The position numbers and the translations under genes were made by a program. A DNA stretch of 64,000 bases, from positions 2,852,001 to 2,916,000 of the forward strand of contig NZ_LT796768.1 in NCBI RefSeq assembly GCF_900167475.1, read 5' to 3'. Below the pieces are notes generated by a model. That model was not told the DNA's origin. It saw only the letters and a list, made by a program, of their open reading frames with translations, and did no database searches. Positions 1 to 64,000 of this stretch are shown one piece after another; the stretch's first letter is position 1; the number at the start of each line of letters is the position of its first letter. This DNA comes from Aeromicrobium choanae. Its GTDB lineage: Bacteria; Actinomycetota; Actinomycetes; Propionibacteriales; Nocardioidaceae.

Positions 1-306
1 GCCTCCACGCTGCCGTTCCTCTACAACGTGTGGAAGTCCCGCAAGGCGCCCCTGGTTCGCCAGGACGACCCGTGGGGCTGGGGCCGCACGCTCGAGTGGG
101 CCACCTCCAGCCCGCCGCCGCGTCACAACTTCGTGTCGCTGCCGCGGATCCGCTCGGAGAGCCCGGCGTTCGACCTGCACCACCCGGACGTGGTCGAGCT
201 CGAGCTGGCGCAGAACCCCGACGAGGACAAGCCCCTGGCCGACGCACCCGATGTCGAGGGTCGTCGCGAGGCGCTCGGCGGCAACAACCCGAAGGCTGGT
301 GAGTGA
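1..306 (+). CDS. ctaD: Cytochrome c oxidase subunit I, C-terminal end (partial)
   Basis: The frame is open from base 1 to a TGA at 304-306, so only the last 101 residues of a longer protein are present. The tail carries the conserved end of actinobacterial aa3 oxidase subunit I (DPW, TLEW, SPPP and HNF elements) followed by a hydrophilic extension. The full protein is the heme-copper subunit of the terminal oxidase in the cytoplasmic membrane, which takes electrons from the QcrC branch encoded at 15.7-20.1 kb. ctaF starts three bases after its stop, as in the usual actinobacterial ctaCDF order. The 5' part lies outside the window. Confidence 0.93.
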
Positions 307-309
307 TCG

Positions 310-705
310 ATGCGCAAGGAATTCTGGCTGTTCTTCAGCTGCGCCATCTTCTTCGTCATCGTGACGCCGGTCTACTGGGCCGTCGCGCACGAGGTCACCG
401 GCACGGTCGCGCTCGTCATGGCGATGCTGCTGTTCTTCATGATCAGCTTCTACCTGTGGTTCGTCGCCAAGGCGATCCCCGAGCGTCCTGAGGACCGCCA
501 GGACGGCGAGATCCTCGAGGGTGCCGGCGAGCTCGGCTTCTTCCCGCCCTACAGCTGGTGGCCGCTGTTCGCGGCGATGTCGTTCGGCCTGCTCGTGCTC
601 GGCGTCGTCTTCGGCTGGTGGATGTTCATCATGGCCCTGCCGTTCGGCGCGATCTGTCTGATCGGCTGGCTCTTCGAGTACTACCGCGGCGCGCACGCTC
701 ACTGA
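310..705 (+). CDS. ctaF: Cytochrome c oxidase subunit IV, actinobacterial type
   Basis: 131 residues with four hydrophobic helices in two pairs (about residues 5-24, 31-55, 80-100 and 102-122), joined by a charged cytoplasmic loop rich in E, D and R. Length and layout match CtaF, the small actinobacterial subunit that packs against subunits I and III of the aa3 oxidase. The ATG follows the ctaD stop by three bases, so the two are cotranscribed. A strong hairpin terminator closes the unit at 725-757. Confidence 0.92.
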   Translation: MRKEFWLFFSCAIFFVIVTPVYWAVAHEVTGTVALVMAMLLFFMISFYLWFVAKAIPERPEDRQDGEILEGAGELGFFPPYSWWPLFAAMSFGLLVLGVVFGWWMFIMALPFGAICLIGWLFEYYRGAHAH

Positions 706-724
706 GCCGCGCCCCGCACGACCA

Positions 725-757
725 CGCCCCCGGTGTTTCGACACCGGGGGCGTTTCG
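725..757 (+). terminator. Intrinsic terminator after ctaDF
   Basis: A perfect 11-bp GC-rich stem (725-735 with 742-752) with a 6-base loop is followed by TTTCG. It lies 20 bases after the ctaF stop. Confidence 0.85.
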
Positions 758-783
758 TCGTCCTGCGGGTGGGTCGGTCTGCC

Positions 784-797
784 TAGACTTTCAGGCG
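784..797 (+). promoter_or_regulatory. Candidate leaderless promoter of the L,D-transpeptidase gene
   Basis: TAGACT (784-789) lies 7 bases before the GTG at 797, so transcription would start at the start codon. No Shine-Dalgarno sequence precedes that GTG. No clear -35 is seen. Confidence 0.55.
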
Positions 798-1984
798 TGA
801 GTACGTGGGCAGCGCGGGCCGTGGGCCTGCTGACGGTGATGGTCCTGGCAGCGTCGTGCACCGGCGGCGGAGCGGCGAGCCCGGCCGACGAGGTCGAGGA
901 GAAGGCGCCGCTGAGCATCTCGGCGAGCGTCGACGACGGTGCCGCGGACGTTGCCGTCGACTCGGTCGTCACCGTCGACGGCTTCGACGGCCAGCTGGCG
1001 GATGTCTCGCTGGCCTCCGACGACGGGAAGTCGACCGTTCCCGGCGAGATCCACGGAGTGCGCTGGACGGCATCCGGTCTCCTCGAGCCCGCCACGTCCT
1101 ACGTGCTGAAGGCCTTGGGCACCGGCGACGACGGGAAGCCGGTCACCACGATCTCGCGGTTCACCACCCGCGCCCTGACCCTCGACGAGCAGACGTACCC
1201 GGCGGTCGCGCCCCTCGAGGGGGAGACCGTCGGCATCGGGATGCCCGTGATCGTGAGCTTCGACGTCCCGGTCATCGACCGCGCGGCGTTCGAGAAGCGG
1301 ATGAAGGTCACGGCCCAGCCGGCCACCGCGGGCGGCTGGTACTGGCTCAGCAACAACACCGCGCACTGGCGGCCGAAGCAGTACTGGAAGCCGGGCACCG
1401 AGGTCTCGGTCGACCTCGGACTCAACAGCGTGCACGCGGGCAACGGCGTCTACGGCCAGCAGGACCAGCACGTGAAGTTCCGTGTCGGCCGTTCGGTGAT
1501 GACCGTCGTGGACACGAGCCGGCACCGGGCCACGGTGAAGATCAACGGGAAGAACGTGCGCACGATCCCGGTCTCGACGGGCGACGCCGACCACCGCAGC
1601 CGCAACGGCATCAAGGTCGTGATGGAGAAGCACCGGTCGATCGACATGGACGCCGCCACCACGGGCGTGGACTCCGACGACCCCGGCTACTACAACCTCA
1701 AGGGCGTGAAGTGGGCGATGCGCGTCACGAACTCGGGGGAGTTCCTGCACGCGGCGCCGTGGTCGGCCGCGGCCCAGGGCAACGCCAACGTGAGCCACGG
1801 CTGTGTCGGCATGAGCACCAAGGACGCGGCGTGGGTGTTCGCGCAGAGCAAGCGTGGCGACGTGGTCAGCTATGTGGGCAGCCCTCGCCGGCTCGAGCCG
1901 GGCAACGGCTGGACCGACTGGAACCGTTCGTGGGACGAGTGGCTCGAGGGTTCGGCCCTCGGGGAGGACGCCGAGGGCGCCTGA
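797..1984 (+). CDS. L,D-transpeptidase lipoprotein (Ig-like + YkuD)
   Basis: 395 residues. A short hydrophobic leader ends in AASC, giving a probable lipidated Cys21. Two Ig-like beta domains (about residues 40-250) are followed by a YkuD catalytic domain (about 253-375) whose active-site signature SHGCVGMS puts the catalytic cysteine at residue 336. Such enzymes make 3-3 cross-links between meso- or LL-diaminopimelate residues of peptidoglycan outside the membrane. The arrangement matches the mycobacterial LdtB class. The GTG start is chosen because it gives a complete lipoprotein leader and lies 7 bases after a TAnnnT hexamer. The gene converges on the HhH-GPD gene with a gap of only 4 bases. 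Confidence 0.92.
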   Translation: MSTWAARAVGLLTVMVLAASCTGGGAASPADEVEEKAPLSISASVDDGAADVAVDSVVTVDGFDGQLADVSLASDDGKSTVPGEIHGVRWTASGLLEPATSYVLKALGTGDDGKPVTTISRFTTRALTLDEQTYPAVAPLEGETVGIGMPVIVSFDVPVIDRAAFEKRMKVTAQPATAGGWYWLSNNTAHWRPKQYWKPGTEVSVDLGLNSVHAGNGVYGQQDQHVKFRVGRSVMTVVDTSRHRATVKINGKNVRTIPVSTGDADHRSRNGIKVVMEKHRSIDMDAATTGVDSDDPGYYNLKGVKWAMRVTNSGEFLHAAPWSAAAQGNANVSHGCVGMSTKDAAWVFAQSKRGDVVSYVGSPRRLEPGNGWTDWNRSWDEWLEGSALGEDAEGA

Positions 1985-1988
1985 GCCC

Positions 1989-2564
1989 TCAGCTGCCCTT
2001 GGCGGCCTTCGCGGCGGCCTTCTGCTCGCGCTTGAACTCGCGGACCTTCACGAGCGATTCAGGGCTCGTGATGTCGGCGACGCTCCGGTGGCCCGGCTGC
2101 CCGTAGTCGCCGGCCGCCTCGCGCCAGCCGGCGCCGTCGTAGCCGTACTGCTTGCCCAGCAGGGCGAGGAAGATCTTGGCCTTCTGCTCGCCGAACCCCG
2201 GCAGCGCCTTGAGCCGCTTGAGGACCTCGGGACCGTCGGGGGAGCCCTGGGTCCAGATCGCGGTCGCGTCGCCGCCCCACTCGTCGCGCACGGACGCGGC
2301 GAGGGCCTGCACCCGCCCGGCCATGGAGCCGGGGTAGCGGTGCACGGCCGGGGTCTGGCGGAAGACCGCCTCGAACGCCTCCGGCTCCTGCCCGGCGAGG
2401 TCCGCGGGGTCGAGCGTGCCCACCCGGTCGAGGATCTTCGCGGGGCCGGAGAACGCCGCCTCCATCGCGATCTGCTGGTCCAGCAGCATGCCCACGAGCA
2501 GGGCGAAGGGGTCGTCGGTCAGCAGCTGGTCGGCGGTGGGGTCGCCGGTGATCGAGAGGCTCAT
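1989..2564 (-). CDS. HhH-GPD-type base excision DNA repair protein
   Basis: 191 residues, matching the length of a small actinobacterial family of HhH-GPD proteins. The helix-hairpin-helix reads LPGFGEQKAKIF in the C-terminal half and the N-terminal part has the conserved LLDQQI segment. I do not see the Lys/Asp catalytic pair of well-studied DNA glycosylases such as Nth or MutY, so glycosylase activity is inferred from the fold only. The C-terminal lysine- and alanine-rich tail may contact DNA. The gene stands alone and converges on the L,D-transpeptidase gene. Confidence 0.82.
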   Translation of the reverse strand: MSLSITGDPTADQLLTDDPFALLVGMLLDQQIAMEAAFSGPAKILDRVGTLDPADLAGQEPEAFEAVFRQTPAVHRYPGSMAGRVQALAASVRDEWGGDATAIWTQGSPDGPEVLKRLKALPGFGEQKAKIFLALLGKQYGYDGAGWREAAGDYGQPGHRSVADITSPESLVKVREFKREQKAAAKAAKGS

Positions 2565-2602
2565 GGACCCATCGTCGCACTCTCGCCGAAGCGCCTCGCA
2601 AC

Positions 2603-2624
2603 GTTCATACCGCGTTCACCGCAC
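2603..2624 (+). promoter_or_regulatory. PHO box (PhoP operator) upstream of pstC
   Basis: Two adjacent 11-base direct repeat units, GTTCATACCGC (2603-2613) and GTTCACCGCAC (2614-2624), match the GTTCAYYYR-type units bound by PhoP in streptomycetes. A weak third unit may follow at 2625-2635, where a -35 would lie. The pst genes downstream support the reading. Confidence 0.8.
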
Positions 2625-2651
2625 GTGCTGAACGGACCGTGAGGTCTTCCC

Positions 2652-2657
2652 TAGAGT
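2652..2657 (+). promoter_or_regulatory. -10 element of the pstC promoter
   Basis: TAGAGT lies 27 bases after the second PHO unit. Its expected start is near 2664, leaving a leader of about 33 bases with the ribosome binding site GGAGG (2687-2691) before the pstC GTG. The same 27-base spacing recurs at pstS2. Confidence 0.6.
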
Positions 2658-2696
2658 CGCAGCGTCGTTGTTCGGGGTCGAGATCATGGAGGTCGT

Positions 2697-3713
2697 GTGA
2701 CCACGGTCCTGCCCACCCGGGCGCCGTCCGATGCTGCACCGGACGCCCCCCGCGCCATCGGCGGCGGCCAGGCCGGCGCCGACCGCGTCTTCGACCTCGC
2801 GATGCGCGCCACCGGGACGACGGTCCTGCTGATCACCGGCGGGATCGGCCTCTTCCTGGCGCTGCAGGCGGTGCCGACCCTGCGCCACTACGGGCTCTCG
2901 TTCTTCACCGAGACGCAGTGGGAGCCGGACGCGGACGTCGTCGGCATCGGCTCGGTCCTCGTCGGCACGTTCTCGGTCGCCGCCGTCGCGCTCGTCGTCG
3001 CGTTCCCGCTCGCTCTCGCCACGGCGCTGTTCATCAGCGAGTACGCGCCGGCGCGGCTGCGGGGACCGCTCATCTCGATGGTCGACCTGATGGCGGCCGT
3101 GCCCAGCATCATCTACGGGCTGTGGGGGTTCTTCCTGCTCCAGCCGCACGCCAGCTCGGTGGCCAGGTGGATGCACCAGCACCTCGGCTTCCTCCCGTTC
3201 TTCGAGGTCAAGGCCGATCCCGGGGCCGCGATCTGGGAGCAGAGCCGTTACACGGCCTCGGCCTTCATCGCCGGCCTCGCTGTGGCGATGATGGTGATCC
3301 CCATGGCGTGCGCCATCATGCGCCAGGTGTTCAGCCAGGCGCCGCTCGGCGAGCGGGAGGCGGCGTACGCGCTCGGCGCCACGCGGTGGGGCATGATCCG
3401 CTCGGTCGTGCTGCCCTTCGGGCGTGGCGGCATCATCGGCGGCACGATGCTCGGCCTGGGCCGTGCCCTCGGCGAGACGATCGCCGTCCTGCTGATCATC
3501 TCGCCCGCCTTCGTCCTGAAGCCCCGCGTCCTCGAGATCGGCACCAACACGGTCTCGGCCTTGATCGCAGGACGGTTCGGCGAGGCCAGCGGGGGACAGC
3601 TCCAGGCCCTGCTGACGGCCGGCTTCGTCCTGTTCGTGATCACACTCCTCATCAACACCGCGGCGGCCGTCGTCGTCTCGCGGAGCCGTTCCGGAGCGGG
3701 GACCGACGCATGA
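2697..3713 (+). CDS. pstC: Phosphate ABC transporter permease PstC
   Basis: 338 residues with six transmembrane helices and the permease EAA loop, here EAAYALGATRW, followed by GRALGETIAV. PstC pairs with PstA to form the membrane channel of the high-affinity phosphate importer. The GTG start has a good ribosome binding site 5 bases upstream. It is the first gene of a run in which neighbouring genes overlap by 4 bases (pstC/pstA, pstA/pstS1, pstS1/6396, 6396/8900), so translational coupling is likely. Expression is probably induced by phosphate starvation through the PHO box at 2603-2624. Confidence 0.95.
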   Translation: MTTVLPTRAPSDAAPDAPRAIGGGQAGADRVFDLAMRATGTTVLLITGGIGLFLALQAVPTLRHYGLSFFTETQWEPDADVVGIGSVLVGTFSVAAVALVVAFPLALATALFISEYAPARLRGPLISMVDLMAAVPSIIYGLWGFFLLQPHASSVARWMHQHLGFLPFFEVKADPGAAIWEQSRYTASAFIAGLAVAMMVIPMACAIMRQVFSQAPLGEREAAYALGATRWGMIRSVVLPFGRGGIIGGTMLGLGRALGETIAVLLIISPAFVLKPRVLEIGTNTVSALIAGRFGEASGGQLQALLTAGFVLFVITLLINTAAAVVVSRSRSGAGTDA

Positions 3714-4798
3714 GCACGACCATCGCCCGGTCCGAGCCGGCCACGCCCCAGCCGCCCGCCGGCACCCGCCGGCTCTCCACCGTGACGGCCGAGGACCGCT
3801 TCGTCGAGATCGGCTCGTGGGTGGCCGGCTTCTCACTGGCGTGGATCGTGAACGCGCGGCTGCTGCCGTGGACGGGGCTCCTGCCGCTCGTCATCTCGAC
3901 CGTCGTCGCCGGCCTGGGCGTGCTGGCCGTGGCCACGGCGATGACCGAGCCGCGACCCGTGGTCGTCGACCGTGTCGTCGCGGCACTCGTCCACGTCGCG
4001 GCCCTCATCGTCGCCGTCGCCCTGTTGTCGACCGTGGCGTTCATCGTGTACCGCGGGCTGGGCGCACTGTTCCACTTCTCGCTGCTGACGCAGGACATGT
4101 CGGGCGTCGGGCCACGGGACGCGTTCGACCGCGGAGGCATCCTGCACGCGGTCGTCGGCTCCCTGATCCAGGTGGGCATCGCCGTGCTGGTCACCGTGCC
4201 GCTCGGGATCGGCACGGCGGTCTTCATGACCGAGGTCGGTGGCCGCTACGCGCGCATCGTCCGCACCGTCGTGGAGGCGATGACGGCGCTGCCGTCGATC
4301 GTGGCCGGGCTGTTCATCTACACGACCCTCATCGTGGCCCTCGGGATCGACCGATCCGGGTTCGCGGCCGCGATGGCGCTGGGTGTGATGATGCTCCCGA
4401 TCATCGCCCGCGCCGCCGACGTGGTGCTGCGCGTCGTTCCCGGCGGCCTGCGCGAGGCGAGTCTGGCCCTCGGTGCGTCGCGGTGGCGCACGGTCTGGCA
4501 CGTGGTCCTGCCCACCGCCCGGCCGGGCCTGGCCACGGCCCTGATCCTCGGCGTCGCGCGGGGGATCGGCGAGACCTCGCCCGTGCTCCTGACCTCCGGT
4601 GCCGCCTCCTTCCTCGTCCTCGACCCGACCGACGGCGTGATGAACTCCCTGCCGCTGTTCATCTACTCGACCGTGCGCAGCGGTGAGCCGATGTACATCG
4701 AGCGCGCCTTCGCGGCCGCCACCGTCCTGCTCCTGCTGGTGCTCGTGCTCTTCGCGATCGCTCGCCGCCTCGCCCGCCCCCGAAAGGTCTCCCGATGA
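3710..4798 (+). CDS. pstA: Phosphate ABC transporter permease PstA
   Basis: 362 residues. The ATG overlaps the pstC stop (ATGA). Extra hydrophobic helices at the N-terminus (residues about 30-75 and 85-115) precede the standard permease domain with the EAA loop EASLALGASRWRTV and RGIGETSPVLL. It forms the second half of the phosphate channel. The extended N-terminus is common in actinobacterial PstA. The gene overlaps the following binding-protein gene by 4 bases. Confidence 0.95.
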   Translation: MSTTIARSEPATPQPPAGTRRLSTVTAEDRFVEIGSWVAGFSLAWIVNARLLPWTGLLPLVISTVVAGLGVLAVATAMTEPRPVVVDRVVAALVHVAALIVAVALLSTVAFIVYRGLGALFHFSLLTQDMSGVGPRDAFDRGGILHAVVGSLIQVGIAVLVTVPLGIGTAVFMTEVGGRYARIVRTVVEAMTALPSIVAGLFIYTTLIVALGIDRSGFAAAMALGVMMLPIIARAADVVLRVVPGGLREASLALGASRWRTVWHVVLPTARPGLATALILGVARGIGETSPVLLTSGAASFLVLDPTDGVMNSLPLFIYSTVRSGEPMYIERAFAAATVLLLLVLVLFAIARRLARPRKVSR

Positions 4799-6399
4799 CC
4801 CTGTCCCCGCTCCGCAGCCGGTACCAGCGCCTCGCTCTCGTGCTGGCGGTGATGTCCGTCGTGGCGCTGGCGTCGATCCGCCCGGCGCACGCCGCGTACG
4901 CCCAGATCGAGGGATCGGGCTCCACCTGGTCCGAGGTGATCGTGCAGCAGTGGATCGCCGACGTGAACGCGAACGGCATGAAGGTCACGTACAACGGAGG
5001 CGGGTCCTCGCAGGGGCGCAAGGCCTTCGCGCAGCACGTCACCGACTTCGGCATCACCGAGATCCCCTACCAGGGCAAGGACGAGAGCGGCAACGCCGAC
5101 ACCGCGGGGAGCCGCGAGTTCGCCTACATGCCGATCATCGCCGGCGGCACCGCGTTCTCGTACCAGATCCGCGTCGGCGGGAAGCTGGTCAAGAACCTGA
5201 GGCTCTCCGGCGAGACACTGTCCAAGATCTTCACGAACCAGATCACGAACTGGAACGACCCGGCGATCGCGAAGGACAACAACGGCCGCAAGCTGCCGTC
5301 GCTGAAGATCATCCCGGTGGTCCGATCCGACGGCTCGGGCACCACCGCGCAGTTCACCCGCTGGATGGATGCCCAGTACCCCAAGGTGTGGCGCGGCTTC
5401 TTCGGCAAGTCCGGCCTGACCTCGTACTACCCGCGGCGTGGTGACACGATCGCCGCGGCCGGCTCCGACCAGGTGATGAACACCATCGCGGGGGCGGCCG
5501 GCAACGGGACCATCGGCTACGTCGAGTACTCGTACCCGGTCAACAAGAAGTTCCCGGTCGTCAAGGTGCTGAACCGCTCCGGCTTCTTCGTCGAGCCGAC
5601 CCAGTACAACGTGGCGGTCGCCCTCACCAAGGCGCGGATCAACACCGACAAGGGCTCCCAGAACTACCTGACCCAGATCCTCGACGGCGTCTACAACGCG
5701 GCGGACCCGCGCGCGTACCCGCTGAGCTCGTACTCCTACATGCTGCTGCCGACGGGTGCGTCCGATCGCCGGATGACCACGACGAAGCGCCAGACGCTGG
5801 CGGACTTCATGTACTACTCGCTGTGCGAGGGGCAGTCCAAGGCCGGCGCCTACGGCTACTCGCCGCTGCCGCTGAACCTGGTGAAGGCCGGATTCGACCA
5901 GCTGAAGCGGCTCAAGGCCGCCGATCCGAAGGTCGAGATCGCCGGGCGCGACGTGAAGTCGTGCAACAACCCCACCTTCGTCGCGGGCGACCTGTCGAAG
6001 AACAAGCTCGCCGAGATCGCCCCGAAGCCGGCGGCCTGCGACAAGGCCGGTGCCGGACCCTGCGACGGCGGAACCGGCTCGGCGCCCACCACGCTGGAGG
6101 AGGCCGAGAAGACGGCGAAGGACTCGTCCGCAGGGGCGTCCACCGGCGCGGGGGGCGGCCCGTCCGCAGCGGTGGACGCCGCGCCCGAGAGCGGGGCCAT
6201 CGACCCCGTGACGGGCGATGCCGTGCAGGCCGCCGGCGCGACGGGCGGCAACGCCCAGGCCGTGCCGGTCGAGCTGACGTCGTCACGGCCGGGGGACTCA
6301 CGGGTCTTCGGCACCGTGGCGGCCCTCGAGCTGCTCGCGATCGTGTTGATACCCGGGATGGTGGCGGCGTTCCTGCGTCGTCGAGGAGAGGTCCGATGA
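4795..6399 (+). CDS. pstS: Membrane-anchored phosphate-binding protein PstS (PstS1)
   Basis: 534 residues. A signal peptide ends near AHA33. A PBP-like domain (about 34-365) carries the phosphate-loop motifs GSGSTWSEV and RSDGSGTTAQFTRW. An Ala/Gly/Pro-rich linker (about 395-495) leads to a C-terminal helix (about 505-527) ending in RRRGEVR. There is no lipobox Cys and no LPXTG, so the protein is apparently held by this helix and not by a lipid or a sortase. It would capture phosphate outside the membrane for PstCA. Family members are usually about 370 residues, and the surplus is linker plus anchor. Its ATG overlaps the pstA stop. Confidence 0.9.
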   Translation: MTLSPLRSRYQRLALVLAVMSVVALASIRPAHAAYAQIEGSGSTWSEVIVQQWIADVNANGMKVTYNGGGSSQGRKAFAQHVTDFGITEIPYQGKDESGNADTAGSREFAYMPIIAGGTAFSYQIRVGGKLVKNLRLSGETLSKIFTNQITNWNDPAIAKDNNGRKLPSLKIIPVVRSDGSGTTAQFTRWMDAQYPKVWRGFFGKSGLTSYYPRRGDTIAAAGSDQVMNTIAGAAGNGTIGYVEYSYPVNKKFPVVKVLNRSGFFVEPTQYNVAVALTKARINTDKGSQNYLTQILDGVYNAADPRAYPLSSYSYMLLPTGASDRRMTTTKRQTLADFMYYSLCEGQSKAGAYGYSPLPLNLVKAGFDQLKRLKAADPKVEIAGRDVKSCNNPTFVAGDLSKNKLAEIAPKPAACDKAGAGPCDGGTGSAPTTLEEAEKTAKDSSAGASTGAGGGPSAAVDAAPESGAIDPVTGDAVQAAGATGGNAQAVPVELTSSRPGDSRVFGTVAALELLAIVLIPGMVAAFLRRRGEVR

Positions 6400-8903
6400 A
6401 GCGCACGCTGCTGTTGATCCCCGCCCTGCTGGTCGTGGTGGCCGGTCTGCCGCCCGCCGTGACCCCCGGGGCGCAGGCCGCGTCGGGCTCGTCCTTCAGC
6501 CGGACGAAGGAGGTCGACCGCACCTTCGAGGAGGACGGCCAGGCCGTGTCGGTCGAGAAGCGCCGCGTGTCGGTGACGGTCGATCACACGCAGGACCTCC
6601 GCGGCCGCGAGCGCGTCCAGATCTCCTGGAAGGGTGCCCACCCGAGCGGTGGTCGCGCGGCCAGCCCGTTCGGTGCGGCCGGCCTGCGCCAGGAGTACCC
6701 GGTCGTCATCCTCCAGTGCCGGGGACGGGACGATGCCGCCCTGCCAGCCGCGAAGCGGGTCTCGCCGGAGACGTGCTGGACCTCGACGGCCCAGCAGCGC
6801 TTCCGGTCGACGTCGGAGCGCCAGGCGATCTGGCGTCGCGACCTGCACGCGCGCGAGGGCGACACGAGGCAGAAGAGCGGGATCGACCCATTCCCGACGA
6901 GCGGGTGCGACGACGTCCCGAGCTTCTCGGCGCACGCCGTGACGTTCGTCGACGCGAAGGGGAAGTCGTACACGTCCTGCAGCGCCGAGACGATGGCGCC
7001 CGAGGCGGCCGTCGACGCCGCCCTGCCCGCCGCCGAGCAGGCCGCGTACACCGACGCCGACGGGACCGGGTCGACCAGCTTCGAGGTCCGTACCGCCACC
7101 GAGAACGAGTCCCTCGGCTGCAGCGACACGGTGGCGTGCTCCATCGTCGTCATCCCGGTCATGGGCCTCAGCTGCGTGGACGGGGACGACGAGTGCACCC
7201 GCACGGGACGCTTCGCCCCCGGCTCCAGCAACTTCGCCGGTGACGGCGTCGACGACGCGGTCTCGGCCTCCTACTGGTGGGCCGGGTCGAACTGGCGCAA
7301 CCGGATCACGATCCCGGTCACGTTCGGCACCGCGCCCAACGTGTGCGACGTCCTCGACTCGCGGGCGCCGACGGCGTTCTACGGCTCCGAGCTGATGTCG
7401 CAGGCGGCACTGCAGTGGGCACCGGCCTACTGCCTGTCGAGGAAGCGCTTCAAGTTCCAGCACAACCGCATGTCCGACGAGGCCGCCTTCGCCCTGGTGG
7501 AGAAGGGCGGCGCGCCGGCGGCGCTGGTGTCAGGGCGTCGCGAGCAGGAGGACGAGGCCCCCGTGGCCTACGCGCCCACCGCCGTCACCGGGTTCGCGAT
7601 CTCCTACGTCATCGACCGGCCGAAGAACGCCGGCGAGTACGACCGGCTGAGGCTGACCCCGCGCCTCCTCGCGAAGCTCCTCACGCAGTCCTACACCGGC
7701 TCCGCCTACGGAGCGCAGCATCCGGGGATGGGCCGCAACCCGCAGTCCCTCAACCAGGACCCCGAGTTCCAGGCGCTCAACCCGGGCCTGGACGCCACGA
7801 CTCGCGAGGCGGCGGCCACGGTGCTGTCCCTGTCGGAGTCCTCGGACGTCATGACCTCGTTGACCTCCTACATCGCCGCCGATCCCGAGGCCCGGGCTTT
7901 CATGGACGGGAAGGCCGATCCGTGGGGCATGGCGATCAACCCGAGCTACCGCCGGCTGAAGCTGCCCGTGGCGGAGTGGCCGCTGCTGGACACGTTCGTG
8001 CCCGAGTACGACCTCGACTGCCAGCAGCAGCTCAGCACCCCCTACTTCACGCAGCTCGCCGCACCGGTCTCGAGCCTGCGCACGATCGCCGAGGCGGTGC
8101 TCGACGCCTGGCCGAACGTGCAGACCAAGTGCGAGCGGCCCTCCAGCTCCGATCCGTACAAGTTCGGGCGGGCCGACCGCCAGGGCGTCGGCGCGCGCTT
8201 CATGCTGGGCGTCGTCAGCCTCGGTGACGCCGAGCGGCTCGGCCTGAGGACGGCGGCGGTGCGCACCTCCGGGAAGACCTGGGTGTCGCCGACCCGCTCG
8301 TCGATGGCGGCCGCCGTCGGGACCGCGACGGCCGTGAAGGGCTCGACCGGCGCCTTCGAGATCACGCCGCGGGCGCTGGCGAAGCGACCGCAGGCCTACC
8401 CCGGGACGATGATCGTCTACACCGTGGCGCGGACGCGCGGCCTGGCTCCGAAGGACGCCCAGCACGTCTCCCAGTTCATCCGCGTCGCCACGAGCGAGGG
8501 TCAGCGGCCGGGGTCGGCCAACGGCACGCTGCCGTCGGGCTACCTGCCGATCCTGGCCGCGGGAGTCACGAAGCGCCTGTACGACGCGGCGCGGCACGCG
8601 GCCGACCTCATCGCTGCGCAGCGGCCCGAGAGTGCGCCGGGGACGAACGACACCACCACCGCGTCGGCGGGCGGTGGCTCAGGTCCCGACACCTCGGTGA
8701 CGGCGCCGCAGGGCGACGTCCCGCCGGAGCAGGCCCGCGCCTCCGGACCGGCGAAGGCCACCATGGTCGCGACGGAGCCCACGAGCGCGATCACCTCGAC
8801 GTCGGGACGAATGCTGCTGCCGCTGCTGCTGTGCGTGGGCCTGGCGGCGGGCGCGCTCGGGCCGGTCCTGCGGGGCGTCGCGGCGGCGAGGGCACGGCGG
8901 TGA
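6396..8903 (+). CDS. Large secreted, membrane-anchored protein of unknown function with PBP-like half
   Basis: 835 residues, not recognised as a named family. The signal peptide ends near AQA. The N-terminal third is beta-rich and contains HTQDLRGRERVQISWKG, which recalls a neocarzinostatin/Ig-like fold. The middle and end look like a worn PstS-type fold: LRLTPRLLAKLLTQSY and FQALNPGL sit where PstS proteins have their interlobe segment, but the phosphate loop SDGSGT is replaced by LSESSDVMTSL. At least ten cysteines suggest extracellular disulfides. A Thr/Ala/Gly/Pro-rich linker leads to a C-terminal helix and an Arg tail, as in PstS1. The ATG overlaps the pstS1 stop, so it is translated with the transporter. 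The PBP relation is inference from pattern, not a search. Confidence 0.75.
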   Translation: MKRTLLLIPALLVVVAGLPPAVTPGAQAASGSSFSRTKEVDRTFEEDGQAVSVEKRRVSVTVDHTQDLRGRERVQISWKGAHPSGGRAASPFGAAGLRQEYPVVILQCRGRDDAALPAAKRVSPETCWTSTAQQRFRSTSERQAIWRRDLHAREGDTRQKSGIDPFPTSGCDDVPSFSAHAVTFVDAKGKSYTSCSAETMAPEAAVDAALPAAEQAAYTDADGTGSTSFEVRTATENESLGCSDTVACSIVVIPVMGLSCVDGDDECTRTGRFAPGSSNFAGDGVDDAVSASYWWAGSNWRNRITIPVTFGTAPNVCDVLDSRAPTAFYGSELMSQAALQWAPAYCLSRKRFKFQHNRMSDEAAFALVEKGGAPAALVSGRREQEDEAPVAYAPTAVTGFAISYVIDRPKNAGEYDRLRLTPRLLAKLLTQSYTGSAYGAQHPGMGRNPQSLNQDPEFQALNPGLDATTREAAATVLSLSESSDVMTSLTSYIAADPEARAFMDGKADPWGMAINPSYRRLKLPVAEWPLLDTFVPEYDLDCQQQLSTPYFTQLAAPVSSLRTIAEAVLDAWPNVQTKCERPSSSDPYKFGRADRQGVGARFMLGVVSLGDAERLGLRTAAVRTSGKTWVSPTRSSMAAAVGTATAVKGSTGAFEITPRALAKRPQAYPGTMIVYTVARTRGLAPKDAQHVSQFIRVATSEGQRPGSANGTLPSGYLPILAAGVTKRLYDAARHAADLIAAQRPESAPGTNDTTTASAGGGSGPDTSVTAPQGDVPPEQARASGPAKATMVATEPTSAITSTSGRMLLPLLLCVGLAAGALGPVLRGVAAARARR

Positions 8904-9805
8904 CCACCTGGAGCGTGCGGGTGCCGGGGCGGCGGGCGAAGCCACGACCCGTGGCCGCACCGGTCGCCCTGCCGGCCGAGATCGCGGTCGTGACCGAGGC
9001 GCTGACCGTGGTCGCGGTCGTGTGCGCCTGGGTCGTCCTGCAGCTGCTCGTCCTCGGCGGGGTCTCGCACGACCGTGCCCAGCACGTGCTCCACGCCCAG
9101 TTCCGCACGGACCTCGCCTCCGCCACCGCGCCGGTCGGCGGAGTCATCGATCCCGGCACGCCGGTCTCCACGCTGACCATCCCCGGCCGGGGCATCAGCG
9201 AGGTGGTGGTCGAGGGCACCGCATCGAGCCAGACACTCGGCGGACCCGGGCACCGGCGCGACACCGTCCTGCCGGGACAGCCCGGCACCTCGGTCCTCTA
9301 CGGACGCAGCAGCACCTTCGGCGCACCGTTCGGCGGGCTCGACGACCTGCGCGTCGGCGACCCGATCATGACCGTCACGGGGCAGGGCCGGGCGGCCTAC
9401 GAGGTCAGTGGGCTCAGGCGCGCGGGCGACCCGCTGCCGCAGCCGCTGGCACCGGGCGCGGGCCGGCTCGTACTCGTCGGCGCCGAGGGTCAGGGCCGCC
9501 TCGCGGCACTGTCCCCGGGCGCGGTGGTCTTCGTGGACGCGGAGCTCGTCTCCAAGCCGCACGAGGCCGGGGCTCCTCGCGTGCCCTCGGTGCCCGAGGC
9601 GGAGCAGCCCATGGGCCGTGACACGTCCGTCCTGCCCCTGCTGGCGCTGGTCCTGGCCGGCGTCGCAGCGGTGGTCGCACTCGCGACCTATGCGCGCGCC
9701 CGGCTCGGGAGAGCCCGTGCCTGGGTCCTGCTGTCGGCCCCACTCGTCGCCCTGGCCTGGATCGCGACCGATCTCGGCGTGAGCCTGCTGCCGAATCTGG
9801 TGTGA
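8900..9805 (+). CDS. Sortase-fold membrane protein lacking the catalytic triad (pseudo-sortase)
   Basis: 301 residues. An N-terminal helix (about 31-52) is followed by a sortase-type barrel (about 85-220) and two C-terminal helices (about 243-263 and 273-296). Class E/D sortase landmarks are clear: GTPVSTLTIP, GGPGHRRDTVLPG, FGAPFGGLDDLRVGD and LVLVG. The catalytic His of GHR is Arg136 here (YGRSS), the Cys of LVTC aligns with Ala195, and the usual Arg before the last strand is missing. It should fold as a sortase without transpeptidase activity. The GTG overlaps the previous stop by 4 bases. A role as scaffold or receptor for the neighbouring anchored binding proteins is inference. Confidence 0.75.
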   Translation: MTTWSVRVPGRRAKPRPVAAPVALPAEIAVVTEALTVVAVVCAWVVLQLLVLGGVSHDRAQHVLHAQFRTDLASATAPVGGVIDPGTPVSTLTIPGRGISEVVVEGTASSQTLGGPGHRRDTVLPGQPGTSVLYGRSSTFGAPFGGLDDLRVGDPIMTVTGQGRAAYEVSGLRRAGDPLPQPLAPGAGRLVLVGAEGQGRLAALSPGAVVFVDAELVSKPHEAGAPRVPSVPEAEQPMGRDTSVLPLLALVLAGVAAVVALATYARARLGRARAWVLLSAPLVALAWIATDLGVSLLPNLV

Positions 9806-9825
9806 GTGCCAGATGGCCCTCCGCC

Positions 9826-9847
9826 TTTCACCTGCCGTTCACCGCAA
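9826..9847 (+). promoter_or_regulatory. Second PHO box, upstream of pstS2
   Basis: Two 11-base units, TTTCACCTGCC (9826-9836) and GTTCACCGCAA (9837-9847), have TTCACC in register. The arrangement copies the pstC site. Confidence 0.72.
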
Positions 9848-9874
9848 GCACCGCGCCACACGAGGGATCCCTCA

Positions 9875-9880
9875 TAGCGT
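9875..9880 (+). promoter_or_regulatory. -10 element of the pstS2 promoter
   Basis: TAGCGT begins 27 bases after the second PHO unit, the same distance as at pstC. The leader to the ATG at 9929 carries the ribosome binding site AGGAAAGGGAA (9912-9922). Confidence 0.55.
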
Positions 9881-9928
9881 GCCGCACGAGACCCGGCAGA
9901 GCGCCGGCTCGAGGAAAGGGAACCCCCG

Positions 9929-11776
9929 ATGAAGCGAAACCGTGTATCGGCCGTCACGGCCGGTGCGGCCCTCGTGGTCGGCTCGACGCTGACCCTCATG
10001 TCGCCCGCCGTCGCGGCCGACGTGAACCCCTTCGATCCGACCTTCGTCCCGAACACCACCGACGACCTCGTCGGTGTCGGATCGGACACCACCCAGATCG
10101 TCACGCACGACATCGCGGTCGCCTACAACGCGGGCCGTGCCTCGGGCCGGATCGCGTCGTTCGCGGCCGACGGGGCACCGGCCACCGTGACGCTGCGCAG
10201 CGGACTCGCCGCGATCACCCGTCCGAACGGCTCGGGCGCGGGCAAGAAGCTGCTCTACGCTCCCGACAACAACCCCCACGTCTCGTTCGCCCGGTCCTCG
10301 TCCACCCTCAACCCGGCCGAGATCACCGGCGGGCTCAAGCAGGCGGCCTTCGCCGTCGACGGTCTGCAGATGGCCGTCAGCTCGAGCGCCACGAACGCGC
10401 CCGCGGAGCTGACCATCGACCAGATCCTGCGGATCTACAAGGGCGAGGTCACGAACTGGAGCCAGGTCGGCGGCCGGCCGGGCGCCATCAGGGCGCTCAT
10501 CCCGCAGTCGGGCTCCGGCACCCTGAGCTTCTTCACGTCGCAGCTGACCGCCGCGAACGGTGGCATCCCGTTCACCCCCGTCGCCAGCTCCACGCAGGAG
10601 CACAGCGACGTCGACGTGAAGGGCGACCCCAACGCGATCGCGCCGTTCTCCAGCGCCCGCGCCACGATCACCTCCACGGTCGACGCGCTCGGCGGCTGGA
10701 AGGCGACGCGCGCGGTCTACAACGTCGTGCGCACCGCGGACCTGGCGAGCGGGACCCTCGGGTCCACGCTCACGAACGTCTTCGGTGAGGACGGCTGGAT
10801 CTGCGGGCCGGATGGTCGCGCCGTGATCGAGAGGGCCGGCTTCGAGCAGCTGGCCTCCACGGAGGACGGCGGCGCGTGCGGCCAGTTCGTCACCGATCCG
10901 GTCTCCAACCTCAAGACCTCCGACCAGGCCGACGCGGTCGCCACCACGACGACGCTCGCGGCCTCGGCACCGGGCAACCGCACCGTGGCCCTCCGGGCGA
11001 CGGTCGGCACCGGTGGCGGCGCACCCGCGGCCGGCAAGGTCGAGTTCCGTGAGGGCGAGTCCGTCGTCGGGTCCGCCTTCACCTCGGGAGGCGTCGCCTC
11101 GCTCACGCTGTCCGGTGTCTCGGTCGGCTCGCACCAGTACACCGCGACGTTCGTGCCGACTCGGGCGAACGACTTCACCCCGTCCGAGTCCGCCCCGCAG
11201 CAGGTCGTCGTCAAGACCCCCGCCGCGGTGACGGTCACCGGTGTCTCGGCCCCGTACGGCAAGGCGAAGACGGTCACCGTCAAGGCGACGGTGAACGGCG
11301 CGGCCGCCACCGGCTCCGTGCGGGTCGCGGTCGGCACCGGCGCGGCCAGGGCCTACCCCCTGTCGCGCGGCACGGCGACGGTCCCGGTCGCGGCCGGGAC
11401 GGCTGCGGGCGCCCTGCGCGTGGTCGCCTCGCTGCCCGGCTCGGCGTCCGTCGACCCGGCCAGCCGCACGTTCACGCTCAAGATCGCCAAGGCGAAGGGC
11501 AGCGTGACCGCCAAGCTCGTGAAGGCCAAGGTCAAGGCGTCGCAGCGCGGCGTGCTGCGCGTGACGGTCAAGCCCGCGGGCGTGCCGGTCACGGGCAAGG
11601 TCACCGTGAAGGCCGGCTCGAAGGTCGTCGGTCGCGGCGTCGTCAGGAACGGGAAGGTCACCGTCAAGCTGGCGAAGCTCAAGAAGGGCACGCACCGGCT
11701 GGTGGTGTCGTACGGAGGCGACCGGAACGTCACGGGCGCCAAGGCCAGGACCCTGAAGGTCAAGGTCACCCGCTGA
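9929..11776 (+). CDS. PstS-like substrate-binding protein with C-terminal Ig-like repeats (PstS2)
   Basis: 615 residues. The signal peptide ends near AVA29. A PBP-like domain (about 30-335) contains GVGSDTTQ and [10 protein letters not shown]. In authentic phosphate binders the second loop reads RSDGSGT, so the Arg and Asp are missing here and the ligand may not be free orthophosphate. Two or three bacterial Ig-like repeats follow (about 338-615) and the C-terminus is very rich in Lys and Val. There is no anchor helix, LPXTG or lipobox, so binding to the wall through the basic Ig tail is inference. It has its own PHO box and sits between the pst permease unit and pstB. Codon use resembles the neighbours. 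Confidence 0.82.
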
Positions 11777-11849
11777 GTCCCGGGTCGCGGCCGGGGCGGT
11801 GCTCCTCGAGCCCGCCCCGGCCCGGCCCTCACCATCGAAGGAACCCCTC

Positions 11850-12704
11850 ATGAGCGTCACCACCGACACGTCGATCATTCCCCTCGTGGAGTCAGAGACG
11901 ACCGTCATCCCGGTCGTGGACGGGCCCACACCGGCCGGCCTCCACGCCGAGAGCGTCTCCGCCTGGTTCGGCCGCCACCACGTCCTCGACCGCGTGTCGC
12001 TCGACATGCCCGCGGGACGCGTCACCGCGCTGATCGGCCCGTCCGGCTGTGGCAAGTCCACCTTCCTGCGCACCCTCAATCGCATGCACGAGCTCGTCGA
12101 CGGCGCCCAGTTCGCGGGCGCGGTCCGCCTCGACGGCGACGACATCTACGACCCGCGCCGCAAGCTCATGGACGTGCGCCGCAGCATCGGCATGGTGTTC
12201 CAGAAGCCCAACCCGTTCCCGGCCATGTCGATCCGCGACAACGTGCTGGCCGGCCTGCGGCTCACCGGCACCCGCGCCAGCAGGTCCACCAAGGACGAGC
12301 TCGTCGAGTCCTGCCTGCGCCGCGGCGGGCTCTGGAACGAGGTCAAGGACCGCCTCGACGCGCCGGGCGGTGGTCTCTCCGGCGGTCAGCAGCAGCGCCT
12401 GTGCATCGCGCGCTCACTCGCGATCCGGCCGCGGGTCCTATTGATGGACGAGCCCTGCTCCGCCCTGGACCCCACCTCGACGCGAGTCATCGAGGAGACG
12501 ATGATCGAGCTGGCGCGCGAGGTGACGATCGTCATCGTCACGCACAACATGCAGCAGGCCGCACGCGTCTCGGACCAGTGCGCGTTCTTCCTCGCGGCGC
12601 AGGGGACACCCGGCGTGATCGTGGAGCACGGCGACACCGCCTCGATGTTCGCCTCGCCCCAGGACCAGCGGACGCACGACTACGTCAACGGCCGCTTCGG
12701 ATGA
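11850..12704 (+). CDS. pstB: Phosphate ABC transporter ATP-binding protein PstB
   Basis: 284 residues with Walker [10 protein letters not shown], the [11 protein letters not shown] segment characteristic of PstB, the signature [16 protein letters not shown], Walker B VLLMDEP and the switch His in THNMQQ. It powers PstCA from the cytoplasm. The ATG is chosen for the ribosome binding site GAAGGAA (11837-11843) and because upstream codons are Pro-rich non-family sequence. An N-terminal extension of about 30 residues precedes the ABC domain. It is the only ATPase gene at the locus and is separated from pstCA by four genes. Confidence 0.95.
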
Positions 12705-12833
12705 GGCGCGCGGCCCGGCTGCGGCTCGCCCTCACCGCCGCCGTGGCCGTGGCCGGGATCTGCACCCTGGCCGTCGTCGGCGCCGCTGCCCTCACCGGGG
12801 GAGTGGCCACGCTCACCATCGCGGACGGACCGA
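12701..12833 (+). other. Signal-peptide reading frame upstream of the lytic transglycosylase (apparent frameshift)
   Basis: An ATG overlapping the pstB stop opens a frame coding MRRAARLRL and then a strong hydrophobic leader (LALTAAVAVAGICTLAVVGAA). It reads sensibly to about 12833, then continues as out-of-frame sequence to 13060. The transglycosylase body lies in the +1 frame from 12834 and has no leader of its own. One surplus base, or two missing ones, near 12830 would join the two parts into one secreted protein of about 250 residues. Confidence 0.55.
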
Positions 12834-13454
12834 GTGCAGGAGCTCTCGATCGGTGCCGGTTCCGCGCTGCCCCCGTCCGTCGACGCCACCGCCCAATCGG
12901 GCGTCGACCCCACCTGGGTCCGCCGGAACGCGGACCGCACGGGCATCCCCGCGGTCGCCGTGGGCGCGTACGCCGACGCCGCCCTCGCTCTGGGCACCGA
13001 GCAGCCGGCGTGCCGCCTGGGATGGACCACCCTGGCCGGCATCGCCACGGTCGAGTCTGACCACGGGCGACACGCTGGCGGAACCCTCGACGCGCAGGGC
13101 CGCACCACCGTGCCGGTGATCGGACCCGCGCTCGACGGATCACCGGGCCTGGCGGCGATACCGGCAGACGCGGCCTCGACGGCCCGCCACGGCGACCCCG
13201 TTTGGGACCACGCGGTCGGGCCGTTCCAGTTCATCGGGTCCACGTGGGAGCGCTGGCGGGCCGACGGCGACGGCGACGGGGTCGAGGACCCGCACGACCT
13301 GGACGACGCCGCACTCGCGGCGGCGCGCTACCTGTGCGCCGCGGGCCAGGACCTGAGCACGGGCCAGGGCTGGAGCCGGGCCATCCACTCGTACAACCAC
13401 TCCGACGAGTACGTCCTCGCCGTCCTCGCGGCGGCCGAGGCCGTGGCCGGCTGA
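12834..13454 (+). CDS. Lytic transglycosylase-like muramidase (leader in another frame)
   Basis: 206 residues from GTG 12834. The SLT-type fold includes IATVESDHGRH with the catalytic Glu, then AVGPFQFIGSTWERW, DLDDAALAAARYLC and SYNHSDEYV. These elements are typical of actinobacterial lytic transglycosylases that cleave glycan strands outside the cell. The frame has no secretion signal, while a good one lies immediately upstream in the other frame, overlapping the pstB stop. The gene is therefore a frameshifted pseudogene, contains a sequencing error, or uses recoding. As the last gene after pstB it may belong to the phosphate-starvation unit. Confidence 0.75.
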   Translation: MQELSIGAGSALPPSVDATAQSGVDPTWVRRNADRTGIPAVAVGAYADAALALGTEQPACRLGWTTLAGIATVESDHGRHAGGTLDAQGRTTVPVIGPALDGSPGLAAIPADAASTARHGDPVWDHAVGPFQFIGSTWERWRADGDGDGVEDPHDLDDAALAAARYLCAAGQDLSTGQGWSRAIHSYNHSDEYVLAVLAAAEAVAG

Positions 13455-13472
13455 TCCCTCGCCGTCCGGGAC

Positions 13473-14780
13473 TCAGCCCTCGGTGGAGGCCGAACCCGTC
13501 GCCAGACCGCGCATCCGCGCCACCAGGTCGTCGAGCCAGGCGCCGACATTCCTCCGCGACTCGCGGGTGTCGGGGTAGCGGCAGCGCAGGTGCACGCCGG
13601 AGTCGTCGATGATGAACCAGAGCATCACGCCATGCGTGCGAATGGCCGCGCCGACGTACTGCGCGTCGAGCCCGGCCGTGTCGATCCGCACGGGGAGGCG
13701 ACGCAGGTCGAGCCACGAGACGGCGAACATGCCCGGCTGCTCGGGCATCCCGCCCCAGGGCTTCATCAGGTCGGCCAACGGCCACGAGCCCAGCCGGATC
13801 GCCTCCTTCACGGCAGCGGAGCACGCCCGCGGGTCCTCGTCGGCGGACTCGAGCACGGAGTTCGTGATGAACCAGCCGACCGAGTCGTGCCACCGGTCCT
13901 CGTGGCGGCTGTGCACGGGGAAGACCGTCCGCAGCGGCGTGCCCGCGAGCTCGAGCGTCGTCGCCGTCATCGCGGAGACGGCGAGGGCGAGCGTGGAGAC
14001 GCGCTGATCGGCGGCCCGCGCGGAGAACGCCGCCAGCTCGCCGAGGTCGAGCACGTCGCGGATCACCACGCGCTCGGGCTGGGGCGTGGGGTCGCCGAGA
14101 GGGAGGGGGAATCGCGGCATCGCCCCGCCGCCCGCCTCGATGACCTCGTCCCAGCGGTGGTGGATCTCCTCCGGCGCGGGCGTGAGCCGCGCGAGCTCGA
14201 CCGTGTGCTCGGCGAACGGGGGCACCTCCGGCAGCTCCGCCGTCCGCCCCTCGCGGATCTGGTCGAGGACCGCCAGCAGGTCGCGCGCCATGACGAGCAG
14301 TGACCACATGTCCACGTGGGCGTGGTCGGCCGCCATGATGAGACTCGGCCCGTCCGCCGTCTCGATGACGCAGAACCGGTGGGAGGGCCGCTGGTAGGGG
14401 CGGCAGCCCTCGTCCAGCACATCGCGCAGCGCATCGTTCATGGACTGACCCGGAAGCACCTCGTGCTCGGTCCATCGTCCGGCCTCCACCGTCACCTCGT
14501 GCAGGGTGGGGGAGCCGTCGGTCCCCGGCACGAACACCGAGCGCAGCGTCCCGTGCGCCTGCACCACGGCACACCACGCGGCCGCCAGGTCGTCGCGCGG
14601 CACCGGAGCGCCCAGCCGCATGGCCAGCGCCATCCACGACCCGGTGCGGTCGCCGAAGCCGACGTGGCGCGCCTGGTCGAACGAGACGGGCAGCTGCGGT
14701 CCGGGCTCGGACACGACGAGCTCGTGGCTGAGCAGCGGGCCGAACGGAAGGCGCAGGTGCGCGACGTGCGTGAGACGCAT
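13473..14780 (-). CDS. Stand-alone condensation-domain/PapA-like acyltransferase
   Basis: 435 residues with the fold of NRPS condensation domains and mycobacterial Pap acyltransferases. The catalytic motif is present as DHAHVDM, keeping the HxxxD His and Asp but lacking the first His of HHxxxDG. A second conserved region around GWFITNSV corresponds to the floor-loop segment. Such proteins move an acyl group to a hydroxyl or amino acceptor. No carrier protein, NRPS or PKS gene is nearby, so the donor and acceptor are unknown. The ATG lies 6 bases after TAGGTT on the minus strand. It is divergent from the alpha/beta hydrolase at 14827, a possible partner. Confidence 0.78.
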   Translation of the reverse strand: MRLTHVAHLRLPFGPLLSHELVVSEPGPQLPVSFDQARHVGFGDRTGSWMALAMRLGAPVPRDDLAAAWCAVVQAHGTLRSVFVPGTDGSPTLHEVTVEAGRWTEHEVLPGQSMNDALRDVLDEGCRPYQRPSHRFCVIETADGPSLIMAADHAHVDMWSLLVMARDLLAVLDQIREGRTAELPEVPPFAEHTVELARLTPAPEEIHHRWDEVIEAGGGAMPRFPLPLGDPTPQPERVVIRDVLDLGELAAFSARAADQRVSTLALAVSAMTATTLELAGTPLRTVFPVHSRHEDRWHDSVGWFITNSVLESADEDPRACSAAVKEAIRLGSWPLADLMKPWGGMPEQPGMFAVSWLDLRRLPVRIDTAGLDAQYVGAAIRTHGVMLWFIIDDSGVHLRCRYPDTRESRRNVGAWLDDLVARMRGLATGSASTEG

Positions 14781-14785
14781 GCCAG

Positions 14786-14792
14786 TAACCTA
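14786..14792. promoter_or_regulatory. Bidirectional -10 element (TAACCTA)
   Basis: A symmetric TAnnnTA element. The plus strand reads TAACCT (14786-14791), serving the hydrolase with a leader of about 29 bases. The minus strand reads TAGGTT (14792-14787), 6 bases before the acyltransferase ATG, giving a leaderless message. Confidence 0.6.
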
Positions 14793-14826
14793 TTGCCCCG
14801 GTCACCCCATCAGATCAGGAGCCGTC

Positions 14827-15609
14827 GTGCACAGGTTCTCCGTGCCGGATGCCGAGCTCGCCTGGGCGTTCAGCGATGAGTCCGGGCACGCCGTCGTGCA
14901 GCTCCACGGCCTGACGTCGAGCCGGTCGCGCGACCGCGTGCTCGACCTCGACCTGGGGCGCGGCCTGTCCGACACCCGCCTGCTGCGCTACGACGCCCGC
15001 GGGCACGGTCACTCGTCCGGCAGGGGAGTGCCCGAGGACTACCGGTGGTCGACGCTGGCCGACGACCTGCTGCGGCTGCTGGACTTCTGGTTCCCCGACG
15101 AGCCGGTGCACGGGGTCGGGCCCTCCATGGGTGCTGGCACGCTGCTGCACGCCGCCGTGCGCGATCCCGGCCGCTTCGACGGCCTCACGCTGCTGCTGCC
15201 GCCCACGGCCTGGGAGACCCGCGCGGCGCGCGCCGACGACTACCGGGAGATGGCCGATGCCATCGAGGCGCAGGGCGTCGAGCCGTTCCTCGAGCTGGAC
15301 CGCTCGGCCCCGAAGCCGCCCGCGACGGTGGGGCACCCCGACACCGTGCCCCACGTCCGCCCCGAGCTGCTGCCGTCCGTCCTGCGCGGTGCGTCGCTGA
15401 GCGACCTCCCGGCCCCTGAGGAGATCGCCCGCATCGACGTTCCCACCACCGTGCTGGCGTGGGTGGAGGACCCCGCACACCCGCTGTCCACCGCCGAGGC
15501 GCTGGTGGACCTCATGCCGCACGCCACGCTCCAGGTGGCGCACACGCCCGACGACGTGCGGCGTTGGCCCGGCGTCCTCGCCGACGACATCGCCCACCGC
15601 ACCCGCTGA
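14827..15609 (+). CDS. Alpha/beta hydrolase
   Basis: 260 residues. The oxyanion segment is QLHGLTSSR, the nucleophile elbow GPSMGAG gives Ser100, and a late His lies in VAHTPDD. Such proteins are esterases, lipases or related hydrolases, and the substrate cannot be read from sequence. GTG 14827 is chosen because AGGAG (14817-14821) precedes it and an upstream frame extension would run over the divergent promoter. A shared hairpin terminator separates it from qcrB. Confidence 0.82.
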   Translation: MHRFSVPDAELAWAFSDESGHAVVQLHGLTSSRSRDRVLDLDLGRGLSDTRLLRYDARGHGHSSGRGVPEDYRWSTLADDLLRLLDFWFPDEPVHGVGPSMGAGTLLHAAVRDPGRFDGLTLLLPPTAWETRAARADDYREMADAIEAQGVEPFLELDRSAPKPPATVGHPDTVPHVRPELLPSVLRGASLSDLPAPEEIARIDVPTTVLAWVEDPAHPLSTAEALVDLMPHATLQVAHTPDDVRRWPGVLADDIAHRTR

Positions 15610-15656
15610 GCGGACCGAGCGGGGCTTTCCCTCACGATCTGCCCCGGACGGACGAA

Positions 15657-15681
15657 GGCCCCGACCGGAACGGTCGGGGCC
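15657..15681. terminator. Bidirectional terminator between hydrolase and qcrB
   Basis: A 10-bp perfect stem (15657-15666 with 15672-15681) and 5-base loop lie between two convergent genes. Each strand has only a short T run, so it would act mainly through stem strength. Confidence 0.75.
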
Positions 15682-15696
15682 CTCGTGCTGGATGAC

Positions 15697-17403
15697 TCAG
15701 TGGACGCGCGGGACGCCGGTCTCGGAGACGCCCTGGAAGTCGTCGCCGAGCTCCACCGGGTGCTCGCCGCCGCCGGCCAGGTGCTCGGCCGCGTGCTCCA
15801 TGTCGTGGCGGGTCGGCTTGTCGACCGATCCGTCGTAGTAGAAGTTGCGCAGCTTCTGGCGCAGCGACTGCTTGCGGTAGTGCGGGTTGCGCACCCCGTA
15901 GGCGTCGTGCTTGTGCACTTCCTCCAGCTCCGGCAGACGCTCGCGCGACGCCGTGAGCGCATACGCGGCGCGGTCGGGCAGCGGCGCGTGACGCTCGGAG
16001 TACCCACCGTCGGGGGCGCGGTCGATGACGCCCGTCTCCCAACCGTGGGTCAGCGTCTCGTTGTCCTTGCGCTGCAGCGAGATGCAGATGCGCTTGGTCA
16101 CGATGAACGCGATGACCGGGAAGATGAAGATGCCGAAGCGCAGCACCCACGTGATCGCGAAGATGTCCAGGCCGAACTTCAGCGCGATGATGTCGTTGCC
16201 GCCGGCGATCCAGCCGCAGGCGTAGGCGGTCATCGCCGCGACACCCAGCGCCGTGCGGACCGGCGCGTTGCGCGGACGCTCGAGCAGGTGGTGCTCACGG
16301 GTGTCGCCGGTGATCCAGCGCTCGATGAACGGCCACACGGCCAGCGACGTGAACAGGATGCCCAGACCGCCCACACCGGGCAGGAAGACGCTCCAGGTCC
16401 ACGTGCGGTTGAACCACGTGGTCTCCAGCGGCGGCATGAGGCGCACGAGGCCCTCGGACAGGCCCATGTACCAGTCGGGCTGCGAGCCGGCGGTGACCTC
16501 GGACGGGTTGTACGGACCGTAGGCCCAGACCGGGTTGATCTGGATCAGGGCGCCCATGAGCGCGGTGAAGCCGAAGACGATGAAGAAGAATCCGCCGGCC
16601 TTGGCCATGTACACCGGGAGCATCGGGTAGCCCACGACGTTGTCGTTGGTGCGTCCGGCGCCGGGCCACTGCGTGTGCTTGTGGTAGACGAGCAGCAGCA
16701 TGTGCGCGCCGATCAGGCCGAGCAGCAGCGCCGGGATCAGCAGGATGTGCGCCATGTACAGGCGGGGGATGATGATCTCGCCGGGGAACTCGCCGCCGAA
16801 GATGAAGAACTCCAGGTAGGAGCCGACCAGCGGGATCGAGCGGATCAAGCCGTCGACGAAGCGAAGGCCCGTGCCGGACAGCAGGTCGTCGGGCAGCGAG
16901 TAGCCCGCGAAGCCCTCGACCATGCCGAGGCTCAGCAGACCGACGCCGATGAGCCAGTTGATCTCACGCGGCTTGCGGTACGCGCCCGTGAAGAACACGC
17001 GCAGCATGTGGGCCATCATCGCCGCCACGAACAGCGCAGCCGCCCAGTGGTGGATCTGGCGCATGAGCAGGCCGCCGCGGATGTCGAACGAGATGTCGAG
17101 CGTCGAGGCGTAGGCCTGCGACATCTCGATGCCGTACAGCGGCGCGTAGGAGCCGGTGTACTCGACCTCGCCCATGCTCGGGACGAACCAGAACGTCAGG
17201 AAGACGCCCGTCAGCAGCAGGACGACGAAGCTCCACAGGGCGATCTCGCCGAGCATGAAGGACCAGTGCTCGGGGAAGACCTTGCGCAGGTTCTTCTTGC
17301 CTGCCGCGGCGAGGCCGAGGCGGTCGTCGAACCAGCCGACCGGGCCTGACAGCTTCTTGCCGGACGGGGAGTCCTCGATCCGGGTGAACGTGCTCTGGCT
17401 CAT
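15697..17403 (-). CDS. qcrB: Cytochrome bc1 complex cytochrome b subunit QcrB
   Basis: 568 residues. The N-terminal cytochrome b domain has paired heme His ligands (RQIHHWAA and the later VYHKH region), and the Qo-site motif is PDWY where mitochondria have PEWY. At least eight membrane helices are followed by an actinobacterial C-terminal extension of about 150 residues. It oxidises menaquinol and passes electrons to the Rieske protein QcrA. In actinobacteria it forms a supercomplex with the aa3 oxidase encoded by ctaC-F. Its ATG overlaps the qcrA stop by 4 bases. QcrB is the known target of the Q203 class in mycobacteria. Confidence 0.97.
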   Translation of the reverse strand: MSQSTFTRIEDSPSGKKLSGPVGWFDDRLGLAAAGKKNLRKVFPEHWSFMLGEIALWSFVVLLLTGVFLTFWFVPSMGEVEYTGSYAPLYGIEMSQAYASTLDISFDIRGGLLMRQIHHWAAALFVAAMMAHMLRVFFTGAYRKPREINWLIGVGLLSLGMVEGFAGYSLPDDLLSGTGLRFVDGLIRSIPLVGSYLEFFIFGGEFPGEIIIPRLYMAHILLIPALLLGLIGAHMLLLVYHKHTQWPGAGRTNDNVVGYPMLPVYMAKAGGFFFIVFGFTALMGALIQINPVWAYGPYNPSEVTAGSQPDWYMGLSEGLVRLMPPLETTWFNRTWTWSVFLPGVGGLGILFTSLAVWPFIERWITGDTREHHLLERPRNAPVRTALGVAAMTAYACGWIAGGNDIIALKFGLDIFAITWVLRFGIFIFPVIAFIVTKRICISLQRKDNETLTHGWETGVIDRAPDGGYSERHAPLPDRAAYALTASRERLPELEEVHKHDAYGVRNPHYRKQSLRQKLRNFYYDGSVDKPTRHDMEHAAEHLAGGGEHPVELGDDFQGVSETGVPRVH

Positions 17404-18491
17404 GCCTCACCACCGAACTTCTCGTTGAGCTTTTCCTGGTCGCGAGCGAGCTCGGGGTAGCTGGGCGCCACGATCTCGGGGAAGTCGCTGACGGCGACCA
17501 GGTAGCCCTCACCATCGACCGCGAGCGGCAGCTGCGGCAGCGGACGGTAGGCGGGACCGAAGATCACCTTGCCGTTGTCGGCCAGGTCGAACGTCGACTG
17601 GTGGCACGGGCAGAGCAGGTGGTGGGTCTGCTGTTCCCACAGGCTGATCGGGCAGCCGACGTGGGTGCAGATCTTGGAGTAGCACAGGATGCCCTCGACG
17701 CCCCAGTTCTCACGGCCCTTCTTCGGCGTGATGTCCTCGGGGCGCATGCGCACCACGATGACGGCGGCCTTGGCCTTGGCGGCCAGCAGGTCGTGACCGT
17801 GGATGACGGGGTGACCCTCGTCGTCGGTCTCGAAGAAGATCGCGGGCTCGGCGTTGACGAGCTGGCCGACCTCGAGGTCGGCCGGCTTGATCGGCGCACC
17901 CGAGACGTCGTTGACGACGCGCATGCCCTTCTTCCAGACCGTCTCGTCCTGGCTGTGGGGGAGCGGACCGAGGTCGCGCAGCATCACGATGGCCGGCAGG
18001 CCCATGGCGCCGACGGCGCCGAGCAGGCTGTTGCGGATCAGGGGACGACGGCCGATGCCGCTCTCCTGGACGCCCGCGTTGATGTCGGCCATGACCGCGG
18101 AGCGGTCCTCGTCGCTCGAGCGCGCGGGGTGGCGCATCTCGACCATCTCGTGGTCGCCCATGAGCTTCTTGGCCCACTGGATGATGCCGATGCCGATCAG
18201 CAGCAGGGCGCCGCCCAGCGTGGTGCCGAACGTGAAGTTCTGCGCCGACCAGCCACCGAAGGCGTCGCCGCTGTTCGGATCACCGAAGGCGAAGACGCGC
18301 ACGTCGGAGTCGATCGTGAAGTAGGCGACGCAGAAGCCGATCAGCAGGAGCGTGGCCACGCCGAACATGCCGGCGATCTGGCGCTCGGTGCGGCGCTCCT
18401 GGTTTCCGTCGACGTCCTGCGGGCGGTACTGGTGGGGTGCGAGCCCCGGGTCGGCGATCGGGTCGCCGGTGCGTTCGATTTCCGTCGTCAT
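17400..18491 (-). CDS. qcrA: Rieske iron-sulfur subunit QcrA
   Basis: 363 residues. Three membrane helices in the N-terminal half are the actinobacterial arrangement. The C-terminal Rieske domain binds its 2Fe-2S cluster through CTHVGC and CPCHQS. It carries electrons from menaquinol at QcrB to the diheme cytochrome QcrC. The ATG at 18491 overlaps the qcrC stop. In-frame codons continue upstream through qcrC but are not family sequence. Confidence 0.96.
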   Translation of the reverse strand: MTTEIERTGDPIADPGLAPHQYRPQDVDGNQERRTERQIAGMFGVATLLLIGFCVAYFTIDSDVRVFAFGDPNSGDAFGGWSAQNFTFGTTLGGALLLIGIGIIQWAKKLMGDHEMVEMRHPARSSDEDRSAVMADINAGVQESGIGRRPLIRNSLLGAVGAMGLPAIVMLRDLGPLPHSQDETVWKKGMRVVNDVSGAPIKPADLEVGQLVNAEPAIFFETDDEGHPVIHGHDLLAAKAKAAVIVVRMRPEDITPKKGRENWGVEGILCYSKICTHVGCPISLWEQQTHHLLCPCHQSTFDLADNGKVIFGPAYRPLPQLPLAVDGEGYLVAVSDFPEIVAPSYPELARDQEKLNEKFGGEA

Positions 18492-19327
18492 CGCTTCTTC
18501 GACCTCGTTCCGTGCATGCCGATCCACACCGCGAAGACCGTGAGGCCGCCGATGCCGATGATCCACGCGAACATGCCGTCGACCACGGGGCCGAGGCCGC
18601 CGCCGCCGATGCCGCCGGCGTTGCCCTGCTGCTGGATGGTCTTGACGTAGGCGATGATGTTGCGCTTGTCCTCGGGGGTGAGCACGTCCTCGGAGAAGAC
18701 GGGCATCTGCTGCGGGCCGGTCAGCATGGCCTCGTAGATGTGGATCGCGTCGACGCCCTGGAGCGTCGGGGCGTAGCGGCCGCTCGGCAGGGCGCCACCG
18801 GCGCCGACCGAGTTGTGGCACGCCGTGCAGTTGGTGCGGAAGAACTCTCCACCCTCGGAGATCCCCTGCTTGTCGACGCTCTGCCAGTCGAGGTCCTCCG
18901 CGGAGGGACGCGCCGGGCCGGGGGCCAGCGACGCGACGTAGGTCGCGATCTGGTCGATCTCGTCCTGCGTGTACTCGATGTGCTTGCGCGGGGCCTGGGG
19001 CGCGGTCTGCGCCATGGGCATGCGGCCGGTCTCCATCTGGAAGCCGACGGCGGCGGCGCCGACGCCGATCAGCGAGGGGCCGTAGTTGCCCTTGGCGTCA
19101 TCGGTGCCAGAGGTGGTGATGCCCTCGGCGTTGAGGCCGTGGCAGCTGGCGCAGCCCACGACGAAGAGCTGCCGGCCGGCCTCGACCTGCGAGACCGACG
19201 AGGCGGACTCGGCGGTGGCCGGTTCCGGCGCGACCGTCGCGTACGCCGCGCCGGTCAGCAAGAGCGCCAGGGCCAGCAGCGCCAGGAGCGCCATGGGATG
19301 CCGGCGGCGTGTCGACAGTTTCCGCAC
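18488..19327 (-). CDS. qcrC: Diheme cytochrome c subunit QcrC
   Basis: 279 residues. A signal/anchor helix (about 10-30) is followed by two cytochrome c domains with heme motifs CASCH and CTACH, and a C-terminal membrane helix (about 250-270). In actinobacteria this protein replaces soluble cytochrome c and links the bc1 complex directly to CtaC of the oxidase. GTG 19327 is preferred because GAACGAGG precedes it by 8 bases. A longer in-frame start at 19381 has no such site. A gap of 154 bases separates it from ctaE, so a second promoter there is possible although I cannot define one. Confidence 0.95.
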   Translation of the reverse strand: MRKLSTRRRHPMALLALLALALLLTGAAYATVAPEPATAESASSVSQVEAGRQLFVVGCASCHGLNAEGITTSGTDDAKGNYGPSLIGVGAAAVGFQMETGRMPMAQTAPQAPRKHIEYTQDEIDQIATYVASLAPGPARPSAEDLDWQSVDKQGISEGGEFFRTNCTACHNSVGAGGALPSGRYAPTLQGVDAIHIYEAMLTGPQQMPVFSEDVLTPEDKRNIIAYVKTIQQQGNAGGIGGGGLGPVVDGMFAWIIGIGGLTVFAVWIGMHGTRSKKR

Positions 19328-19481
19328 CGAGAGAACCTCGTTCCTGAAGATCTGAAAATCGGACCAGGATGAGGACGGCATTTCCGCTATCGTCCCCAGC
19401 CATGTGGGCCCATGCGTTCGCCTCAGCGTAGCGAGGGCCGAGCTCAGACTGTGTAGTTAGGTCCGCCTATCCCCGAGAGGG

Positions 19482-20087
19482 TCAGCGGATGATGTAGATG
19501 GCCGCGAACAGGGCCACCCAGACGACGTCGACGAAGTGCCAGTAGTACGACACGACGATGGCCGAGACGGCCTGCTCGTGGGTGAACTTGCGGGCGGCGT
19601 AGGTGCGGCCGATCACCAGCAGGAAGGCCAGCAGGCCGCCGATGACGTGAAGGCCGTGGAAGCCGGTGGCGAGGTAGAAGAGGGAGCCGTAGGCCGAGCT
19701 CTGGATCGTCAGGCCCTCGTGGACCAGCTCGGCGTACTCGGTGGCCTGGCCGCCGATGAAGACCGCTCCCATGATGAAGCTGATGATGAACCACTTGCGC
19801 ATGCCGGCCGCGTTGCCCTTGGCCGCGGCGTAGACGCCGAGCTGGCAGGTGACGGACGAGAGCACCAGGATCGTGGTGTTGACCGTGGCGAACGGGATGT
19901 TGAGGAGCTCGGTCTCCTGGGCCCACAGCTCGGGGGCGACACTGCGCACCGTGAAGTAGGCCGCGAACAGCGTCGCGAAGAACATCAGCTCGCTCGACAG
20001 CCACACGATGGTGCCGACCGTCACGTAGGACGGGCGGCCCTCGACGCCATGGAGCCGGGACGCGGGGATCGCAGAAGTAGTTGCCAC
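19482..20087 (-). CDS. ctaE: Cytochrome c oxidase subunit III
   Basis: 201 residues with five hydrophobic helices of the small bacterial COX3 form, including [10 protein letters not shown] and [12 protein letters not shown] near the end. It is part of the aa3 oxidase core and is thought to support proton uptake and stability. GTG 20087 is preferred over the open frame reaching 20204 because VATTSAIP begins the conserved region and the codon sits 6 bases after CATAAT on the minus strand. The order ctaE-qcrC-qcrA-qcrB is the actinobacterial standard. Confidence 0.96.
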
Positions 20088-20093
20088 GTGATC

Positions 20094-20105
20094 ATTATGT
20101 ACGAT
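20094..20105. promoter_or_regulatory. Abutting divergent -10 elements of ctaE and the receiver gene
   Basis: The minus strand CATAAT (20099-20094) lies 6 bases before the ctaE GTG. The plus strand TACGAT (20100-20105) lies 6 bases before GTG 20112. Both would give leaderless messages, starting 25 bases apart and moving away from each other. Confidence 0.55.
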
Positions 20106-20111
20106 GCCATC

Positions 20112-20525
20112 GTGAGCGAGCACCAGCCCCTTCGAGTCCTCCTCTTCAGCGACGATCAGGAGGTCCGAACCGCCGTCGTCGCAGCGCTTGGCACCAGGCC
20201 GCACCCCGATCTGCCGCCTATGGAGTTCGTCGAGTGCGCCACCGAGCCGGTCGTCTGGCAGCAGCTCGACGCCGGGGGAATCGCCCTGGCGATCCTCGAC
20301 GGCGAGGCCGTTCCCGCCGGTGGCATGGGCATCGCCCGGCAGATGAAGGACGAGCTCTACCAGGCGCCGCCGAGCCTCGTCCTGACCGGCCGTCCGCAGG
20401 ACGCGTGGCTCGCCACGTGGTCCCGCGCCGACGCGGTCGTGCCGCAGCCGCTCGACCCGTTCCGGCTCGCCGAGTCGGTCATCGCGCTGCTGCGCGGCGT
20501 CGCCGTGTCCGGCGCGCGTCCTTGA
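20112..20525 (+). CDS. Stand-alone degenerate response-regulator receiver protein
   Basis: 137 residues forming a receiver fold without an output domain. The acidic pair (FSDD), a phospho-acceptor-like Asp in ILDGEA and the Thr of LTGR are present. The invariant Lys before the last cis-Pro is Gln (VPQPLD). That change usually breaks phosphorylation-dependent switching, so it may act constitutively or by protein contact. GTG 20112 is chosen from its leaderless -10, and ATG 20097 is an in-frame alternative. It separates ctaE from trpD, which are direct divergent neighbours in mycobacteria. Confidence 0.7.
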
Positions 20526-20536
20526 GCGGCCGGTCC

Positions 20537-21574
20537 GTGGCCCTCACCTGGCCCCACGTCCTGACCGAGCTGATCGCCGCGCGCGATCTCGACACGGCCA
20601 CCACCGAGTGGGCGATGGGCGAGATCCTCTCCGGTGACGCCACCGGTGCCCAGATCGCGGGGTTCGCGGTCGCGCTGCGCGCCAAGGGCGAGACGGCTGC
20701 CGAGCTGCAGGGGCTCGTCGACGCGATGTACGCCAAGGCCACCACGCTCGACCTCGACGACCGGGTCGTCGACATCGTGGGCACCGGGGGCGACATGGCC
20801 AAGACCGTGAACATCTCCTCCATGGCGGCCGTCACCACGGCGGGCGCGGGCATCGGCGTGGTCAAGCACGGCAACCGTGCGGCCTCCAGCCAGTCGGGCA
20901 CGGCCGACGTCTTCGAGAAGCTCGGCGTGCGCCTCGACGTCCCGGCCGAGCACGTTCTCGACGTCTACCGCGAGGCCGGCATCACCTTCTGCTTCGCGCC
21001 GGTCTTCCACGCCTCGATGCGCTTCGCCGGGCCCACGCGGCGCGAGCTCGGCATCCCCACGTTCTTCAACTTCCTCGGCCCGCTGACCAACCCGGCGCGC
21101 CCGGCGGCCTCGGCGATCGGCTGTGCCGACCCGCGGATGGCGCCGCTCATGGCCGACGTGCTGGCCCGCCGCGGCAGCAGTGCGTTCGTGTTCCGCGGCG
21201 ACGACGGCCTCGACGAGATCACGGTCACCACGACGACGCGGTTCTGGCTGCCCGGTCCCGACGGCATCGAGGAGCAGGTCCTCGACCCGGCCGAGCTCGG
21301 CTTCGACCACGCGCCCGCCGATGCGCTGCGCGGCGGCGAGCCCTCGTACAACGCCGACGTCTTCCGCCGCGTGCTCGACGGCGAGCCCGGCCCCGTGCGC
21401 GATGCGGTGGTGCTCAACGCCGGCGCGGCGATCGCCGCGCACGAGAACGCCGACGGCGCCCTGGTCGAGCGACTGCGGGCGGGCGTCGCCCGCGCCACGC
21501 AGTCCATCGACTCCGGAGCCGCCCGCGCCGCGCTCGGTCGCTGGGTCGAGGCGACCTCGCGCCACGTGGCCTGA
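20537..21574 (+). CDS. trpD: Anthranilate phosphoribosyltransferase
   Basis: 345 residues, normal for the family. The PRPP-binding glycine loop reads [15 protein letters not shown], with [12 protein letters not shown] and the conserved GPLTNPARP further on. It transfers the phosphoribosyl group of PRPP to anthranilate, the second step of tryptophan synthesis, in the cytoplasm. GTG 20537 is taken as start, while TTG 20522 overlapping the previous stop is possible. It is not beside other trp genes here, as is common in actinobacteria. Confidence 0.95.
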
Positions 21575-21607
21575 TCCTCCGGACTGGCCGCAGGCCCGTG
21601 CGCGCCC

Positions 21608-21613
21608 TAGCGT
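21608..21613 (+). promoter_or_regulatory. Candidate leaderless promoter of the GPP34 gene
   Basis: TAGCGT lies 6 bases before ATG 21620, and there is no Shine-Dalgarno sequence. Confidence 0.5.
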
Positions 21614-21619
21614 GACCGC

Positions 21620-22288
21620 ATGACCGTTGCCGGGGACCTGACGCTGATCGCGACCGATCCCGCGACCGGGAAGTTCCGGCTGAGCGCCGCGAACCCCGGT
21701 GCGGTCTACGCCGGAGCGCACCTGATCGACCTGCTCGAGGCCGGACGGCTGTCGACGCGGGGCGAGGGACGCAGGCTGCGGGTGGTGGTCGACGACCGGT
21801 CCCCGACGGGACGCCCGGATCTCGACCATGCACTCTCGCGCCTGACCAAGGACAAGCCCCTCCCGGTGTCCTCGGTCATCTCACGGCTCGGCCACGAGGG
21901 GCGCAAGCGCGCCTACGCGGCGCTCGAGCAGGAGCACCGCGTGCGCTCGCGCACCGAGAAGGTGCTGCTGTTCGACGTCACCCGGTACGACGTGCTCGAC
22001 ACCGACGGCCGCGATGAGCTCGTCCGAGCGGTGCGAGCGGTCCTGCTGGAGGAGGCCGCTCCCGACGGAAGGACCGGGCCGGTGGTGTCGCTGCTGGCCG
22101 CCGTGAACCAGCTGGGGCTGGTCGTCGACCGGCCCGACCGCAAGAGGGCCAAGGCGCGGGCGAAGACGGTGTCCGCCGAGGACTGGGCGAGCGAGGCGGT
22201 GCGCCGCGCCGTGGCCGGGGCCGAGGCGGCCGTGATGGCCGCGATCATGGGCGCGGCGGTCGCCGGCTCGGCCGGCGGCAGCAGCTGA
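21620..22288 (+). CDS. GPP34/GOLPH3-like phosphoprotein
   Basis: 222 residues. The N-terminal GDLTLIATDPATGKFRL, AGAHLIDLL and the central TEKVLLFDVTRY follow the bacterial GPP34 (GOLPH3/VPS74) family. Eukaryotic members bind phosphatidylinositol-4-phosphate, but the role of the actinobacterial versions is not established. The C-terminal end is Ala/Gly-rich and could associate with the membrane. The start is supported by the -10 six bases upstream. It converges on the AsnC-type gene with one base between the stops. Confidence 0.82.
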   Translation: MTVAGDLTLIATDPATGKFRLSAANPGAVYAGAHLIDLLEAGRLSTRGEGRRLRVVVDDRSPTGRPDLDHALSRLTKDKPLPVSSVISRLGHEGRKRAYAALEQEHRVRSRTEKVLLFDVTRYDVLDTDGRDELVRAVRAVLLEEAAPDGRTGPVVSLLAAVNQLGLVVDRPDRKRAKARAKTVSAEDWASEAVRRAVAGAEAAVMAAIMGAAVAGSAGGSS

Positions 22289-22289
22289 G

Positions 22290-22568
22290 TCAGTCCAGCC
22301 CGATGCTGAACGCGTCCTCGAGGTCGTGGCGGCTGAAGGTGCGGAAGGCGATCTGCGTCTGGGTGGACAGCACCCCGGGCACCTTGTTGAGCCGGTCGGC
22401 CACGACCGACGCGATCTCCTCGTGGGTGCGCACGCGCACCATGGCGATGAGGTCGTGGTCGCCGGTGACGGAGTAGACCTCGCTGATCCCCGGGATGTCG
22501 GCGATCGCGGCGCCGGTCTCGGGGATGGAGGAGACCTCGGCCTGGACGAAGACGATGGCGGTGATCAC
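22290..22568 (-). CDS. AsnC/Lrp-type effector-binding domain protein
   Basis: 92 residues containing only the RAM/AsnC ligand-binding domain (ITAIVFVQAE, GDHDLIAMVRV, TQTQIAFRTFS). It has no helix-turn-helix. Such single-domain proteins form ring oligomers that bind amino acids and may modulate full-length Lrp regulators. GTG 22568 lies 6 bases after TAGGCT on the minus strand, which supports this start. It sits just downstream of the exonuclease gene but has its own candidate promoter. Confidence 0.85.
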   Translation of the reverse strand: MITAIVFVQAEVSSIPETGAAIADIPGISEVYSVTGDHDLIAMVRVRTHEEIASVVADRLNKVPGVLSTQTQIAFRTFSRHDLEDAFSIGLD

Positions 22569-22574
22569 CGGGCC

Positions 22575-22580
22575 AGCCTA
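22575..22580 (-). promoter_or_regulatory. Candidate leaderless promoter of the AsnC-type gene
   Basis: The minus strand TAGGCT is separated by 6 bases (GGCCCG) from GTG 22568. Confidence 0.5.
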
Positions 22581-22589
22581 GCCGCGTCG

Positions 22590-24308
22590 TCAGGCCAGGC
22601 GCGCGACCTGGAGGTCGACGTCGAACCGCTCGAGGTGCCGGGCCGCGGCGGGCCACGCCGAGCTCCAGGAGCCCCGCACCATGCGGACACCCGGCGACTC
22701 CAGCCAGCGCAGCAGCGCCTCGGTCTCCTCGATCAGGGCCGCGGGCATCGGCCGGATCGCCGGCTCGACCGTCTCGGCGGTGGTCAGCAGGATGTCGACC
22801 CAGCCGGCCGTTGCGCCTCGGGTGGTGGCGACCTGGCGCGGCAGGATCGCCGCGGCCGCGAGCCGGCCGTGACGGATCACGTGCACCTGCCACCCGTCGG
22901 CGTGGGGCGCCGCGGCGATCACCTCGGGCTCGGCCGCGAGGGAGTCGAGCCGTTGGGTGCGGCGCACGGCGCGGATCAGGCTGGCGGCGCGATCGCGCAG
23001 GACGGCGGCGTCCTCGAATCGCTGGCTCTCGGCGAGGTGGGCCATGCGCTGCTCGAGGTGGGAGACGACCTCGACCGGGTCGGCGGTCATCGCCGTGCGC
23101 ACCCGCGAGACCTCGAGGAGGTAGTCGGCCGGCGTGACGGCACCGTCGCAGGGGGAGAGGCACTGGCCGAGCTCGGCCAGCACGCAGGCGGCGCGACTGG
23201 GCTTGATCGGCAGCCGGCCGGAGCACTGCCGGATCCGGAAGGCGTCGTGGAGCGTGGCCAAAGCCGCCTCGGCCTGGCGCCGGCTGCCGAAGGGGCCGAT
23301 GTGCGTGGCCGCACCCTCGGTGACCGAGCGGACGAGGGAGACACGCGGCCACGGCTCGTCGGTGAGGCGCAGCCACGACACCCGCTCGGGGAACTTGGAG
23401 CGCCGGTTGTACGGCGGGCGGTGGCGATCGATGAGGCGCAGCTCGCGCACGCGCGCCTCGGTGTCGGTGGAGCACACCACGGTGTCGACCCGCTCGGCCA
23501 GCGCGATCATCTCGCCCATGCGCGAGCGCGTCTCGGCCTTGGTGAAGTACGACCGCACGCGGGTGCGCAGCGATCGCGAGGTGCCCACGTAGAGGACCTC
23601 ATCGCGCGCGTCGCGGAAGAGGTAGACGCCGGGCGCATCGGGGACGCCGTCGGCGAGGTGACGCTTGCGGCGCTGCTGGGGCGTGACCTTCGAGGTGAAG
23701 CTGGCGACGTCCTCCACGGTGGCCACGTTCCAGGTGCCGAGCCGCTCGAAGAGGGCGTGCAGGACGTCGACCGTGGCGCGGGCGTCGGTGAGCGCCCGGT
23801 GATCGGGCTGGACGGGGGAGAAGCGGGCCGCGAGCGTGGAGAGCTTGACGTTGGGCACCTCGTCGCGCAGCAGCACCCGACGGGCCAGTGGGACGGTGTC
23901 GATGACGTCGAAGCCCGGCCAGGTGATGCCCAGCTCCCTGGACGCGTGCTTGAGGAAGCCGACGTCGAAGGGCGCGTTGTGGGCGACCAGGACGGTGCCG
24001 TGCGCGAACTCCAGGAAGCTGGGCAGCGCCTCGGCGATGCGGGGCGCCTCGACGAGCATCTGGTCGGTGATCCCCGTCAGCACCGTGATGAACGCGGGGA
24101 TCAGCTGGTCGGGGTTCACGAGCGTCTGGAACTCGCCCAGGATCTCGCCGCCACGCACCTTGACCGCACCGATCTCGGTGATCCGCGACCCCTTGGCGGG
24201 CGATCCGCCCGTGGTCTCCAGGTCGACCACGCAGAACGTGGTGTCGTGGAGGGGACGGCCACCCCAGTCGATGTCGGGGTCGTCGAAGGCGGGTTGGTGC
24301 GATGCCAT
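22590..24308 (-). CDS. DEDDh exonuclease fused to a GIY-YIG/UvrC-like nuclease
   Basis: 572 residues. The N-terminal DnaQ-type exonuclease (about 20-185) has DLETTGG, HNAPFDVGFL and HRALTDA motifs supplying the DEDDh metal ligands. The second half has a GIY-YIG domain (GVYLFRDARDEVLYVGTS, about 222-300) and then UvrC-like and UVR sequence. The same fusion is known in mycobacteria (Rv2191). It probably acts in DNA repair or end trimming, but its substrate is not established. ATG 24308 is fixed by TACGGT six bases upstream. Confidence 0.9.
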   Translation of the reverse strand: MASHQPAFDDPDIDWGGRPLHDTTFCVVDLETTGGSPAKGSRITEIGAVKVRGGEILGEFQTLVNPDQLIPAFITVLTGITDQMLVEAPRIAEALPSFLEFAHGTVLVAHNAPFDVGFLKHASRELGITWPGFDVIDTVPLARRVLLRDEVPNVKLSTLAARFSPVQPDHRALTDARATVDVLHALFERLGTWNVATVEDVASFTSKVTPQQRRKRHLADGVPDAPGVYLFRDARDEVLYVGTSRSLRTRVRSYFTKAETRSRMGEMIALAERVDTVVCSTDTEARVRELRLIDRHRPPYNRRSKFPERVSWLRLTDEPWPRVSLVRSVTEGAATHIGPFGSRRQAEAALATLHDAFRIRQCSGRLPIKPSRAACVLAELGQCLSPCDGAVTPADYLLEVSRVRTAMTADPVEVVSHLEQRMAHLAESQRFEDAAVLRDRAASLIRAVRRTQRLDSLAAEPEVIAAAPHADGWQVHVIRHGRLAAAAILPRQVATTRGATAGWVDILLTTAETVEPAIRPMPAALIEETEALLRWLESPGVRMVRGSWSSAWPAAARHLERFDVDLQVARLA

Positions 24309-24314
24309 GGGGTG

Positions 24315-24320
24315 ACCGTA
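24315..24320 (-). promoter_or_regulatory. Candidate leaderless promoter of the exonuclease gene
   Basis: The minus strand TACGGT is separated by 6 bases (CACCCC) from ATG 24308. Confidence 0.52.
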
Positions 24321-24383
24321 GGTCGCGGGTCCGACGAATCCGGTCAGGCGGCGCCGGGGAGGGAAACTGTCGGAGGTCACACC

Positions 24384-24389
24384 TAGCGT
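24384..24389 (+). promoter_or_regulatory. Candidate leaderless promoter of the CxxC mini-protein
   Basis: TAGCGT is separated by 7 bases from ATG 24397. Confidence 0.5.
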
Positions 24390-24396
24390 CGCGGCC

Positions 24397-24633
24397 ATGA
24401 ACGAGATGGAAACCACGGCACCGGTCGTCGTCGATTGCGACAGCTGCCTCGTCCGCTGCCCGGCCGTGTGCGGCGACTGCGTCGTCTCGGTCCTGCTCGG
24501 ACCACCCAGCGACGTGGCCTTCGACGCCGACGAGCGCGCCGCCCTCGATGCCCTCGCCGCCACCGGTCTGGTGCCCCCGCTGCGCCTCGTCGTGGGCGTG
24601 TCCGACCCGGAACGACACGTCGATGCGAGTTGA
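24397..24633 (+). CDS. Small cysteine-rich conserved actinobacterial protein
   Basis: 78 residues with four closely spaced cysteines in DCDSCLVRCPAVCGDC, which would bind zinc or an iron-sulfur cluster, followed by VVSVLLGPP and an acidic helix. Similar proteins commonly lie next to the NlpC/P60 gene in actinobacteria. I know no assigned function. ATG 24397 is supported by the -10 seven bases upstream, and ATG 24409 is an alternative. Its stop overlaps the -35 of the downstream promoter. Confidence 0.78.
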   Translation: MNEMETTAPVVVDCDSCLVRCPAVCGDCVVSVLLGPPSDVAFDADERAALDALAATGLVPPLRLVVGVSDPERHVDAS

Positions 24634-24658
24634 TCGGGGTTGACCCGCCAACTACAGT
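24630..24658 (+). promoter_or_regulatory. Promoter of the c-di-AMP riboswitch transcript
   Basis: TTGATC (24630-24635), a 17-base spacer and TACAGT (24653-24658). The expected start near 24665 falls just before the riboswitch. Confidence 0.6.
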
Positions 24659-24667
24659 TGTCTCTTG

Positions 24668-24815
24668 TGTCGCCGAACGGCGGCGCCGCCGAATCGTCGG
24701 ACCGGAAACGGCCGGCGAGCCGGGGAACCAAGGTACGTGGGGTGAATCGACCGGCTCGCCGGTCGTAGGGCAAGACCGAGGCCCGAATCCGTCAGCTCAC
24801 CTGGTAGGCGTCGAG
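24668..24815 (+). ncRNA. c-di-AMP riboswitch (ydaO-yuaA class)
   Basis: The conserved core of the class is present in order: GCCGGGGAACC (24719-24729), GGGGTGAAT (24739-24747), TAGGGCAAGACCGAGG (24766-24781), CCGAATCCGTCAGCTCACC (24783-24801) and GGTAGGCGTC. The paired arms around 24690-24720 and 24750-24765 fit the two-fold aptamer. In actinobacteria this class controls cell-wall hydrolases and resuscitation factors, which fits the NlpC/P60 gene starting 20 bases downstream. High c-di-AMP normally turns such genes off. I do not see a clear expression-platform terminator, so control may be at translation. Confidence 0.92.
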
Positions 24816-24834
24816 GTACTCAGGAGTTCATTTC

Positions 24835-25791
24835 GTGCGCTTTCGCACCGCTGCGGCCACTGTGGCCGCTTCGGCCTTCGTGGCCGGTTCGTTCATCGCC
24901 GTCTCACCCGCCAACGCCGAGCCCGAGGTGACCGAGGCCGACGTCGAGAAGGCCTTCGACCAGGCCGAGGCCGCCAACGAGACGCTCAACCAGCTCACCG
25001 AGGACGCCGACGACCTCGACGCGCGCATCGACGAGGTCGGTGCCGAGATCCGCAAGATCCGCAAGGTCTTCACGGTCCAGCGCGACGAGTTGGGCGCCGA
25101 CATCGTCCAGCAGCAGCTGGAGCAGCCGCTCGGCCCCACCGTCGGCCTGCTCGCCAGCCAGGACCCCGACCTCTTCATCGAGGGCCTCAGTGCCATCGAC
25201 GCGCTGAACACCACGCGCGCCGACGCCCTCGAGTCGTTCACCCGCACGCGGGTCGAGCTCGAGAAGCGCCAGACCCAGCTCGCCGAGCACGAGCGTGAGC
25301 TCGACGCGAAGCTGGCGAAGGCCGAGAAGACGAAGAAGAAGCTCGTCGACTCCTACCAGAAGGCCAAGTCCGACTTCGCCCTCCTTTCGGCCGCCCAGCA
25401 GTCGGAGATGAACGCCGGCGACGTCGACGCGGTGCAGAACGCGGGCGCCGGCGCCGCGAAGAAGGCCATCGCGTTCGCGATGAGCCAGCTCGGCGAGCCC
25501 TACGTCTACGGCGGCACCGGCCCGGACAGCTGGGACTGCTCCGGCCTGGTGATGAAGGCCTACGCCGCGGCGGGCGTCTCGCTGCCGCGCGTCGTGGGCC
25601 CGCAGATGTCGGCGGGCCGTTCGGTCTCGGCCGGCGACCTGGCGCCCGGCGACCTCGTGGCCTACCCGAGCATGTCGCACATCGGCATCTACCTGGGTGG
25701 CGGCAAGGTCATCCACGCCCCGCGCCCCGGCAAGAGCGTCGAGATCACCAGCCTGTCCTCGGGCTTCGGCGTCTACGCGCGCGTCTCCTGA
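24835..25791 (+). CDS. NlpC/P60 peptidoglycan endopeptidase (RipA-like)
   Basis: 318 residues. The signal peptide ends at ANA near residue 25. A long coiled coil (about 30-190) is rich in Glu, Lys and Gln. The C-terminal NlpC/P60 domain has the catalytic Cys in DSWDCSGLV and His in MSHIGIYLGG. Such enzymes cut the D-Glu-DAP bond of peptidoglycan stems during cell separation, and the coiled coil usually mediates autoinhibition or partner binding. GTG 24835 follows TCAGGAG (24820-24826). It lies under the c-di-AMP riboswitch and ends at a long palindromic terminator. Confidence 0.93.
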   Translation: MRFRTAAATVAASAFVAGSFIAVSPANAEPEVTEADVEKAFDQAEAANETLNQLTEDADDLDARIDEVGAEIRKIRKVFTVQRDELGADIVQQQLEQPLGPTVGLLASQDPDLFIEGLSAIDALNTTRADALESFTRTRVELEKRQTQLAEHERELDAKLAKAEKTKKKLVDSYQKAKSDFALLSAAQQSEMNAGDVDAVQNAGAGAAKKAIAFAMSQLGEPYVYGGTGPDSWDCSGLVMKAYAAAGVSLPRVVGPQMSAGRSVSAGDLAPGDLVAYPSMSHIGIYLGGGKVIHAPRPGKSVEITSLSSGFGVYARVS

Positions 25792-25812
25792 CCCGCGGGC
25801 CCGAACCGGCCC

Positions 25813-25854
25813 CACGAGAACGGCCCCCGGCGATCGCCGGGGGCCGTTCTCGTG
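25813..25854. terminator. Bidirectional palindromic terminator
   Basis: A perfect 42-base palindrome (21 bp per arm, centre GCGATCGC) lies between the convergent NlpC/P60 and acyl-CoA synthetase genes. Confidence 0.85.
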
Positions 25855-25863
25855 CTCGGACTC

Positions 25864-27609
25864 TCAGCGCACGTAGAGCGCTTCGATCGTGTCGTGCAGG
25901 TCGCGCACGACCATGTGGCGCTTCACCTTGAACGAGGGGGTGAGGTAGCCGTTCTCCTCGGTCCAGTCCTCCTCGACGATCGCGAACTTGCGGATCGCCT
26001 CGGCGCGCGAGACCTGGGAGTTGGCGTCGTCGATGGCCTTCTGGACCTGGGCGAGCAGCTCGGGGTCGTCCAGGTCGCCCTCCCACGCCTCGGCGTCGAT
26101 CGTGACGAGGGCCGCCACGAAGGGCTTGCCCTCGCCGACGACGAGGCACTGGCTGACCAGCGGGTGCGACCGCACGCGGTCCTCGAGGATCGCGGGGGAG
26201 ACGTTCTTGCCGCCCGCGGTGACGATGAGCTCCTTCTTGCGGCCCGTGATCTTCACGAATCCGTCCTCGGTCACCTCGCCGAGGTCGCCCGTGGAGAACC
26301 AGCCGTCCTCGCTGAGCACGTCGCGCGTGGCGGCCTCGGCGTTCCAGTAGGCCTGGAAGACCTGCGGCCCGCGGAACAGCAGCTCGCCGTCGTCGCCGAT
26401 GCGGACCTCCACCCCGGGCAGCGGCGGACCGACGGTGCCGATGCGCTGGGCGCCCGGGTGGTTCACCGTGAGCGCGGCAGTGGTCTCGGTGAGGCCGTAG
26501 CCCTCGAAGACGTTCAGGCCGACACCACGGTAGAAGTGGCCGAGACGGTCGCCCAGCGGGGCACCGCCGGAGATCGCGTACTTCGCGCGGCCGCCCAGGG
26601 CGGCACGGAGCTTGCCGTACACGAGCTTGTCGTAGAGGCCGTGCTTGGCGCGCAGCGACAGCGACGGCTTGCCCGACTCGGTGGCGCGGCTGTAGGCGAT
26701 CGCGGTGCGCACGGCGGCGTCGAAGATCTTGCCCTTGCCCTCGGAGTACGCCTTGGTGCTGGCGCTGTTGAAGACCTTCTCGAAGACGCGCGGCACGGCG
26801 AGCACGAACGTGGGCTGGAACTCTCCGAGGTGGTCGACGAGGTTGGCGATGTCGGCGGTGTGGCCGAGCACGGAGCCGAAGCGGATCGCGCCCACCTGCA
26901 CGATGCGAGCGAACACGTGCGCCAGCGGCAGGAACAGCAGGGTGGCCGCGTCGTCGGGCGCGAACATCACCTCGAGGCGCTCGTTGGCGCCCCACAGCTC
27001 GGCGCGGAAGTTCGCGTGCGTGAGCTCGCAGCCCTTCGGGCGCCCGGTGGTGCCCGACGTGTAGATCAAGGTGGCGAGATCGTCCTCGACGACCGCGGCG
27101 CGGCGCGCCTCGAGGGTCTCGTCGTCGATCGACGTGCCCTCGGCGGCCAGCGAGGTGAGAACGTCCTCGATCGGCCGGCTCGACGCCAGCTCGGGCGTCT
27201 CGGGACGAGCCTCGTCGATCCGGGCCCGGTGCTCGTCGTTCTCGTAGAACACGTGCGTGGCGCCCGAGTCGGCCAGGATCCAGGCGATCTGCGGCGCCGA
27301 CGAGGTCTCGTAGATCGGGACGGTCACCGCACCGATCCACCAGTTGGCGTAGTCCAGGACGGTCCACTCGTAGCGGGTCTTGGCCAGCAGGGCGACGCGG
27401 TCGCCGTGGGCGACTCCGCCGGCCAGCAGGCCCTTCGCGGCGGCCGTCACCTCCTGGTGGAACTGCCCGAGCGTGACGTCGATCCACTCGCCGTCGACGA
27501 CGCGACGAAGCGACACGCGGTCGCGGTGGGCGTCGAGCCGGTCGAGGACGTCAAGGCTCAGGGTTCCCCACGCGCGCGCGGGGACGGCGTTCGAATTCTC
27601 CGTGGTCAC
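25864..27609 (-). CDS. Long-chain fatty acyl-CoA synthetase (FadD15-like)
   Basis: 581 residues. The AMP-binding motif is YTSGTTGRPKG, the adenylate motif EGYGLTET, and the C-terminal hinge and catalytic region STGDLGEV, GRKKELIVTAGG and the late SFKVKR lysine are present. It activates fatty acids to acyl-AMP and then acyl-CoA. The gene matches FadD15 of mycobacteria in length and position. GTG 27609 is chosen because TACCGT lies 7 bases upstream and the family start VTTEN fits. The frame continues open into the divergent gene but is not coding there. Confidence 0.9.
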   Translation of the reverse strand: MTTENSNAVPARAWGTLSLDVLDRLDAHRDRVSLRRVVDGEWIDVTLGQFHQEVTAAAKGLLAGGVAHGDRVALLAKTRYEWTVLDYANWWIGAVTVPIYETSSAPQIAWILADSGATHVFYENDEHRARIDEARPETPELASSRPIEDVLTSLAAEGTSIDDETLEARRAAVVEDDLATLIYTSGTTGRPKGCELTHANFRAELWGANERLEVMFAPDDAATLLFLPLAHVFARIVQVGAIRFGSVLGHTADIANLVDHLGEFQPTFVLAVPRVFEKVFNSASTKAYSEGKGKIFDAAVRTAIAYSRATESGKPSLSLRAKHGLYDKLVYGKLRAALGGRAKYAISGGAPLGDRLGHFYRGVGLNVFEGYGLTETTAALTVNHPGAQRIGTVGPPLPGVEVRIGDDGELLFRGPQVFQAYWNAEAATRDVLSEDGWFSTGDLGEVTEDGFVKITGRKKELIVTAGGKNVSPAILEDRVRSHPLVSQCLVVGEGKPFVAALVTIDAEAWEGDLDDPELLAQVQKAIDDANSQVSRAEAIRKFAIVEEDWTEENGYLTPSFKVKRHMVVRDLHDTIEALYVR

Positions 27610-27616
27610 AGACAGC

Positions 27617-27622
27617 ACGGTA
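27617..27622 (-). promoter_or_regulatory. Candidate leaderless promoter of the acyl-CoA synthetase gene
   Basis: The minus strand TACCGT is separated by 7 bases (GCTGTCT) from GTG 27609. Confidence 0.5.
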
Positions 27623-27652
27623 CCGTCCCCGCCGTCGCCGGCCGCGCGCCGA

Positions 27653-27658
27653 TAGGCT
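27653..27658 (+). promoter_or_regulatory. -10 element of the SRPBCC-glk unit
   Basis: TAGGCT with an expected start near 27665. A short leader carries AGGAGGTGG just before ATG 27682. Confidence 0.45.
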
Positions 27659-27681
27659 GGGCCGCAGTCGAGGAGGTGGAC

Positions 27682-28131
27682 ATGGCGCGCACGGTCAGCG
27701 ACATCGTGATCGAGGCTCCGGCGGGGGCCGTGATGTCGGTCATCGCCGCGTTCCCCGACTACCCCGACTGGGCCACCGGCATGCGCGAGGTCACCGTTCT
27801 GGAGACCGATGCACAGGGTCGTCCGCTCGACGTCCGCTTCGTCGTGGACTCGGCCCCGATCCGCGACACGTTCACGCTGCGCTACGACTGGCGCGACGAG
27901 CTGCTCGTCACGTGGAGCCTCGTGCCCGAGGACGCGACGATGCTCTCGGCGATGGACGGCTCCTACTCGCTCGACGCCGTGGACGCCGGCCGCACGCGCG
28001 TGACCTACCAGCTGTCGGTCGAGCTGAAGCTCCCGCTGCTGGGGATGCTCAAGCGCAAGGCCGAGAAGGTCATCGTCGACACCGCGCTCAAGGGACTCAA
28101 GCGCCGGGTCGAGAGCCAGGTCGGTGCCTGA
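27682..28131 (+). CDS. SRPBCC (START-like/polyketide cyclase) family protein
   Basis: 149 residues forming one SRPBCC hydrophobic-cavity domain (PAGAVMSVIAAFPDYPDWATGM, then FTLRYDW and a long C-terminal helix ending KGLKRRVESQVGA). Members bind lipid or aromatic ligands. The homologue in the matching mycobacterial position has no established function. A strong ribosome binding site precedes the ATG. The glucokinase gene overlaps its 3' end by 8 bases, so the two are cotranscribed. Confidence 0.85.
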   Translation: MARTVSDIVIEAPAGAVMSVIAAFPDYPDWATGMREVTVLETDAQGRPLDVRFVVDSAPIRDTFTLRYDWRDELLVTWSLVPEDATMLSAMDGSYSLDAVDAGRTRVTYQLSVELKLPLLGMLKRKAEKVIVDTALKGLKRRVESQVGA

Positions 28132-29161
28132 GCGGCTCGCCGTCGGGATCGACGTGGGCGGCACGAAGATCGCCGGGGGAGTCGTCGACGAGGACGGCCG
28201 GATCCTGGCGCGGACCCAGCGGGCCACGCCCAGCACGGATCCCGCGGCGGTGCTCGATGCGATCGCCGGGATCGTCGAGGAGTTCCGTGACCGTTACCCC
28301 GTGCGCGCGGTGGGCGTGGGCGCCGCCGGCTACGTCGACGTCACCGGGTCCTCCGTGGTGTTCTCGCCCCACCTGGCGTGGCGGAACGAGCCGCTGCGCG
28401 ATGCGGTCGTGCGGCGCACGCGGCTGCCCGTGCTCGTCGACAACGACGCCAACGCGGCGGGCTGGGCCGAGTGGCGCTTCGGTGCCGCCCAGAACCTTGC
28501 CGACGTCGTCCTGGTGAACCTGGGCACCGGCATCGGCGGAGCCATGGTCCTCGACGGGAAGCTCTACCGCGGGCACTCGGGCATGGCGGGCGAGTTCGGC
28601 CACCAGCGCGTGGTCGACGACGGGCTGCCGTGCGAGTGCGGCAACCGGGGCTGCTGGGAGCAGTACGCGAGCGGGCGCGTCCTCGAGCGCCGCGCCCGTG
28701 CCGCCGTGGCGGAGGGCACCGACATCGGTCGAGCCCTCGTGGAGCTGGCCGGCGCCGTCGACCTGGTGGACGGCGCCACCGTGGGCCGCCTCTCGTCCGA
28801 GGGCCACGAGGAGGCGCAGGCCTGGGTCGGTGACGTCGGCCGCTGGCTGGGCATCGGCCTGGCGAACCTCGCGGCCTCGCTGGACCCCGCGATCTTCGTC
28901 ATCGGCGGGGGAGTGAGCCGCACGGGGGAGTTCCTGCTTCAGCCCGCGCGTGCCGCGTTCGCCGAGCACCTCACTGGCCGCGGCTACCGCTCCGAGGCTC
29001 GGATCGTGGCGGCGCACCTGGGCAACGACGCCGGCCTCGTGGGCGCGGCCGACCTCGCTCGGCTCAGAGCGCGGCGCCGTCGTCCGGCCAGTCCGGGTTA
29101 CTCGGTCCGCGGTCCGGCAGTCGCGCGATCAGGTAGACGACGGCGACGACGACCGCGATGA
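28124..29161 (+). CDS. glk: ROK-family glucokinase with unusual C-terminal tail
   Basis: 345 residues. The ATP-binding loop is GIDVGGTKIAGG, the catalytic Asp lies in NDANAAGWAE, and the zinc-binding ROK motif is CECGNRGCWEQYASG. It phosphorylates glucose to glucose-6-phosphate in the cytoplasm. Normal family members end near GLVGAADLARL. Here the frame continues for about 30 Arg/Pro-rich residues that are simply the antisense of the opposing gene (overlap 29064-29161). This suggests that the ancestral stop was lost. GTG 28124 overlaps the SRPBCC stop. Confidence 0.88.
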   Translation: MPERLAVGIDVGGTKIAGGVVDEDGRILARTQRATPSTDPAAVLDAIAGIVEEFRDRYPVRAVGVGAAGYVDVTGSSVVFSPHLAWRNEPLRDAVVRRTRLPVLVDNDANAAGWAEWRFGAAQNLADVVLVNLGTGIGGAMVLDGKLYRGHSGMAGEFGHQRVVDDGLPCECGNRGCWEQYASGRVLERRARAAVAEGTDIGRALVELAGAVDLVDGATVGRLSSEGHEEAQAWVGDVGRWLGIGLANLAASLDPAIFVIGGGVSRTGEFLLQPARAAFAEHLTGRGYRSEARIVAAHLGNDAGLVGAADLARLRARRRRPASPGYSVRGPAVARSGRRRRRRPR

Positions 29162-29486
29162 CGACGCAGGCCACGACGAACGTCGGCGGCCGGATCGAGG
29201 CGAACCGCGCCAGCAGCAGCAGCGTCGGGGCGCCCACGACGACGAACCAGGCGATCTTCGTGCGCCGGTCGGAGGGCAGGTCGGCGGGCCCCACCTCGCG
29301 GTAGAACTGGTCGTCGGCCTCGACCGGCTCGGCGGCGCGACGCTGCTCCTCCTCGAGCTCGGCCCGCTCCCGCGCGGCGGCGGCCTGCGCCGCGGACCGG
29401 TCGAAGTCCTCCAGTCCCGAGAGGTCCAGGTCGAGTCCCTCGACGATCCGGTCGAAGTCGTCACGGGGCGATGCGGGGTCGGTCAT
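29064..29486 (-). CDS. Small two-helix membrane protein of unknown function
   Basis: 140 residues. An acidic N-terminal cytoplasmic region with a Glu/Arg/Ala-rich helix (about 30-55) is followed by two membrane helices (about 77-94 and 98-119) and a short tail. ATG 29486 follows AGGAGG at 5 bases. I do not recognise a function. Its 3' 98 bases overlap the tail of glk on the other strand. It probably belongs to the unit beginning with the carboxylesterase at 30300, 34 bases upstream. Confidence 0.72.
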   Translation of the reverse strand: MTDPASPRDDFDRIVEGLDLDLSGLEDFDRSAAQAAAARERAELEEEQRRAAEPVEADDQFYREVGPADLPSDRRTKIAWFVVVGAPTLLLLARFASIRPPTFVVACVVIAVVVAVVYLIARLPDRGPSNPDWPDDGAAL

Positions 29487-29520
29487 GACGACCTCCTGGT
29501 GACGTCGGCGACGAGGCGGC

Positions 29521-30300
29521 TCACGCGACGGGCGCGTGGTCGGCGAGGAACTGCGCCGACCTCTCCATGATGAACTCCGCATCATGATCCAGCGTGGCGA
29601 CGTGGTAGCTGTCGCCGAGCTCGACCAGCTCGCGCTCGGGGGAGGAGACGCCCTTCATCACCAGTCCGGCCGTGGTCGCGTCGACGACGTGGTCCTCGGT
29701 GGAGCGGAACATCAGCAGGGGCGCGGTGACCCGGTCGAGGTTCTCGCGGACGTCGCGCCACAGCTGCAGCTGCGAGGCCATCGCCTTGAGGGGCATCCGG
29801 TCGTAGGCGACCTCGTCCTGCCCGGTGAGCTTGATGTCGTTGCCGACCCCGGGCATCGACGGCAGCACGCGACTGAGCAGCGGAACGAGCTTGAGGTCGC
29901 GGCGCTGCAGCGCGATCGCCGGGTTGACCAGCACGAGCGCGTCGACCTCCTCGGGACGCTGCTCGGCCAGGCGCAGCGCCAGGGCCCCGCCCATCGACAG
30001 GCCGCACACCGCGACGAACTCGCACTGCGAGCGCAGGTCGGTCAGGGCGGTGTCGAGCTCGCCGTACCAGTCGCGCCACGTGGTGGTGTTCATCTCCTGC
30101 CACGTGGTGCCGTGGCCGGGGAGACGCGGTACCGCGACCGTGTGGCCCGCCTCGGCCAGCCGGCGACCCCACGGGACCATCGAGGCCGGCGACCCGGTGA
30201 AGCCGTGGCTCAGCAGGACGCCGACGCGGCCGCCGGGGGCGAAGAACGGTTCGGCGCCCGGCCGGACGGGGGAGGTGGCGTGTGGGCTGGAGTCGGACAT
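29521..30300 (-). CDS. Alpha/beta hydrolase, carboxylesterase/monoacylglycerol lipase type
   Basis: 259 residues. The oxyanion region is SHGFTGSP, the nucleophile CGLSMGGA, the acid in FRSTEDHVVD and the His in DSYHVATLDHD. The arrangement matches the EstA/Est30 carboxylesterase group that acts on short acyl esters or monoacylglycerols. ATG 30300 was chosen over an upstream in-frame ATG at 30318. The gene is divergent from an acylglycerol-phosphate acyltransferase, so both neighbours handle glycerolipids. Confidence 0.88.
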   Translation of the reverse strand: MSDSSPHATSPVRPGAEPFFAPGGRVGVLLSHGFTGSPASMVPWGRRLAEAGHTVAVPRLPGHGTTWQEMNTTTWRDWYGELDTALTDLRSQCEFVAVCGLSMGGALALRLAEQRPEEVDALVLVNPAIALQRRDLKLVPLLSRVLPSMPGVGNDIKLTGQDEVAYDRMPLKAMASQLQLWRDVRENLDRVTAPLLMFRSTEDHVVDATTAGLVMKGVSSPERELVELGDSYHVATLDHDAEFIMERSAQFLADHAPVA

Positions 30301-30345
30301 GACGCCATGGTGCCCCATGTCACGTCCCTTGGTGCAGGGGCGCGG

Positions 30346-30351
30346 TAATGT
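30346..30351 (+). promoter_or_regulatory. Candidate leaderless promoter of the acyltransferase gene
   Basis: TAATGT is separated by 7 bases from GTG 30359, and no ribosome binding site is present. Confidence 0.52.
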
Positions 30352-30358
30352 CTCGTGC

Positions 30359-31108
30359 GTGTTCTATTGGTTCCTGAAGTTCCTGGCGCTGGGTCCCGTG
30401 CTCAAGCTGATCTTCAGGCCGTGGGCCGAGGGCACCGAGAACGTCCCGCGCGAGGGCGCCGTGATCCTGGCCAGCAACCACCTCTCGTACAGCGACTGGC
30501 TGTTCATGCCGCTCGTCATCCCACGGCGCGTCACGTTCGTCGCCAAGGCCGAGTACTTCGAGGGAACCGGGCTGAAGGGCTTCCTGCAGCGCCAGTTCTT
30601 CTCGGGCTCGGGCCAGGTCCCGATCGACCGCTCCAGCGGCAGTGCGGCCGCGGGCGCGATCCGCACGCAGCTGCGCCTCCTGGCCGACGGCGAGGTGTGC
30701 GGGATCTACCCCGAGGGCACCCGCTCGCACGACGGCAAGCTGTACCGAGGGCGCACCGGCGTGGCGCGCCTCGCCCTGGAGGCGAAGGTGCCGGTGATCC
30801 CCGTCGCGGTGATCAACACCGACGTCGTCGCCCCTCCCGGCCGCATCTTCGGCCGCTATGCCCGCCCCGGCGTGCGGTTCGGCAAGCCGCTGGACTTCTC
30901 GCGCTACGAGGGCATGCAGGACGACCGCTACATCCTGCGCGCGATCACCGACGAGATCCTCTACGAGATCATGAACCTCTCCGGCCAGGAGTACGTCGAC
31001 CTCTACGCCCCCGACGCCAAGAAGCGCGACAAGGAGCTGGAGCGCCAGGCTGCCAAGGAGCGTGACAAGGCCGAGGCCGACGAGGTCTGGGAAGAGATCA
31101 CCGAGTAG
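30359..31108 (+). CDS. 1-acyl-sn-glycerol-3-phosphate acyltransferase (PlsC family)
   Basis: 249 residues. The catalytic block NHLSYSDW supplies His and Asp, and the phosphate-binding block is YPEGTRS. An N-terminal hydrophobic segment and a charged C-terminal helix (KKRDKELERQ and on) complete the usual layout. It adds the second acyl chain to lysophosphatidate in phospholipid synthesis at the inner membrane face. GTG 30359 is set by the -10 seven bases upstream, since longer in-frame extensions run into the divergent gene. Confidence 0.92.
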   Translation: MFYWFLKFLALGPVLKLIFRPWAEGTENVPREGAVILASNHLSYSDWLFMPLVIPRRVTFVAKAEYFEGTGLKGFLQRQFFSGSGQVPIDRSSGSAAAGAIRTQLRLLADGEVCGIYPEGTRSHDGKLYRGRTGVARLALEAKVPVIPVAVINTDVVAPPGRIFGRYARPGVRFGKPLDFSRYEGMQDDRYILRAITDEILYEIMNLSGQEYVDLYAPDAKKRDKELERQAAKERDKAEADEVWEEITE

Positions 31109-31156
31109 ACGGCGCCACCGTTCTGGACGGCGTTCAGAGGCCGCGAGGGCGTCGCG

Positions 31157-31162
31157 TATTCT
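31157..31162 (+). promoter_or_regulatory. Candidate leaderless promoter of aroG
   Basis: TATTCT is separated by 6 bases from GTG 31169. TTCAGA at 31133-31138 is a possible -35 at an 18-base spacing. Confidence 0.58.
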
Positions 31163-31168
31163 TGGCAG

Positions 31169-32506
31169 GTGAGCATTCCCAGCCTGGAAGAACTGCGTGC
31201 GATCGGCGCTGCCCAGCAGCCGACGTACCCCGACCTCGACGCGCGTGATCGTGCGGTCGAGAAGCTGGGCAAGATGCCGCCGCTGGTCTTCGCGGGTGAG
31301 TGCGACTCCCTGCGCGACAAGATGGCGGCCGTGGCCCGGGGCGAGGCGTTCCTCCTCCAGGGCGGCGACTGCGCCGAGACCTTCGAGGGCGTCACCGCCG
31401 AGAACGTCCGCAACAAGCTGCGGGTCCTGCTCTCGATGGCCGTCGTCCTGACCTACGCCGCGAGCGTGCCGGTGGTCAAGGTCGGCCGCCTCGCCGGTCA
31501 GTACGCCAAGCCGCGCTCCAGCGACACCGAGACCCGTGACGGCGTCACGCTGCCGGCCTACCGCGGCGACGCGGTCAACGGCTTCGACTTCACGCCCGAG
31601 GCGCGTCACCCCGACCCGCAGCGGCTGCTCGACGTCTACCACGCGTCCAGCGCCACGCTGAACCTCGCGCGCGCCTTCACCACCGGCGGCTACGCCGACC
31701 TGCGCCAGATGCACGCGTGGAACACCGACTTCGTGCGCAACAGCCCTGTGGGCGAGCGCTACGAGCGCATCGGCGACGAGATCGATCGTGCCCTCGCGTT
31801 CATGGACGCGATCGGCTCGGATCCCGACGAGCTGCACACGGTCGACTTCTACTCCTCGCACGAGGCTCTCGTGCTCGAGTACGAGCACGCCCTCACGCGC
31901 ATCGACTCGCGCACCAACCTGCCCTACGACGTCTCGGGCCACTTCGTGTGGATCGGCGAGCGCACCCGCCAGCTGGACGGCGCCCACGTCGAGCTGCTGA
32001 GCCGCATCGCCAACCCGATCGGCGTGAAGCTCGGCCCCACGAGCACCGCCGACGACGCGCTCGCGCTCTACGAGAAGCTCAACCCCGAGCACGTGCCGGG
32101 CAAGGTCACCTTCATCACCCGCTTCGGCGCCGAGAAGATCCGCGACCTGCTGCCCACGCTCGTGGAGAAGGTCACGGCCGCGGGCGCCGAGGTCGCGTGG
32201 GTCACCGATCCCATGCACGGCAACACGTTCGCCACCGACAACGGCTACAAGACGCGCGAGTTCGACGCCGTCATCGACGAGGTCCGCGGCTTCTTCGAGG
32301 TCCACCGGGCGCTCGGCACGTGGCCGGGCGGCCTGCACGTCGAGCTCACCGGTGACGACGTCACCGAGTGCCTCGGCGGCGGGATGAAGCTGTCCGCGCA
32401 GGACCTGGAGCACCGCTACGAGACCCTGTGCGACCCACGCCTCAACCGCGCGCAGTCGCTGGAGCTCGCGTTCCTCGTCGCCGAGATGCTCGCCGGCCGC
32501 TCGTGA
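31169..32506 (+). CDS. aroG: Class II 3-deoxy-7-phosphoheptulonate (DAHP) synthase
   Basis: 445 residues, full length for class II. The family signatures are QGGDCAETF, KVGRLAGQYAKPRS, GDAVNGF, SSHEALVLEYE and WVTDPMHGNT. It condenses phosphoenolpyruvate and erythrose-4-phosphate, the committed step of the shikimate pathway. In mycobacteria the class II enzyme is allosterically inhibited by aromatic amino acids and partners chorismate mutase. GTG 31169 is supported by the -10 six bases upstream. Confidence 0.96.
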   Translation: MSIPSLEELRAIGAAQQPTYPDLDARDRAVEKLGKMPPLVFAGECDSLRDKMAAVARGEAFLLQGGDCAETFEGVTAENVRNKLRVLLSMAVVLTYAASVPVVKVGRLAGQYAKPRSSDTETRDGVTLPAYRGDAVNGFDFTPEARHPDPQRLLDVYHASSATLNLARAFTTGGYADLRQMHAWNTDFVRNSPVGERYERIGDEIDRALAFMDAIGSDPDELHTVDFYSSHEALVLEYEHALTRIDSRTNLPYDVSGHFVWIGERTRQLDGAHVELLSRIANPIGVKLGPTSTADDALALYEKLNPEHVPGKVTFITRFGAEKIRDLLPTLVEKVTAAGAEVAWVTDPMHGNTFATDNGYKTREFDAVIDEVRGFFEVHRALGTWPGGLHVELTGDDVTECLGGGMKLSAQDLEHRYETLCDPRLNRAQSLELAFLVAEMLAGRS

Positions 32507-32523
32507 TCACGGCCTGACGCGAG

Positions 32524-34497
32524 TCAGGACAGGAAGACCGTCACGGTCGACCCCGGCTTGACCTTCTTGCCGGCGTCGGTCATCTGGTACTGCACGCGCG
32601 CGTCGTCCCCGGAGAACGGGTTCTTCGCGGCGTTCAGCTTCAGTCCCACCGCCGAGACGGCGGCGCGCGCCTCGGCCTCGGTCATGCCGCGCAGGTCGGG
32701 CACGGCGACCGACTCGGGTCCCTTGGAGACCGTGAGCGCGATCGTGTCGCCCCGCACTCCGGTGCCGGCGGACGGCGTCTGCGAGATCACGACGCCCTTC
32801 TTCACGGTGTTGCTGAACTGCTCGACCGTGCGGACGACGAAGCCCTGCTGCTCCAGGTCGGCCCTCGCCTCGTCGGCGGGGTCGCCGGTGTGGTCGGCGA
32901 TCTCGATGGGCTTGGGGCCCTTGCTCACGACGAGGTCGACGGCGGTGTCGCGCTTGACCCGGTCGCCGACCTTGTGGCTGGTGGACTTCACGATGCCGTC
33001 GGTCGGGATCTTGTCGCTGAACTGCTGGGTGACCTCGCCCACCCGCAGGTTCAGGGAGCCCAGGATCGTCTCGGCCTCCGACAGCGTGCGGCCCTGGATG
33101 TTGGGGATCTCGTACCGCTCCTTGCCCTTGGAGACCACCAGCGTGATCGCCTCGTCGGGCAGGAGTCGCGAGCCGGCGTCGGGGTCGGTCGACACGACCG
33201 CGCCCTTCTCGACGACCTCGGAGTACGCGGGGGTGCCCATGTCGACGGTGAAGCCGGCGGCCTCGGCGGTCTTGACGGCCTCGGCCTGGTCGAGGGAGAC
33301 GAGGTTGGGGACGGTCTCGTAGCGCCCGATCGCGAGGTACCAGCCGAGCACGGCCGTGGCAGCGAGAGCGGCCAGCGCCACCAGCAGCAGGACCGGGCCG
33401 CGGCGCCGCCGGCCGGAGGGCGCCTCGGCGACGGCCGACGCGGCCGGACGGGTGGCGACGACGGCCCCGCCGAAGGTGGTGGTGGGCTCGTGGACGGCGG
33501 CGGTGGGCTGCTCGCGGCCGATGTCGTAGAGGGAGGTGACCGGAGTGGTCATCTCGACGTCGGCGGGCGCGCCGTCGAGCGTCGGGAACTCGGCGGGCGT
33601 GGGGCCGGACCCAGGGAGGAGGTCCTGGGTGAGCTCGGGATCGTCCGCGAGGCCCGCTGCCAGCGCGCGCTGCACCTGGCGCAGCTGGTGCAGCAGGACC
33701 CGGGCGTCGGGGGAGCGGCGCCCTCGGTCGCGTGTCATGGCCCGGCGGACGAGCGCGTCGAGGTAGGGCGGGATGCCCGGCTGCAGCGTGGAGGGCGCGG
33801 CGACGTCCTCGTTGACGTGCAGGTGGGCCACGGCCAGGGGCGAGTCGCCCGTGTGCGGCTTGGAGCCGGTGAGCATCTCGAACAGCATCGCGCCGCACGC
33901 GTAGACGTCGGTGCGCGGATCGGCGCCCTGGTGGGTGATCACCTCGGGAGCGAGGTAGGAGACGGTGCCCACGAGGACGCCGTCGAAGGTGGACTCGTTG
34001 CTGATCGCGCGGGCCAGGCCGAAGTCGGCCAGCTTCACCTCGCCCGTGGTGGAGATGAGGACGTTCTCGGGCTTGATGTCGCGGTGGATCAGACCCGCGT
34101 CGTGCGCGGCCGACAGGGCCATCAGCACCGGCTCGAGGTAGGACAGCGCCCGCCGCGGAGGCATGGGCGCCTCCTCGCGCAGCACGTCGCGCAGGGTGCG
34201 GCCCGGGACGTACTCCATGACGAGGTAGATCGTCTCGCCGTCGACGCCCTGGTCGTAGACCGAGACGATGCCGCGGTGATTGAGCTTCGCCGCCGACTGC
34301 GCCTCGCGGACGAAGCGCTCGGGATTGTCCTCGAGGTCGCTGTCGGGGTGCATGATCTTCACCGCGACGATCCGGTCGAGACGCAGGTCGGTGGCACGGA
34401 AGACGCTGGCCATGCCGCCGCGGGCGATGCGTTCGTGGATCACGTAACGCTGGTCGAGCGTGCGCCCGACCAGTGCGTCGTCATCCGTGAGCGTCAT
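32524..34497 (-). CDS. pknL: PASTA-domain Ser/Thr protein kinase (PknL/PknB-like)
   Basis: 657 residues. The kinase domain (about 16-280) has the glycine loop ARGGMASV, Lys47 in AVKIM, HRDIKPEN and DFGLA. A juxtamembrane linker with several Thr-rich stretches leads to one membrane helix (about 364-387) and four PASTA repeats (about 388-657) outside the cell. Such kinases sense muropeptides or lipid II and phosphorylate cell-division proteins including Wag31. The position between aroG and idsA matches pknL of mycobacteria and corynebacteria. ATG 34497 follows GGGAGG. It converges on aroG with 17 bases between. Confidence 0.92.
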   Translation of the reverse strand: MTLTDDDALVGRTLDQRYVIHERIARGGMASVFRATDLRLDRIVAVKIMHPDSDLEDNPERFVREAQSAAKLNHRGIVSVYDQGVDGETIYLVMEYVPGRTLRDVLREEAPMPPRRALSYLEPVLMALSAAHDAGLIHRDIKPENVLISTTGEVKLADFGLARAISNESTFDGVLVGTVSYLAPEVITHQGADPRTDVYACGAMLFEMLTGSKPHTGDSPLAVAHLHVNEDVAAPSTLQPGIPPYLDALVRRAMTRDRGRRSPDARVLLHQLRQVQRALAAGLADDPELTQDLLPGSGPTPAEFPTLDGAPADVEMTTPVTSLYDIGREQPTAAVHEPTTTFGGAVVATRPAASAVAEAPSGRRRRGPVLLLVALAALAATAVLGWYLAIGRYETVPNLVSLDQAEAVKTAEAAGFTVDMGTPAYSEVVEKGAVVSTDPDAGSRLLPDEAITLVVSKGKERYEIPNIQGRTLSEAETILGSLNLRVGEVTQQFSDKIPTDGIVKSTSHKVGDRVKRDTAVDLVVSKGPKPIEIADHTGDPADEARADLEQQGFVVRTVEQFSNTVKKGVVISQTPSAGTGVRGDTIALTVSKGPESVAVPDLRGMTEAEARAAVSAVGLKLNAAKNPFSGDDARVQYQMTDAGKKVKPGSTVTVFLS

Positions 34498-34561
34498 GCC
34501 CGCCTCCCTTGGAACACCTTGATTCTAAGGGCTCGGACCCGATTCCCCGTGATCCGCCGGG

Positions 34562-35590
34562 TCAGCGGACGCGTCGGACGGCCGCGTCGACGAGCGGCTC
34601 GAGCACCGCGGCCGCCGACGGGCCGATCGCGTCGATCGCGCGCAGCGACCGGCCGACGAGGCGATCGATGTCCGATTCGACCTCGGCCAGCGCGCCGCTG
34701 GAGGCGATGAGCTCGTGCAGCTCGTCCACGCCTTCCTCGGTGCCGAGCAGGGCCAGGACGCGGTCGTCGCCGCACACCTGGGCGGTGCGGGCGACCAGCA
34801 CGGTGCGCTTGCCCTCGCGCAGGTCGTCGCCGGTCGGCTTGCCCGTGTCGGCCGGGTCGCCGAAGACGCCGAGCACGTCGTCGCGCAGCTGGAACGCCTC
34901 GCCCAGGGGGAGGGCGACCTCGGTGAGCTGGGCCAGCAGCGCGTCGTCCCCGCCGGCGAGCGCCGCGCCCACGTGCAAGGGCCGCTCGATCGTGTACTTG
35001 GCCGACTTGAAGCGGATCACGTGCATCGCGCTCTCGACGTCGAGCCGGTCGCGCGTCTGGGCCAGCACGTCGAGGAACTGGCCCGAGACGACCTCGGACT
35101 TGCAGGCGTCCCACAGGCGGGCCGTGCGGGCGTCGGGCTCGGCGCGCCGGAGGTGCTCGTCGGCCCACGACAGCATCAGGTCGCCCACGAGGATCGCCAC
35201 GCGGGCGCCGAACTGGTCGGCGGTGCCGTGGCCGTTCGCCGCGACGTGGCGTGCCTCGAAGTCGCGGTGGACGCTCGGGCGGCCGCGTCGGGTGTCCGAT
35301 CCGTCCATCAGGTCGTCGTGCACGAGGGCGCTGCCCTGGAGCCACTCGAACGCGGCACCGGCGGCGGCGACCCGATCGTCCGCCGGTGCGCCTCCGGCCA
35401 GCAGCCAGCCGGCGTGGCAGAAGGTGGGCCGGAAGAGCTTGCCCCCGGCGGTGAAGTCCACGGCCGCGTCGACGAGGTCGCCGACGGCGGGGTCCAGATC
35501 GGTCAGCAGCTCTCGCTGGTCCTCGACGAACGACTCCAGCTGTCGGGCGACCGCTGTCCGAAAGGTGGGATCGGCTGCCGGGCTGTTCAC
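34562..35590 (-). CDS. idsA: Polyprenyl (geranylgeranyl-type) diphosphate synthase
   Basis: 342 residues. The first aspartate-rich motif is HDDLMDGSDTRRG and the second RDDVLGVFGD. GGKLFRP near the N-terminus and KPTGDDLREGKRT complete the family pattern. It elongates dimethylallyl or farnesyl diphosphate with isopentenyl diphosphate, probably to C15-C20 products for menaquinone and other isoprenoids, although chain length cannot be fixed here. GTG 35590 is 7 bases after TATCGT on the minus strand. It is divergent from metF as in mycobacteria. Confidence 0.92.
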   Translation of the reverse strand: MNSPAADPTFRTAVARQLESFVEDQRELLTDLDPAVGDLVDAAVDFTAGGKLFRPTFCHAGWLLAGGAPADDRVAAAGAAFEWLQGSALVHDDLMDGSDTRRGRPSVHRDFEARHVAANGHGTADQFGARVAILVGDLMLSWADEHLRRAEPDARTARLWDACKSEVVSGQFLDVLAQTRDRLDVESAMHVIRFKSAKYTIERPLHVGAALAGGDDALLAQLTEVALPLGEAFQLRDDVLGVFGDPADTGKPTGDDLREGKRTVLVARTAQVCGDDRVLALLGTEEGVDELHELIASSGALAEVESDIDRLVGRSLRAIDAIGPSAAAVLEPLVDAAVRRVR

Positions 35591-35597
35591 GTCGGTG

Positions 35598-35607
35598 ACG
35601 ATACCGT
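35598..35607. promoter_or_regulatory. Overlapping divergent -10 elements of idsA and metF
   Basis: The minus strand TATCGT (35603-35598) is 7 bases before the idsA GTG. The plus strand TACCGT (35602-35607) is 7 bases before the metF ATG. The hexamers share 2 bases, so polymerase binding should be mutually exclusive. Confidence 0.62.
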
Positions 35608-35614
35608 TGGGGGC

Positions 35615-36523
35615 ATGCCCGACTCCTTCGACGCCGCGCTCGACGACCCGATCCTGCAGGCCCTGGCCGCCGATCGGCCTGCGGTGTCGTTCGAGTTCTT
35701 CCCGCCGAAGGACGATGACGGCGAGGCCCAGCTCTGGCGCACGATCGCCGACCTCTCGCCGCTGGAGCCGACCTTCGTCTCGGTCACCTACGGCGCGGGC
35801 GGCACGAGCCAGGACCGCACGGTGCGCATCACCGAGCGCATCGCGCGCGAGGCCCCGATGCCGCCGGTCGGTCACCTGACCCTCGTCGGGCAGACGCGCG
35901 GCGAGATCGAGACGGTGCTCAAGCAGTACGTCGCGGCGGGCGTGCAGCACGTCCTGGCCCTGCGTGGCGACCCGGTGGGCGGCCCGCGGGCCCCGTGGGA
36001 GCCGCACCCCGACGGCATGGACCACGCCATCGACCTCGTCGCCCTCGTCCACGAGGTCGGCGGCCTGTCGGTGGGCGTGGCCGCGTTCCCCGAGGGCCAC
36101 CCCGACTGCGGCGGCCTCGACGACGACGCCGACGTGCTCGTCGCGAAGTCGCGCGCCGGGGCGTCCTTCGCGATCTCGCAGCTGTTCTTCCGCGCGGACG
36201 ACTACTTCGGTCTGGTGCGGCGCGTCCGCGACCGCGGCTGCGACCTGCCGATCATCCCGGGCATCATGCCGATCCTGAACTTCGGCCAGGTCGCCCGGAT
36301 GGCCGAGCTGTCCGGAGCCGAGATGCCGCGCGAGGTGCTCGACCAGATCGAGCCCATCGCCGACGACCGGGCGGCCGTCCGCGCCAAGGGCATCGAGCTC
36401 GCCACGCAGCTGTGTCGCGACCTCCTCGCCGGCGGCGCCCCGGGCCTGCACTTCATGACCCTCAACCGGTCGCCCGCCACGCGCGAGATCTTCGACGAGC
36501 TCCGCGCCGACGGCCTCGTCTGA
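35615..36523 (+). CDS. metF: Methylenetetrahydrofolate reductase
   Basis: 302 residues. The TIM-barrel FAD enzyme pattern is clear: SFEFFPPKDDDG, SVTYGAGGT, HLTLVGQTR, LALRGDP and ISQLFFRADDYF. It reduces methylene-THF to methyl-THF for methionine synthesis. ATG 35615 is supported by the -10 seven bases upstream, and the open frame extends further upstream but runs antisense to idsA. The unit ends in the inverted-repeat region at 36547-36617. Confidence 0.95.
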   Translation: MPDSFDAALDDPILQALAADRPAVSFEFFPPKDDDGEAQLWRTIADLSPLEPTFVSVTYGAGGTSQDRTVRITERIAREAPMPPVGHLTLVGQTRGEIETVLKQYVAAGVQHVLALRGDPVGGPRAPWEPHPDGMDHAIDLVALVHEVGGLSVGVAAFPEGHPDCGGLDDDADVLVAKSRAGASFAISQLFFRADDYFGLVRRVRDRGCDLPIIPGIMPILNFGQVARMAELSGAEMPREVLDQIEPIADDRAAVRAKGIELATQLCRDLLAGGAPGLHFMTLNRSPATREIFDELRADGLV

Positions 36524-36552
36524 CCCCCCCCGACCCCACCGTGCGGGGTTTC

Positions 36553-36592
36553 CCACCGCCTTGCGGGGGAAACTTCCCCCGCAAGGCGGTGG
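36553..36592. repeat. Perfect 19-bp inverted repeat with 2-base loop
   Basis: The arms 36553-36571 and 36574-36592 are exact complements. They lie between convergent metF and the FAD oxidoreductase gene and could terminate both. Arm sequence overlaps a shared GGGGAAACTTC motif with the next repeat. Confidence 0.85.
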
Positions 36593-36615
36593 TTTCCCCT
36601 GTTAACAGGGGAAAC
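36592..36615. repeat. 24-base perfect palindrome (GTTTCCCCTGTT half-site)
   Basis: An exact palindrome centred on GTTAAC directly abuts the previous stem. It repeats GGTTTCCC and GGGGAAACTTC found in the first structure. Confidence 0.85.
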
Positions 36616-36620
36616 TTCGC

Positions 36621-37799
36621 CTACCGCGGAGCGGCACCGAGGTGGGCGGCCAGCGCGGCGGTGCCCATGCCGGTGATCTCGAGGCCGGCCCCGGGTGCGG
36701 CGGCGGCGCCGACGAGCCACAGTCCGTCGCGAGGACTTCGCGCGGCGAGTGGGAGCTCGGTGAGCACCGGGGGAGCGGGAACCGTCTCGCGCCACGTCAC
36801 GTGAGGTCGCAGGTCGAGCCCGACCCGGGCGAGCTCCTCGAGCGGATCGACGCCCGTCGGGGCCTCGAGGACCCAGCCGTCGTCGTCCGACCTCCACCCG
36901 CGCACGACGTCGCGCCCATGCACCACGAGGTCCTCGGGGACGTCGGCCCCCGAGAGTCGCACGGCGGTCAGGGCGCGGGACGTGCTCGGACCCGATCCCA
37001 CGGCCCACACGACGACGTCGGCCGCCCGGTGGGAGCCGTCGGCGAGCACGACGCCGTCGACGACACCGGAGGACACCGCGGGCTCCGCCACCTCGACGCC
37101 GGTCTCGACCGAGACCTTCCGCTCCCGCAGTCGCGTCAGCAGCGCGGTGGCCAGCCCGGCACTGCCACCGTCGAACCGCCACCGGCCGAAGTTCCGCTCC
37201 ACGTAGTGCCAGACGGCCAGGACGGACGGGCCCGATTCATCCACGCCCGGCAGCTCGGCGCCGATCCGACGCAGGCGCGGGTCGCCGGCCGCGCGCGCCA
37301 CCTGACGCAGCGACCGATCCGCGAAGGGAGCCTCCGCGACGGGAGCGCCGGCGTGGACCGCCTCGAACACGGTCCGGCGCACCGTGTCCCACGGATCGGC
37401 GAGCTCGTCGACCCAGGGCGACCACGGATCGGACCCGAGGGCCGCGGTGACCGCGTCATGCTGGGCGCTGCGCGTGCCGAACGGCAGGTCGAGCTCGGTG
37501 GCGCGGCGGGGCCAGCGTGCCCCGACGAGGTGGCGGCGCGGGCCCGAGGGCGAGATCGCGATGAGGGCGTCCATGGGACGGCCGGACTTGCGGAAGAGGT
37601 CGCGGAAGACGCCCGGGAGGGTGACGCTGTCGGGTCCGGCGGCCCAGCGCCGGTCGCCGATCGTGCGGCCCAGCAGCAGCCCGCCGGGCTCGGCGTCACG
37701 CTCGAGGACGGTGACGTCGTGACGCAGCTTCGCCAGGCGCGCGGCGGCGGACAGTCCGGCGAAGCCGCTGCCCACGACGATGATCCGGGCCACCGTCAT
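36621..37799 (-). CDS. FAD-dependent oxidoreductase (amine oxidase/phytoene desaturase-like)
   Basis: 392 residues. The N-terminal dinucleotide fold reads VVGSGFAGLSAAARLAKLRHDV with the ribose-binding Glu in VLERD. The C-terminal FAD segment is GLWLVGAAAAPGAGLEITGMG. The architecture resembles carotenoid desaturases and protoporphyrinogen oxidases, but no carotenoid genes are nearby and the substrate is unknown. The stop of the DUF4126 gene overlaps its ATG by 4 bases, so the two form one unit read from 38371. Confidence 0.85.
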   Translation of the reverse strand: MTVARIIVVGSGFAGLSAAARLAKLRHDVTVLERDAEPGGLLLGRTIGDRRWAAGPDSVTLPGVFRDLFRKSGRPMDALIAISPSGPRRHLVGARWPRRATELDLPFGTRSAQHDAVTAALGSDPWSPWVDELADPWDTVRRTVFEAVHAGAPVAEAPFADRSLRQVARAAGDPRLRRIGAELPGVDESGPSVLAVWHYVERNFGRWRFDGGSAGLATALLTRLRERKVSVETGVEVAEPAVSSGVVDGVVLADGSHRAADVVVWAVGSGPSTSRALTAVRLSGADVPEDLVVHGRDVVRGWRSDDDGWVLEAPTGVDPLEELARVGLDLRPHVTWRETVPAPPVLTELPLAARSPRDGLWLVGAAAAPGAGLEITGMGTAALAAHLGAAPR

Positions 37800-38371
37800 C
37801 CCCTCCTGTCGCGTCGTCGCGCCCGCGCCCGGCGGACGGCGCGCCACAGCCACAGGAAGAGCGAGACGCCGAGCACCAGCGCGACGGCGGTGACGGCCAG
37901 TGCGATCCACGGGTGCGCGAGCGCCAGCAGCACCACCGCCACGACGCTCACGTCCTCGCCGACGCTGAGGGCGGCGTTCGAGAAGGGCTCGGGCGAGGTG
38001 TTGACCGCGGCGCGCACGCCGGACTTCACCCCGTGCGAGGCCAGCGCGGTGCCTCCTCCGAGGAAGGCGAGCAGGGCCGGGTCGAGCTCGCCGCCGTACT
38101 CGGCCAGCTTCCAGGCCACGACCGCGCCGACCACGGGACGCACGACGGTGGAGATGCCGTCCCACGCCGAGTCGAGCCACGGCACCTTGTCGACGACGAA
38201 CTCGATCGTGAACATGCCCAGGCTCAGGCCGATCACCCACCAGTCGCCGAAGCCGGCCGGGACCCACTCCGAGCCGCCGGCACGCGCCACGATCCCGAGC
38301 ACCCCCACGGTGGCCCAGGCGTTCACGCCGCTGGCCCAGCCGGTGGCGAAGACGAGGGCGGCGAGGTCCAT
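37796..38371 (-). CDS. DUF4126 membrane protein
   Basis: 191 residues, mostly hydrophobic, with about five helices and the family landmarks ATGWASGVNAW, FTIEFVVDKVPW and GGGTALASHGVKSGVR. The function of the family is not established. The C-terminal tail is Arg-rich and cytoplasmic. ATG 38371 is 6 bases after TACGGT on the minus strand. It is the first gene of a two-gene unit with the FAD oxidoreductase. Confidence 0.85.
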   Translation of the reverse strand: MDLAALVFATGWASGVNAWATVGVLGIVARAGGSEWVPAGFGDWWVIGLSLGMFTIEFVVDKVPWLDSAWDGISTVVRPVVGAVVAWKLAEYGGELDPALLAFLGGGTALASHGVKSGVRAAVNTSPEPFSNAALSVGEDVSVVAVVLLALAHPWIALAVTAVALVLGVSLFLWLWRAVRRARARRRDRRG

Positions 38372-38377
38372 GCCGTG

Positions 38378-38383
38378 ACCGTA
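38378..38383 (-). promoter_or_regulatory. Candidate leaderless promoter of the DUF4126 gene
   Basis: The minus strand TACGGT is separated by 6 bases (CACGGC) from ATG 38371. Confidence 0.5.
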
Positions 38384-38439
38384 TCGCGCGGGGGACCGGC
38401 CCTCGATCGCGCTCCGGGGGACTGTGGGAGGGTGGCGTC

Positions 38440-39189
38440 ATGGGTCCCATCCGTGGAGTGCTGGCGTGGCAGTCCGTGCTCGACGCGCTCGTGCAGGCCG
38501 GCGCCGCCGCTGACGGCTCGGGCTCCCTCCGTGTCCTCGACCTCGGCGGGGGAACGGGGTCCGATGCGGTCCGCGTCGCCGCCCTCGGCCACCGCGTCGT
38601 CGTGGTCGACCCCAGCCCCGATGCCCTCGCGGCCTCCGCCCGGCGTGCCGCCGAGGCCGGCGTGGACGTCGAGGGACGGCTCGGCGACTCCACCGACCTG
38701 GCCGAGCACGTGCCGCCCGCCAGCGTCGACCTGGTGATCTGCCACGGCGTGCTGGAGCACGTCGTCGACCCGGCCCAGGCCGTGGGTGCGGCGCGAGCCG
38801 TGCTGCGGCCCGGCGGCTGGCTCAGCGTCGTCGTCGCCGGACGGGTCGCCACCATCACCGCACGTGCCGCCGCGGGCGACTTCGCCGCGGCCCGAGCCCT
38901 CGTCGACGCCGTGCCCGACGCCACCTGGGACCTCGACACCCTCGGCCCGCGACGGTGGTACCTCGAGGAGCTCGAGCAGCTGCTCTCCGGCCAGGGCCTC
39001 ACCCCTGTCGTGAGCCAGGGCGTGCGTGTCCTGAGCGACGAGGTGCCGGGCGTCGTGGTCGACGGATCGGCCGGTGCGCGCGAGGAGCTGTTCGGGCTCG
39101 AGCAGACGATTCGCCGGATTCCGCAGTTCGCAGGTCGTTCGGCTGGTTTGCAGACCATGGCCCGCCTAGAATCGACCTCACACCCCTGA
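38440..39189 (+). CDS. Class I SAM-dependent methyltransferase
   Basis: 249 residues. The SAM-binding motif I is VLDLGGGTGSDAVRVA, motif II VVVDPSPDAL and the post-motif VDLVICHGVLEHV. The acceptor is unknown. ATG 38440 follows GGGAGG (38426-38431). The gene ends just before DUF3040, whose promoter lies within its last codons. Confidence 0.88.
   Translation: MGPIRGVLAWQSVLDALVQAGAAADGSGSLRVLDLGGGTGSDAVRVAALGHRVVVVDPSPDALAASARRAAEAGVDVEGRLGDSTDLAEHVPPASVDLVICHGVLEHVVDPAQAVGAARAVLRPGGWLSVVVAGRVATITARAAAGDFAAARALVDAVPDATWDLDTLGPRRWYLEELEQLLSGQGLTPVVSQGVRVLSDEVPGVVVDGSAGAREELFGLEQTIRRIPQFAGRSAGLQTMARLESTSHP
39167..39172 (+). promoter_or_regulatory. -10 element of the DUF3040 gene
   Basis: TAGAAT lies inside the 3' end of the methyltransferase gene. 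The expected start is near 39179, and the ribosome binding site AAGGAG (39191-39196) follows. Confidence 0.45.
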
Positions 39190-39202
39190 CCAAGGAGTCA
39201 CC

Positions 39203-39583
39203 GTGCCACTGTCGGACGAAGAGGCCCGGCTGCTCGCCCAGTTGGAGCAGTCGCTGGCCGCCGAGGATCCCGAGTTCGCGTCCACGCTGCGCGGCTCCAA
39301 GCTGATCGCGCACAACCGCCGTGTCGCGGCCATCTGCGTCGTGGGCTTCCTGGCCGGTGTCGCCATGCTGCTGGGCGGAGCCGTGTCCAAGATGACCTGG
39401 ATCGGTGCCCTGGGCTTCGTGGCGATGGTGGCCGCCGCCTACTTCTTCGTCCGAGCCTGGCGCCGTGGCATCAGTGGCGCCCAGGATGCCGGCGGACCGG
39501 CCCCGGCCTCGCCGAAGGGCTCCGGCTCCTTCGTCGAGCGCATGGAGGAGCGCTGGCAGCGCCGCCAGGACGACGGGATCTGA
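39203..39583 (+). CDS. DUF3040 membrane protein
   Basis: 126 residues. The family begins PLSDEEARLLAQLEQSLAAEDPEFASTLRG, as here, followed by two membrane helices (about 43-60 and 65-85) and a basic tail. The same gene lies just upstream of mraZ in mycobacteria (Rv2169c). The function is unknown, and its location suggests envelope or division. GTG 39203 has the ribosome binding site AAGGAG 6 bases upstream. Confidence 0.9.
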   Translation: MPLSDEEARLLAQLEQSLAAEDPEFASTLRGSKLIAHNRRVAAICVVGFLAGVAMLLGGAVSKMTWIGALGFVAMVAAAYFFVRAWRRGISGAQDAGGPAPASPKGSGSFVERMEERWQRRQDDGI

Positions 39584-39611
39584 TCCACCACCACGACACG
39601 CACGCTCCACG

Positions 39612-39635
39612 AGGCCCCGCCGATCGGCGGGGCCT
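39612..39635 (+). terminator. Intrinsic terminator after DUF3040
   Basis: A 24-base palindrome with GC-rich arms and centre GATC, 28 bases after the stop. Confidence 0.8.
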
Positions 39636-39693
39636 TCGTCATGCCCCGCCCGAGACGGTCCCGATGACCTGACTTCCCCCACTTCGCTCCACC

Positions 39694-39725
39694 AGCCCGC
39701 CATCGCCCAGATGGCGGGCTTTTTT
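39694..39725 (+). terminator. Intrinsic terminator with T-tract upstream of mraZ
   Basis: A 10-bp stem (39694-39703 with 39711-39720) and 7-base loop are followed by TTTTTCG, the most classical terminator in the window. It is preceded by another terminator 60 bases upstream with no gene between. Confidence 0.85.
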
Positions 39726-39755
39726 CGTTCCCGTCCCACGCGACACGCCCTTCCC

Positions 39756-39813
39756 TTGACGAAAAGCGGGTGGATGGTGGAGCGTTGTGGGTTAAGGTGG
39801 GGCGTAGTGGTGG
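39756..39813 (+). promoter_or_regulatory. mraZ promoter with MraZ operator
   Basis: Four GTGG boxes lie exactly 10 bases apart (39777, 39787, 39797, 39807). This is the spaced direct-repeat pattern bound by the ring-shaped MraZ. TTGACG (39756-39761) can serve as -35. A weak -10 (GAGCGT, 39780-39785, 18-base spacer) or TAAGGT (39793-39798) would lie inside the boxes, so MraZ binding would block its own promoter. Confidence 0.78.
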
Positions 39814-39865
39814 AAACACCGGACTTCGACCTCAGAGGAGAGCGACGTGGAGCAGGGAGGACGCG

Positions 39866-40318
39866 ATGACCGCACCGGCATCGACGCACTTCTTCGGCAC
39901 CTTCACGCCGCGCCTCGACGAGAAGGGTCGGCTCTTCCTGCCGGCGAAGTTCCGGCCGCTGCTCACGGACGGTGTGGTGCTGACCCGAGGTCAGGAGCAC
40001 TGCATCTACGGCTGGACGCCCGAGGCGTTCGACGACTTCTCCGGACGCGCCCGGCAGGCCTCGTTCACGAACCGGCAGGCGCGGAACTTCGTCCGCATGC
40101 TCTTCGGTGGAGCGGCGCACGAGACGCCGGACAAGCAGGGACGCGTGCCCGTGTCGCAGCTGCTGCGCGACTGGGCCGGCCTGGACCGCGACTGCACGGT
40201 CGTGGGCACGGGCGAGCGGTTCGAGATCTGGGACTCGGCTCGCTGGAACGACTTCTCCGACGAGCACGAGGAGGGCTTCGCCGACCTGTCGGAGGAGATC
40301 TTCCCCGGGATCTTCTGA
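39866..40318 (+). CDS. mraZ: Transcriptional regulator MraZ
   Basis: 150 residues with two AbrB-like MraZ domains. The first reads PRLDEKGRLFLPAKFRPLL and the second PDKQGRVPVSQLLRDWAGL. MraZ assembles into an octameric or dodecameric ring and represses the dcw operon by binding repeated boxes ahead of its own gene. ATG 39866 follows GGGAGG (39855-39860). The DNA-contact DEKGR and DKQGR loops are both intact. It opens the division/cell-wall cluster. Confidence 0.95.
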   Translation: MTAPASTHFFGTFTPRLDEKGRLFLPAKFRPLLTDGVVLTRGQEHCIYGWTPEAFDDFSGRARQASFTNRQARNFVRMLFGGAAHETPDKQGRVPVSQLLRDWAGLDRDCTVVGTGERFEIWDSARWNDFSDEHEEGFADLSEEIFPGIF

Positions 40319-40342
40319 GCACCTCCGCGGTGGGGCGCGATG

Positions 40343-40396
40343 CCCGCCTGAGGGGTTCTGACGTCACTTCCCCGGCGTCAGAACTCTGCAGGCGGG
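40343..40396 (+). other. Two-tier hairpin between mraZ and rsmH
   Basis: An outer stem of 8 bp (40343-40350 with 40389-40396) and an inner stem of 9 bp (40355-40363 with 40376-40384) enclose a 12-base loop, with 4-base internal loops on both sides. No T-tract follows, so it may be an attenuator, RNA-processing site or protein-binding element. Confidence 0.6.
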
Positions 40397-40442
40397 GATC
40401 GGGCCCCATCGCCCTGCCGGCCTGCCTGGACGAGGCGAGCGC

Positions 40443-41390
40443 ATGAGCGCCCGGCACGTCCCGGTGATGCTGGACCGCGTCGTGTCGGAGTTCGCCCCCG
40501 TGGTGGAGCGTCACGAGCACCCGGTGATCATCGACGCGACGCTCGGCCTGGGTGGACACGCCGAGGCGATGCTCACGCGCTACCCGTCCCTGCACGTCAT
40601 CGGCGTCGATCGCGACCCCGAGGCGCTGCGCCGGGCGGGGGAGCGGCTGGCTCCCTTCGGTGACCGCTTCGAGGCGGCCCACGCCGTCTACGACGAGATC
40701 CCCGAGGTCGTCGCGGACAGCGGCCGCACCACGGTCGACGGGGTCCTGTTCGACCTCGGCGTCTCCTCGATGCAGCTCGACCTGGCCGACCGTGGCTTCG
40801 CCTACGCCCAGGACGCCCCGCTGGACATGCGGATGAACTCCGAGGACGAGCTCACCGCGGCCGGCGTCCTCAACACGTACGACGAGAAGGACCTCGCCCG
40901 GATCCTGCGCGAGTACGGCGAGGAGAAGTTCGCCCGCCGCATCGCCCGGGAGATCGTCACCGAGCGCGAGACCCGGCCCTTCGACCGCAGCGCCCAGCTC
41001 GTCGACCTCATCCGTCGCTGCATCCCGGCGCCCGCGCGGCGCACGGGCGGCAACCCGGCCAAGCGCACGTTCCAGGCGCTGCGGATCGAGGTGAACGACG
41101 AGCTCGGCGTCTACCGCCGCGCCCTGCCGGCCGCGCTCGACCTGCTGTCGGTGGGTGGGCGCGTCGTCGTGCTGTCGTACCACTCGCTGGAGGACCGGAT
41201 CACGAAGCGCGTGATCACCTCCGCCACCACGTCCACGGCTCCGCGGGACCTCCCCGTGGTGCCCGAGTCCATGCTGGCCCGCTTCCGCTCCCTCACCCGG
41301 GGCGCCGAGCTGGCCGGTGAGGACGAGATCGCCGACAACCCCCGCGCGCGTTCGGTCCGGATGCGCGCTGTCGAACGGATCGCCCCATGA
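40443..41390 (+). CDS. rsmH: 16S rRNA (cytosine1402-N4)-methyltransferase RsmH
   Basis: 315 residues. [10 protein letters not shown] opens the protein, the SAM motif is [15 protein letters not shown], and [14 protein letters not shown] and [14 protein letters not shown] are family marks. It methylates C1402 in the decoding centre of 16S rRNA. Formerly mraW, it is the standard second gene of the cluster. The mraZ-rsmH gap (124 bases) is large for this operon and holds the hairpin at 40343-40396. Confidence 0.96.
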
Positions 41391-41412
41391 ACGAGCGCCA
41401 GCGAGAGAACCG

Positions 41413-41874
41413 ATGAGCACCGCAACGTCTCCCCGTGCCCTGAGCCGCTCGGCGGCCGCCCGCTCCTCCGCGCTCGCGTCCGGCCTCGCGGCCCGCGGTC
41501 GTGACGCCCGCGACGTCGGTCTCAAGCTGGTCGGCCCGGTGCGGGTGCGCGCGCGCCGCGCCCCGTTCGTCGTCGTCGTGCTCTCGATCCTGGCCGCCGG
41601 ACTGGTCGGCCTCATCCTGCTGAGCACCGCGATGCAGGCGCAGGCGTTCAAGATCGACGAGCTGCAGCAGCGCTCCACGCTCCTGCAGGCCCAGCGGGAG
41701 CAGCTCGCCACCGAGGTGGACCGGATGCAGAGCCCCTCCGGCCTGGCCGACCGAGCGCTGAGCGAGGGCATGGTGCCCAACGCGAACCCTGTCTTCCTGC
41801 GACTCGCCGACGGCAAGGTCATCGGCGAGCCCGTCCCCGCCGAACCCGACACCAACGTCAGGAGGGCCGGCTGA
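41413..41874 (+). CDS. ftsL: Cell division protein FtsL
   Basis: 153 residues. A basic cytoplasmic N-terminus (about 50 residues) is followed by one membrane helix (about 56-77) and an extracellular coiled coil with Leu/Gln heptads (KIDELQQRSTLLQAQREQLATEVDR). Position between rsmH and ftsI and topology identify it, although FtsL is poorly conserved in sequence. It bridges FtsQ and the FtsW-FtsI synthase. ATG 41413 is preferred, since an upstream ATG overlapping the rsmH stop is in a different frame. Confidence 0.88.
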   Translation: MSTATSPRALSRSAAARSSALASGLAARGRDARDVGLKLVGPVRVRARRAPFVVVVLSILAAGLVGLILLSTAMQAQAFKIDELQQRSTLLQAQREQLATEVDRMQSPSGLADRALSEGMVPNANPVFLRLADGKVIGEPVPAEPDTNVRRAG

Positions 41875-43616
41875 TGCCGCTCGCCATCACCCGCAGCCGC
41901 CTGCGCGTCCTGGTCATCTGCGTTCTGGCCCTGTTCGTCATCTTCGGCGCCCGGCTCTTCCAGATCCAGGCCGTCGACACGAAGGCTTATGCCGCGATGG
42001 CGATCGAGGCCGGCACCCGCAAGGCCGTGATCCCGGCGCCGCGCGGGGACATCGTCGACCGCAACGGCGAGGAGCTGGTGACCAGCACCGACGGCCTGAC
42101 CATCACGGCCGACCCGTCGATGACCGCGGAGAATGCCCCGGAGATCGCGCGCATCCTGCACGAGAAGCTGGGCGACGAGATCGACTACTTCGACACGATC
42201 CAGAAGCTCCGCACCCCTGACTCGAAGTTCGTCTACCTGGTCAAGGACCTGCCGGCCTACGAGGCTCGCAAGGCCGTGAAGGCGGTGGCCGAGGCCAACT
42301 ACACCGGCGTCTTCACCGAGACCGAGAGCCTGCGCAGCTACCCGGGCGGCTCGCTGGCGGCGAACGTGCTGGGCATCACCGAGGAGAACGGCAAGGGCAT
42401 CGCCGGCCTCGAGATGCAGTACGACGCCGGGCTGACCGGCACGGACGGCTCGTCCACCTACGAGGTCTCCTCGACCGGCCAGCGCATCCCGATGGCTGAC
42501 TCCACGGTCAAGGAGATGGTGCCGGGCGCGAACGTCAACACCACGATCGACCGCGACCTGCAGTGGTACTCCGACCAGCGGCTGCGCGACGTCGTCAGCT
42601 CGGCCGGCGCCGACTACGGCCTGGCCGTCACGATGGACGTCCGCACGTGCCAGATCGTGCAGCTCTCGCAGGCGCCCACCTTCAACCCGGACAGCCGCGA
42701 CGGCGTCAGCGACGACACGCTCGTCAACCGTGCGGTCTCCAACGTCTTCGAGCCCGGCTCGGTCATGAAGACGATCACCATGGCGGCCCTGGCCGACCAG
42801 GGCAAGGTCACGGCCGACACGAAGATCAAGGTGCCCTCGGGCATGGTCATCGACGGCTTCCCGATCGGTGACTACTGGCAGCACGGCGCCCTGAAGCTCA
42901 CGGCCGCCGGCGTCATCGCCAAGTCCTCCAACCTGGGCACGATCGTCGCGGCCGAGCAGATGTCGGACTCGACCTTCTACTCCTACCTGCGCAAGTTCGG
43001 CTTCGGCGCGCGCAGCGGCATCGACCTGCCGGAGGAGTCGGTGGGCATCGTCTCCCCGGTGCGCGACTGGACCAAGGCCAAGCACGCGACGACCTCGTTC
43101 GGCCAAGGTGTGTCGGTCAACGCGATCCAGATGGTCCGCGCGGTCGGCGCGATCGCCAACGGCGGCGTGATGTGCACGCCGCGGGTCGTCGACTCGCTGA
43201 CGAAGGCCGACGGCTCGGTGGAGAAGACCCCGGCGGGCGAGTCCCGGCGGGTCGTCTCCCGCGAGGCCGCCGCCGAGGTCACCCGGATGATGGAGGCCGT
43301 CACGGCCGACGACGGCACCGCGCCGGCCGCCCAGATCGAGGGCTACCGCGTGGCCGGCAAGACGGGCACCGCCTGGCGGGTCAACCCGAACACGGGGCGC
43401 TACGTCCGCGGCCAGAACACGATCTCCTTCATGGGCTTCGCGCCGGCCGACAACCCGCGCTTCATCACGTACGTCGTGATCGACAAGCCGCCGCGCAACG
43501 CCGGTGGCGGCTCGATGGCCGGCCCGGTCTTCCACGACATCATGTCGATGGCGCTGGAGCGGTTCGGCGTGACGCCCACGGGCGCCAAGCCGCCGAAGAT
43601 CAAGCAGGACTGGTAG
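41874..43616 (+). CDS. ftsI: Peptidoglycan transpeptidase FtsI (PBP3, PbpB)
   Basis: 580 residues, class B penicillin-binding protein. An N-terminal membrane helix is followed by a pedestal domain beginning around APRGDIVDRNG. The transpeptidase has the SxxK motif GSVMK (Ser296), SxN in KSSNLG and KTG in VAGKTGTAW. It cross-links septal peptidoglycan together with FtsW. The ATG overlaps the ftsL stop (TGATG). No C-terminal PASTA repeats are present. Confidence 0.96.
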   Translation: MPLAITRSRLRVLVICVLALFVIFGARLFQIQAVDTKAYAAMAIEAGTRKAVIPAPRGDIVDRNGEELVTSTDGLTITADPSMTAENAPEIARILHEKLGDEIDYFDTIQKLRTPDSKFVYLVKDLPAYEARKAVKAVAEANYTGVFTETESLRSYPGGSLAANVLGITEENGKGIAGLEMQYDAGLTGTDGSSTYEVSSTGQRIPMADSTVKEMVPGANVNTTIDRDLQWYSDQRLRDVVSSAGADYGLAVTMDVRTCQIVQLSQAPTFNPDSRDGVSDDTLVNRAVSNVFEPGSVMKTITMAALADQGKVTADTKIKVPSGMVIDGFPIGDYWQHGALKLTAAGVIAKSSNLGTIVAAEQMSDSTFYSYLRKFGFGARSGIDLPEESVGIVSPVRDWTKAKHATTSFGQGVSVNAIQMVRAVGAIANGGVMCTPRVVDSLTKADGSVEKTPAGESRRVVSREAAAEVTRMMEAVTADDGTAPAAQIEGYRVAGKTGTAWRVNPNTGRYVRGQNTISFMGFAPADNPRFITYVVIDKPPRNAGGGSMAGPVFHDIMSMALERFGVTPTGAKPPKIKQDW

Positions 43617-43632
43617 CCGTCGTGCCGCCCGG

Positions 43633-43638
43633 TAAGTT
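43633..43638 (+). promoter_or_regulatory. Candidate internal leaderless promoter of murE
   Basis: TAAGTT is separated by 7 bases from GTG 43646, within the 29-base ftsI-murE gap. Confidence 0.45.
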
Positions 43639-43645
43639 GGGGCGG

Positions 43646-45139
43646 GTGGACGAGATGAGGGTCAGGCCGCACGACAGGCCCACGTGGCCCCTCTCGCGGG
43701 TGGCCGCCGAGCTGCCCGCGGCCACCGTGTCGGGCGAGGCGACCGTCACCGGCATCAGCCTCTCCACCCGTGACGTCGTGGCCGGAGACCTGTTCGCCGC
43801 GCTGCCCGGAGCGACCACGCACGGATCCCGCTTCGCGCCCCAGGCGCTCGAGGCCGGGGCCGTCGCGATCCTCACCGACGCCGAGGGCGCGGCGGCGCTG
43901 CCGGTGGGCGTCCCCACGGTCGTCGTGGAGCACCCGCGCTCGCACCTCGCCGAGTTCGCGGCCCGTTTCTACGACCGCCCCAGCACCCGCTTCACCACGG
44001 TCGGGGTCACCGGCACGCAGGGCAAGACCACCACCACCTACCTCGCCGAGGCCGCGCTGGGGGAGTCGCACTCGGCCGTCATCGGCACGATCGGCACGCG
44101 CATCGCCGGACGCCCGGCGGCCAGCAGCCTCACCACGCCGGAGGCGCCCGCGCTTCAGGCGCTCTTCGCGGTCATGGCCGAGGAGCAGGTGGCGGCGTGC
44201 GCGATGGAGGTGTCCAGCCATGCCATCGTCCAGGGACGCGTCGACGGATTCGTGCTGGACTCGGCCGTGTTCCTCAACCTGGGCCGCGACCACCTGGACT
44301 TCCACCACGACCTGGACTCCTACTTCGCCGCGAAGGCCGAGCTGTTCACGCCGGAGCACGCCCGGCGCGCCGTGATCAATCTCGACGACGCCCACGGTCG
44401 GCGGCTCACCGAGCTGACCTCGTTGCCCGTCACCACGTTCTCGACCGAGGGCGCGGCGGCCGACTGGCGCGCCGTCAACGTGCGGGCCCACCGGCTCGGC
44501 AGCGACGTCACGCTCATCGCGCCCGACGGCGCCGAGACCGAGCTGTCGGTCCCGCTGGCCGGCGCGTTCAACGTCTCCAACGCGGTCGCGGCGATCGTCG
44601 CGCTCGCGGGGGAGGGCCACGACCTCGACGACCTCGTCCGGGGTGTCGCCGCCGCTCGTGGCGTCCCCGGCCGCATGGAGCGGGTCGAAGCCGGCCAGCC
44701 CTTCACCGCGGTCGTCGACTACGCGCACAAGCCCGAGGCGGTCGAGGCGGTCCTCGGTGCGCTGAGGCCCGTCACGGCAGGACGGCTGATCGTCGTGATC
44801 GGCGCCGGCGGTGATCGCGACAAGGGCAAGCGGCCCCTCATGGGCGAGGTGGCCGCCCGGCTCGCCGACGTCGTCATCGTCACCGACGACAATCCCCGCA
44901 CCGAGGACCCGGCACGGATCCGCGCGGAGGTCCTGGCCGGCGCGGAGCGCGGGGCGGCGCAGGTGCTCGAGGTGGGCGACCGCCACGAGGCCATCGCCAC
45001 CGCCGTCGGGCAGGCCCGCACGGGTGACACCGTCGTGGTCGCGGGGAAGGGTCACGAGCGCGGCCAGCAGGTCGGCGACGTCGTCCACCCCTTCGACGAC
45101 CGCGAGGTGCTCGTCTCCCTGATCGGCGGCACGACGTGA
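43646..45139 (+). CDS. murE: UDP-MurNAc-L-Ala-D-Glu:diaminopimelate ligase MurE
   Basis: 497 residues. The ATP loop is VTGTQGKTTTTY, the central domain has MEVSSHAIVQGRVDG, and the C-terminal DDNPRTEDP contains the DNPR motif typical of enzymes that add diaminopimelate rather than lysine. It adds the third residue of the stem peptide in the cytoplasm. GTG 43646 is favoured by the TAAGTT element 7 bases upstream, and ATG 43655 is an alternative. Its end overlaps murF by 4 bases. Confidence 0.95.
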   Translation: MDEMRVRPHDRPTWPLSRVAAELPAATVSGEATVTGISLSTRDVVAGDLFAALPGATTHGSRFAPQALEAGAVAILTDAEGAAALPVGVPTVVVEHPRSHLAEFAARFYDRPSTRFTTVGVTGTQGKTTTTYLAEAALGESHSAVIGTIGTRIAGRPAASSLTTPEAPALQALFAVMAEEQVAACAMEVSSHAIVQGRVDGFVLDSAVFLNLGRDHLDFHHDLDSYFAAKAELFTPEHARRAVINLDDAHGRRLTELTSLPVTTFSTEGAAADWRAVNVRAHRLGSDVTLIAPDGAETELSVPLAGAFNVSNAVAAIVALAGEGHDLDDLVRGVAAARGVPGRMERVEAGQPFTAVVDYAHKPEAVEAVLGALRPVTAGRLIVVIGAGGDRDKGKRPLMGEVAARLADVVIVTDDNPRTEDPARIRAEVLAGAERGAAQVLEVGDRHEAIATAVGQARTGDTVVVAGKGHERGQQVGDVVHPFDDREVLVSLIGGTT

Positions 45140-46494
45140 TCCGCACGACCCTCGCCCAGGTGGCCGCCGCGACGCACGGGCGGGTGGAGGGCGACGACAC
45201 CCTCGCGGTCGAGGGCGCGGTCGTCATCGACTCGCGACGCGCCGCCCCGGGCTCGCTCTTCGTGGCGATCCCGGGCGAGCGGGTGGACGGGCACGACTTC
45301 GTGCAGACCGCCCTCGAGGCCGGTGCCGTGGCCACGATCGCCACGCGCCCCGTCGCGGGCCCTCACGTGATCGTCCAGGACCCCGTCACCGCGATGGGCC
45401 GCCTCGCGGCCGACCGGCTGGCGGCGCTCAGGGCGGACACCGATGTCGACGTCGTCGCCGTCACCGGCTCGCAGGGCAAGACCTCGGTCAAGGACCTGAT
45501 GGCCCACATCCTGGCCGCGCACGGTGCCACCGTGGCGCCGGAGGGCTCGTTCAACAACGAGCTCGGCGTGCCCCTGACCGTCCTGCGCGCCGACGCCGGA
45601 ACGCGTCACCTGGTGCTCGAGATGGGCGCGCGGGGGATCGGCCACATCGCCTCGCTGTGCGCGATCGCGCCACCCGACGTCGCCGTGGTCCTCAACGTCG
45701 GCACGGCGCACGCCGGCGAGTTCGGCGGACTCGAGCGCACCGCCCAGGCCAAGGGCGAGCTGGTCGAGGCGCTGGGACCCGACGGCACCGCCGTCCTCAA
45801 CGCCGACGACCCGCGGGTCGCGGCGATGGCCTCGCGCACGCAGGGCACGGTGCTGACCTTCGGCCGCGCCGGCCGCGTGCGGCTCGCGGGCGACGTCGTC
45901 CTCGATCCGTCGGGTCACCCGCACTTCCGGCTCGAGGTCGACGGCACGGTCCTCGACGCCACCGTCCCGCAGCTGGGTGAGCACCACGCGATCAACGCCG
46001 TCGCCGCGGTCGCGGCCACCTCCGCCCTGGGCGTCCCGCCCGCCGCCGCCGTGGAGGCGCTCGCCACCGCGCGGGCCACCTCGCCCATGCGCATGGAGCG
46101 CCACGAGACGCGCGGGGGAGTCGTCGTCGTGAACGACGCCTACAACGCCAATCCCGAGTCGATGGCCGCGGCGCTGCGGGCGCTGGCCGGGCTGGCCCCG
46201 GGCCGTGGCACCGCCGTCCTCGGTGAGATGCTGGAGCTGGGCGAGGAGTCGCCCGAGCAGCACCATCGGATCGGTCGCCTGGCCGCCGACCTGGGCATCG
46301 CCCGGGTCATCGCCGTGGGTGCCGGAGCCGCCGAGATCGCTCGGGGCGCTGGACCCGCCGGCGTGCTGGTGGACGATGTCGAGTCGGCAGTGGGTGAGCT
46401 CTCTGCGAGCCTGAACGCCGGTGACGTGGTGCTTGTGAAAGCATCGAGGGGGGCCCGTCTGGAGCGGGTCGTCGAAGCGCTGCTGCGCGACTGA
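45136..46494 (+). CDS. murF: UDP-MurNAc-tripeptide:D-Ala-D-Ala ligase MurF
   Basis: 452 residues. The N-terminal domain ends with SLFVAIPGERVDGHDF, the ATP loop is VTGSQGKTSVKD, then EMGARGIGHI and NDAYNANPESM. It attaches D-Ala-D-Ala to complete the muramyl pentapeptide. The GTG overlaps the murE stop by 4 bases, so translation is coupled. Confidence 0.95.
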   Translation: MIRTTLAQVAAATHGRVEGDDTLAVEGAVVIDSRRAAPGSLFVAIPGERVDGHDFVQTALEAGAVATIATRPVAGPHVIVQDPVTAMGRLAADRLAALRADTDVDVVAVTGSQGKTSVKDLMAHILAAHGATVAPEGSFNNELGVPLTVLRADAGTRHLVLEMGARGIGHIASLCAIAPPDVAVVLNVGTAHAGEFGGLERTAQAKGELVEALGPDGTAVLNADDPRVAAMASRTQGTVLTFGRAGRVRLAGDVVLDPSGHPHFRLEVDGTVLDATVPQLGEHHAINAVAAVAATSALGVPPAAAVEALATARATSPMRMERHETRGGVVVVNDAYNANPESMAAALRALAGLAPGRGTAVLGEMLELGEESPEQHHRIGRLAADLGIARVIAVGAGAAEIARGAGPAGVLVDDVESAVGELSASLNAGDVVLVKASRGARLERVVEALLRD

Positions 46495-46521
46495 CACGCA
46501 CGGAAGGAAACAACGGAAGCG

Positions 46522-47589
46522 ATGCTGGCCGTATTGATCGCGGGAGTCGTGGGGCTCGTCGGCACACTCGTCGGCACCCGTTTCGCGATCGCCGTCCTCG
46601 TGAAGAAGGGCTACGGACAGCTCATCCGCGACGACGGTCCCACGTCGCACCACGTGAAGCGAGGGACGCCCACGATGGGCGGACTCGTCATCATCATCTC
46701 CACCGTGCTCGGCTACGCGATCGCGAAGCTCGTCACCGGCTACGAGCCCAGCGCCTCGGCCATCCTGCTGCTCTTCCTGTTCGTCGGGCTGGGCGTGATC
46801 GGCTTCCTCGACGACTGGATCAAGGTCGCCAAGCAGCGCAACCTGGGGCTGCGCAGCAAGGCCAAGATGATCGGCCAGATCCTGGTCGGCCTCGTCTTCG
46901 CCGTGCTCGCGATCGGCTGGGAGAACGACAACGGCCAGACCCCGATCACCCACGCGATCTCCTTCACCCGCGACCTGTCGTGGGAGCTGCCGACGGTCCT
47001 GCTGATCGTCTGGGTGCTGCTCATGATCGCGGGCGCCAGCAACGGCGTGAACCTCACCGACGGGCTCGACGGCCTCGCCACAGGCGCCGCCGTCATGGTG
47101 TTCGGCGCCTTCGTGCTGATCAACGTGTGGCAGTCGAACCAGAGCTGCTTCCTGCTCGACCCCGGTCCCAAGTGCTACGAGGTGCGCGACCCCCTCGACC
47201 TCGCGGTGGTCGCCTCCGCGGTCACCGGCGCGTGCTTCGGCTTCCTGTGGTGGAACGCCTCGCCCGCCAAGATCTTCATGGGCGACACCGGCTCGCTGTC
47301 GCTCGGCGGCCTGATGGCCGGCTTCGCGCTCATGACCCGCACCGAGCTGCTGCTCATCGTGCTCGGCGGACTGTTCGTCATCATCACCTTCTCGGTGATC
47401 CTGCAGGTGGGGTACTTCAAGATCAGCGGCGGCAAGCGGATCTTCCGGATGGCCCCGCTGCAGCACCACTTCGAGCTGAAGGGCTGGGCCGAGATCACGA
47501 TCGTGGTCCGGTTCTGGATCATCAGCGGCATCTGCGTGATCTCGGGCATCGGCCTCTTCTACTGGGAGTGGGTCGTCGGTGCCTTCTGA
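46522..47589 (+). CDS. mraY: Phospho-MurNAc-pentapeptide transferase MraY
   Basis: 355 residues with ten membrane helices. The family motifs GTPTMGG, FLDDWIKV, NLTDGLDGLA and FMGDTGSLSLGG supply the catalytic aspartates, and LQHHFELKGW is near the end. It transfers phospho-MurNAc-pentapeptide to undecaprenyl phosphate, giving lipid I. ATG 46522 follows GGAAGGAAAC. Confidence 0.96.
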   Translation: MLAVLIAGVVGLVGTLVGTRFAIAVLVKKGYGQLIRDDGPTSHHVKRGTPTMGGLVIIISTVLGYAIAKLVTGYEPSASAILLLFLFVGLGVIGFLDDWIKVAKQRNLGLRSKAKMIGQILVGLVFAVLAIGWENDNGQTPITHAISFTRDLSWELPTVLLIVWVLLMIAGASNGVNLTDGLDGLATGAAVMVFGAFVLINVWQSNQSCFLLDPGPKCYEVRDPLDLAVVASAVTGACFGFLWWNASPAKIFMGDTGSLSLGGLMAGFALMTRTELLLIVLGGLFVIITFSVILQVGYFKISGGKRIFRMAPLQHHFELKGWAEITIVVRFWIISGICVISGIGLFYWEWVVGAF

Positions 47590-49033
47590 GCGTGACGTCA
47601 CGTCGCTGCACCGCGACTCCTCGTGGGAGGGCGTCCGCGCGGTCGTCGCGGGCTTCGGCGTCAGTGGATTCGCCGCCGCCGACACCCTGAACCACCTCGG
47701 CGCCAGCGTCGTCGTGCTCGACGAGTCCGAGGGCGATGACCAGCGTCGCGAGCAGGCCCACCTGCTGGAGGTCCTCGGCGCCGACGTGCGCCTCGGCACC
47801 GGCACCACGGCCGCGCTTCCGGGCGACGTCGACCTCGTGGTCACCTCGCCGGGCTGGCGCCCGAGTGCACCCCTGCTGACCGCGGCCGCTGGACGCGGCA
47901 TCCCGGTGTGGGGCGAGGTCGAGCTGGCCTGGCGCCTGCGCGGCAGCGACCCGGCGCCGTGGCTGGCCGTCACGGGAACGAACGGCAAGACCACCACCGT
48001 CCAGATGCTCGAGGCGATCCTGCAGGCGGGCGGCCTGCGCGCCCAGGCCGTCGGCAACGTCGGCACGCCGATCCTCGAGGCCGTCATGGATCCGGAGGGC
48101 CGCGACGTGCTCGCGGTCGAGCTCTCCAGCTTCCAGCTGCACTGGACGCAGTCGATGTCGGCCGAGGCGGCCGCCGTGCTGAACCTGGCCCCCGACCACT
48201 ACGACTGGCACGGCGGGGCGCAGGCCTACGCCGCCGCGAAGGGCAAGGTCTACGAGCAGGTCCAGCGCGCGTGCGTCTACAACGTCGCCGACGAGGCGAC
48301 GATGCACCTGGTGGAGGAGGCCGACGTCGTCGAGGGCGCCCGCGCCATCGGCTTCACCCTCGGCATCCCCGACCGCGGCATGGTGGGCATCGTCGACGAC
48401 CTGCTGGTCGACCGTGCGTTCGTGGAGGAGCGCGCCACCAGCGCCGCCGAGCTGGCGGCGCTCTCCGACCTGGACGACGCCTCGCCGCACAACGTGCAGA
48501 ACGCCCTGGCGGCCGCGGCGCTGGCGCGGGCTCATGGGGTCCCCGCCGTCGCGGTCCGTGACGGTCTGCGCGCCTTCCGGCTGGGCCCCCACCGCATCAG
48601 CACCGTGGCCGAGGCCGACGGGGTGCGCTGGGTCGACGACTCCAAGGCCACCAACCCGCACGCGGCGCGCGCCTCCCTGCAGGCGTTCGACCAGGTCGTG
48701 TGGGTCGCCGGTGGACTGGCGAAGGGCGCGTCCTACGGCGACCTCGTCCGCGACGCTCGCGATCGCATCCGTGGCGCGATCCTGATCGGCGCCGACCGCG
48801 AGCTGATCGCGGCCGCGCTGGCCGAGCACGCGCCCGACGTCCCGGTGGAGCTGGCCGACGGGGCCGACGCCGACTCCCTCATGGACTCGGTCGTCGCCGC
48901 GTCTCGCCGGCTCGCGCGCCCAGGCGACACCGTCCTGCTCGCGCCGGCCGCCGCCTCGATGGACCAGTTCCGCGACTACGCCCACCGCGGCGATGCGTTC
49001 GCGGAGGCCGTGCGCCGGCTCGGCCGCGACTGA
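47579..49033 (+). CDS. murD: UDP-MurNAc-L-alanine:D-glutamate ligase MurD
   Basis: 484 residues. The N-terminal fold has VVAGFGVSGFAAADTL, the ATP loop is VTGTNGKTTTVQ, and ELSSFQLHWTQ and VDDSKATNPHA mark the central and C-terminal domains. It adds D-Glu to UDP-MurNAc-L-Ala. GTG 47579 overlaps mraY by 11 bases. In this cluster an oppositely oriented gene follows instead of ftsW directly. Confidence 0.95.
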   Translation: MPSERDVTSLHRDSSWEGVRAVVAGFGVSGFAAADTLNHLGASVVVLDESEGDDQRREQAHLLEVLGADVRLGTGTTAALPGDVDLVVTSPGWRPSAPLLTAAAGRGIPVWGEVELAWRLRGSDPAPWLAVTGTNGKTTTVQMLEAILQAGGLRAQAVGNVGTPILEAVMDPEGRDVLAVELSSFQLHWTQSMSAEAAAVLNLAPDHYDWHGGAQAYAAAKGKVYEQVQRACVYNVADEATMHLVEEADVVEGARAIGFTLGIPDRGMVGIVDDLLVDRAFVEERATSAAELAALSDLDDASPHNVQNALAAAALARAHGVPAVAVRDGLRAFRLGPHRISTVAEADGVRWVDDSKATNPHAARASLQAFDQVVWVAGGLAKGASYGDLVRDARDRIRGAILIGADRELIAAALAEHAPDVPVELADGADADSLMDSVVAASRRLARPGDTVLLAPAAASMDQFRDYAHRGDAFAEAVRRLGRD

Positions 49034-49046
49034 CCCCACCGCACGC

Positions 49047-49490
49047 TCACGGTCCCGCTCCGGGCCTCTCGACGGGCGGCGGGATCGGGGGACGCGGGAG
49101 CCGCTCGCGCAGGAACCGTCGTGCCGCGATCGCCGCGAGGACGCTGCCCGCGATCGTGGTGGCGACGACGACATCGCGCCACCATGGCGGCCCGGGGGAG
49201 TCGGTGTTGCCCACGCAGTCGTGCATCGGGTTCGGGGCGTCCACGTTCTGCAGGAAGGTGCGTGCGGTCGAGACGTAGGCCGACGTCGCGGTCGGGTCCC
49301 ACCCGCCGGGGTTCCAGAGCCTGTACCAAGCGCCGTTGCGGCGACTGATGCGGCACGTGACGTTGGTCGCCGACGAGTGGAAGGCGTCGGCGGGTCCCAG
49401 GTGCCCGATGACCCGCCGCCCGAAGTAGATCGGCACGCGATCGTCCGGGTCCGTGATGCGTGCGACCGGGAAGTCCGAGTCGAGCCCCAT
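49047..49490 (-). CDS. Orphan membrane protein antisense within the dcw cluster
   Basis: 147 residues, family not recognised. The N-terminal two-thirds is hydrophilic and contains RVPIYFGRRVIGHLGPADAF, two cysteines (TCRIS and HDCVG) and several Trp residues (AWYRLWNPGGW). One membrane helix (about 111-130) is followed by a Pro/Arg-rich tail. ATG 49490 lies 6 bases after TACGGT on the minus strand, giving an independent promoter. It is transcribed against the surrounding cluster between murD and ftsW. Coding bias looks genuine in this frame, but conservation cannot be tested here. Confidence 0.65.
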   Translation of the reverse strand: MGLDSDFPVARITDPDDRVPIYFGRRVIGHLGPADAFHSSATNVTCRISRRNGAWYRLWNPGGWDPTATSAYVSTARTFLQNVDAPNPMHDCVGNTDSPGPPWWRDVVVATTIAGSVLAAIAARRFLRERLPRPPIPPPVERPGAGP

Positions 49491-49496
49491 CGATCC

Positions 49497-49502
49497 ACCG
49501 TA
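49497..49502 (-). promoter_or_regulatory. Candidate leaderless promoter of the antisense orphan
   Basis: The minus strand TACGGT is separated by 6 bases (GGATCG) from ATG 49490. Confidence 0.5.
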
Positions 49503-49656
49503 CGCCCGGCACCGGTCACCGACCAGCCCCGCGCGCGCGCCCGTCGGCGGGGCCTGACCGGGTCCTCGGGCGACACGCGCCCGCAGGTCCCCGAGGCACG
49601 CCGTCCCACGGGCCACACTGGTGAGCAGTTTCTCTTCTCTTCCCCGAAGGAACGCC

Positions 49657-50877
49657 ATGAGTACCACCGCATCTCGGCGGTCGTCGAGCACCCTCGACAC
49701 CGTGCGGACCCTGCTCGAGCGTCCGCTCGCCTCCTACCAGCTCGTGCTGGGCACCACCGGCCTGCTGCTCGGACTCGGCCTGATCATGGTGCTGAGCGCG
49801 AGCTCGGTGTTCGCCCTGCGGGTGTACGGCAACTCCTTCGAGATCTTCGGCCGCCAGGCGATCTTCGCCGTGGTCGGCCTGGTCGCCATGGTCATCGCGA
49901 TGCGCATCCCCCTGGCGCGGGTGCGGCAGCTGGCGCGACCGGCGCTCCTCGTCGTCGTGCTCCTCATCGGCCTGACCTTCACGCCCCTGGGCATGGACAT
50001 CAACGGCAACCGGAACTGGATCCCGCTGTTCGCCGGCTTCAACCTGCAGCCGTCGGAGTTCGCAAAGCTCGCGATCGTGCTGTGGATCGCCGACCTCTAC
50101 ACGCGACGGCACCGTCACCTCGGCACGCCGCGCTACGTCATCACGCCGGTCGTCCCGATCGCCGGCGCCGTGTCGGGCCTGGTCGTGTTCCAGAAGGACC
50201 TCGGCACCGCCGTGATCCTGTTCGCGATCATCGCGGGCATGCTCTGGGTGGCCGGGCTGCCGCTGAAGCCGATGCTCGGCTTCGGCGCCGGACTCGTCGT
50301 CCTGCTGCTGTTCTTCGTCGCCACGGCCCAGCACCGCGTCGACCGGTTCATGTCGTTCCTCAACCCGATGGCCGATCCCGAGCAGTCGGGCTACCAGGCG
50401 ATCAAGGCGATGATGGGCTTCGCCCGCGGCGGCTTCTGGGGCCTCGGCCTGGGCAGCAGCCGCCAGAAGTGGGGTGCCCTGCCCGAGGCGCACACCGACT
50501 TCATCCTCGCCGTGATCGGCGAGGAGCTCGGCCTCGCCGGCAGCCTCGTGATCCTCGTGCTGTTCTGCCTGCTGGCGTACACGGGCTTTCGCATCGCGCA
50601 CCGCAGCCGCGACCGCTTCGCGCGCTACTTGGCCGCCGGCATCACCATCTGGCTCACGACCCAGGCCGTCATCAACATCGGCATGGTGCTGGGCATGCTG
50701 CCGGTCATCGGCGTCCCGCTCCCACTCATCTCGTACGGTGGGTCCAGCATGATCGCCACACTCGCCGCGCTGGGCCTCCTGGCCAACTGCGCCACCACCG
50801 AACCGGGCGCCGCACGGGCGCTGTCCACCTCGCGTCGCGCGAAGGCGCGCAAGAAGCAGCGCACGGTGGGTCGCTGA
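49657..50877 (+). CDS. ftsW: Septal peptidoglycan glycosyltransferase FtsW
   Basis: 406 residues, SEDS family with ten membrane helices. GNRNWIPLFAGFNLQPSEFAK contains the conserved active region, followed by QKDLGTA, EAHTDFILAVIGEELG and PLPLISYGGSSM. It polymerises lipid II glycan strands at the septum with FtsI. ATG 49657 follows GAAGGAA (49646-49652), and an in-frame GTG lies at 49621. Its promoter must lie in the 49.5-49.65 kb interval or upstream through murD. Confidence 0.95.
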   Translation: MSTTASRRSSSTLDTVRTLLERPLASYQLVLGTTGLLLGLGLIMVLSASSVFALRVYGNSFEIFGRQAIFAVVGLVAMVIAMRIPLARVRQLARPALLVVVLLIGLTFTPLGMDINGNRNWIPLFAGFNLQPSEFAKLAIVLWIADLYTRRHRHLGTPRYVITPVVPIAGAVSGLVVFQKDLGTAVILFAIIAGMLWVAGLPLKPMLGFGAGLVVLLLFFVATAQHRVDRFMSFLNPMADPEQSGYQAIKAMMGFARGGFWGLGLGSSRQKWGALPEAHTDFILAVIGEELGLAGSLVILVLFCLLAYTGFRIAHRSRDRFARYLAAGITIWLTTQAVINIGMVLGMLPVIGVPLPLISYGGSSMIATLAALGLLANCATTEPGAARALSTSRRAKARKKQRTVGR

Positions 50878-50879
50878 CC

Positions 50880-51959
50880 GTGCGTGTCCTGCTCGCCGGC
50901 GGTGGTACCGCCGGTCACACGTCTCCGCTGCTCGCCACCGCCGCCGTCCTGGCCGAGGGAGGCGACGACATCGTCTGCCTCGGCACGCCCCGCGGTCTCG
51001 AGGTCACCCTGATCCCGCAGGCCGGCCACGCGCTCGAGCTGGTGCCGCCCGTGCCCCTGCCGCGTCGCCCGAACGCCGACCTGGTGAGGCTGCCGGCGAA
51101 CCTGCGCCGCTCGGTCTCGGCCACCCTCGACGTCATCGACCGCTTCCGTCCCGACGTCGTCGTGGGCTTCGGCGGGTACGTCTCGGTGCCGGCCTACCTC
51201 GCCGCCCGCCGCCGCAAGCTGCCCCTCGTGGTGCACGAGGGCAACGCGCTGCCCGGCATCGCGAACAAGCTCGGCGCGCGCCTGACGCGTCACGTGGCCA
51301 CCAGCTTCCCCGAGACCGATCTGCGCCACGCCACCTACATCGGCCTGCCGATCCGCCGGCAGATCGCCGACCTCGACCGTCATGCCGCGCGCGCCGAGGC
51401 GCGCGCGCACTTCGGCCTCGACGCCGACCGGCCGACGATCCTGGTCACCGGCGGCTCGCAGGGCGCGCGCCGCATCAACACCACGATGTCCGCCGCGGCC
51501 CGCGACCTCGCCGACGCCGGGGTGCAGGTCCTGCACGCGGCCGGCCGTCCCGAGGAGGTCGACCTCGACCGTCGTGAGGGTGACCCGCCCTACGTCGTCG
51601 AGCAGTACATCGACCGGATCGACCTGGCCTACGCCGCGGCCGACCTCGTCGTGTGCCGCTCCGGCGCCAACACCGTCACCGAGGTCGCCGCCGTCGGCCT
51701 GCCTGCCGTGTTCGTGCCGCTGCCCATCGGCAACGGTGAGCAGGCCCTCAACGCGCACCCCGTGGTGGGGGCAGGAGGTGCGCTGCTGATCGAGGACGCG
51801 GCCTTCACGCCGGCCTGGGTCGACAGCGCGGTCGTCTCGCTGGTCACCTCGCCCGAGCGCCTCGAGCGCATGTCCCGGGCCGCCTCGGGCATCGTGCGGC
51901 GTGACGCCGCCGAGCGCCTCGCCGACCTGGTGCACCGCGCGGGGGAGGAGCGCCGGTGA
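50880..51959 (+). CDS. murG: UDP-GlcNAc:lipid I GlcNAc transferase MurG
   Basis: 359 residues. LLAGGGTAGHTSPLLA forms the first glycine-rich loop, VVGFGGYVSVPA and HEGNALPGIANK the second block, and VCRSGANTVTEVAAVG with IGNGEQALNA bind UDP-GlcNAc. It makes lipid II at the inner membrane face. GTG 50880 starts two bases after the ftsW stop. Its stop overlaps murC by 4 bases. Confidence 0.96.
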   Translation: MRVLLAGGGTAGHTSPLLATAAVLAEGGDDIVCLGTPRGLEVTLIPQAGHALELVPPVPLPRRPNADLVRLPANLRRSVSATLDVIDRFRPDVVVGFGGYVSVPAYLAARRRKLPLVVHEGNALPGIANKLGARLTRHVATSFPETDLRHATYIGLPIRRQIADLDRHAARAEARAHFGLDADRPTILVTGGSQGARRINTTMSAAARDLADAGVQVLHAAGRPEEVDLDRREGDPPYVVEQYIDRIDLAYAAADLVVCRSGANTVTEVAAVGLPAVFVPLPIGNGEQALNAHPVVGAGGALLIEDAAFTPAWVDSAVVSLVTSPERLERMSRAASGIVRRDAAERLADLVHRAGEERR

Positions 51960-53356
51960 GGATCGACCTGCCGAGCGAGGTCCTGCCCGCCGACCGCCTC
52001 GGTCGCGTGCACCTCATCGGGATCGGCGGGGCCGGTCTCTCGGCGATCGCCCTGCTCCTGCAAGAGGCCGGTGTCGACGTGACCGGCAGCGACGGCAAGG
52101 AGTCCGCGGTGCTCGGGCGCCTGCGCGCTGCGGGCATCACGTGCCACGTGGGCCACGACGCGGCGTACCTCGCCGACCGCGACACCGTCATCGCCTCCAC
52201 CGCCGTCCCGGAGGACAACCCCGAGATCGTCGAGGCGCAGCGGCGCGGACTGCGGCTGTGGCCGCGCTCCGCCGGGCTCATGTCCACGATGCTGGGCGAC
52301 CGCCGGATCGCGATCGCGGGCACCCACGGGAAGACCACCACCACCGCGATGCTCACCTTCGCGCTGCGGGGCGCCGGTGCCGACCCGTCCTTCGCGATCG
52401 GCGCCGAGGTCGCGGGACTGGGCACCAACGCCCGCCGCGGTGCGGGTCCGGAGTTCGTCGTCGAGGCCGACGAGAGCGACGGCGCCTTCCTGCACTACCG
52501 GCCGCACGCCGCGGTGATCACCAACATCGACGCCGACCACCTCGACACGTGGGGCACCGTCGACGCGTACGAGCAGGCGTTCGCCGAGTTCACGGGCACG
52601 GTCGAGGAGGTCGTGGCGATCTCGGCCGACGATCCCGGCTGCCGGCGCCTGCGCGAGTCCGTCGACAGCCCGCGCCTCGTCACGGCGGGCTTCGCCGACG
52701 ACGCCGACGTGCGAGGCCAGGACGTGGAGGTCGTGGGCTCCACGACCCGCTTCACGGTCTCCGCCAGCAACTGGCCGCCCACCGAGGTCGTGCTGGCCGT
52801 GCCGGGACGCCACTACGCCGCCGACGCGCTGCTGGCCCTGGCGATCGGCCGCGAGCTCGGCCACGACCTCATCGGGATGATCGAGGGCCTCTCGGCCTAC
52901 ACGGGTGCCGCCCGCCGGATGGAGCCGAAGGGTGAGGCCGCCGGCGTGCGCGTCGTCGACTCCTACGCCCACCACCCCACCGAGATCGCCGCCGACCTCG
53001 CCGCGGCCCGGGCCCTGGCCGGTGGCGACCGTCTCGTGGTGGTGTTCCAGCCCCACCTGGTCAGCCGCACGCGCCTGTTCGGGGCGCGCATGGGTCAGGA
53101 GCTGGCCGCGGCCGACCTCGTCGTCGTGGCCGACCTCTACCTTGCGCGCGAGGCCGCCGATCCTGACGTGACGTCGGCGCTCGTGGTCGAGGCCGCCGGT
53201 GCCCACGCCGTCGCCGGGGGACCGGTGCAGGACGTGCCGGGATTCCTGCTGCCGCTGGTCCGGTCGGGCGACCTCGTGCTGACCCTGGGCGCCGGGGACG
53301 TCACCACGGTCGGGCCGGCCCTGCTCGAGCTGCTGCGGGACTCCGGCGATGAGTGA
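51956..53356 (+). CDS. murC: UDP-MurNAc:L-alanine ligase MurC
   Basis: 466 residues. HLIGIGGAGLSAIALLL opens the first domain, the ATP loop is AGTHGKTTTTAM, then EADESDGAFLHY and the C-terminal DSYAHHPTEIAA. It adds L-Ala to UDP-MurNAc, the first stem-peptide step. GTG 51956 overlaps murG (GTGA), and the stop overlaps ftsQ by 8 bases. Confidence 0.96.
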   Translation: MRIDLPSEVLPADRLGRVHLIGIGGAGLSAIALLLQEAGVDVTGSDGKESAVLGRLRAAGITCHVGHDAAYLADRDTVIASTAVPEDNPEIVEAQRRGLRLWPRSAGLMSTMLGDRRIAIAGTHGKTTTTAMLTFALRGAGADPSFAIGAEVAGLGTNARRGAGPEFVVEADESDGAFLHYRPHAAVITNIDADHLDTWGTVDAYEQAFAEFTGTVEEVVAISADDPGCRRLRESVDSPRLVTAGFADDADVRGQDVEVVGSTTRFTVSASNWPPTEVVLAVPGRHYAADALLALAIGRELGHDLIGMIEGLSAYTGAARRMEPKGEAAGVRVVDSYAHHPTEIAADLAAARALAGGDRLVVVFQPHLVSRTRLFGARMGQELAAADLVVVADLYLAREAADPDVTSALVVEAAGAHAVAGGPVQDVPGFLLPLVRSGDLVLTLGAGDVTTVGPALLELLRDSGDE

Positions 53357-54059
53357 CCGGTTCGCCGAGAAGCTCCGCCTGAAGCGTCGCCGCTCGCGGT
53401 GGCGCATCGCCGGCGTGGTCCTGCTGGTGCTCGTCGTCGCCGGGGCCGTGTGGGCCATCTGGTTCTCGAGCGTCTTCGAGTCCCGTGAGGTCACCGTGAG
53501 CGGCACCGAGCACGTGCCGGTCGACCGAGTCGTTCGCACCGCCGAGGTTCCCCTGGGCACGCCGGTGCTGCGGGTCGACACCGACGCGATCGCCGAACGG
53601 GTCGCGACCCTCAAGCCGGTCGAGTCCGTGAAGGTCGAGCGGGACCTGCCGCACACGATCCGCATCGTGGTGACCGAGCGTGACGCGGTCGCGTGGGTCG
53701 ACCGTTCGGGCACGCCGTGGGCCGTCGACCCCTCCGGCGTGATCTACCGTCCGCTGAACTCTCGTCCTCGGCACCTGCCCGAGCTGGACGTCGATATCGA
53801 GGACCGCCGCGTCGTGGCCGCCACGGCACGCGTGGCCGCGGACATCGCCGCGGGGGATCGCGACCTGCTCGGCGACACCGACACGATCACGGCCGAGACC
53901 CGCGACTCGATCGAGCTGGCCCTGTCGAAGGACCGCACCGTGGTGTGGGGGAGCGCGGAGGAGGCGCAGGCCAAGCTGTCGGTGCTGCGTCCGCTGCTGC
54001 AGATCGACGCACGCAGCTACGACGTCAGCGCCCCCGAGCGCCCGACGACGCTCGAGTGA
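53349..54059 (+). CDS. ftsQ: Cell division protein FtsQ
   Basis: 236 residues. A basic N-terminal tail (KLRLKRRRSRWR) and one membrane helix (about 20-40) precede a POTRA domain (VTVSGTEHVPVDRVVRTAEV) and the FtsQ beta domain (HTIRIVVTERDAVAWVDRSG). It joins FtsL/FtsB-type proteins at the divisome. ATG 53349 lies inside the end of murC. Confidence 0.93.
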   Translation: MSDRFAEKLRLKRRRSRWRIAGVVLLVLVVAGAVWAIWFSSVFESREVTVSGTEHVPVDRVVRTAEVPLGTPVLRVDTDAIAERVATLKPVESVKVERDLPHTIRIVVTERDAVAWVDRSGTPWAVDPSGVIYRPLNSRPRHLPELDVDIEDRRVVAATARVAADIAAGDRDLLGDTDTITAETRDSIELALSKDRTVVWGSAEEAQAKLSVLRPLLQIDARSYDVSAPERPTTLE

Positions 54060-54221
54060 CGCGCGCCCTCAGCCGCCCCACCCGCATCGAGTTCAACAAC
54101 ACACGCGCGACACGGCGTGTCATCGACGATCGTCCGGACGGCCCACCTAGTGTCAAACCATCGACGAGGTTGACATAACTATAAGCCTCCACTTGAAGTT
54201 TAAGGTTTGAAGGGGAACGAC
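54060..54221 (+). promoter_or_regulatory. AT-rich ftsZ promoter/leader region
   Basis: 161 bases separate ftsQ from ftsZ, with no ftsA. The segment 54165-54215 is strikingly AT-rich for this genome. TTGACA (54170-54175) is a consensus -35, followed by TATAAG (54180-54185) and TAAGGT (54201-54206), neither ideally spaced. TAGTGT (54148-54153) is another possible -10, so more than one promoter is likely. AAGGGG (54211-54216) is the ribosome binding site. Confidence 0.6.
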
Positions 54222-55370
54222 ATGGCGGTCCAGAACTACCTTGCGGTGATCAAGGTCGTCGGCATCGGCGGCGGTGGTGTCAACGCCGTCAACCGCATGA
54301 TCGAGGCCGGGCTCAAGGGTGTGGAGTTCATCGCGATCAACACCGACGCCCAGGCATTGCTCATGACCGATGCCGACGTGAAGCTCGACGTGGGCCGTGA
54401 CTCCACGCGCGGCCTCGGCGCGGGCGCCGATCCCGAGATCGGCAAGAAGGCGGCCGAGGACCACGCCGAGGAGATCGAGGCGGCCCTCAAGGGCGCCGAC
54501 ATGGTCTTCGTCACGGCGGGCGAGGGCGGCGGCACGGGCACCGGCGGCGCGCCGGTCGTGGCGCGCATCGCGCGGTCGCTCGGTGCCCTGACCATTGGGG
54601 TCGTCACCCGGCCCTTCAAGTTCGAGGGACGCAACCGCGCGGCGCAGGCCGACGTGGGTGTCCAGCGACTCCGCGAGGAGGTCGACACCCTCATCGTGAT
54701 CCCGAACGACCGACTCCTGTCGATCAGCGACCAGAGCATCAGCCTGCTGGACGCGTTCCGCCAGGCCGACCAGGTGCTCTACCAGGGCGTCTCGGGCATC
54801 TCCGAGCTCATCACCACGCCCGGCCTGATCAACGTCGACTTCGCCGACGTGAAGTCGATCATGAGCGACGCCGGCTCGGCCCTCATGGGCATCGGCTCGG
54901 CCCGCGGTGAGCACCGCGCCGCCACGGCCGCCGAGCTCGCCGTCTCCAGCCCGCTGCTCGAGGCCTCGATCGAGGGCGCCCGCGGCGTCCTGCTGTCGAT
55001 CGCCGGCGGCTCCGACCTCGGCCTGTTCGAGATCAACGAGGCCGCCGAGCTGGTGCAGGAGGCCGTCCACGACGACGCCAAGATCATCTTCGGCACGGTC
55101 ATCGACGACTCGCTCGGCGACGAGGTGCGCATCACCGTGATCGCCGCCGGCTTCGACGGTGGCGAGCCCAAGCAGCGCGACGCCGCCCAGCCGGCGCTGC
55201 GCAGCCGTGAGCAGCAGGCCGCTGCCAAGGAGTCGGCGCCCGCCGCGCAGAAGCCCGCCGAGCGGTCCGACAGCTCCGAGCAGCGGGTCGTCACCGAGCC
55301 CGTCCCGGTCGGCCAGCCCGCCGGCCAGGAGTTCGGCGACGGCCTCGACATCCCGGACTTCCTGCGCTGA
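54222..55370 (+). CDS. ftsZ: Cell division GTPase FtsZ
   Basis: 382 residues. [22 protein letters not shown] opens the tubulin-like domain, [13 protein letters not shown] is the GTP-binding signature, and the T7 catalytic segment [11 protein letters not shown] is intact. A variable linker and the conserved C-terminal peptide (DIPDFLR) bind partners such as SepF and FtsW. It forms the Z-ring. ATG 54222 follows AAGGGG at 5 bases. Confidence 0.98.
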
Positions 55371-55372
55371 CC

Positions 55373-56092
55373 GTGCCCGCCCACGCTCCTGACCGCTCCG
55401 CGCCGTTCTGGTTCCGGTCCGACCTGGGGGTCGCGTCGTTCGGTTTCACCGACGCGCGCACCGACCTGGGCCGGGGTCCGGCCGACGGATCACCCGCGGA
55501 GGGTCCGGGCGTGGTCGCTGCCGCGCTCGGTGGCCGCCCGGCGCTCATGCGTCAGGTCCACGGGGCGACCGTCGCCGTGGCCGACCCCGAGGCCCAGCCC
55601 GAGGCCGACGCCCTCGTGCTCGACCGCACCGGCGTGGTCGCGATCGTCCGCGTCGCGGACTGCGTGCCGGTCGTGCTCGTCGATCCTGACCGACCGCTCG
55701 CCGCCGTGGTCCACGCCGGCCGCGTCGGCATGGCCTCGGGAGTCGCGAGCGCGGCGGTCGAGGCCATGCGGTCCCGCGGTGCCGAGCGCCTCGAGGCGTG
55801 GGTCGGTCCCCGGGCGTGCGGATCCTGCTACGAGGTGCCGGCCGCGATGGCCGACGAGGTCGCGGCGGTCGAGCCGGCCGCCCGCGCCACCACGCGCCGA
55901 GGCACGCCCGGACTCGACATCGGCGCCGGCGTCGTCGCCCAGCTGCGGCGCGCCGACGTGGTCGTCCACGACCTCGGTGGCTGCACGATCGAGGACGAGC
56001 GGTTCTGGTCCCACCGGCGCCAGGGCGATGCCGCCGGTCGCTTCGGCGCCGCCGTGGTGCTGCACGAGGGGAGTGGCGATGGAACGCCGTGA
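55373..56092 (+). CDS. pgeF: Peptidoglycan editing factor PgeF (YfiH/YlmD, laccase-domain)
   Basis: 239 residues. The conserved zinc/copper-site motifs are present: MRQVHGATV, VADCVPVVLVD and VHAGRVGMASG, with WVGPRACGSCYEV. Family members hydrolyse purine nucleosides, and in E. coli PgeF removes mis-incorporated amino acids from peptidoglycan precursors. GTG 55373 starts two bases after ftsZ, and the gene overlaps yggS by 14 bases. Confidence 0.9.
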   Translation: MPAHAPDRSAPFWFRSDLGVASFGFTDARTDLGRGPADGSPAEGPGVVAAALGGRPALMRQVHGATVAVADPEAQPEADALVLDRTGVVAIVRVADCVPVVLVDPDRPLAAVVHAGRVGMASGVASAAVEAMRSRGAERLEAWVGPRACGSCYEVPAAMADEVAAVEPAARATTRRGTPGLDIGAGVVAQLRRADVVVHDLGGCTIEDERFWSHRRQGDAAGRFGAAVVLHEGSGDGTP

Positions 56093-56783
56093 CGAGCTGG
56101 CGCAGAGCCTCGCCGCCGTCCGCGAGCGCATCGCCAAGGCCTGCGACGCGGCCGGCCGGTCCGCCGACGAGGTGACCCTCGTGGTCGTCACCAAGACCCA
56201 CCCGGCGTCCGACGTCGCGCTCCTGGCCGAGCTCGGCGTCACCGACGTCGGCGAGAACCGCCACCCCGAGGCGGCCGGGAAGCACCTCGCGGCCGTCGAG
56301 GCCGGCGTGGCGCTGCGCTGGCACTTCGTCGGCGGCCTCCAGACCAACAAGGCCGGCGCGATCGCGCGCTACGCCGACGTCGTCCACAGCGTCGACCGGG
56401 CCAAGCTGGCCCGCTCGCTCGACCGTGGCGCGCAGGCCGCCGGGCGCACCCTGCGGTGCCTCGTCCAGGTGGACTTCGACACGACCGACCCGGGGCGCGC
56501 GGGCGTGCTCCCGGCCGACGTTCAGGCCCTGGCCGACGTCATCGCGGGGGAGTGCCCCCACCTCGAGCTCGGTGGCGTGATGACCGTCGCGCCCCTGGGC
56601 CGCGATCCCGCCCCGAGCTTCGCCCACCTGCGCGAGATCAGCGCCGAACTGCGGCACACCACGCCGTCGGCGACCATGATCTCAGCGGGGATGAGCGAGG
56701 ACTTCGAGGTCGCGATCGCGCACGGCGCGACACACGTGCGCGTGGGTCGTTCGGTGCTCGGGCAGCGCCCTGTACTGCAGTAG
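56079..56783 (+). CDS. PLP homeostasis protein YggS/YlmE
   Basis: 234 residues, alanine-racemase-like TIM barrel. The PLP lysine lies in VVTKTHP, followed by GENRHPEAAGK, WHFVGGLQTNKA and VRVGRSVLG. The family buffers pyridoxal phosphate and affects amino acid pools. It is often encoded beside sepF in Gram-positives. ATG 56079 lies 7 bases after GAGGGGAG, and an in-frame GTG at 56073 is possible. Confidence 0.9.
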   Translation: MERRDELAQSLAAVRERIAKACDAAGRSADEVTLVVVTKTHPASDVALLAELGVTDVGENRHPEAAGKHLAAVEAGVALRWHFVGGLQTNKAGAIARYADVVHSVDRAKLARSLDRGAQAAGRTLRCLVQVDFDTTDPGRAGVLPADVQALADVIAGECPHLELGGVMTVAPLGRDPAPSFAHLREISAELRHTTPSATMISAGMSEDFEVAIAHGATHVRVGRSVLGQRPVLQ

Positions 56784-56786
56784 TCT
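56781..56786 (+). promoter_or_regulatory. Candidate -10 of sepF
   Basis: TAGTCT overlaps the yggS stop codon and would give a leader of about 27 bases containing GGGAG before ATG 56820. Confidence 0.4.
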
Positions 56787-56819
56787 CAACAACGTCAAGA
56801 CCGAAGATCGGGAGTGAGC

Positions 56820-57296
56820 ATGGCTGGCGCAATGCGGAGGATGGGCGAGTACCTCGGACTCGTCGAGCAGGCCGAGTACGACGAGGCGCTCGAGTACGAG
56901 ACGGAGGCCCCGGCTCGCGCCGCGGCACCCGTGCGCCAGGCCGCCCCCCAGCAGGTCGCGCCGCGCTCCGTCACGGCCCTCGACGACCGTCGTCAGCCCG
57001 GCATGTCCGTGGCCGACCTCGCGCGCATCGAGACCGTCACGCCCCGGACGTACAACGACGCCCGCACGATCGGCGAGTCGTTCCGGTCCGGCGTCCCGGT
57101 CATCATGAACCTCTCGGACATCGGCGACGACGACGCCAAGCGCCTCGTCGACTTCGCGGCCGGCCTGGTCTTCGCGGTCCACGGCACGATCAACCGCGTC
57201 ACCGCCAAGGTGTTCCTGCTGTCGCCCGAGGGCGTGCAGGTGTCCGACGAGGACCGCGCGCAGCTCGCGGCCGGCGGCTTCTACAACCAGAGCTGA
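56820..57296 (+). CDS. sepF: Cell division protein SepF
   Basis: 158 residues. The N-terminal amphipathic membrane-binding helix is MAGAMRRMGEYLGLVE. An acidic and Pro/Ala-rich linker leads to the SepF core (RTYNDARTIGESFRSGVPVIM, DDAKRLVDFAAGL, FLLSPEGVQV). It anchors FtsZ to the membrane and is essential where ftsA is absent, as in this cluster. ATG 56820 has GGGAG at 5 bases, and GTG 56814 is in frame but would overlap that site. Confidence 0.95.
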   Translation: MAGAMRRMGEYLGLVEQAEYDEALEYETEAPARAAAPVRQAAPQQVAPRSVTALDDRRQPGMSVADLARIETVTPRTYNDARTIGESFRSGVPVIMNLSDIGDDDAKRLVDFAAGLVFAVHGTINRVTAKVFLLSPEGVQVSDEDRAQLAAGGFYNQS

Positions 57297-57302
57297 GGCG
57301 AC

Positions 57303-57590
57303 GTGTCGACGATCGGCGTCGTCCTCTACAACCTGATCTACCTGGCGATCATCTTCGTGATCGCCCGGTTCGTCGTGGACTGGGTGCAGCTGCTCGCCCG
57401 TCAGTGGCAGCCGCGCGGCTTCATCGCCGTGCTGTGCGAGTTCATCTTCACGGTCACCGATCCGCCACTGCGCGCCCTGCGCAGGGTGATCCCGTCCATC
57501 CGTCTGGGCGGGATCATGCTCGACGTCTCGGCGATGGTGCTGTTGCTCCTGTTGTTCATCGCCCAGTCCCTGGTGGTCGTGATCTTTTAG
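57303..57590 (+). CDS. YggT family membrane protein
   Basis: 95 residues with two hydrophobic segments (about 4-25 and 69-94) joined by the family motif FTVTDPPLRALRRVIPSIRLGGIMLD. The function is unknown. It is conserved between sepF and divIVA in actinobacteria, and in plants relatives take part in cytochrome maturation and thylakoid organisation. The GTG starts 6 bases after sepF. Confidence 0.9.
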   Translation: MSTIGVVLYNLIYLAIIFVIARFVVDWVQLLARQWQPRGFIAVLCEFIFTVTDPPLRALRRVIPSIRLGGIMLDVSAMVLLLLLFIAQSLVVVIF

Positions 57591-57604
57591 GTGATCGTTG
57601 AGAC

Positions 57605-57650
57605 TTGAGCACCGGGCCGTTGTCCGGTGCTTAGACTGAAGCGGTACCGT
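57605..57650 (+). promoter_or_regulatory. Promoter region of divIVA
   Basis: TAGACT (57632-57637) and TACCGT (57645-57650) are candidate -10 hexamers, the second 19 bases from TTGTCC (57620-57625). A 7-bp hairpin (57609-57615 with 57624-57630) overlaps the region. The exact start is uncertain. Confidence 0.4.
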
Positions 57651-57707
57651 TGATGAGGCCCCGAATCTTTCCCAAGACAGACCCGACTCACACGCAGAGG
57701 TGACCAG

Positions 57708-58433
57708 ATGGCGCTCACGCCCCAGGACATTCGCGACAAGCAGTTCACCGCCGTGCGCTTGCGCGACGGCTACGACATGGGCGAAGTCGAGCAGTTCCTC
57801 GACGAGGTCGAGGTCGAGTTCGAGCGTCTCGTCAGCGAGAACTCCGAGCTGAAGGCCAAGGTCGCCGAGCTCGAGTCCGCGCTCGAGGACGCCTCGAAGG
57901 CGCAGCCCGCCCCGGTCGCCGCCAAGCCCGAGCCCGTCAAGGAGCCCGAGCCGGTCAAGGAGCCCGAGCCGGCCCCCGCCCCCGTGGCGCCGCCGGCCGC
58001 GCCCCAGGAGCTCCGCGTCACCTCCACCGCCGAGGCCTCCACGGCCGCCGCGCGTCTCCTCGAGATCGCGTCGTCCAACGCCGACCAGCTCATGGACGCC
58101 GCGAAGGAGGAGGCCGACACGATCATCGGTGAGGCCCGTGTCGAGGCAGAGCAGGTGTCCGCCGAGGCCCGTCGCAACGCCGACACCCTGCAGTACGAGT
58201 CGCGCAAGCGCGCCGAGCAGCTCGACGTCGAGACCGAGCAGCGTCGCAAGGAGGTCATCTCCAACCTCGAGCGCGAGCGTCAGGAGCTCCAGGGCGAGAT
58301 CGACCACCTGCGTGCCTACGAGCGCGAGTACCGCGCCCGCCTGAAGGCCTACTTCCAGGACCAGCTGGCCCAGCTGGAGGGCAGCCAGCCCGTCGCGCCG
58401 CAGCAGGGGACTGCGCTCGACGGCAAGGAGTGA
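57708..58433 (+). CDS. divIVA: Polar growth protein DivIVA/Wag31
   Basis: 241 residues. The N-terminal membrane-binding domain reads LTPQDIRDKQFTAVRLRDGYD followed by the first coiled coil (about 22-65). A Pro/Glu linker contains the tandem EPVKEPEPVKEPEP, and a long second coiled coil runs from about 105 to 225. The protein marks curved membrane at poles and septa and recruits wall-synthesis enzymes. In mycobacteria it is phosphorylated by PASTA kinases, and one is encoded at 32.5 kb. It closes the dcw cluster. Confidence 0.95.
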   Translation: MALTPQDIRDKQFTAVRLRDGYDMGEVEQFLDEVEVEFERLVSENSELKAKVAELESALEDASKAQPAPVAAKPEPVKEPEPVKEPEPAPAPVAPPAAPQELRVTSTAEASTAAARLLEIASSNADQLMDAAKEEADTIIGEARVEAEQVSAEARRNADTLQYESRKRAEQLDVETEQRRKEVISNLERERQELQGEIDHLRAYEREYRARLKAYFQDQLAQLEGSQPVAPQQGTALDGKE

Positions 58434-58459
58434 CGCTGCGACACCGCGCGTACTGAGTC

Positions 58460-58503
58460 GAACGACGGCGCCCGATCCCTCAGGGGATCGGGCGCCGTCG
58501 TTC
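58460..58503 (+). terminator. Strong terminator after divIVA
   Basis: A perfect 20-bp stem (58460-58479 with 58484-58503) with a TCAG loop, 26 bases after the divIVA stop. Being symmetric, it could also stop ileS transcripts. Confidence 0.85.
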
Positions 58504-58531
58504 GTGTGCCTGCCCCGGCCGCCCCGCCCCA

Positions 58532-58590
58532 ACTTCTGTGACGGGATTCGGCCCGAAAGGGCCCCGGAACCCGACTCCTGTCACAGAAGT
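58532..58590. repeat. Nested inverted repeat between divIVA and ileS
   Basis: Outer arms ACTTCTGTGAC (58532-58542) and its complement (58580-58590) continue with imperfect pairing inward. An inner hairpin GGCCC-GAAA-GGGCC (58550-58563) carries a GNRA loop. It may terminate ileS. Confidence 0.65.
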
Positions 58591-58628
58591 GGGTCCGGGG
58601 CCTTCGTTGGGCCTGGCGGGCGCGCGGG

Positions 58629-61600
58629 TCAGGCGCGGCTGAGGCTGACCGCGAGGCCGAGGTCGTCGTCGCGCACGTCGGCGGCGTCGCCGGGCTCGAA
58701 CGACACCGCGAGGACCTCCTCGGCGATGCTCGCGCCGTGCTCGCGCAGGGCGTCGGCCGTCTCGCCGTCGGCGGTCCACGTCAGGGTGATCCGGTCGGTG
58801 ATCTCCAGGCCGGCGGCCTTGCGGGCCTCCTGGATCACGCGCACGGCCTCACGGGCCAGGCCGGCGCGGCGCAGCTCGTCGTCGATCGCGAGGTCGAGCG
58901 CGACCGTCTCGCCCTGCTCGTTGACGACCGACCAGCCCTCGCGCGGGCGCTCGGTGACGATCACGTCGTCGGCCTCGACCTGCCAGGTCTGGCCGTCCTC
59001 GCCGGTGACCGTGGCCTCGCCCTTCTCGAGTCGCGCGACGAGCTCGCCGGCGTCGGCCGCGGCGATCGCCTGGGCGACCACCGGGGTCTGCTTGCCGTAG
59101 CGCTTGCCGAGCTGGCGGAAGTTCGCCTTGGCGGAGAACTCGACGAGATCGGCGCCGGCATCGGCCAGCGAGCCGAGCTGCTCGATGTTGAGCTCCTCGC
59201 ACACCTGCGCGCGCAGGTCGTCGCCGAGCTGCTCGAAGTGCACTGAGCCGATCAGGGCGCGGCGCAGCGGCTGGCGCGTGCGGACCTTCGCCTCGGCGCG
59301 CGCGGCGCGGCCCAGCTCGGTGACACGTCGCGCCAGCGAGACCCGCTCGGCGAGACCGTCCACGCGCAGCGACTCGTCGGCCACCGGCCAGTCCGCGAGG
59401 TGCACGGAGGGCGCGGCGTCGGGATCGACCGGGACGATCAGGTCCTGCCAGACCCGCTCGGTGACGAACGGCACGAGCGGAGCCATCAGCCTCGTGAGGA
59501 CGTCGAGGACCTCGTGCAAGGTGGCCAGCGCGGCGGCGTCGCCACGCCAGAAGCGCTTGCGCGAGCGGCGCACGTACCAGTTGGACATGTCGTCGACGAA
59601 GGTCGAGATCATCAGGCCGGCGCGCTGGGTGTCGAAGTCCTCGAGCGCGGAGGTCACCTCGCGCACGAGGTCCTGGGTCTGCGAGAGCAGCCACCGGTCG
59701 AGCACACCCCGCTCCGCGGGCGGCGGCACGTCGGCGCCGGCCGGGCTCCAGCCCTCGGCGCGGGCGTACAGGACGTGGAAGGCCACGGTGTTCCAGTACG
59801 TCAGCAGGACCTTGCGCACGATGTCGGTCAGGGCGTTGTGGCCGATGCGGCGCGCCGACCACGGCGAGCCGGAGCACGCCATGAACCAGCGCAGCGCGTC
59901 GGCGCCGTGGTCGTCCATGAGCGGCATGGGCAGCAGGATGTTGCCCAGGTGCTTGCTCATCTTGCGGCCGTCCTCGGCCAGGATGTGGCCCAGGCAGACG
60001 ACGTTCTCGTAGCTGGACCGGTCGAACACGAGCGTGCCGACGGCCATCAGCGAGTAGAACCAGCCGCGCGTCTGGTCGATCGCCTCGGCGATGTACTGCG
60101 CGGGGTAGGCGCGCTCGAACTTCTCCTTCGAGCCCTCGACGTGGGGGTAGCCCCACTGCGCGAACGGCATCGAGCCGGAGTCGAACCACGCGTCGATGAC
60201 CTCCGGCACGCGGCGGTAGGTGCCGGGCTCGCCGTCGACCGTGAAGGTCACGTCGTCGATGTAGGGCCGGTGCGGGTCCAGGTCGGACTGGTCGGTGCCC
60301 GTCAGCTCCGACAGGTGGGCCAGCGACTCGACGCACACGACCTTGCTCGGGTCGGCGTCGTTGCGCCAGATCGGCAGGGGAGTGCCCCAGAACCGGTTGC
60401 GCGACAGCGACCAGTCGATGTTGTTCTCGAGCCAGTCGCCGTAGCGGCCGTGCTTGATCGTGCCGGGGTACCAGTTGGTCTGCTCGTTCTGTGCGAGCAG
60501 CTCGTCCTTGCGGGCCGTGGTGCGGATGTACCAGGCCGGGAGGGCGAAGTACATCAGCGGCGTGTGGCAGCGCCAGCAGTGCGGGTAGCTGTGCTCGTAG
60601 TCGAGCTTGGTGAACAGCAGGCCGCGCGCGTCGAGGTCGGCCACGAGGGTGGGGTCGGCCTCCTTGAAGAACGCGCCGCCGACGAGCTCGACGTCGGCCT
60701 CGAAGTGGCCGTCGGGCGTGATCGGGTTGACCACGGGCAGTCCGTACGCCTTGCAGACCGCCATGTCGTCGGCGCCGAACGCGGGGGACTGGTGCACCAG
60801 GCCGGTGCCGTCCTCGGTGGTGACGTAGTCGCCGAGCACGACGAAGTGCGCGTCGGGGATCTCGACGAGGTCGAAGGGCCGTCGGTAGGTCCAGCGCTCC
60901 ATGTCGCGGCCCGTGACGGTCTCGACGGCCTCCCAGCCCTCGCCGAGGGCCGCACCGACGAGCGGCTCGGCCACGACGACGCGATCGGTGCCGTCGGTGG
61001 CCACCACGTAGGTGACGTCGGGGTGCACGGCCACCGCGGTGTTCGAGACGAGCGTCCACGGCGTGGTGGTCCAGACCAGCAGGTCGGTGCCCTCCCACGG
61101 TCCCGAGGTCAGCGGGAAGCGCACGTAGACCGACGGGTCGACGACGGTCTCGTAGCCCTGCGCCAGCTCGTGGTCGGAGAGCGTGGTGCCGCAGCGGGGG
61201 CAGTAGGGGGCGACGCGGTAGTCCTCGACGAGCAGGCCCTTGCCGTGGATCTGCGACAGCGCCCACCAGACGCTCTCCACGTAGGACGCGTCCATCGTGC
61301 GGTAGGGGTCCGACATGTCGGTCCAGTACGCCATCCGCTCGGTCATGGCCTCGAACTGGTCGACGTTGCGCAGGACGGACTCGCGGCACTTCGCGTTGAA
61401 CTCGGCGATGCCGAACGCCTCGATGTCGGGCTTGCCGTTGAAGCCCAGCTCCTTCTCGACCGCGATCTCCACCGGCAGGCCGTGGCAGTCCCAGCCGGCC
61501 TTGCGCTCGACGTGGTAGCCCTGCATCGTCTTGAAGCGGGGGAAGACGTCCTTGAAGACGCGGGCCTCCACGTGGTGGGTGCCGGGCACCCCGTTCGCGG

Positions 61601-61820
61601 TCGGCGGGCCCTCGTAGAAGGTCCAGCGCTCGGCGTCGGCGCGGGTGCTCAGGCTGGCCGCGAAGGTGCCCTGCTCGGCCCACAGATCGAGGATCTCGCG
61701 CTCCATCGCCGGCAGGTCGACGTGGGCGGGCACGGGGCGGTAGCGCAGCGCATCACCGGCGGCCCCGGAAGGAGCGGAGGTGGGCGGCACTGCGGGGGCG
61801 TTCGGGGCGTCCTGACTCAC
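58629..61820 (-). CDS. ileS: Isoleucyl-tRNA synthetase, eukaryotic-like (type 2)
   Basis: 1063 residues, longer than the roughly 940 of ordinary bacterial IleS. The HIGH-type region is PPTANGVPGTHHVEAR and the KMSKS loop is DGRKMSKHLGN. The editing domain and the long C-terminal region with DDVIVTERPREGW match type-2 enzymes, which are the ones known to tolerate mupirocin. It charges tRNA-Ile. GTG 61820 is 7 bases after TAGGAT on the minus strand, so the message appears leaderless, and no T-box leader is present, unlike many actinobacterial ileS genes. Confidence 0.95.
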   Translation of the reverse strand: MSQDAPNAPAVPPTSAPSGAAGDALRYRPVPAHVDLPAMEREILDLWAEQGTFAASLSTRADAERWTFYEGPPTANGVPGTHHVEARVFKDVFPRFKTMQGYHVERKAGWDCHGLPVEIAVEKELGFNGKPDIEAFGIAEFNAKCRESVLRNVDQFEAMTERMAYWTDMSDPYRTMDASYVESVWWALSQIHGKGLLVEDYRVAPYCPRCGTTLSDHELAQGYETVVDPSVYVRFPLTSGPWEGTDLLVWTTTPWTLVSNTAVAVHPDVTYVVATDGTDRVVVAEPLVGAALGEGWEAVETVTGRDMERWTYRRPFDLVEIPDAHFVVLGDYVTTEDGTGLVHQSPAFGADDMAVCKAYGLPVVNPITPDGHFEADVELVGGAFFKEADPTLVADLDARGLLFTKLDYEHSYPHCWRCHTPLMYFALPAWYIRTTARKDELLAQNEQTNWYPGTIKHGRYGDWLENNIDWSLSRNRFWGTPLPIWRNDADPSKVVCVESLAHLSELTGTDQSDLDPHRPYIDDVTFTVDGEPGTYRRVPEVIDAWFDSGSMPFAQWGYPHVEGSKEKFERAYPAQYIAEAIDQTRGWFYSLMAVGTLVFDRSSYENVVCLGHILAEDGRKMSKHLGNILLPMPLMDDHGADALRWFMACSGSPWSARRIGHNALTDIVRKVLLTYWNTVAFHVLYARAEGWSPAGADVPPPAERGVLDRWLLSQTQDLVREVTSALEDFDTQRAGLMISTFVDDMSNWYVRRSRKRFWRGDAAALATLHEVLDVLTRLMAPLVPFVTERVWQDLIVPVDPDAAPSVHLADWPVADESLRVDGLAERVSLARRVTELGRAARAEAKVRTRQPLRRALIGSVHFEQLGDDLRAQVCEELNIEQLGSLADAGADLVEFSAKANFRQLGKRYGKQTPVVAQAIAAADAGELVARLEKGEATVTGEDGQTWQVEADDVIVTERPREGWSVVNEQGETVALDLAIDDELRRAGLAREAVRVIQEARKAAGLEITDRITLTWTADGETADALREHGASIAEEVLAVSFEPGDAADVRDDDLGLAVSLSRA

Positions 61821-61827
61821 TCGGCCA

Positions 61828-61833
61828 ATCCTA
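61828..61833 (-). promoter_or_regulatory. Candidate leaderless promoter of ileS
   Basis: The minus strand TAGGAT is separated by 7 bases (TGGCCGA) from GTG 61820. Confidence 0.55.
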
Positions 61834-61868
61834 CGGTGGGCCGACTTGCACCGGCCCCGTGGTCGGTC

Positions 61869-61874
61869 TACTGT
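61869..61874 (+). promoter_or_regulatory. Candidate leaderless promoter of the DksA-like gene
   Basis: TACTGT is separated by 7 bases from ATG 61882. It opens the dksA-lspA-rluD unit. Confidence 0.52.
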
Positions 61875-61881
61875 CCCGGGC

Positions 61882-62283
61882 ATGCCCAAGACCACATTGG
61901 CCGTGCGCGCGGACGAAGAGCCGTGGACCCCCGCCGAGGCCAAGGCCGTGCGCGAGGAACTCACCGAGGACCTCGCCAGGCTCAAGACCGAGCTCGACCA
62001 TTCGGCCAAGGATCTGCAGGACATTCTGTCCGGAGGCGTCGACGGTGCGGGCAACGACCAGGCCGATGTCGGGTCGAACAGTCTCGAGCGTGACGCCGAG
62101 CTGTCGCTCGCGGCGAACCAGCGCGAGCTGCTGCTCCAGACCGAGAAGGCACTGGCCCGTCTCGAGGACGGCACCTACGGCGTCTGCGAGCAGTGCGGCG
62201 AGCCCATCGGCAAGCTGCGCCTCCAGGCCTTCCCCCGCGCGACGCTGTGCATGGACTGCAAGCGCCGCGAGGAGCGTCGCTGA
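61882..62283 (+). CDS. DksA/TraR C4-type zinc-finger protein
   Basis: 133 residues. A coiled coil (about 12-75) ends with NQADVGSNSLERDAELSL. The C-terminal C4 zinc finger is CEQCG with CMDCK. DksA proteins enter the secondary channel of RNA polymerase. The acidic coiled-coil tip of E. coli DksA is not clearly conserved here, so its effect on transcription is uncertain. ATG 61882 is set by the -10 seven bases upstream. lspA follows after 5 bases. Confidence 0.88.
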   Translation: MPKTTLAVRADEEPWTPAEAKAVREELTEDLARLKTELDHSAKDLQDILSGGVDGAGNDQADVGSNSLERDAELSLAANQRELLLQTEKALARLEDGTYGVCEQCGEPIGKLRLQAFPRATLCMDCKRREERR

Positions 62284-62288
62284 CTCCC

Positions 62289-62810
62289 GTGACCCCGTCC
62301 ACGGACCCGGTGGCCGAGCCCCTCGGCCGGCGCCGGGTCGGCCTTTTCGCCGGAGTCGCGCTCGCCGTCGTGGCGATCGACCAGCTCACCAAGTGGTGGG
62401 CCGTCGCCCGACTCGACGGGCATGACGCGATCCCCGTGCTCGGCGACCTGCTGAGCCTGCGCTTCGTGCTCAATCCCGGTGCCGCGCTCGGCACCGGAGC
62501 CGGCTACACGATCGTGCTGAGCCTGATCGCGATCGCGGTCACCGTGACCCTCGTCGTCATCGCCCCGCGACTGCGTGATCCCTGGTGGGCGGTGGGGCTC
62601 GGGCTGTTCCTGGGCGGCGCCGTGGGAAACTTGATCGACCGGCTCTTCCGTGAGCCGTCGTTCCTGCGGGGCCACGTCGTCGACTTCATCGACTACGCCG
62701 GGTTCTTCGTCGGGAACGTGGCCGACATCGCCCTGACGGTGGCGGCCGTGATCATCATCTGGCGGTCGTGGCGGGGTCACCGCTTCGACGGCACCCGGGA
62801 GGACTCGTGA
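62289..62810 (+). CDS. lspA: Lipoprotein signal peptidase LspA
   Basis: 173 residues with four membrane helices. The catalytic aspartates lie in GNLIDRLFR and NVADIAL, and IDQLTKWWA and LNPGAALG are the other family blocks. It cleaves the signal peptide of lipoproteins after lipidation, for example the L,D-transpeptidase at 797. GTG 62289 starts just after the dksA-like stop, and the stop overlaps the next gene. Confidence 0.95.
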
Positions 62811-63748
62811 CATCGGACGACACCACCGAGGTGCGTAGCGTCTACATTCCCGAGGGCCTGGCCGGTGAGCGCGTCGACGTCGCCCTCGCGCGGCTGTTCG
62901 GTGTCTCGCGCACGCGCGCCGGCGACCTGGTCGCCGAGGGCCTGGTGCTGCTCGACGGCGCCGCCCCGATGAAGTCCGAGCGCGTCGAGCACGGCGCGCT
63001 GATGGAGGCCACCATCCCGGCTCCGCGGCGCGCCGTCGTCGTGCCCACCGAGGTCGAGGGCATGTCGATCGTGCACGAGGACGACGACATCGTGGTCGTG
63101 GACAAGCCCGTCGGCGTGGCCGCGCACCCCGGCGTGGGCTGGGACGGTCCCACGGTCTCGGGCCACCTGGCTGGCGTGGGCGTGCGGATCTCCACCAGCG
63201 GCGCCCCCGAGCGCCAGGGCATCGTGCAGCGGCTCGACGTCGGCACCAGCGGCCTCATGGTGGTCGCGAAGTCCGAGCGCGCGTACACGATCCTCAAGCA
63301 GGCGTTCCGCGATCGCACGGTCGACAAGACCTACCACTCGCTCGTCCAGGGCCACCCCGACCCGCACACCGGCACGATCGACGCGCCGATCGCGCGTCAC
63401 CCCAAGCACGACTTCAAGTTCACGGTGCGCGCCGACGGCCGCGCCAGCATCACGCACTACGACACGCTCGAGGCGCACCGCTTCGCGTCGCTGCTCGAGA
63501 TCAAGCTCGAGACGGGCCGCACCCACCAGATCCGCGTGCACATGGCCGCGATCAAGCACCCGTGCGTCGGCGACCCGCTCTACGGCGCCGATCCGGTGCT
63601 GGCCAAGCGCGTCGGCCTCGAGCGCCAGTGGCTCCACGCCGTGCGGCTCGGGTTCACCCACCCCGGCACCGGCGAGTGGGCCGAGTACGAGAGCCCGTAC
63701 CCCGACGACCTCCAGCGCGCGCTCGACGTCGTGCGCGACCTCGACTGA
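62807..63748 (+). CDS. RluA/RluD-family 23S rRNA pseudouridine synthase
   Basis: 313 residues. An N-terminal S4 RNA-binding domain (about 15-75) is followed by the catalytic domain with the active Asp in [16 protein letters not shown], then [12 protein letters not shown] and [10 protein letters not shown]. It isomerises uridines in large-subunit rRNA, and exact target positions are not readable. GTG 62807 overlaps lspA by 4 bases. The lspA-rluD pairing is widespread. Confidence 0.93.
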
Positions 63749-63884
63749 GGCGCGGGCGCGGGAAGCGCTGGCAGTGACGTTTGCGGGGCCGACACGCCGG
63801 TGAGTACCCCCGAAGGGTCACGCTCGCGAATTCGGATGTGGAAAACGCGAGCAACGAGCGCTGGACGGCCCACGCTTGCGGATC

Positions 63885-64000
63885 ATGGAGCCGATCTTCG
63901 CGACCGCGAGAACCCGTGCGTTGACGGCGACGCCGGATGAATTGCGTGGCCCGATGTGGGAGCAGCGTGCGCACGGACTGTGGCGGCCCGCCGGCATGGC
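63885..64000 (+). CDS. Unidentified protein, N-terminal fragment
   Basis: A frame opens at ATG 63885 and runs to the window end (38 residues). It reads sensibly and includes LTATPDELRGPMWEQRAHGLWRP, which recalls the opening of actinobacterial AbiEi-like or DUF559 proteins (a helix followed by RG-LWRP). No ribosome binding site is evident. Too little is present to name a family. The 136 bases before it contain short inverted GCTCGCG/CGCGAGC arms and a locally AT-richer stretch. Confidence 0.4.
   Translation, partial: MEPIFATARTRALTATPDELRGPMWEQRAHGLWRPAGM

Follow-up and report, generated by a model that had tools for sequence, protein, structure and literature searches.

The sortases closest to the protein described here are those of class E (S. 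coelicolor SrtE1, PDB 5cuw; NF033747). They have the same fold, and the class E model is the best NCBIfam match of our protein (E-value 2.1e-14). However, its score of 53.9 bits is below the cut-off of 160, its His/Cys/Arg triad is replaced and the position that would match the tyrosine proposed to recognize LAXTG is not occupied by a tyrosine. We refer to it as the pseudosortase. The operon that contains its gene resembles PstSCAB by the presence of PstC, PstA, a PstB-like ATPase, a PstS-like protein with a phosphate loop and PHO-box-like sites. It differs from PstSCAB by a C-terminal transmembrane (TM) segment on the PstS-like protein and by two additional components, an altered giant PstS (named BIG) and the pseudosortase. 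In the Csc/WxL clusters of Firmicutes (Siezen 2006, PMC1534035), WxL, WxLIP (CscA-like) and LPXTG/LAXTG proteins are encoded together, as in some loci related to ours; these loci add an ABC transporter and a pseudosortase, neither of which is mentioned in the available part of PMC1534035. According to the available part of PMC13251363, class B sortases anchor iron transporters; like the pseudosortase they are tied to nutrient uptake, but they are enzymes whereas the pseudosortase has no triad. The five A. missouriensis sortases presented in the same part of that paper differ from the pseudosortase family in length and domain positions. In the titles and abstract openings of the open-licence literature (subscription papers being outside this scope), no pseudosortase and no sortase in a pst operon was found. 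Single mentions of the terms "inactive" and "degenerate sortase" were encountered there.

Organization of the locus

The window, i.e. the whole stretch of 64,000 nucleotides of Aeromicrobium choanae that was analysed, contains the genes listed in Table 1. The consecutive genes pstC, pstA, pstS1, BIG and pseudosortase overlap by 4 bp. A Pst permease was recognized by PstC and PstA both scoring above the NCBIfam cut-offs; PstS1 and PstB score slightly below theirs. PstS1-TM retains the phosphate loop, the residues Asp84, Gly180 and Gly182, which we take to be ligands, being conserved in 19 of 19 rows. BIG is a paralogue of PstS according to a profile search of the PDB (PstS, 1.8e-8), an hhalign comparison with PstS1 (5.7e-14) and a structural superposition of its model on PstS (Z-score 31.3, residues 321-741), and its phosphate loop is altered. 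Since a separate canonical pst locus is found elsewhere in the same genome, the operon of the window may carry another anion. A homologue of the SLT-type protein is present in 29 of the 80 named loci defined below; this frequent neighbour is perhaps outside the system.

Table 1. Features of the pseudosortase locus (positions in the window).
Feature	Position	Strand	Evidence
Direct repeat resembling a PHO box (unit GTTCACC, period of 11 nt, two mismatches), 94 bp upstream of pstC	2603..2620	+	
PstC-like permease	2697..3713	+	TIGR02138, 254 bits (cut-off 196)
PstA-like permease; ATG overlaps the pstC stop	3710..4798	+	TIGR00974, 211 bits (cut-off 193), scanned from 3725
PstS1-TM, binding protein of the PstS type with a TM segment at the C-terminus	4795..6399	+	PF12849, 2.8e-42; TIGR00975, 194.6 bits (cut-off 205)
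BIG, 835-aa PstS paralogue with extra N-terminal region and C-terminal TM helix	6396..8903	+	Profile and model matches to PstS
Pseudosortase, 301 aa	8900..9805	+	Pfam, NCBIfam, AlphaFold2, Foldseek, VIA-align
Arg136 codon (catalytic His position)	9305..9307	+	Alignment with active relatives
Ala195 codon (catalytic Cys position)	9482..9484	+	Alignment with active relatives
Val209 codon (catalytic Arg position)	9524..9526	+	Alignment with active relatives
Direct repeat resembling a PHO box (one mismatch, the best match in the window), 103 bp upstream of pstS2	9826..9843	+	
PstS2-Ig, Big_3_5 repeats after a PstS-like domain	9929..11776	+	PF12849, 5.4e-16; PF16640, 5.9e-23
PstB-like ATPase	11850..12704	+	TIGR00972, 342.2 bits (cut-off 343.2)
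SLT-type transglycosylase-like protein	12834..13454	+	PF13406, 3.7e-7

Sampling of relatives and alignments

A scan of genome contigs with the single protein found no relative, whereas an alignment-based scan did. The 80 named loci are the best 80 of the 338 loci of the genome scan, in which the pattern [GA]PGHR[RS]DT[VP] was required. The invariance of the pattern residues among the 80 loci is therefore built in; the columns of the triad lie outside the pattern. Two alignments were used. The first (A1) contains 20 rows, the window and 19 relatives chosen by whole-protein similarity, with the near-copy L011 omitted. The second (A2) contains 61 rows, the window and 60 of the 80 named loci; the 20 others, each having a doubtful start or a broken frame or being a near-copy, were left out, and all 80 were scored for the triad. 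Ten records are common to the two locus sets, giving 90 distinct relatives. As the loci are related, their counts do not represent independent events. Plasmid records provided a single weak match, which is unannotated.

Fold of the pseudosortase

The open reading frame of the pseudosortase, which starts with GTG, was recovered where the original prediction had placed it. The protein is composed of an N-terminal TM helix, a sortase barrel predicted with confidence and two C-terminal TM helices. The Pfam Sortase family matches residues 92-172 (E-value 9.7e-11), and the beta-barrel fold places the protein in the sortase superfamily PF04203. The AlphaFold2 model, built from the 61 aligned sequences (pLDDT 92.9, pTM 0.85), displays TM helices at residues 26-73, 242-269 and 271-295, and the barrel strands between residues 88 and 216. 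With this model as query, Foldseek retrieved 259 matches in the PDB (E-value up to 10), the best 50 of which are all sortases (top E-value 6.9e-10). VIA-align comparison of model residues 58-222 gave Z-scores of 18.5 with SrtC (7d6t), 16.5 with SrtF (5uus) and 15.7 with SrtE (5go5). The claim that the landmarks of the sortase barrel are kept is borne out by the Pfam match, the modelled barrel and the Foldseek matches, and no fold other than a sortase was seen in the AlphaFold2 model or among the best 50 of the 259 Foldseek matches.

Loss of the catalytic triad

The His, Cys and Arg of active relatives align with Arg136, Ala195 and Val209, respectively, in agreement with the replacement of the catalytic residues announced in the original prediction, and the pseudosortase of the window lacks the triad of a sortase enzyme. 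The triad is absent from all 20 rows of A1, where the His position is always Arg, the Cys position is Ala (14 rows) or Ser (6 rows) and position 209 is never Arg. It is also absent from the best 80 of the 338 loci of the genome scan, which span Streptomyces, Nocardioides, Actinoplanes, Ilumatobacteraceae and others: the His position is Arg in 77 and Lys in three, the Cys position is Ala in 65, Ser in 10, Gly in three and Thr in two, and position 209 is again never Arg. No orthologue with an intact His/Cys/Arg being present in either set, a recent local loss is ruled out. The loss is old and fixed. In L116 and L118, a His is found one residue past the catalytic position.

In the phylum search, nine of nine loci adjoining operon genes have no catalytic Cys. 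Two of them are less degraded: the divergent relative L207, which adjoins a BIG-like gene, retains both His and Arg, and L142 retains Arg (in L207-L210 the residues were assigned by visual inspection of the sequence). The triad was consequently not lost in a single step, L207 having lost Cys alone and L142 keeping Arg. Sortases with an intact triad were sought in such operons, both by using BIG as a second, independent query and by inspecting 13 further regions; none was found, although L207 retains His and Arg.

The former active site could have become a putative anion site, where the basic residue that replaces the catalytic His would, with other arginines, bind phosphate or a polymer of phosphate in the wall and pass it towards PstS1 and PstCA. 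In its favour, all 20 rows of A1, all 80 named loci and eight of the nine phylum-search loci adjoining the operon have Arg or Lys at position 136, the residues Arg69, Arg173 and Arg189 are invariant in the 61 rows of A2, and the operon is of the phosphate type. However, Arg189 is found in the active sortases L143, L145 and L149 and is missing in the divergent pseudosortases L140, L141 and L144, and so does not represent a new mark; the invariance of Arg119-Arg120 in A2 follows from the search pattern itself, and the phylum-search members carry L, S, R, E, Q or V at position 119. We regard such a site as unlikely. It is very improbable that the protein catalyses a reaction by a different chemistry, relying on residues newly recruited to the former pocket. 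The strong conservation of the barrel and of many pocket motifs and the Ser at the Cys position in a minority of sequences (6 of 20 and 10 of 80) would be compatible with it, but this position is Ala or Gly in 68 of the 80 loci, a pattern that the window follows with Ala; the sole invariant His of A2 (position 118) is common to active sortases, and A2 contains no invariant Cys or Ser.

Active relatives and phylogeny

The triad is intact in all 14 active relatives that carry a hydrophobic hairpin at the C-terminus, the hairpins being detected by a simple hydropathy scan (one segment only in L145 and L160) or by eye (L208-L210). No pst genes were found near these 14 relatives, apart from generic ATPase matches of 23-29%. 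The class E model was run on four of them (L143, L145, L155 and L186), and all four pass its cut-off of 160 with 163-189 bits, while two relatives of the pseudosortase score 64.8 and 64.9 bits. Active sortase paralogues are present in five genomes that also carry a pseudosortase.

In the tree obtained without the catalytic columns, the 40 pseudosortases require one label change, with a support of 57/32 and in 60% of 200 bootstrap trees; the bootstrap was not settled, L134, L157 and L162 were dropped and L144 forms a long branch. A branch of 38 of the 40 pseudosortases is supported by 99/90.

Selection and co-occurrence

The pseudosortase gene is under purifying selection: the comparison with its closest relative gives a dN of 0.083, a dS of 0.594 and a dN/dS of about 0.14 (one pair). 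The frame is open in 79 of the 80 named loci, L081 having a frame break. Among 49 congeneric genomes, the pseudosortase and BIG are both present in the same 15 and both absent from the other 34; among 396 genomes of the phylum, strong matches to the two proteins occur in the same seven. Three of the weak BIG matches of the phylum search (G370, G139 and G189) were rejected as members of the same system, with 218, 165 and 144 bits for the PstS1 profile versus 57, 50 and 36 for BIG; the other weak matches were those of G135, G171, G457, G481 and G488. Pst-type genes adjoin the pseudosortase in 90 of 90 distinct relatives, a single marker gene (BIG or PstB) being visible in five of these loci, on short stretches. 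The loss of the triad, taken by itself, would be compatible with a relic undergoing decay and transmitted with the operon. Such a relic is scarcely conceivable, as it is contradicted by the dN/dS, the open frames, the residues invariant across distant families and the exact co-occurrence with BIG.

PHO-box-like sites

With up to three mismatches, PHO-box-like sites precede pstC in 40 of 65 loci (1.0 expected) and pstS2 in 16 of 65 (0.94 expected), the expectation being derived from 130-bp segments picked at random in these loci. None precedes the pseudosortase in 81 loci (1.06 expected). The sites before pstC depend on the gene order, being found in 30 of 37 loci with the order of the window and in seven of 24 with the other order. 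In the same genome, the canonical pstS has an exact box 105 bp before the gene. The total in the whole window (nine versus 5.07 expected) is not significant. A further site of the window with two mismatches is located at position 23787.

Sorting signals and wall proteins

The original prediction had also stated that no neighbouring surface protein has an LPXTG-type signal. This holds for the first 20 kb of the window, where no L[PA]XT[GA]-type C-terminus occurs, but not for 10 of the 90 distinct related loci, where an ORF with such a signal ends at most 1.3 kb upstream of the pseudosortase; five of these 10 ORFs end within 100 bp of its projected start or overlap it. PstS1-TM, and BIG in many loci, end with a hydrophobic stretch and a basic tail, an arrangement that resembles a sorting signal except for the missing motif. 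Matches to our own iterated WxL and WxLIP profiles were detected in 20 and 21 of 91 loci, respectively (the window and the 90 distinct relatives), which are upper estimates, as Pfam leaves unmatched five of nine WxL-type members (e.g. L075 and L051) and two of ten or fewer WxLIP-type members (e.g. L084). The first 20 kb of the window contain neither type, and the locus does not constitute a Csc/WxL cluster.

The upstream signals in 10 of 90 loci and the signal-like ends of PstS1-TM and often BIG could suggest a non-catalytic receptor for sorting signals, whose old groove would grip LAXTG-like C-terminal tails of surface proteins encoded in the operon and hold them or pass them to the housekeeping sortase. 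In SrtE1, Tyr229, which directly follows the strand ending with His228, has been proposed to recognize LAXTG (available part of PMC5148588); from that text and the motif, we infer that it corresponds to position 119. This position is Tyr or Phe in 16 of the 17 active rows listed (His in L002), but Arg in 19 rows and Gln in one row of A1. Most loci lack the signal, as do the first 20 kb of the window, and a receptor appears rather unlikely.

Proposed role of the pseudosortase

The original prediction took a non-catalytic sortase kept inside a transporter operon as suggestive of a binding or scaffolding role. Its first part is upheld by the fixed loss of the triad, the selection, the constancy of the operon and the co-occurrence with BIG; binding or scaffolding is the most likely reading of these results. 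We consider it probable that the pseudosortase acts as a scaffold in a second, accessory system of the Pst type. A class E-like sortase with a C-terminal TM pair would have lost its triad and become a non-catalytic membrane subunit, in a system that would import phosphate and probably be switched on by PhoP at phosphate scarcity. The three TM helices would lie beside the PstCA channel, and the extracellular barrel would hold the membrane-tethered BIG first, and PstS1-TM, at the mouth of the channel. The Ig-repeat protein PstS2 and, in some lineages, the WxL and LAXTG proteins may extend into the cell wall.

More tentatively, with slightly less than even confidence, a single conversion at an early stage of Actinomycetota may have turned a whole clade of sortases into obligate subunits, devoid of enzymatic activity, of a phosphate-scavenging surface complex of a new type. 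This complex would associate the pseudosortase, a pseudo-PstS, the Pst permeases and, in some lineages, WxL, WxLIP and LAXTG proteins, as a wall-spanning complex coupled to an ABC importer.

Significance

PF04203 matches all 61 rows of A2 (E-value up to 0.001), and the numbers of actinobacterial sortases counted by Pfam therefore include proteins without the triad. The finding is also an indication of a second uptake system of the phosphate type, with components that may span a thick cell wall; in Streptomyces, antibiotic production is controlled by the phosphate supply, according to the part of the literature consulted. Many soil actinobacteria possess, in an operon that appears to be their second one for phosphate uptake, a sortase-shaped membrane protein without the cutting residues, which suggests that a structural component of a nutrient transporter was derived from an enzyme. 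The maintenance of the sortase fold throughout a phylum in the absence of catalysis would represent a clean case of such a conversion, with active paralogues available for comparison.

Sortase fold and loss of the catalytic residues

The pseudosortase, the sortase-like protein of the window devoid of the catalytic triad, matches the Pfam family Sortase between residues 92 and 172 (9.7e-11). Its top NCBIfam model is that of the class E sortases, with a score of 53.9 bits that is far below the model cut-off of 160. The AlphaFold2 model obtained from 61 aligned sequences (mean pLDDT 92.9) is composed of a transmembrane helix (26-73), a sortase barrel with strands between residues 88 and 216, and two further helices of transmembrane type (242-269 and 271-295). 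Only sortases were present among the 50 matches listed by Foldseek against the PDB, and VIA-align gave Z scores of 18.5, 16.5 and 15.7 with a class C sortase, SrtF and a class E sortase, respectively. The sortase fold is settled, as far as prediction allows.

The original prediction that all the catalytic residues are replaced is borne out, since the His, Cys and Arg of the intact relatives align with Arg136, Ala195 and Val209. In the alignment of the window protein with 19 relatives chosen by whole-protein similarity (86% to 35% identical), the His position is Arg in the 20 rows, the Cys position is Ala (14) or Ser (6), and Arg is never found at 209. In the best 80 loci retained out of the 338 relatives from the genome scan (named loci), these positions contain Arg (77) or Lys (3) for His, and Ala (65), Ser (10), Gly (3) or Thr (2) for Cys; Arg at 209 is absent from all 80. 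In two Plantactinospora loci (L116 and L118), the motif GRH replaces GHR, an Arg/His swap at the former catalytic His site. A former pocket turned into an anion site is a rather improbable reading of the pseudosortase, and a new catalysis a very improbable one.

Comparison with the closest relative gives a dN of 0.083 and a dS of 0.594, indicating that the pseudosortase is kept by selection. A decaying gene is contradicted by the data and hardly credible. Frame breaks were observed in one complete genome, Nocardioides ungokensis (L081), in the pseudosortase and apparently also in BIG and PstS1; they are perhaps sequencing errors.

Association with the pst genes and BIG

The genes pstC, pstA, pstS1, BIG (a PstS paralogue) and pseudosortase are consecutive, with 4-bp overlaps at each junction. 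Elsewhere, the genome also carries a canonical pst locus.

Features of the operon and its surroundings in the window
Feature	Position	Strand	Description
L,D-transpeptidase	797-1984		YkuD and Big_10 domain; directly upstream of the operon
pstC	2697-3713		PstC passes the family cut-off
pstA	3710-4798		PstA passes the family cut-off
pstS1	4795-6399		PstS1 with C-terminal TM segment; phosphate loop retained
BIG	6396-8903		835-aa PstS homologue; adjoins the pseudosortase
pseudosortase	8900-9805	+	open frame, GTG start, 301 aa
pstS2-Ig	9929-11776		downstream of the pseudosortase
pstB	11850-12704		downstream of pstS2-Ig; PstB one bit below the family cut-off
SLT-type transglycosylase-like gene	12834-13454		adjoins the operon
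condensation-domain protein	13473-14780	-	stand-alone; close to the operon

Pst-type genes are located on the same stretch in all 80 named loci and in all 20 loci around the first relatives. These sets share ten records, giving 90 distinct loci (90/90 with Pst-type genes), five of which, on short stretches, have a single marker only. A search with BIG gave a match in 15 of the 49 congeneric genomes, exactly those in which the pseudosortase match exceeds 150 bits, although not all of the genomes are complete. Across the phylum (396 genomes), seven BIG matches exceed 600 bits, and they fall in the seven genomes where the pseudosortase scores highest. Weaker BIG matches come from G113, G098 and G462, which hold the divergent pseudosortases L141, L142 and L144, and from a fourth genome, G418, which holds L207. 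The operon is patchy, yet BIG and the pseudosortase occur together in the sets examined.

Concerning the neighbouring genes, an SLT-type transglycosylase-like homologue is found in 29 of 80 related loci, in some on the opposite side of the operon. The L,D-transpeptidase and the condensation-domain protein are each found in one of the 90 distinct loci, that of the closest relative (L034).

BIG is a PstS homologue according to a PDB profile match (1.8e-8) and to hhalign with PstS1 (5.7e-14); its model (mean pLDDT 75.9) superposes residues 321-741 on M. tuberculosis PstS-1 with a Z of 31.3. The phosphate loop SDGSGTT of PstS1 becomes SESSDVM, without the two glycines and the threonines, while the Ser-Asp pair 483-484 is retained in 16 and 19 of 20 rows. 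The invariant Asp84 of PstS1 corresponds to column 374 or 375 of BIG, where Asp is present in 2/20 or 0/20 rows. BIG resembles a PstS that has lost the usual mode of phosphate binding, and it may have a different ligand. Cysteines 242, 248, 317 and 346 are invariant (20/20).

PHO-box-like sites

PHO boxes consist of 11-nt repeats with a conserved GTTCACC, as reported in PMC6988585. Nine matches were detected in the window against 5.07 expected, a count that alone is not significant. The top match (one mismatch) lies 103 bp upstream of pstS2, and one of the two sites with two mismatches lies 94 bp upstream of pstC. The position of these sites is conserved across relatives: they are found upstream of pstC in 40 of 65 loci (1.0 expected) and of pstS2 in 16 of 65 (0.94 expected), and upstream of the pseudosortase in none of 81 (1.06 expected). 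By gene order, pstC is preceded by a site in 30/37 loci with the order of the window, 7/24 with the other order and 3/4 unassigned. In the same genome, the canonical pstS has an exact box 105 bp upstream of a GTG start. Operons of the window's type are thus likely, by inference, to be controlled by PhoP.

Wall proteins in related loci

Profiles built here for WxL and WxLIP proteins, applied to the fetched stretches of 91 loci (the window and 90 others), matched 20 and 21 loci, respectively. Pfam supports several WxL calls (e.g. L090, L094, L133) and, above cut-off, several WxLIP calls (e.g. L051, L094, L102, L112, L119); it gives no such match for L075 and L051 (WxL) nor for L084 and L075 (WxLIP). 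These actinobacterial genes lie beside a Pst-like operon in L090, L094, L112, L116, L119, L133 and others. The WxL/WxLIP pair has been reported mostly from Firmicutes. For WxL sequences known in bacteria, the share reported from Firmicutes exceeds 91% (PMC9772566). In 10 of the 90 loci, an ORF with an L[PA]XT[GA] signal ends no more than 1.3 kb before the pseudosortase gene, and in five of these it ends at most 100 bp away or overlaps the gene; of the other matches, two are on the sense strand but more distant and two on the opposite strand. Such neighbours recall the Csc clusters of Firmicutes, reported to group a short LPXTG protein with CscA (DUF916) and WxL proteins (PMC1534035). A pseudosortase acting as a receptor for sorting signals is conceivable but unlikely.

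Origin and proposed function

The close active proteins are sortases with a C-terminal hydrophobic hairpin and mostly an LP-containing tail; four were compared with the class E model and score above its cut-off, at 163-189 bits. His, Cys and Arg are all present in the 14 active hairpin-type loci (stretches of 5.4-19 kb), near which no pst genes were found, only generic ATPase matches (23-29% identity). Cys is absent from all nine phylum-search loci adjoining pst and/or BIG genes (L136-L142, L144 and L207, the latter on a contig of 4.5 kb that also carries one match similar to BIG and one similar to PstS2). Since L142 retains Arg and L207 retains His and Arg, Cys may have been the first triad residue lost. 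Five genomes (G113, G188, G285, G418, G462) have a Cys-less copy by the operon and an active copy elsewhere. In a tree without the catalytic columns, whose bootstrap had not settled, one label change accounts for 40 pseudosortases with weak support (57/32), and 38 of the 40 join at 99/90.

Among the titles and abstract starts listed by searches of an open-licence library, none concerns a pseudosortase or a sortase within a pst operon. The parts of the system are of known kinds and, as far as our searches reach, their combination is undescribed. Because the fold is kept with three transmembrane helices and no triad, and because its place in the operon is fixed and its partner constant in the sets examined, the most plausible role of the pseudosortase is that of a structural subunit. 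It is proposed to keep the binding proteins that are tethered to the membrane, and BIG in particular, at the PstCA channel.
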